Part shown: positions 1 to 15,429 of the stretch, piece after piece
Position numbering within the stretch: the first letter of the stretch is position 1
Layout of the letters: the number at the start of each line of letters is the position of its first letter
Assembly: GCA_022566435.1 (NCBI GenBank)
Contig: JADFIX010000006.1
Span: forward strand, 1 to 15,429
Length of the DNA stretch: 15,429 nucleotides
Direction of reading: 5' to 3'
From: Planctomycetota bacterium
GTDB lineage: Bacteria > Planctomycetota > Phycisphaerae > UBA1845
The notes under the pieces: generated by a model
Told to the model about the DNA's origin: nothing
Seen by the model: the letters and a program-made list of their open reading frames with translations, nothing else
Databases searched by the model: none
Made by a program: the position numbers and the translations under genes

Positions 1-397
1 GCCCAACGATGAGACACGCGATGAAACGCGTGAAGCCGCGCGCGATCCCGAACCCTTTGAGCGTATCGCGGAACCCTTCAACGATCGAGGTATAGTTCTC
101 ACGGTACACGTACTTCTGGCCGAGCACGACGGTGCTTGGATCGACCATGTGCAAATGCGTCTCGTGCTCGCGATAGGGTTGCTGCTCCGGATCCGCAACG
201 AGACTGACGCTGCCCAGCAGAGCGTCTCGATACCAATCCGGCATGACAAGAATGTCCGACACCGTGCGGATCTCCCTGGGGGAGACCACGTGTTCGGCGA
301 GATTACAACCAGGGATCGATGTAAGCTCAATACCTGTGCGTTCTTCGAAGTCTGCAACAGCGACCGCTTCAAAATCGGTCTTCAAGTTCCTCTCCAC
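1..397 (-). CDS. Unrecognised protein, N-terminal 132 residues (runs off left edge)
   Basis: A minus-strand frame is open from a GTG at 397-395 to the left edge, with no stop. The GTG follows an AGAGGG Shine-Dalgarno-like run (plus 401-406). The visible protein starts MERNLKTDFEAVAVADF and contains the stretches VMPDWYRDALLGSVSLVADP, HETHLHMVDPSTVVLGQKY and VEGFRDTLKGFGIARGFTRF. The composition is ordinary for a soluble protein. I see no signal peptide, and the segment FIACLIVG at the edge could begin a hydrophobic stretch. I do not recognise the family. It is divergent from the nucleotide-kinase-like gene at 571, so the two may share the 173-bp region between them. The C-terminus and true length cannot be seen. 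Coding status is supported by the good frame, the RBS and the coherent composition; function is unknown. Confidence 0.6.
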   Translation of the reverse strand, partial: MERNLKTDFEAVAVADFEERTGIELTSIPGCNLAEHVVSPREIRTVSDILVMPDWYRDALLGSVSLVADPEQQPYREHETHLHMVDPSTVVLGQKYVYRENYTSIVEGFRDTLKGFGIARGFTRFIACLIVG

Positions 398-435
398 GCT
401 ACCCTCTTTTCTTCTCAACGATCAAAACTGCTCTT

Positions 436-466
436 AGTGTAACACCGCGCTCAGGGATATCGTCAA
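436..466 (-). promoter_or_regulatory. Candidate sigma70-type promoter for the left-edge gene
   Basis: On the minus strand TTGACG (plus 461-466) is followed after 19 nt by TACACT (plus 436-441). The first matches the -35 consensus at 5 of 6 bases and the second the -10 at 4 of 6. The spacing is slightly long. It lies about 40 nt upstream of the GTG start at 397. It was picked by eye, so it is tentative. Confidence 0.3.
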
Positions 467-482
467 GCGTTACAACACCGCC

Positions 483-511
483 TTGTCCTCTCAAGAACGT
501 GGTGATATGCT
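483..511 (+). promoter_or_regulatory. Candidate promoter for the thymidylate-kinase-like gene
   Basis: TTGTCC (483-488) and TATGCT (506-511) are separated by exactly 17 nt, and each matches 4 of 6 consensus bases. They lie about 60 nt upstream of the GTG at 571. An AT-rich stretch (532-548) follows. This is a weak call by eye only. Confidence 0.25.
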
Positions 512-570
512 CGCCACAGCAGAAAGACGATTAAAAATCTAAAAACAACTACGCGACAGGGAGGATCCTC

Positions 571-1284
571 GTGGACAAACCGACGCTCAAAGAACGCGCC
601 AGGAATATCGCCCACCATCTCGATCCGGACGGCATCAAGCAGCGCAAGCTTCCCCGGCCGATCATCCTTGAGTTCACCGGGCCGCCAGACACAGGCAAGA
701 CAACGGTGATCGATGCCTTCGATACTTTCTTTCGCCGTGTCGGTTTCCTCGTACAGCGACCGCAGGAGGGGGCTGAGGTGATCCGCCACATCCCGCGCGA
801 TGACCCCAAGTACAACATCGCAACCGGTATCTATCAGCTCGATCTCATACTCAAAGCAGAGCGCGACCGCGTGTTCGATCTTTTCCTCTTCGACCGCGCG
901 CTCTACGATTCATTCAGCTGGATGCAGTACTGGCTCCAAAAAGGAAAACTCAGCGAAGAGGAAGCACGCGCCTATCAGCGGTTCTTCACCGATCCACGAT
1001 GGCGCAAGAGCATCGATGTCGCGTATTACCTCATCTGCGATCCAGAGGAAGCGATCCGCCGCAACCTTCAAGGCGTACCGATCGACGAATTCGGCGGCAC
1101 GACGAACCCAGAATCCCTGAAGCTCCTGACCGACATCGTGACAGGCAGCTACGAGCACTGGAAAGCGCGGGAAGCGCCCGTCACGCTGCTCGACACCACG
1201 CATCTGAGCCAAAGGGAGGTCGCAAGCGATTTGCTTGAGAAAACGATCACGCTTCTGGAGCGCCGATTCGATGTCACGGGGTAA
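571..1284 (+). CDS. Thymidylate-kinase-like P-loop nucleotide kinase
   Basis: This 237-residue soluble protein resembles the thymidylate kinase / deoxynucleoside kinase group of P-loop NTPases, which move the gamma-phosphate of ATP to a nucleoside or nucleoside monophosphate. Visible support is a Walker A motif GPPDTGKTT (residues 37-45) after a beta strand IILEF. There is a DR motif in LFLFDRALYDSF (D108, R109), as in TMPK/dNK enzymes, and a strand plus helix YLICDPEEAIRRNLQG (153-168) resembling the LID region. The GTG start is set by the Shine-Dalgarno AGGGAGGA 6 nt upstream. About 30 residues precede the P-loop strand, longer than in housekeeping Tmk, and the TMPK signature region is not canonical. 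It may therefore be a paralogue acting on another substrate. It stands alone with its own terminator, divergent from the gene at 1-397. Confidence 0.75.
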   Translation: MDKPTLKERARNIAHHLDPDGIKQRKLPRPIILEFTGPPDTGKTTVIDAFDTFFRRVGFLVQRPQEGAEVIRHIPRDDPKYNIATGIYQLDLILKAERDRVFDLFLFDRALYDSFSWMQYWLQKGKLSEEEARAYQRFFTDPRWRKSIDVAYYLICDPEEAIRRNLQGVPIDEFGGTTNPESLKLLTDIVTGSYEHWKAREAPVTLLDTTHLSQREVASDLLEKTITLLERRFDVTG

Positions 1285-1294
1285 GGAACGACAC

Positions 1295-1330
1295 GCACAG
1301 CCAGGCCCTGCTTGGCTGTGCTTCCTTTTT
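1295..1330 (+). terminator. Rho-independent terminator of the kinase gene
   Basis: A 9-bp perfect stem, GCACAGCCA (1295-1303) with TGGCTGTGC (1313-1321), can extend inward by a G-T and a G-C pair. It is followed at once by TTCCTTTTT (1322-1330). It begins 10 nt after the kinase stop. Its T-run overlaps the last codon of the convergent DUF418 gene, so the two transcripts are closely separated. Confidence 0.85.
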
Positions 1331-2696
1331 ATGAGCGACCCTCTTGGGCTTTCCGATAACGGTCGATTTCCGTAAGCAGTGTCGAGAACGACACTTCGAC
1401 CATACCCTTGAGACGGTCTGCGCTGTTTGGATATGTCGAAAACGTGGTGGGCAGGATCGCCCTGACCATCGGCTGGCGCTTCCAGTACGTAAGCGAACGC
1501 CACAGCCATTCCATCGGCCCGAAGCGGTAGCGACGCAGCCAAAGCGGCGACCAGATCAGTTGCAGGATCCACACAGCGACCACGATGGCGAGCTGCCAGA
1601 GTCGTTCCACCTTGCCGTACAGCCCCAAGCCGTGACCGTAGAAAATCGTTGTGCAGATCAACGTTTGCGTGATGTAGTTGGTCAGTGCCATTTGCCCGAC
1701 AGTTGCGAGCCTTCGCGTCACGCCGCTCAACAAGTCGAGCTTGACGATCAGCATGATCAGGGCGGCCCACGCCAGACAAAAAAAGAGGCTGCCCCAGTAG
1801 TTGAACTGTGCACCGAGAAAGAAGACCCGCTCGAACGCCCATTCCAGGGTCGTGTTTCGCTGCACGCCGTAGAGGATCAGCGCCAGTCCGCCGATGAAGC
1901 CCACCACGACCGTCGTCATATACGCCCGCACGGATTGCGCCGCGCTGAAAAAACCGAGCTTGAAGAGACCCATACCCACAAGCATCAGCCCCCCGGCGCG
2001 CCACAGCGTGAGCATCAAGAAGAAAAACGTTTCAAAAAAGAGGGCGTTGGGTGCACGGTCGCGGAACTGCCCGAGCCATCCACCGCGATAGGTGGCAACT
2101 TCTTTCGCGACCGTCTCTTCCGTCGGCTGCCAGACGGTCTGCAGTTCCACTATCGCCTCATCGGGCCATTGCGGTAAGGAGAAATGGAACAACAGCGAAA
2201 TACAAGTGGCCACCCCGACGACAGCCAAGCCCAGAATAATAAGCGTGACCGGTTTTCGCCGACGAAACAGGAAAACGAGGAAGCCGCACATGGCGTACGA
2301 AAACAGCACGTCACCGTACCAGAGCAGATAGGCGTGCATGGCGCCGATGACCAGCAGCCATCCCATCCGGCGGTAATGCACACCTGCCGATCGCCCGGTG
2401 GCCGCCTCGCGCCGCGAGGTCATCAACACGATGCCGGCCCCGAAAAGCATGCTGAAGATGGACAGGAATTTCATGTCCGCCAGCACGTGGCACAGCAGCC
2501 AGACCACATAGTTGGCACCGGTCAAATCGCCGTAGGCCGTGGGGTTTATATACGCAACCCCGATCATCGAGAACGACTGGATGTTCATCACCAGAATGCC
2601 CAGCACGGCGAAACCGCGTAGGACGTCCAGCGACAAGATGCGCGCCGTCTGTCTGACGGGTCCGACGGAAAGGGTAGGTAATGTAGTGTCGGGCAT
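1329..2696 (-). CDS. DUF418 (YeiB-family) multispanning membrane protein
   Basis: This 455-residue inner-membrane protein belongs to the DUF418/YeiB family, which relates to the acyltransferase-3/heparan-acetyltransferase-like membrane fold. No reaction is established for the family, so I give no substrate. The N-terminal signature RILSLDVLRGFAVLGILVMN (19-38) is diagnostic. About ten hydrophobic segments follow. The family's C-terminal signature FGPMEWLWRSLTY lies around 392-404. Normally the protein ends soon after this motif; here a polar tail of 47 residues follows (409-455). The ATG at 2696 sits about 18 residues before the signature, as usual. The gene is convergent with the kinase gene, overlapping its terminator T-run, and divergent from the M20 peptidase gene. 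No operon partner is visible. Confidence 0.9.
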   Translation of the reverse strand: MPDTTLPTLSVGPVRQTARILSLDVLRGFAVLGILVMNIQSFSMIGVAYINPTAYGDLTGANYVVWLLCHVLADMKFLSIFSMLFGAGIVLMTSRREAATGRSAGVHYRRMGWLLVIGAMHAYLLWYGDVLFSYAMCGFLVFLFRRRKPVTLIILGLAVVGVATCISLLFHFSLPQWPDEAIVELQTVWQPTEETVAKEVATYRGGWLGQFRDRAPNALFFETFFFLMLTLWRAGGLMLVGMGLFKLGFFSAAQSVRAYMTTVVVGFIGGLALILYGVQRNTTLEWAFERVFFLGAQFNYWGSLFFCLAWAALIMLIVKLDLLSGVTRRLATVGQMALTNYITQTLICTTIFYGHGLGLYGKVERLWQLAIVVAVWILQLIWSPLWLRRYRFGPMEWLWRSLTYWKRQPMVRAILPTTFSTYPNSADRLKGMVEVSFSTLLTEIDRYRKAQEGRS

Positions 2697-2924
2697 AAAC
2701 GACTTCCGGCGAACCCGATGGTAAACAACCGTGCGAGTGTAGCCGATCTTGCCCCGGTGGAAAAGGCGGCCGGGCTGTGCCGCGGGACACGTGGCGACGG
2801 ATAGGCCAACCGAAATCCTACGAAGAATTCGGACGTGTGTTGCCTTGCGGCAAGCAATTGGTAATCATGCGCCGGCTAAATCGCGTGCGACGCACTCATC
2901 CTACGGTAGCGGGAGAAAAGGACG

Positions 2925-4511
2925 ATGAAGAATTGCCCGACGACGCCAGTGCTTGATTTCCTTGACCAGGCGGCCGACCTAGCGACGGCGCGGGCGATGG
3001 GTCGCTACGCCTTGTTGGTCGGGTTACTCCTCATCGGTCCCGCCAGGGCGCAAGACCCTATCGAAACGGTGCGCGCATTTCGCATCGAGAACGAGGCACG
3101 CATCTTGCGTGAGTTCGTGGAGTTCCTCGAAATACCAAACGTCTCATCGGATGCGCCCAACATCCGCCGCAATGCCGAGTACATTCGCAAGGCGTTGGGC
3201 AAGCGTGGAATCAACGCCGAATTGCTCGAGATCGCAGATGCCTCGCCCGTCGTGTTCGCGGAAATAGAAACCCCAGGCGCGACACGCACGTTGGGCATCT
3301 ATGTCCACTACGACGGACAACCCGTGGAGACCGCCCGCTGGACGAATTCGCCTTGGAAGCCGGCGCTGTATACCGCGGCGATCGAAAACGGCGGCGTGCG
3401 ACGTCCCATGCCGAAACCGGGCGAACCTACCGACCCCGAATGGCGACTCTACGCCAGGGCATCGGGTGACGACAAGGCCCCCATCATCGCCGCGCTAACG
3501 GCACTGGATGCGCTGCGAGGAGCCGACATCGCGCTGACCGCCAATATCAAGTTTTTCTTCGAAGGCGAAGAAGAGATCGGCTCGCCGCACCTGGCGGAGT
3601 TTCTCAAGAAGTACCGCGACAGAATTGACGTCGACGCGTGGATCATCATGGACGGTCCCAGCCATCAGAGCCGCCGACCTCAGCTGGTGTTCGGCGTTCG
3701 AGGCATTACCGGATTCGACATCACGGTCTACGGTGCCACCCGCTACCTGCACAGCGGGCATTACGGGAACTGGGCGCCGAATCCTGCCATGATGATGGCA
3801 CAACTTCTTGCGAGCATGAAAAACGACGCCGGTCGCGTGTTGATTGACGGTTTCTATGAAACGGTTGAACCACTCACGCCCGAAGGTAAGCGCGCACTCG
3901 CGTCGGTCCCCAAAATCGGCGAGGCCATGCGGCACGAACTGGGACTTCGCGAGACGGAGGCGAATAGCGCACCGTACGTGCAAAGGTTGCTGTTGCCGTC
4001 GCTGAACGTTCGCGGCCTGGTCAGCGGCACGGTCGGCGAGACCGCACGCAATGTCATACCCAACACGGCCACGGCTTCGATCGATATTCGCCTGGTTAGT
4101 GGCAACGACCCGGACGCCATGCTCGATCTTGTCGAGTCGCACATCCGTCGCCAGGGTTACAAGATCGTCCGGGAAGAGCCGGACCTGGAAACGCGCCGCG
4201 CCTACGCGAAAATCGCCAAGGTCACCCGACATCGTGGATACAAGGCCGCACGAACGTCGATGTCCATACCGATCGTGAAAGAGATCGTTCGCGCGGCGAG
4301 CCGTGCGGCCGGCGAACCGATCATTCAGCTCCCTACGCTCGGCGGTTCGCTCCCGCTCTATTTGTTCACGGATGACTTACAAAAGCCTACGGTGATCGCC
4401 CCCATCGCCAACCACGACAACAACCAGCACGCACCGGACGAAAACATCCGCCTGGGCAATCTCTGGTACGGCATCGACCTCATCGCAGCGATCTTCACGA
4501 TGCCGCGGTAG
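2925..4511 (+). CDS. Secreted M20-family zinc metallopeptidase (dipeptidase-like)
   Basis: This 528-residue M20 hydrolase resembles carnosinase/CNDP-type dipeptidases. The two-zinc ligands and catalytic residues are all recognisable: H128 and catalytic D130 in VHYDGQP, bridging D182 in SGDDK, catalytic E216 and metal E217 in FEGEEEIGS, D243 in MDGPS, and H502 in NQHAPDENI. The lid/dimerisation domain carries the family motif YLHSGHYGNWAPNP (275-287). A signal peptide GRYALLVGLLLIGPARAQ begins at internal Met25 (2997), not at the first Met. The upstream ATG at 2925 has the only good Shine-Dalgarno (AAAAGGA, 4-5 nt away), so I keep it; a 24-residue N-extension before the hydrophobic core is unusual. 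The exported enzyme probably trims short peptides outside the cytoplasm. Its substrate cannot be read from sequence. Confidence 0.9.
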   Translation: MKNCPTTPVLDFLDQAADLATARAMGRYALLVGLLLIGPARAQDPIETVRAFRIENEARILREFVEFLEIPNVSSDAPNIRRNAEYIRKALGKRGINAELLEIADASPVVFAEIETPGATRTLGIYVHYDGQPVETARWTNSPWKPALYTAAIENGGVRRPMPKPGEPTDPEWRLYARASGDDKAPIIAALTALDALRGADIALTANIKFFFEGEEEIGSPHLAEFLKKYRDRIDVDAWIIMDGPSHQSRRPQLVFGVRGITGFDITVYGATRYLHSGHYGNWAPNPAMMMAQLLASMKNDAGRVLIDGFYETVEPLTPEGKRALASVPKIGEAMRHELGLRETEANSAPYVQRLLLPSLNVRGLVSGTVGETARNVIPNTATASIDIRLVSGNDPDAMLDLVESHIRRQGYKIVREEPDLETRRAYAKIAKVTRHRGYKAARTSMSIPIVKEIVRAASRAAGEPIIQLPTLGGSLPLYLFTDDLQKPTVIAPIANHDNNQHAPDENIRLGNLWYGIDLIAAIFTMPR

Positions 4512-4517
4512 GGGAAA

Positions 4518-4543
4518 CAAAGGGGACATTCTACTTTTTCTTC
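4518..4543. repeat. Candidate dispersed GGGGACATTCTAC motif at the RAYT 3' end
   Basis: The string AAAGGGGACATTCTACTTTT overlaps the stop codon and poly-lysine tail of the adjacent transposase gene. From memory, near-identical strings occur widely next to RAYT-type transposase genes in unrelated bacteria. In this window I see one copy only, so the repeat status is inferred. Confidence 0.3.
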
Positions 4544-5259
4544 TCCAATCGCGGGCGTCCTTTCGGGCGGAGGGAGGATTCGAGGCCCAGTCGCCCCGCG
4601 GTCCGCTTCTGCCAGGTGGGGTTTCCCCACGGAGTGCCGCGATTGACGCTGGTCCGGATGGCCAGCATTTCCGCTTCGATCATCGGACGGTTGACGGTCT
4701 GTTGCCAATTGCGACCTCGCTCGACGGGCCCGTCGCTTAAGAACTCCGGCGCGTGTTTCCGGCCGCGTTTCCCCTGCCACCGAAGGCTCGACCACGCCCA
4801 ATCCTCCGCCCGCACAACGAGCCTCGCCCGCAGCGGATTTCGCTCCACATAACGTAACACGGTAAGCATGTGGGCATCCTGTTGAATGGGAAACGCCTTA
4901 AAACGCCCCTGCCACACATGCCCGCTCGAATGGTAGTGCGCATGATACCGTCGCACGTGTGACGTCATCAGCCATTGCATCCATCGGCTCAGATCGCCGT
5001 CGTAACGCGGCCAAAGCACCAAATGGAAGTGGTTCGGCATGAGGCAGTAGCCCGGGACGCGCATCGGTAGACGCCGACACGCGGCCGCGATGAGGGCGAT
5101 GAATGCCTCGTAGTCTCTTTCCTTGTGAAACACCTCCGCCCGGGCGTTGCCCCGGTTGATGACGTGGTAACAAATCCCTCCCACAGAGGCTCGCGCGGGT
5201 CTTGGCAATTCAGCGGATTCGATCGCCACTCTTGTTTCCATCGATGCCCGGCTCGCCAT
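4531..5259 (-). CDS. REP-associated tyrosine transposase (RAYT, Y1/IS200-like HUH)
   Basis: This 242-residue HUH-superfamily single-strand DNA transposase belongs to the RAYT group, usually domesticated single-copy enzymes tied to extragenic palindromes. Visible hallmarks are GGICYHVINRGNARAEVF (27-44), the metal-binding HUH pair H77-F-H79 in MPNHFHLVLW, HVWQGRFKAFPI (114-125), and the catalytic tyrosine Y137 in LRYVERNPLRARLV. The basic tail ends KGRPRLEKKK. All key residues are present and the frame is intact, so activity is possible. The start may be the ATG at 5259 or at 5241 (Met7); neither has a strong Shine-Dalgarno. It sits 42 bp downstream of the sulfatase-like gene on the same strand and converges on the M20 gene. 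No transposon ends or target duplications are visible, consistent with RAYTs not being ordinary IS elements. Confidence 0.9.
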   Translation of the reverse strand: MASRASMETRVAIESAELPRPARASVGGICYHVINRGNARAEVFHKERDYEAFIALIAAACRRLPMRVPGYCLMPNHFHLVLWPRYDGDLSRWMQWLMTSHVRRYHAHYHSSGHVWQGRFKAFPIQQDAHMLTVLRYVERNPLRARLVVRAEDWAWSSLRWQGKRGRKHAPEFLSDGPVERGRNWQQTVNRPMIEAEMLAIRTSVNRGTPWGNPTWQKRTAGRLGLESSLRPKGRPRLEKKK

Positions 5260-5301
5260 GGGCGTGATCGCTGGGTGGCCAATGCTGTAAGAGCGGGATG
5301 G

Positions 5302-7341
5302 CTAGTCTCCCAAGTAGCCGAGGCCTCGCAGGGCCTCGATAAAATCGGGGTCGGCGTCTTCGATGGTGTCCGAATCGGACGGCGAAAATGCGGTCACGTT
5401 GTCCATCCATTCGCGGATGTAGGCCGTGAGACGATCGACTTGGGCGGGGTAGTCGGCGTACACGTTTCGCGTCTCGTGCGGGTCCGTGGTCAGATCGAAG
5501 AGTTCGACCATTCCATCCCCCGAGACCATGTACTTGAACCGACCGTCCTGGGCCGTGACTTGCGGTGTGATCAGGTGAGAATTCACCGGTTCGGTGGTCT
5601 TCTTGATTTTATCGGGAAAGCTCCTGCATTCGGAAATGACGATACGCTCCTCGCCGCCCCGTTCCGCGACGGCGAAAAGATCGCGCGAAACGTAGGGCGA
5701 AGGTCGATCGAACGTGCTGCCGGCGAATTGGAGGACCGTCGAAAAGAGATCGGACGGTTGAACGGGCGTTTCGATTCGCAGCCCGTCGATGCGTCCTGGA
5801 TCACGGATCATCAAAGTCACGTGCGTCAGGTCGTTATAGGCCAGGAATCGGTGCGACCAAAGTCCGTGGGTGTCGAGGTGCTCGCCGTGATCCGACACGA
5901 TGATCACCAGCGTATTTTCCAACATCCCGCGCTGCTGGAACATGCCGATGAGTTCGCGAACTCGCTCGTCCGCATAGCGAATGGCGGACTCGTACTGCCG
6001 CTTGAGTACTTCGCGGTCGAACCGGTTCAAAAAACTCCCACCTTCGAGGTTGAAGCGTTTGTCCATCGCGCCGACAATCGGACCGAACGCATTGAGTCGC
6101 AATTGATAAGATCGCTTGACCTGCTTGTCGGTCATAAACGTCCGCTGATAGGATTGCGGTACCGCATAGGGGAGATGGGCCTCCATGTAGTTGACGAATA
6201 AGAAGAGCGGAGCGTTGCCCTTGGCGTGGGTGTCCAACCATTGAGAAACCAAATAATTGGTCATGGCGCCGCCGAAATCACGATCAAGCCAGGGGACCGG
6301 CGGCGTGATCCCCCAAGACTCCATCGTGAATTCGAGCGAGAAGCGGTTCAGATGCCGTAAATAATAAACCACGCGAGCCGTCTCAAAGCCGGTGGACAGT
6401 CGTGAATTCGATGATATCCATGGGTTGCCGGAGAACGACGCCGTCACGTAGCCGTCTCCGGACAGCACATCGGCAACGGTCTTGAACTTCTCGTCCAATC
6501 GTGTCCGGTCGCGTCCGAGACCGTGCCCGCGCACACTCAACCCCGTGAACATCGAGGCATGGGACGGCACCGTCCAAATCCCGTTGCCGATGGCGTTGTT
6601 GAACACGATGGACCGCTCCGCCCATGTATTGAGGAACGGTGTCGTCAATTTGTCGTAACCGTGGCAGCTCATACGATCCGCACGCACGGTGTCCATCACG
6701 ATCCACAGGATGTGCGGGCGATCACGGTGCGGCGCCGTGACGTTCGTGGTGGGCACGCGGTATCCGCCCGGATTGAAGAAAGGAGAGTTTACGAAAGCCA
6801 CGCCCGACCCCGCAGACAGCAAGATGGCAAGAAGCGTACACCCCCGCAGCGCGCGAAACAGACGCCGTTCATCGCAACGTCGAACGAGTGCCCGGAGGGG
6901 GAATGCCAGAAGAAGACCGAGCAACGCGAAAGCGCCGCTGATCGCGAGGATGACCGATTGACCGAGTTTGGTGGCCAGATTCAGGTCGGCCGGCACGACC
7001 ACTACCGCGATAAGTACGACAAACACCGCGAACAATGCGGGAATCGGCGTCGAGCGAATGCGCGCTCTTCGAATCTTGAAGATGGCCAGCGCTGCGACGA
7101 TCAACAACGGTGTCCACAACAGCATGTGCGTGACGGCGGCCTTACCGCACGCGGCGGCGATCAAGCGAAGGGGCCAGCGACCGTTGTCGAAGTGTTTGGC
7201 TGAACTGAATGCGGCCGCCAAGCTCTCGCCTAGGGCAAGACACGTGCTGCCGACCACCGCAAGTTGCAATGCCACGATCAAGTAACGCGACAAGGGCGTG
7301 GATGGGTTTGATTCTTCTGATTGGCAATCGGTTCCGCTCAT
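5302..7341 (-). CDS. Membrane-anchored sulfatase-fold hydrolase/transferase with Thr at the nucleophile position
   Basis: This 679-residue protein has about five transmembrane segments in residues 18-185. An alkaline-phosphatase-superfamily sulfatase domain spans about 209-600 and probably faces outside. The domain opens with HILWIVMDTVRADRMSCHGYD (metal Asp D217), continues with IGNGIWTVPSHASMFTG (251-267) and NYMEAHLPY (H389), and contains the metal motif VSDHGEHLDTHGLWSH (D484, H485). True sulfatases need C/S-x-P-x-R, whose Cys or Ser becomes formylglycine. Here the site reads T257-V-P-S-H261, so both ends of the motif differ and formylglycine activation is not expected. Polytopic anchor plus Thr nucleophile recalls LtaS and phosphoethanolamine transferases, which move phospho-alcohol groups. 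The substrate is unknown. The C-terminus ALRGLGYLGD is a tail I recall in related proteins. The RAYT gene follows by 42 bp. Confidence 0.8.
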   Translation of the reverse strand: MSGTDCQSEESNPSTPLSRYLIVALQLAVVGSTCLALGESLAAAFSSAKHFDNGRWPLRLIAAACGKAAVTHMLLWTPLLIVAALAIFKIRRARIRSTPIPALFAVFVVLIAVVVVPADLNLATKLGQSVILAISGAFALLGLLLAFPLRALVRRCDERRLFRALRGCTLLAILLSAGSGVAFVNSPFFNPGGYRVPTTNVTAPHRDRPHILWIVMDTVRADRMSCHGYDKLTTPFLNTWAERSIVFNNAIGNGIWTVPSHASMFTGLSVRGHGLGRDRTRLDEKFKTVADVLSGDGYVTASFSGNPWISSNSRLSTGFETARVVYYLRHLNRFSLEFTMESWGITPPVPWLDRDFGGAMTNYLVSQWLDTHAKGNAPLFLFVNYMEAHLPYAVPQSYQRTFMTDKQVKRSYQLRLNAFGPIVGAMDKRFNLEGGSFLNRFDREVLKRQYESAIRYADERVRELIGMFQQRGMLENTLVIIVSDHGEHLDTHGLWSHRFLAYNDLTHVTLMIRDPGRIDGLRIETPVQPSDLFSTVLQFAGSTFDRPSPYVSRDLFAVAERGGEERIVISECRSFPDKIKKTTEPVNSHLITPQVTAQDGRFKYMVSGDGMVELFDLTTDPHETRNVYADYPAQVDRLTAYIREWMDNVTAFSPSDSDTIEDADPDFIEALRGLGYLGD

Positions 7342-7638
7342 GGACGCACCTGTGTCTCGGGTGCTCGGCCGGGCGACCGCTCCATGTCGGTGCCACGCGC
7401 GTGCGAGGGATCGTCACTTACGTGCGATGGCAGCGGATCCTGTACGGCCTAGATCGGCTCTTCGTGTTCGCTCCGACAGTGTTTCCGAGTTGCGTGACTC
7501 TAGGGTGATTCGACCTTTCAGGCCAGGGCGGGTTGGTTTTTGAAATACGCCGGGGGGTTCGCCGCGGCCGGCGGGTAGGATCGAACCCGGTGCTTTTGCC
7601 GGGGCAAGGCCCGGATCGTACCCGTAAGGGCACGAAAG
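7342..7638. other. Intergenic region with four small GC-rich hairpins
   Basis: I see no credible gene here. The distal part (7560-7633) is packed with short inverted repeats: 7560-7564/7569-7573, 7572-7576/7585-7589, 7599-7603/7610-7614 and 7618-7623/7628-7633. The last closes fully only as minus-strand RNA, where it gains a G-U pair, which hints at the 3' untranslated region of the small gene that ends at 7639. None is followed by a clear T-run. The 5' part (7342-7555) shows nothing I can interpret beyond the upstream region of the sulfatase-like gene. Confidence 0.4.
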
Positions 7639-7902
7639 CTAGCACTGTGGTCCGTCCGTTTTCTGATCGTTGTCCATCTGTGACTCGCGGTAACGGTCTT
7701 CCGCATCGAAGATCATGTACTTGTAATGAAGGCGAAGATCGTCAGTCGCCGCACGCGCTGCCTGGCCCGATTTCTGGATGCCATCGAATCGTTGTCGTGT
7801 TTCCCGCACGAGTTCGTGGAGTTGCTCTCGTGATTCCGGCGGAAGTTCCTCAATTATTCTGTTGATCTCTTGGATCCGGTCTTCGAAAGATTCATTGGTC
7901 AT
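7639..7902 (-). CDS. Small acidic helical protein, 87 residues, function unknown
   Basis: The frame is open further upstream, but the start is best placed at the ATG at 7902, which follows GGGGGA at a suitable distance. The protein is highly charged and predicted mostly helical: FEDRIQEINRIIEELPPESR (6-25), then REQLHELVRETRQRFDGIQK (25-44), then DDLRLHYKYMIFDAEDRYRE (54-73). It has a single Cys at the last residue and no signal peptide or membrane segment. The amphipathic heptad-like pattern suggests a coiled coil or a small protein-binding role. The LRLHYKYMIFDAE stretch resembles small proteins I have seen in planctomycete genomes, but I cannot name a family. It is divergent from the SMUG1 gene, with about 245 bp between starts. 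Coding is supported by the RBS and composition; function is not assigned. Confidence 0.6.
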   Translation of the reverse strand: MTNESFEDRIQEINRIIEELPPESREQLHELVRETRQRFDGIQKSGQAARAATDDLRLHYKYMIFDAEDRYRESQMDNDQKTDGPQC

Positions 7903-8122
7903 GTTTTTCCCCCTCACGGTCCGGGCGATGCCCTCTGACCCGTGCCCCATACAACTATACTTATCGACAAGGCAAAAAACCAGCCGTGCGCGCCGTTCGA
8001 GACGAACGTCGATAAGAACGAATCGCCGTATGCGACCAATCCATTGCTTTTCGGAATCCGGTCCGCCGAAATGGAACCATTTCCGGACCAGGTCCGTGGA
8101 CCGCGCCTGTCGTACATACCCG

Positions 8123-8128
8123 TATAAT
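8123..8128 (+). promoter_or_regulatory. Perfect TATAAT -10 box upstream of the SMUG1 gene
   Basis: An exact TATAAT lies 18 nt before the ATG at 8147. No good -35 is seen at 16-18 nt; the nearest, TGGACC at 8097-8102, is 20 nt away. If used, the leader would be only about 12 nt, matching the absence of a Shine-Dalgarno before this start. Confidence 0.35.
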
Positions 8129-8146
8129 TCGGCTACACTGCCGCCC

Positions 8147-8860
8147 ATGAAAATCGAGCGAATCATGACCCGATTGATCGACGATATCGCGCCGTTGCGT
8201 TTCGGTGATCCTGTCACCCACGTATACAACCCGCTCGTTTATGCCCAAGCGGCGCACCGCGTGTACATTCGGCGCTACGGCACGGGTACGCGGGAGGTGG
8301 TTCTTCTCGGAATGAATCCGGGGCCATGGGGCATGGTCCAGACCGGCATACCGTTCGGCGAAATCAGTTTCGTACGCGAGTGGTTGGGAATCGAAACCGC
8401 GGTCAAAAGACCGCCGGATGAGCACCCGAAACGAGAAGTCGAAGGGTTCGCCTGTCGTCGCAGTGAAGTGAGCGGCCGGCGACTGTGGGGGTGGGCGCGA
8501 GATACCTTCGGTCCGGCTCGTGACTTTTTCGCTCGGTTTTTCGTCGCGAATTACTGCCCGCTCGCGTTTTTCGAAGAATCGGGGCGTAATCTTACACCTG
8601 ACAAGCTTCCCGCATTGCAGCGTGAGCCGCTCTTCGCAGCGTGCGATACGGCGCTGCGGCGAATGGTGGAGTCTTTACGGCCCCGACACGTCGTGGGCAT
8701 CGGCACGTTCGCCGCCCGCCGTGCGGAGATTGCGCTAAGAGGCATGGAAGTTTCGATTGGACGGATCCTGCACCCCAGTCCGGCCAGCCCCATCGCCAAT
8801 CGCGGATGGGCGGCCCAGGCCACGCGACAACTGATCGACCTCGGAATCCGACTGCCCTAG
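8147..8860 (+). CDS. SMUG1-type uracil-DNA glycosylase
   Basis: This 237-residue base-excision-repair enzyme removes uracil and oxidised pyrimidines from DNA. It belongs to the single-strand-selective monofunctional glycosylase (SMUG1) branch of the UDG superfamily. The match is close over the active site: LGMNPGPWGMVQTGIPFGE (54-72), with N57 equivalent to the catalytic Asn; VEGFACRRSEVSGRRLWGW (98-116); the pyrimidine-recognition region VANYCPLAFF (133-142, N135); and the leucine/intercalation-loop motif ILHPSPASPIANRGW (207-221), with H209 as the catalytic-pocket His. The length fits bacterial SMUG1 proteins. The start is chosen just upstream of the N-terminal helix; a second ATG at 8165 is possible and neither has a strong Shine-Dalgarno. 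SMUG1 is typical of animals and patchy in bacteria, so lateral spread is plausible. It is divergent from the 87-residue gene and convergent with the repeat-protein gene. Confidence 0.9.
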   Translation: MKIERIMTRLIDDIAPLRFGDPVTHVYNPLVYAQAAHRVYIRRYGTGTREVVLLGMNPGPWGMVQTGIPFGEISFVREWLGIETAVKRPPDEHPKREVEGFACRRSEVSGRRLWGWARDTFGPARDFFARFFVANYCPLAFFEESGRNLTPDKLPALQREPLFAACDTALRRMVESLRPRHVVGIGTFAARRAEIALRGMEVSIGRILHPSPASPIANRGWAAQATRQLIDLGIRLP

Positions 8861-8892
8861 CCTGGGCGGCGCCGGATGATTCGGTTTCGTCC

Positions 8893-10722
8893 CTACGGCA
8901 TAGTGAACGCGATTAGGAAACGGGCGGAGTCTCGAAGGTCCACGAAAAGGTTCTGCTCGAAGTCGAAGATTTCGCAGCCGCCAGCGTACGGTCCTCCTAC
9001 GGGTCCGGTTGCGCAGTCCGGCCAATATAGGAAGTCGGACAGAGTGAGGAGCATGTCGCCGTCGTGGTCGCCGAGAAGATCGCACTCTTCATTTTGTTCG
9101 TCACAAAGATCGTCTTCGGGGTCGCACGGCGGATCAGCGGATTGACACACAGCGTTCAGGCACATCTCCGCACCGTCGCAAAAGTCTTCGTTTGGACAAG
9201 GCGTGCCGTCCGGAAGACCGTTGCTCAAACAGCTTCCGATACCGTCGCATGTGTCGGCCCCGTCGCAGGGCACGTCTGTGGCGTCACCGCAAGGTGTTCC
9301 GACTGCCCAGTTTCGGTGTGTACAGTTGCCGGCGGAGCATAGGTCGCGCGTGCAATCGTTGCCATCATCGGTACACGGCGAGCCGGGCGCCAACTCGTTG
9401 GTCAGGCAGGTTCCCGCTGCGTCACACGTGTCCGCAAGATTGCAGTCCGTGTCGGTTGGATCGCCACACGCCGTGCCGGACGCCGCGATGTTGGTCAAGC
9501 AGCTTCCCGCTCCGTCACACGTGTCCGCAGCATTGCACTCAACGTCGGTTGGATCACCGCACGCCGTGCCGGGCGACGCGATGTTGGTCGAACAGATCCC
9601 CAGGCCGTCACACGTATCCGCACGATCGCACTCTACGTCGGTTGGATCACCACACGCCGTGCCGGACGGTGCGATGTTGGTCAAGCAGCTTCCTGCGCCG
9701 TCGCACGCGTCCGCGCCGTCGCACTCTACGGCGGACGGATCACCACACGCCGCTCCCTCGATTTGATTAGACCAATCCGTCTGTGACAAGTCGGTATCGC
9801 AAAAACGGCAGCTGTCGGCCGGGTCTTCCTGCCCGTCCGAATAGCACACGCGTGCAATCAGGCAAGATCCCAATGCGATGTCGTTTTCGCAGGCGAAGGT
9901 CTGCTGATTGCAAAGATCCGTCGTGCACGAAAGACCATCGCCGCAATCGCCATCCGATTGGCACGGAAGCGTGATACAAGCCGGCGTAAATACGACGCCG
10001 GCGATCGGAGTTCCGTCGCCTGCCGTCATGAACGAGTTATTCGGATCCTGATCGAAGCCGATCCTATACGTACCTGCCGCGTTGGCCGGAACTTCCAGAA
10101 TCAAACCGCCGAAACTTTTGACTTCACCATCGTCCACAGCGCAGTTTTTCACCGCCGCAACCGCCCAGGCGTAGTCCAGGGTGGGCGTCGCGATTGCCGA
10201 AAAGTGACCGGCGCAACCGGGCATGACGTACCGCGGGGACGAAACGCAAATACCGCCACCCTGCTGCGTGCAGTTCGGATCAAATGGGGGGCTGCACGGC
10301 TCACCGCCGCCGCCGAACTCACACGTGTTTTGGGGCTGATACGCACCGTCAGCGGGGCTTTCCGGCCAACCTTTCGGGTTGAGAATGCCGCCGCTACCGT
10401 TATCGTAACCCGCAGGCAACACCGTAGCCTGAATGGCGCCCAGCGTTGGGCTGCCGAACGCATCGCCCCAGCCCAAGGCCTGCAAGTCTAGGTCTACTTC
10501 GGCCCCACCCGCGGGAAGAATAATTTCCCAGCAGCCCCGATTCACATTGAATTCAGCTTCTACTGGGTCGCCGACGATTCCGGCCGGACTGCCCAATTCC
10601 CCTGTTCGAACCGGAACCCATCGGATTTCCTGCCCACCGAAGGCGATCGTTCCGAACGCGAGTGTTGCGACCATCCACGCCTTTGCCAGGCGATATCCAC
10701 ACAAACCTGAAACCTCGGTCAT
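8893..10722 (-). CDS. Secreted Cys-rich repeat protein with dockerin-like C-terminus
   Basis: This 609-residue exported protein has no catalytic domain that I recognise. The ATG at 10722 is preceded by GGGAGGA 7 nt upstream, better than the ATG 48 nt further up. A signal peptide occupies about residues 1-30 (core AWMVATLAFGTIAFGG). Residues 30-245 form a globular, Gly/Pro-rich domain. Residues 245-320 are Cys-rich (CQSDGDCGDGLSCTTDLC type). Residues 323-532 carry seven tandem units with consensus GTACGDPTDVECxxADTCDG, each with four or more cysteines. The C-terminus has the EF-hand-like loop DHDGDMLLTLSDF and a degenerate partner IFDFEQNLFVDLRDSARF, the paired pattern common at planctomycete secreted-protein ends. 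It is likely a disulfide-rich surface or matrix protein binding calcium. It is the nearest candidate client for the thiol-redox protein at 11227, but that link is inference. Confidence 0.8.
   Translation of the reverse strand: MTEVSGLCGYRLAKAWMVATLAFGTIAFGGQEIRWVPVRTGELGSPAGIVGDPVEAEFNVNRGCWEIILPAGGAEVDLDLQALGWGDAFGSPTLGAIQATVLPAGYDNGSGGILNPKGWPESPADGAYQPQNTCEFGGGGEPCSPPFDPNCTQQGGGICVSSPRYVMPGCAGHFSAIATPTLDYAWAVAAVKNCAVDDGEVKSFGGLILEVPANAAGTYRIGFDQDPNNSFMTAGDGTPIAGVVFTPACITLPCQSDGDCGDGLSCTTDLCNQQTFACENDIALGSCLIARVCYSDGQEDPADSCRFCDTDLSQTDWSNQIEGAACGDPSAVECDGADACDGAGSCLTNIAPSGTACGDPTDVECDRADTCDGLGICSTNIASPGTACGDPTDVECNAADTCDGAGSCLTNIAASGTACGDPTDTDCNLADTCDAAGTCLTNELAPGSPCTDDGNDCTRDLCSAGNCTHRNWAVGTPCGDATDVPCDGADTCDGIGSCLSNGLPDGTPCPNEDFCDGAEMCLNAVCQSADPPCDPEDDLCDEQNEECDLLGDHDGDMLLTLSDFLYWPDCATGPVGGPYAGGCEIFDFEQNLFVDLRDSARFLIAFTMP
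9127..9756 (-). repeat. Tandem repeats, exact 93-bp period at core, encoding 31-residue Cys-rich units
   Basis: Four in-frame 93-bp units cover 9385-9756, with equivalent points at 9455, 9548, 9641 and 9734. They are followed by units of 84 bp (9301-9384), 93 bp (9208-9300) and 81 bp (9127-9207). The string CACACGCCGTGCCGG recurs with few changes. The even spacing and high DNA identity of the four core units suggest recent duplication. Each unit encodes G-T-x-C-G-D-P-T-D-x-x-C plus a D-T-C-D-G-x-G-x-C motif. Confidence 0.9.
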
Positions 10723-10729
10723 CTTCCAT

Positions 10730-10736
10730 TCCTCCC
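10730..10736 (-). promoter_or_regulatory. Ribosome binding site deciding the repeat-protein start
   Basis: GGGAGGA reads on the minus strand, 7 nt before the ATG at 10722-10720. It favours this start over the in-frame ATG at 10770. Confidence 0.7.
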
Positions 10737-10933
10737 ACCCGGAACATTCGCCCCCAATGCGGGATTTCAACGAGTTGAGAGTGCCTCCATTTGAGCATTC
10801 TCTTACTTAATGTACGTGTGCGCCCTGAGGACCCCAGTCCGAGAACTATCGCGACTCTTTGGTATACAGCCCCCCGAGTTACACCGGTTCTTTCATGCTT
10901 CCACCCAGCAGACCGGCATGCGGGCTGTTGATT

Positions 10934-11158
10934 CTAGCAGAACAATCGCCCAAACTCCACAATTCGATACGGTACCCAGTGGTTTCGTGACTTACGGTCG
11001 CGCCAGTCAAAGAAACCCCAGTCGAAGACCGCTTCGGCGGACATGCGGGCGTCCATGCCGTTTCGGGCGAACGTGTTATTGTGCGTCCGTAGGAAGTGAG
11101 AATCCAGGTCATTAATCGCGTCTCGGAGTGCTGGAAGATTGTTGAAAAATAGAGTAAA
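10934..11158 (-). pseudogene. Orphan 74-codon open frame without a start, possible gene remnant
   Basis: The 504 bp between 10723 and 11226 has no proper gene. On the minus strand one frame is open from just after a TAG at 11161-11159 to a TAG at 10936-10934, and it reads like real protein: FNNLPALRDAINDLDSHFLR, then THNNTFARNGMDARMSAEAV, then FDWGFFDWRDRKSRNHWVPY, then RIVEFGRLFC. Tryptophans, charged residues and GC-rich third positions look natural. No start codon precedes the conserved-looking part except internal ATGs at about residues 31 and 35. I do not recognise the family. It may be the 3' end of a decayed gene or coincidence. It lies next to a transcription start region for the selenoprotein-like gene. 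Confidence 0.3.
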
Positions 11159-11213
11159 CTATCTGGACAACGGTTTCTATCGGACCAAGTATTGCGGGCC
11201 AGACGAAATATTC

Positions 11214-11218
11214 AGGAG
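11214..11218 (+). promoter_or_regulatory. Ribosome binding site deciding the start of the selenoprotein gene
   Basis: AGGAG lies 8 nt before the GTG at 11227. Another in-frame GTG at 11218 overlaps this Shine-Dalgarno and so cannot use it, which makes 11227 the better start. Confidence 0.65.
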
Positions 11219-11226
11219 TGCTGAAC

Positions 11227-12714
11227 GTGACGAATTTCTCGCATCGAGTCGTCCGTATTTCCATTTTCACCGGTCTTCTCGTATGGGTGCCTCTTTCGGC
11301 GAGCGAGAGTCGTGGCGACGATCCGCCGGTGGTCGGTACAAGAGTCGGACAAATCCACCCCGATTTCCTGTTGCCCAAGCTAGACGGCAAATTCGGGCGA
11401 TTGTCGGACTATCGCGGCAAAAAGGTGCTGCTCATTCATTTCGCGTCGTGGTGAGCCGGGTGCCGCCGCGTCCTGCCCGTGTGGCAGGAAACCGTCAAGC
11501 TGTTCGTCGATTCCGGAAAACTGGTCGTCGTGGGTGTCGCGCAGGAGCAACATCCGCAGCGGGCGGCGCTTTATGCGCAGTGGCGACGGTTCGATTGGCC
11601 GATCTTCGTGGATTCGCTCAACCTTCTCGATCTTGACGTCGTGCCCGTGCCCGTCGCGATCGACGAGCGGGGCGTTGTTCGGCATGAATCGATTCGGCCT
11701 CGACAGTTCGTCAAGAAGTTTCTCGAAATCGATTACCCGCCGGCGGATTCGAAACCACCGGCGATCACCTCTCGGCCGAAAATCGATCAGCTTCGTGCGG
11801 ACGCCGAGCGGGCGCAGACAGCGGAGGCGTGGCGAGAGCTCGGCGACGCATTTTTCCTCGAGGGAGGCAAAGGCACAGTGTATGGCGCCGCGAAAGCGTA
11901 TGAGCAAGCGATCGCCGCCGATTCGACCGACGCACGAGCGCATTTCCGCCTCGGCGTAGTTTTACGAAATCGATACGAATCCGCAGAGCTTCGAAAAGAA
12001 GGTGACGCGCAACGTGCGGTGGAGCATTGGGGATTCGCGTTGTCTCTGAATCCCAACCAGTACATCTGGCGGCGGCGGATTCAGCAGTACGGACCGCGCC
12101 TGGACAAGCCGTACAACTTCTACTTTTGGGTTGAACAGGCCCGCAAGGAAATCAAAGCTCGAGGTGAGACGCCCGTGCCGCTTGCGGTCGAGCCCGCCGG
12201 CTCGGAACTGGCGCCGCCGGCCAAGGGAAGAGGCGCCGACGGCGACCGTTCGGCGGCATCGGTCGCCACGTCTGCCCCGTCGTGTCGCGAAACGAACGAG
12301 TCTCTGCAGCGCGACGACCGGTCGTACGTTGCCATTGAATCCATCGTGACGCCGGCTCGCGTTCGCCCCGGGCAGCGCGTTCGTGTCCGCGTCGGGTTCC
12401 AACTGAATCCCAAGACACGACCCTACTGGAACAACGAAGCGCGTGAACTGGCTATCTGTCTCGACCCGCCGCCCGAATTGTCGTTGGGCGAAGGGACTCT
12501 CGTCTTTCCCAATCCTTCAATGGCCGAGACGCAAGAAGATCGGGCGGTCGAGTTTGAAGTCACGATCGCGGACGAAGCGCAGCCCGGCATCGTTTCCATA
12601 CCCGCCTACGCACTCTACTACGTCTGCGAAAACAAGGGCGGAAAGTGCCGCTACCTCAGAAAGGACTTCGCGGTTTCTATCGAAATCGATCCAACGGCCC
12701 CGACGTTACGGTGA
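11227..12714 (+). CDS. Predicted selenoprotein: TlpA/thioredoxin domain (UxxC), TPR-like helices and DsbD-N-like domain
   Basis: This is read as one 495-residue exported redox protein with in-frame TGA at 11452-11454 decoded as selenocysteine (U76). It begins at GTG 11227 with a signal peptide (core ISIFTGLLVWVPLSA, 11-25). A TlpA-like thioredoxin domain follows (about 36-165): HPDFLLPKLDGKFGRLSDYR, then KKVLLIHFASW-U-AGC-RRVLP. U76 is exactly where the first active-site Cys of CxxC should be, and C79 is the second. P142 in VVPVPVAIDERG is the likely cis-Pro. Residues 197-288 look like two TPRs. Residues 366-488 resemble the DsbD N-terminal/DsbC-corrector domain, with PYWNN and VFPNPS motifs and a C467-x6-C474 pair. 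The protein probably passes electrons between selenol and disulfide in the periplasm. The alternative is a nonsense mutation in a Cys codon; the SECIS-like hairpin and intact downstream frame argue against it. Pnt genes converge on it. Confidence 0.8.
11452..11454 (+). other. In-frame TGA, predicted selenocysteine codon
   Basis: The TGA falls in the thioredoxin active-site motif, giving FASW-U-A-G-C. The frame is open for 75 codons before it and 419 after it, with family-matching sequence on both sides. Confidence 0.8.
11471..11489 (+). promoter_or_regulatory. Candidate bacterial SECIS hairpin
   Basis: TCCTGCC (11471-11477) pairs perfectly with GGCAGGA (11483-11489), leaving the five-base loop CGTGT, which contains GU. 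The stem starts 16 nt after the TGA, and the first loop G is 25 nt from it. Known bacterial SECIS elements are short hairpins just downstream of UGA with a G, usually GU, in the apical loop at roughly 16-37 nt. It would be bound by SelB with Sec-tRNA. It lies wholly inside the coding frame. Confidence 0.75.
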
Positions 12715-12734
12715 AACAATAGCCCAAACGAGTC

Positions 12735-14204
12735 CTACGACTCCTTCACTGCGGCCACGAGTTCGACGAAGGCCTTCTTCCCGTCGGAGAAGAACATCAG
12801 CGTATGGTCCATGGCGAACAGCGGGTTGGGGATGCCCGCGAAGCCGGGACTCAGGCTGCGCTTGATGACCACGACCGTGCGACACTTGTCCACGTCGATA
12901 ATCGGCATGCCCGCGATCGGTGACGACGGATCGGTCCGCGCCACCGGATTGACCACGTCGTTCGCGCCCAGAACCAGAGCGACATCCACCTGCGCCAGTT
13001 CCGGGTTGATGTCGTCCATTTCCCGTAGCTTGTCGTAGGGGATGTCCGCCTCGGCCAATAGCACGTTCATGTGACCCGGCATCCGCCCCGCGACGGGGTG
13101 AATGGCGAAGTCGACATTGATCCCCCGTGACTCGAGCAGGGTTGCCAGATCTCGCACCGCATGTTGCGCCTGGGACACGGCCATGCCATAACCCGGTACG
13201 ATGACCACGCGCTGCGCACCGTCGAAGAGCATGGCCACCTCATCCGCCGACGTGGCTTTGATTTTGCCTTCGTATATTTCGTCGGCACTGGGTCCGTCCG
13301 CGGTGGGGCCGAGCCTGGCGAACATGACATTGCCCAGCGAACGATTCATGGCCTTGCACATGATCTTGGTGAGAATCAAGCCCGATGCCCCGACCAAGGA
13401 GCCGGCGATGATCAAGACGTTGTTATTGATGACAAACCCGGTCGCACACGCCGCGAGTCCGGAGTAAGAGTTCAACAGCGCGATGACCACCGGCATGTCC
13501 GCACCCCCAATGGGGATGGTGATCAGAATGCCCAGGGCACCGGCCACGACGACCAGAATCGCGTACCACGCCACCGTATCGGGATGCTTTACGATCAAGA
13601 CGCAAAGGACAATGGCAAGGACGAAAAGGGCGCCGTTGATGAAATGTCGCCCGGGGAGCAGCATGGATTTGCTCGTCCAGTACTTCTTCCCGCGAAACGT
13701 AAACGTCAGCTCTTTCAGCTTGCCCGCCGCGACAATGCTACCAAACAGGGTCACCGAGCCGATGATGCCCGACAACGCTACGGCGATCATGAACTGGAGC
13801 CCACCGTGCCCCGCGGTCTGCGTTGCGACTGCCGTTGCATCTTCCGCGACCTGCGATCGGTTGATGGACATGATCAACTCGCCGCCAGCGACCAGGAATG
13901 ACGCCGCCCCGCCGAAGCCGTTGAAAAGGCCGACCATCTGAGGCATTCCGGTCATTTCAACCGTCAGGGCCAGATAGGCCCCCGCCGCCGTGCCGACGAT
14001 CAAGCCGGCGAAGATCCACGTCCAGGACATGATCCCCCCGCCCCAGAGCGTCGCGACGATGGCGATCAGCATCGCCACCGCGCCAATGAGGTTGCCCCGC
14101 ACCGCGGTACGTGGATGGGTCAACCCCTTGAGTCCACGAATAAACAGGATGGATGCCAGCAGGTAGGCGGCGTTCTGAATGATCTTGACCGTTGATTCTT
14201 CCAC
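12735..14204 (-). CDS. pntB: NAD(P) transhydrogenase subunit beta
   Basis: This 489-residue PntB belongs to the proton-translocating transhydrogenase, which uses the proton gradient to reduce NADP+ with NADH. The N-terminal half has about nine hydrophobic segments (dII), including LTVEMTGMPQMVGLFNGFGG (80-99), a hallmark stretch. The C-terminal NADP(H)-binding domain dIII has VIVPGYGMAVSQAQHAVRDL, then HPVAGRMPGHMNVLLAEADI, then LGANDVVNPVARTDPSSPIA and FAGIPNPLF. All are canonical. The GTG start at 14204 follows the pntAB stop by 3 nt, suggesting translational coupling; the Shine-Dalgarno is weak. The gene itself looks intact. It is the last gene of the pntAA-pntAB-pntB operon and converges on the selenoprotein gene, with 20 bp between stops. 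Confidence 0.95.
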   Translation of the reverse strand: MEESTVKIIQNAAYLLASILFIRGLKGLTHPRTAVRGNLIGAVAMLIAIVATLWGGGIMSWTWIFAGLIVGTAAGAYLALTVEMTGMPQMVGLFNGFGGAASFLVAGGELIMSINRSQVAEDATAVATQTAGHGGLQFMIAVALSGIIGSVTLFGSIVAAGKLKELTFTFRGKKYWTSKSMLLPGRHFINGALFVLAIVLCVLIVKHPDTVAWYAILVVVAGALGILITIPIGGADMPVVIALLNSYSGLAACATGFVINNNVLIIAGSLVGASGLILTKIMCKAMNRSLGNVMFARLGPTADGPSADEIYEGKIKATSADEVAMLFDGAQRVVIVPGYGMAVSQAQHAVRDLATLLESRGINVDFAIHPVAGRMPGHMNVLLAEADIPYDKLREMDDINPELAQVDVALVLGANDVVNPVARTDPSSPIAGMPIIDVDKCRTVVVIKRSLSPGFAGIPNPLFAMDHTLMFFSDGKKAFVELVAAVKES

Positions 14205-14207
14205 GAC

Positions 14208-14492
14208 TTAGCCCTTCTTGCGGAACATCGCCAGCATGCGGTGCGACACGAGGAATCCACCAACCACGTTCACGGTAGCCAGCGCCACTGCCAGGAACCC
14301 CAGAGTCGTCGACCAGAAGCCCTCTCCGGCGCCGGCGGCGATCAATGCCCCGACCACGGTGATACCGGAAATGGCGTTGGACCCCGACATCAACGGCGTG
14401 TGCAAAGTCGGCGGCACTTTGGTAATGATCTCGAACCCGATGAAAATCGCGAGTACGAAGATGGTCAGTAGAGTAATGAAGTTCGCTTCCAT
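14208..14492 (-). CDS. pntAB: NAD(P) transhydrogenase subunit alpha, membrane part (alpha-2)
   Basis: This 94-residue protein corresponds to the C-terminal membrane segment of PntA, encoded separately as in Rhodospirillum-type split transhydrogenases. It has three hydrophobic helices: LLTIFVLAIFIGFEIITKVP (8-27), ISGITVVGALIAAG and FLAVALATVNVVGGFLV. It carries the family motif PPTLHTPLMSGSNAISGI (27-44). It forms the proton channel with PntB. The ATG at 14492 has a very strong Shine-Dalgarno, AAGGAGG, 5 nt upstream (plus 14498-14504). It directly abuts the stop of pntAA and sits 3 nt before pntB, so it is a compact operon. Confidence 0.95.
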   Translation of the reverse strand: MEANFITLLTIFVLAIFIGFEIITKVPPTLHTPLMSGSNAISGITVVGALIAAGAGEGFWSTTLGFLAVALATVNVVGGFLVSHRMLAMFRKKG

Positions 14493-15374
14493 TTAGGCCT
14501 CCTTCTCGCTGGGAGAGGCTTCGTTGGTTATGCCGAGCAATTCCCGGATCTGGGGGTGCATGACTTCGCCGTCGCGGGTCAGCAACGTGCCGGCATGGAT
14601 TTCGTTTTCCATATCGATCGCCAGCTGACCGTCTTTGGTCAGTTCTTTCAGGAAATTCGTACAGTTCTTGGCGAACATCTGACTGGCGTGGAAGGGCACG
14701 GTGCTGGGCAGGTCGGCCGGCCCAAGAATCGTCACCCCGTGTTTGACCACGGTCTTGTCCAGTTCGGTCAGCTCGCAATTGCCGCCGCGCTCCGCCGCCA
14801 AATCCACGATCACCGAACCGGGCATCATGCCCTTGACCATGTCGGCCGTGACGATCACCGGCGACTTTCTTCCCGGAATCGCCGCCGTGGTGACGACGAT
14901 GTGGCTCTCGGCCACCACCCTGGTCATCAATTCGCGTTGTTTCTTCAGGAATTCCTCGCCCATGTCCTTGGCGTAGCCACCCTTGTCCTGAGCGTCTCCG
15001 GCGTCCAATTCCATCTCGACGAACTTGGCGCCGAGGCTTTCGATCTGCTCTTTCACTTCCGCACGTACGTCGTAAGCGTGCACGATCGCGCCTAGGCGCT
15101 TCGCGGTGGCGATCGCCTGCAACCCCGCGACGCCCGCACCTACGATCAAGACGTGCGCCGGGCGGACCGTTCCGGCGGCCGTCATGAACATTGGGAACAT
15201 ACGCGGCGCCACCTCCGCCGCGACCAGCACGGCCTGGGTCGCAGCGCCCTGGTCCGAGCGATTCGACTGACTGTTCTTCCGCAGGCGTGTGCTCGGTGAC
15301 CTCCGGCTCGATGATCTCGGGGACGTCCTCGGTGTACCGCGTTCGTGTGCGGTTACAACGTTGCAGCGCCCCAC
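14493..15374 (-). CDS. pntAA: NAD(P) transhydrogenase subunit alpha, part 1, 5'-truncated and chimeric
   Basis: The family match covers only the second half of the NAD(H)-binding domain dI. It begins at AVLVAAEVAPRMFPMFMTAA (about 15233) and includes the NAD-binding VLIVGAGVAGLQAIATAKRL, then YDVRAEVKEQIESLGAKF, then VIVDLAAERGGNCELTELDK. The full subunit is about 380 residues; roughly the first 130-140 are missing, including the Arg-Gln-Asp loop needed for hydride transfer. The frame stays open to a GTG at 15374, but residues 1-47 (MGRCNVVTAHERG onward) match nothing in PntAA and are read out of frame from an IS66 zinc-finger segment. A stop lies just upstream in this frame. As given, the product should be inactive, even though pntAB and pntB are intact. 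The cause is either insertion/deletion involving an IS66 element or an assembly join. Confidence 0.85.
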   Translation of the reverse strand: MGRCNVVTAHERGTPRTSPRSSSRRSPSTRLRKNSQSNRSDQGAATQAVLVAAEVAPRMFPMFMTAAGTVRPAHVLIVGAGVAGLQAIATAKRLGAIVHAYDVRAEVKEQIESLGAKFVEMELDAGDAQDKGGYAKDMGEEFLKKQRELMTRVVAESHIVVTTAAIPGRKSPVIVTADMVKGMMPGSVIVDLAAERGGNCELTELDKTVVKHGVTILGPADLPSTVPFHASQMFAKNCTNFLKELTKDGQLAIDMENEIHAGTLLTRDGEVMHPQIRELLGITNEASPSEKEA

Positions 15375-15429
15375 CGCAACAGGGACAGCGTTTCAGGCGG
15401 TGCGTCTCACGCCGGTCGATCTTGACCGG
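15286..15429 (-). mobile_element. IS66-family transposase fragment (zinc-finger region), runs off right edge
   Basis: In a minus-strand frame different from pntAA, positions 15429-15286 encode IDRRETHRLKRCPCCGGALQ, then RCNRTRTRYTEDVPEIIEPE and VTEHT. This is the zinc-binding segment of IS66 transposases (CPxCGGxL, then R.R...D.P....P.VTEHT), whose next residues should be I-x-R-x-x-C-x-x-C. Here the match stops at VTEHT. The transposase start would lie beyond the right edge, and its catalytic DDE part is absent. No IS66 terminal inverted repeat is seen at the junction, so the element is truncated rather than cleanly inserted. Confidence 0.75.

Follow-up and report, generated by a model that had tools for sequence, protein, structure and literature searches.

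A predicted UxxC selenoprotein of Planctomycetota combining a ResA/TlpA-like thioredoxin domain with a DsbD-alpha-like C-terminal domain

Results and Discussion

In this study, we found that the gene at 11227-12714 on the forward strand of the window, which is the whole 15,429-nucleotide stretch of Planctomycetota DNA that was analyzed, is predicted to encode a selenocysteine (Sec)-containing UxxC thiol-disulfide oxidoreductase (probability of about 0.95, judged from sequence). Sec decoding at its TGA 11452 appears near certain. A UxxC selenoprotein had been predicted in the initial annotation of this DNA, and the prediction is supported by the same TGA in 63 of 63 loci, a hairpin conserved at synonymous sites, selD, a tRNA-Sec-like sequence, and other UxxC frames. 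The gene contains a single internal TGA (11452-11454), codon 76 of its 495, and reads HFASW-U-AGC-RRVLP around it. As the initial annotation had claimed, this TGA lies at the first CxxC position of a TlpA-like frame, where 75 codons precede it and 419 follow. The claimed resolving cysteine C79 is present in the window and is Cys in 63/63 Sec forms. The conserved cis-Pro column, however, is P140 and not P142 as first assigned. In relatives, homology extends to, or near, residue 495, and the TPR-like and DsbD-alpha-like C-terminal parts go beyond the earlier reading. The mapped features are listed in Table 1.

Table 1. Positions of the predicted selenoprotein gene and its parts in the window.
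Feature	Position	Strand	Basis or remark
Shine-Dalgarno-like AGGAG	11214..11218	+	8 nt before GTG 11227; direct sequence reading
Selenoprotein gene, 495 residues with TGA 11452 as Sec (predicted)	11227..12714	+	start GTG; terminal TGA 12712-12714
N-terminal signal-peptide-like segment, residues 1-34	11227..11328	+	hydrophobic stretch by eye
ResA/TlpA-like thioredoxin domain, residues 36-170	11332..11736	+	
TGA as selenocysteine 76 (predicted), first position of UxxC	11452..11454	+	63/63 loci
Resolving cysteine C79	11461..11463	+	C in 63/63 Sec forms
SECIS-like hairpin, stem 11471-11477 / 11483-11489, loop CGUGU 11478-11482	11471..11489	+	pair counts, synonymous-codon null
Conserved cis-Pro P140	11644..11646	+	P in 60/63 Sec forms; invariant in 22 aligned members
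TPR-like helical region, residues 186-296, conserved block YIWRRRIQQYGPRLDKPY	11782..12114	+	Pfam TPR_11, conserved columns, model helices
C-terminal Ig-like domain, DsbD-alpha-like, residues 361-495	12307..12711	+	hhalign, model; under Pfam cut-off
C467, first Cys of C-terminal CX6C pair	12625..12627	+	pair in 55/59 Sec forms with region
C474, second Cys of C-terminal CX6C pair	12646..12648	+	

Conservation of the TGA Codon

The TGA was found at the first codon of UxxC in all 63 distinct loci, the window included, and each locus carries the motif [FY]ASWU-x-GC-R, where x is A, V or Q. Five duplicates (L015, L016, L018, L019, and L022) were removed from this set; L048, a C-terminal piece only, and L051-L053, for which no match reached E 1e-15, are outside the count. 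The initial annotation had proposed an alignment of homologs at the Sec column and had raised a miscall at 11454 as an objection. Since the alignment gave the Sec codon in 63/63 distinct loci, TGA 11452 is attributable neither to chance nor to a read error. A family homolog with TGA, its motif confirmed each time, occurs in 19 of 120 related genomes (own included). Of 392 genomes drawn from the phylum, with the own one among them, 42 matched at E 1e-25 or better, all 42 with TGA and a confirmed motif. Scanning named genome contigs yielded nine loci, eight of which belong to the family (Planctomycetota, Phycisphaerae, Hydrogenedentota, and Sumerlaeota). In one Hydrogenedentota MAG (L017), a second UxxC-like frame, RSANWUPYCKRQLVQLQKD, lies close to the homolog.

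It had also been predicted that routine annotation would miss the full protein. This held among the matches listed: none of the 120 database proteins listed of 2535 matches covers more than 83% of the query, and in each of the ten inspected among them the start lies downstream of the TGA. When residues 36-205 were searched by themselves, 64 database matches were returned. In two of these, P0122 (82% of the residues covered) and P0123 (96%), Ser occupies the Sec column. The remaining 62 cover at most 73% (six inspected), which fits protein starts after the TGA. One database protein, P0005, is near-identical to the window in its C-terminal part and not in its N-terminal part, and is perhaps a chimera or recombinant.

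A SECIS-like Hairpin Downstream of the TGA

The 63 sequences were compared ungapped from the TGA, with the T of TGA as position 0. The common stem is formed by positions 19-25 and 31-37 around a five-base loop. As a null for the pairs, codons were redrawn in 1000 draws from the gene's own synonymous codons. Pair 23-33, in which a codon's wobble base pairs with the first base of a different codon, was present in 63/63 loci (null 28.1 ± 3.7; 0/1000) and occurs as five types, G-C, G-U, A-U, U-A, and C-G. Pair 21-35 was found in 62 of 63 loci (null 56.1; 1/1000) and pair 20-36 in 47 of 63 (null 41.9; 19/1000). Pairs 19-37 and 18-38 gave no excess over the synonymous null across the 63 loci, while pairs 25-31, 24-32, and 22-34 are set by the protein sequence and are uninformative. 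A stem of at least 5 bp forms in 62/63 loci (null 25.2, maximum 39), L109 being the exception, and a G stands within the first two loop positions in 63/63. These results indicate that the putative hairpin downstream of the TGA is maintained by selection at synonymous sites.

The hairpin of the window has 7 bp, a 5-nt loop (CGUGU), 23 nt from TGA to loop, and an energy of -12.0 kcal/mol (22-nt piece). It lies within the ranges of the bSECIS model as printed in PMC13188914: a loop of 3-9 nt with a G in its first two positions, a stem of 4-16 bp, a distance of 16-37 nt from the UGA, and an MFE of -7.5 or lower. An energy of -7.5 kcal/mol or lower was obtained in 50/63 loci. Folded alone, the window stretch showed no stability beyond that of dinucleotide shuffles (z +0.61), and the signal emerged only from the 63-locus comparison. 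Among non-Sec relatives, a stem of at least 5 bp is still present in 2/8 (L042 and L044).

Selenocysteine Machinery in the MAG and Related Genomes

The source MAG is 63.6% complete and consists of 939 contigs. Its selD (L111, contig C674) scored 369.8 bits against a cut-off of 125 and has its own in-frame TGA in the motif CAGUAGK (Sec-type). No selA or selB was over the cut-off in this 63.6%-complete MAG, and EF-Tu, which bacteria need, was also absent from the search results in it. A tRNA-Sec-like match on contig C151 (L007:1501-1618) reached 42.2 bits, under the Rfam cut-off of 47, and has the anticodon loop CUUCAAA (UCA). Approximately 70 nt of its 3' part are close to the tRNA-Sec of three relatives, while the 5' part is unlike them, and ARAGORN makes no call on the sequence. 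The sel-gene search proposed in the initial annotation was thus answered in part for the own MAG, by selD and by a selC-like sequence below the cut-off, with selA and selB not over the cut-off. A lack of selB, selC, and selD, which had been named as evidence against Sec, is countered by the Sec-type selD and the tRNA-Sec-like sequence. In the window, there was no Rfam match at the gathering threshold and no tRNA by ARAGORN.

The MAG has three more in-frame TGA codons at UxxC, in L114 (C738), L116 (C722), and L117 (C457), with the motifs FWAHGUPPC, FWASWUPPC, and YRAHWUPFC, respectively. By these motifs, L114, L116, and L117 are likely to be further selenoproteins.

Over the cut-off in the 120 genomes were selA in 94, selB in 96, and selD in 102; tRNA-Sec was over the cut-off in 30 of 40 relatives' genomes, in one of them (G022) barely. 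In the 19 TGA carriers, selB was over the cut-off in 14, selA in 15, and selD in 18. Twelve of the 120 genomes had none of selA, selB, and selD over the cut-off, and the TGA gene occurred in 0/12, which could be due to chance with 19 carriers in 120.

Domain Organization of the Protein

Residues 1-34 have a pLDDT below 50 in the structure model. Pfam placed AhpC-TSA and Redoxin over residues 40-130, above the cut-off, and TPR at 220-246. The thioredoxin (Trx) fold, the active site at a helix start, and the cis-Pro of ResA/TlpA-like proteins were all found. Pfam TPR_11 was detected in 13/22 members, and the TPR-like region 186-296 forms helices in the model.

Residues 361-495 were modeled as an Ig-like sandwich with a pLDDT of 97.4. 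A comparison of 32 members with 30 DsbD_N domains from relatives by hhalign gave a match of 95.9% probability that spans 123 columns and places C467 and C474 in register with both DsbD_N cysteines. The score was 54.8, compared to 16.6 or less for 60 column-permuted decoys and 11.2 for the reversed profile. Against Pfam DsbD_N (PF11412), 3/32 members matched at E ≤1, two of them with 17.4 and 15.3 bits (gathering 25). Pfam gave nothing usable on the window's own C-terminal part, and a PDB sequence search with the C-terminal profile gave only E 0.13 or worse. In Foldseek, DsbD-alpha appeared at rank 24 (1jpe, E 2.8e-3) and rank 28 (1l6p), amid unrelated Ig-like domains, and therefore the fold alone does not decide the identity of this domain. 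The 50 VIA matches listed were generic Ig-like folds, with DsbD-alpha not among them. Taken from these alignments, the predicted C-terminal domain resembles DsbD-alpha. The MAG encodes a DsbD (C252) with two DsbD_N domains over the cut-off, and DsbD_N was over the cut-off in 57/60 genomes.

Relatives Lacking Selenocysteine

Ten sequences cover the site without TGA (L042, L043, L044, L046, L047, L049, L050, L098, P0122, and P0123). Their residue at the Sec column is Ser in five, His in three, Asp in one, and Cys in one. CxxC at the site was found in 0/73 sequences examined (63 Sec and 10 non-Sec). L043 has TGC at the Sec codon, but its resolving Cys is gone. Relatives with TGC or TGT had been named in the initial annotation as evidence against Sec; none of those examined pairs TGC or TGT with the resolving Cys.

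Only the branching order on starred branches of the tree was used; its bootstrap is unsettled, some rows are long, and its label-change table omits unlabelled rows. On starred branches, the Sec form L040 groups with P0123, L042, and L044, and the Sec form L039 groups with P0122. Therefore, Sec was probably replaced more than once in the family, if it was never regained. L040, L042, and L044 belong to the same genus, and the Ser forms L042 and L044 are 48% and 53% identical to L040. Since selB is over the cut-off in all three genomes, the loss of Sec from the gene took place with the machinery still in the genome.

The C-terminal Cys pair is present in 55/59 Sec forms with the region, compared to 0/8 non-Sec relatives (Fisher p 7.6e-8, kinship ignored). 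Left out of these counts are the Sec loci L033, L104, L107, and L109 and the non-Sec sequences L044 and L047, which have no residues in the C-terminal region. L090, L095, L101, and L110 are Sec forms with the region but without the pair, and the non-Sec P0123 retains one of the two Cys; therefore, the coupling of the two sites is imperfect.

Alternative Readings of the TGA

The TGA could be a nonsense mutation or a miscall in a dead gene. The MAG, at 939 contigs and 64% completeness, is fragmented, and database proteins contain the downstream part only (among the matches listed), as this reading would have it. However, it is made extremely improbable by the same TGA codon in 63/63 loci, a downstream part that is 89% identical to P0002, motifs conserved on either side of the TGA, and conservation of both TGA and hairpin across families of the phylum. 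The UGA could instead be read as Trp or another amino acid through a code change or suppression, since the frame is open across the TGA and the own MAG, which is 64% complete, yielded neither selA nor selB over the cut-off. This is highly improbable in view of the location of the TGA at the catalytic Cys position of ResA/TlpA proteins, the SECIS-like hairpin after it, the Sec-type selD in the MAG, and the three other TGA frames that are also UxxC. Nine other frames in the window end with TAA or TAG and need no TGA read-through, although this point is weak because the frames were cut at stops. A different possibility is that the UGA acts as a true stop, or as a regulated switch, and that a 411-residue C-terminal protein is made from a start after it. 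GTG 11479 does open a 411-aa frame, and such downstream-only proteins are listed in databases, but neither of the two products would contain the active site, even though conservation of [FY]ASWU-x-GC extends to both sides of the TGA. In addition, no Shine-Dalgarno-like sequence was seen by eye close before 11479, and this GTG falls within the hairpin loop. Two separate products are therefore very unlikely, and Sec decoding is the preferred reading.

Proposed Mechanism and the C-Terminal Cysteine Pair

Under Sec decoding, SelB with Sec-tRNA would insert Sec at UGA 11452. The protein would be exported. The Sec selenolate may then attack substrate disulfides, and C79 would resolve the intermediate. 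The UxxC site and the CX6C pair, both on one chain, may exchange electrons in one direction or the other. The DsbD of the genome would be a likely membrane partner, feeding the relay or fed by it, and the TPR-like part may hold a client protein.

An internal relay linking UxxC to the C-terminal CX6C pair stands at roughly even odds on the sequence comparisons. It is supported because both sites are lost together in non-Sec relatives, and the four Sec forms that lack the C-terminal pair argue against its being universal. The relay part of our explanation, and only this part, competes with a Sec enzyme that has no internal relay, in which the UxxC domain acts alone, the C-terminal domain is structural or partner-binding, and its Cys pair is a structural disulfide. 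The four pairless Sec forms and the many non-redox Ig-like matches returned by the fold searches are in its favor. However, 8/8 non-Sec relatives that retain the region have an incomplete pair or none, and both Cys line up in the profile match to DsbD_N, which leaves an enzyme of this kind a chance just short of even. We tentatively extend the relay to a Sec-obligate, soluble, DsbD-like form, in which the Sec domain and the DsbD-alpha-like Cys pair make up one redox unit and Cys is no substitute; this is plausible, but we would not bet on it. If Cys cannot replace Sec, both redox sites would decay upon Sec loss, leaving a non-redox scaffold.

Relation to Known Systems

Compared to ResA, TlpA, and DsbE (CcmG), the window protein has Sec for the first Cys and a long C-terminal extension. 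In comparison with DsbD (alpha and gamma domains), the C-terminal domain aligns with DsbD_N by profile, with both Cys in register. Unlike DsbD, the protein has no membrane domain in the model and the Pfam scan, and its Trx domain is ResA-like with Sec. Its order is Trx, TPR, and alpha-like, unlike the layout of DsbD. The NCBIfam model NF041054 (WAxxUGC_long) likewise describes ResA-like proteins and is named for a Sec motif. It matches window residues 44-285 and 22/22 members scanned; however, the score of the window is 77.6 bits, with the cut-off at 300, and the motif named in the model is UGC, whereas that of the window is UxGC. The window protein reaches no NCBIfam cut-off.

The UxxC Trx-fold selenoproteins in Table 1 of PMC13188914 include the Redoxin family PF08534, thiol-disulfide isomerase-like cd02966, and UGC-containing TlpA. 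These likewise have Sec for the first Cys of the Trx-fold active site. The descriptions printed there name no TPR or DsbD-alpha-like part, although the comparison is by description only and overlap is possible. Selenoproteins are also described in the text of PMC4807772 in Planctomycetes isolated from a red alga. Searches of the literature outside subscription journals and supplementary files found no paper naming a selenium-only TlpA-like family. UxxC Trx-fold selenoproteins as such are already known.

By their published descriptions, Cys/Sec-pair selenoprotein finders and the final filter of deep-Sep depend on Cys homologs. Since no Cys form was found among the sequences examined, methods based on Cys homologs may miss this TlpA-like selenoprotein family. 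If Sec is truly irreplaceable, the family would be a naturally occurring system in which to study what makes selenium necessary for some enzymes. The Sec form L040 and the Ser forms L042 and L044, all of one genus, would allow a direct comparison.

Gene Neighborhood

NAD(P) transhydrogenase genes (12738-15374, reverse strand) adjoin the selenoprotein gene on the opposite strand. A repetitive, Cys-rich frame of 625 aa at 8896-10770 (reverse strand) had no Pfam match at E 1e-5, and a protein with an IS200-like Y1 transposase domain is encoded at 4534-5259 (reverse strand). When the gene neighbors of the window and ten other loci were compared by eye, common neighbors were found only between L018 and L019 (G036 and G009), which are from one genus.
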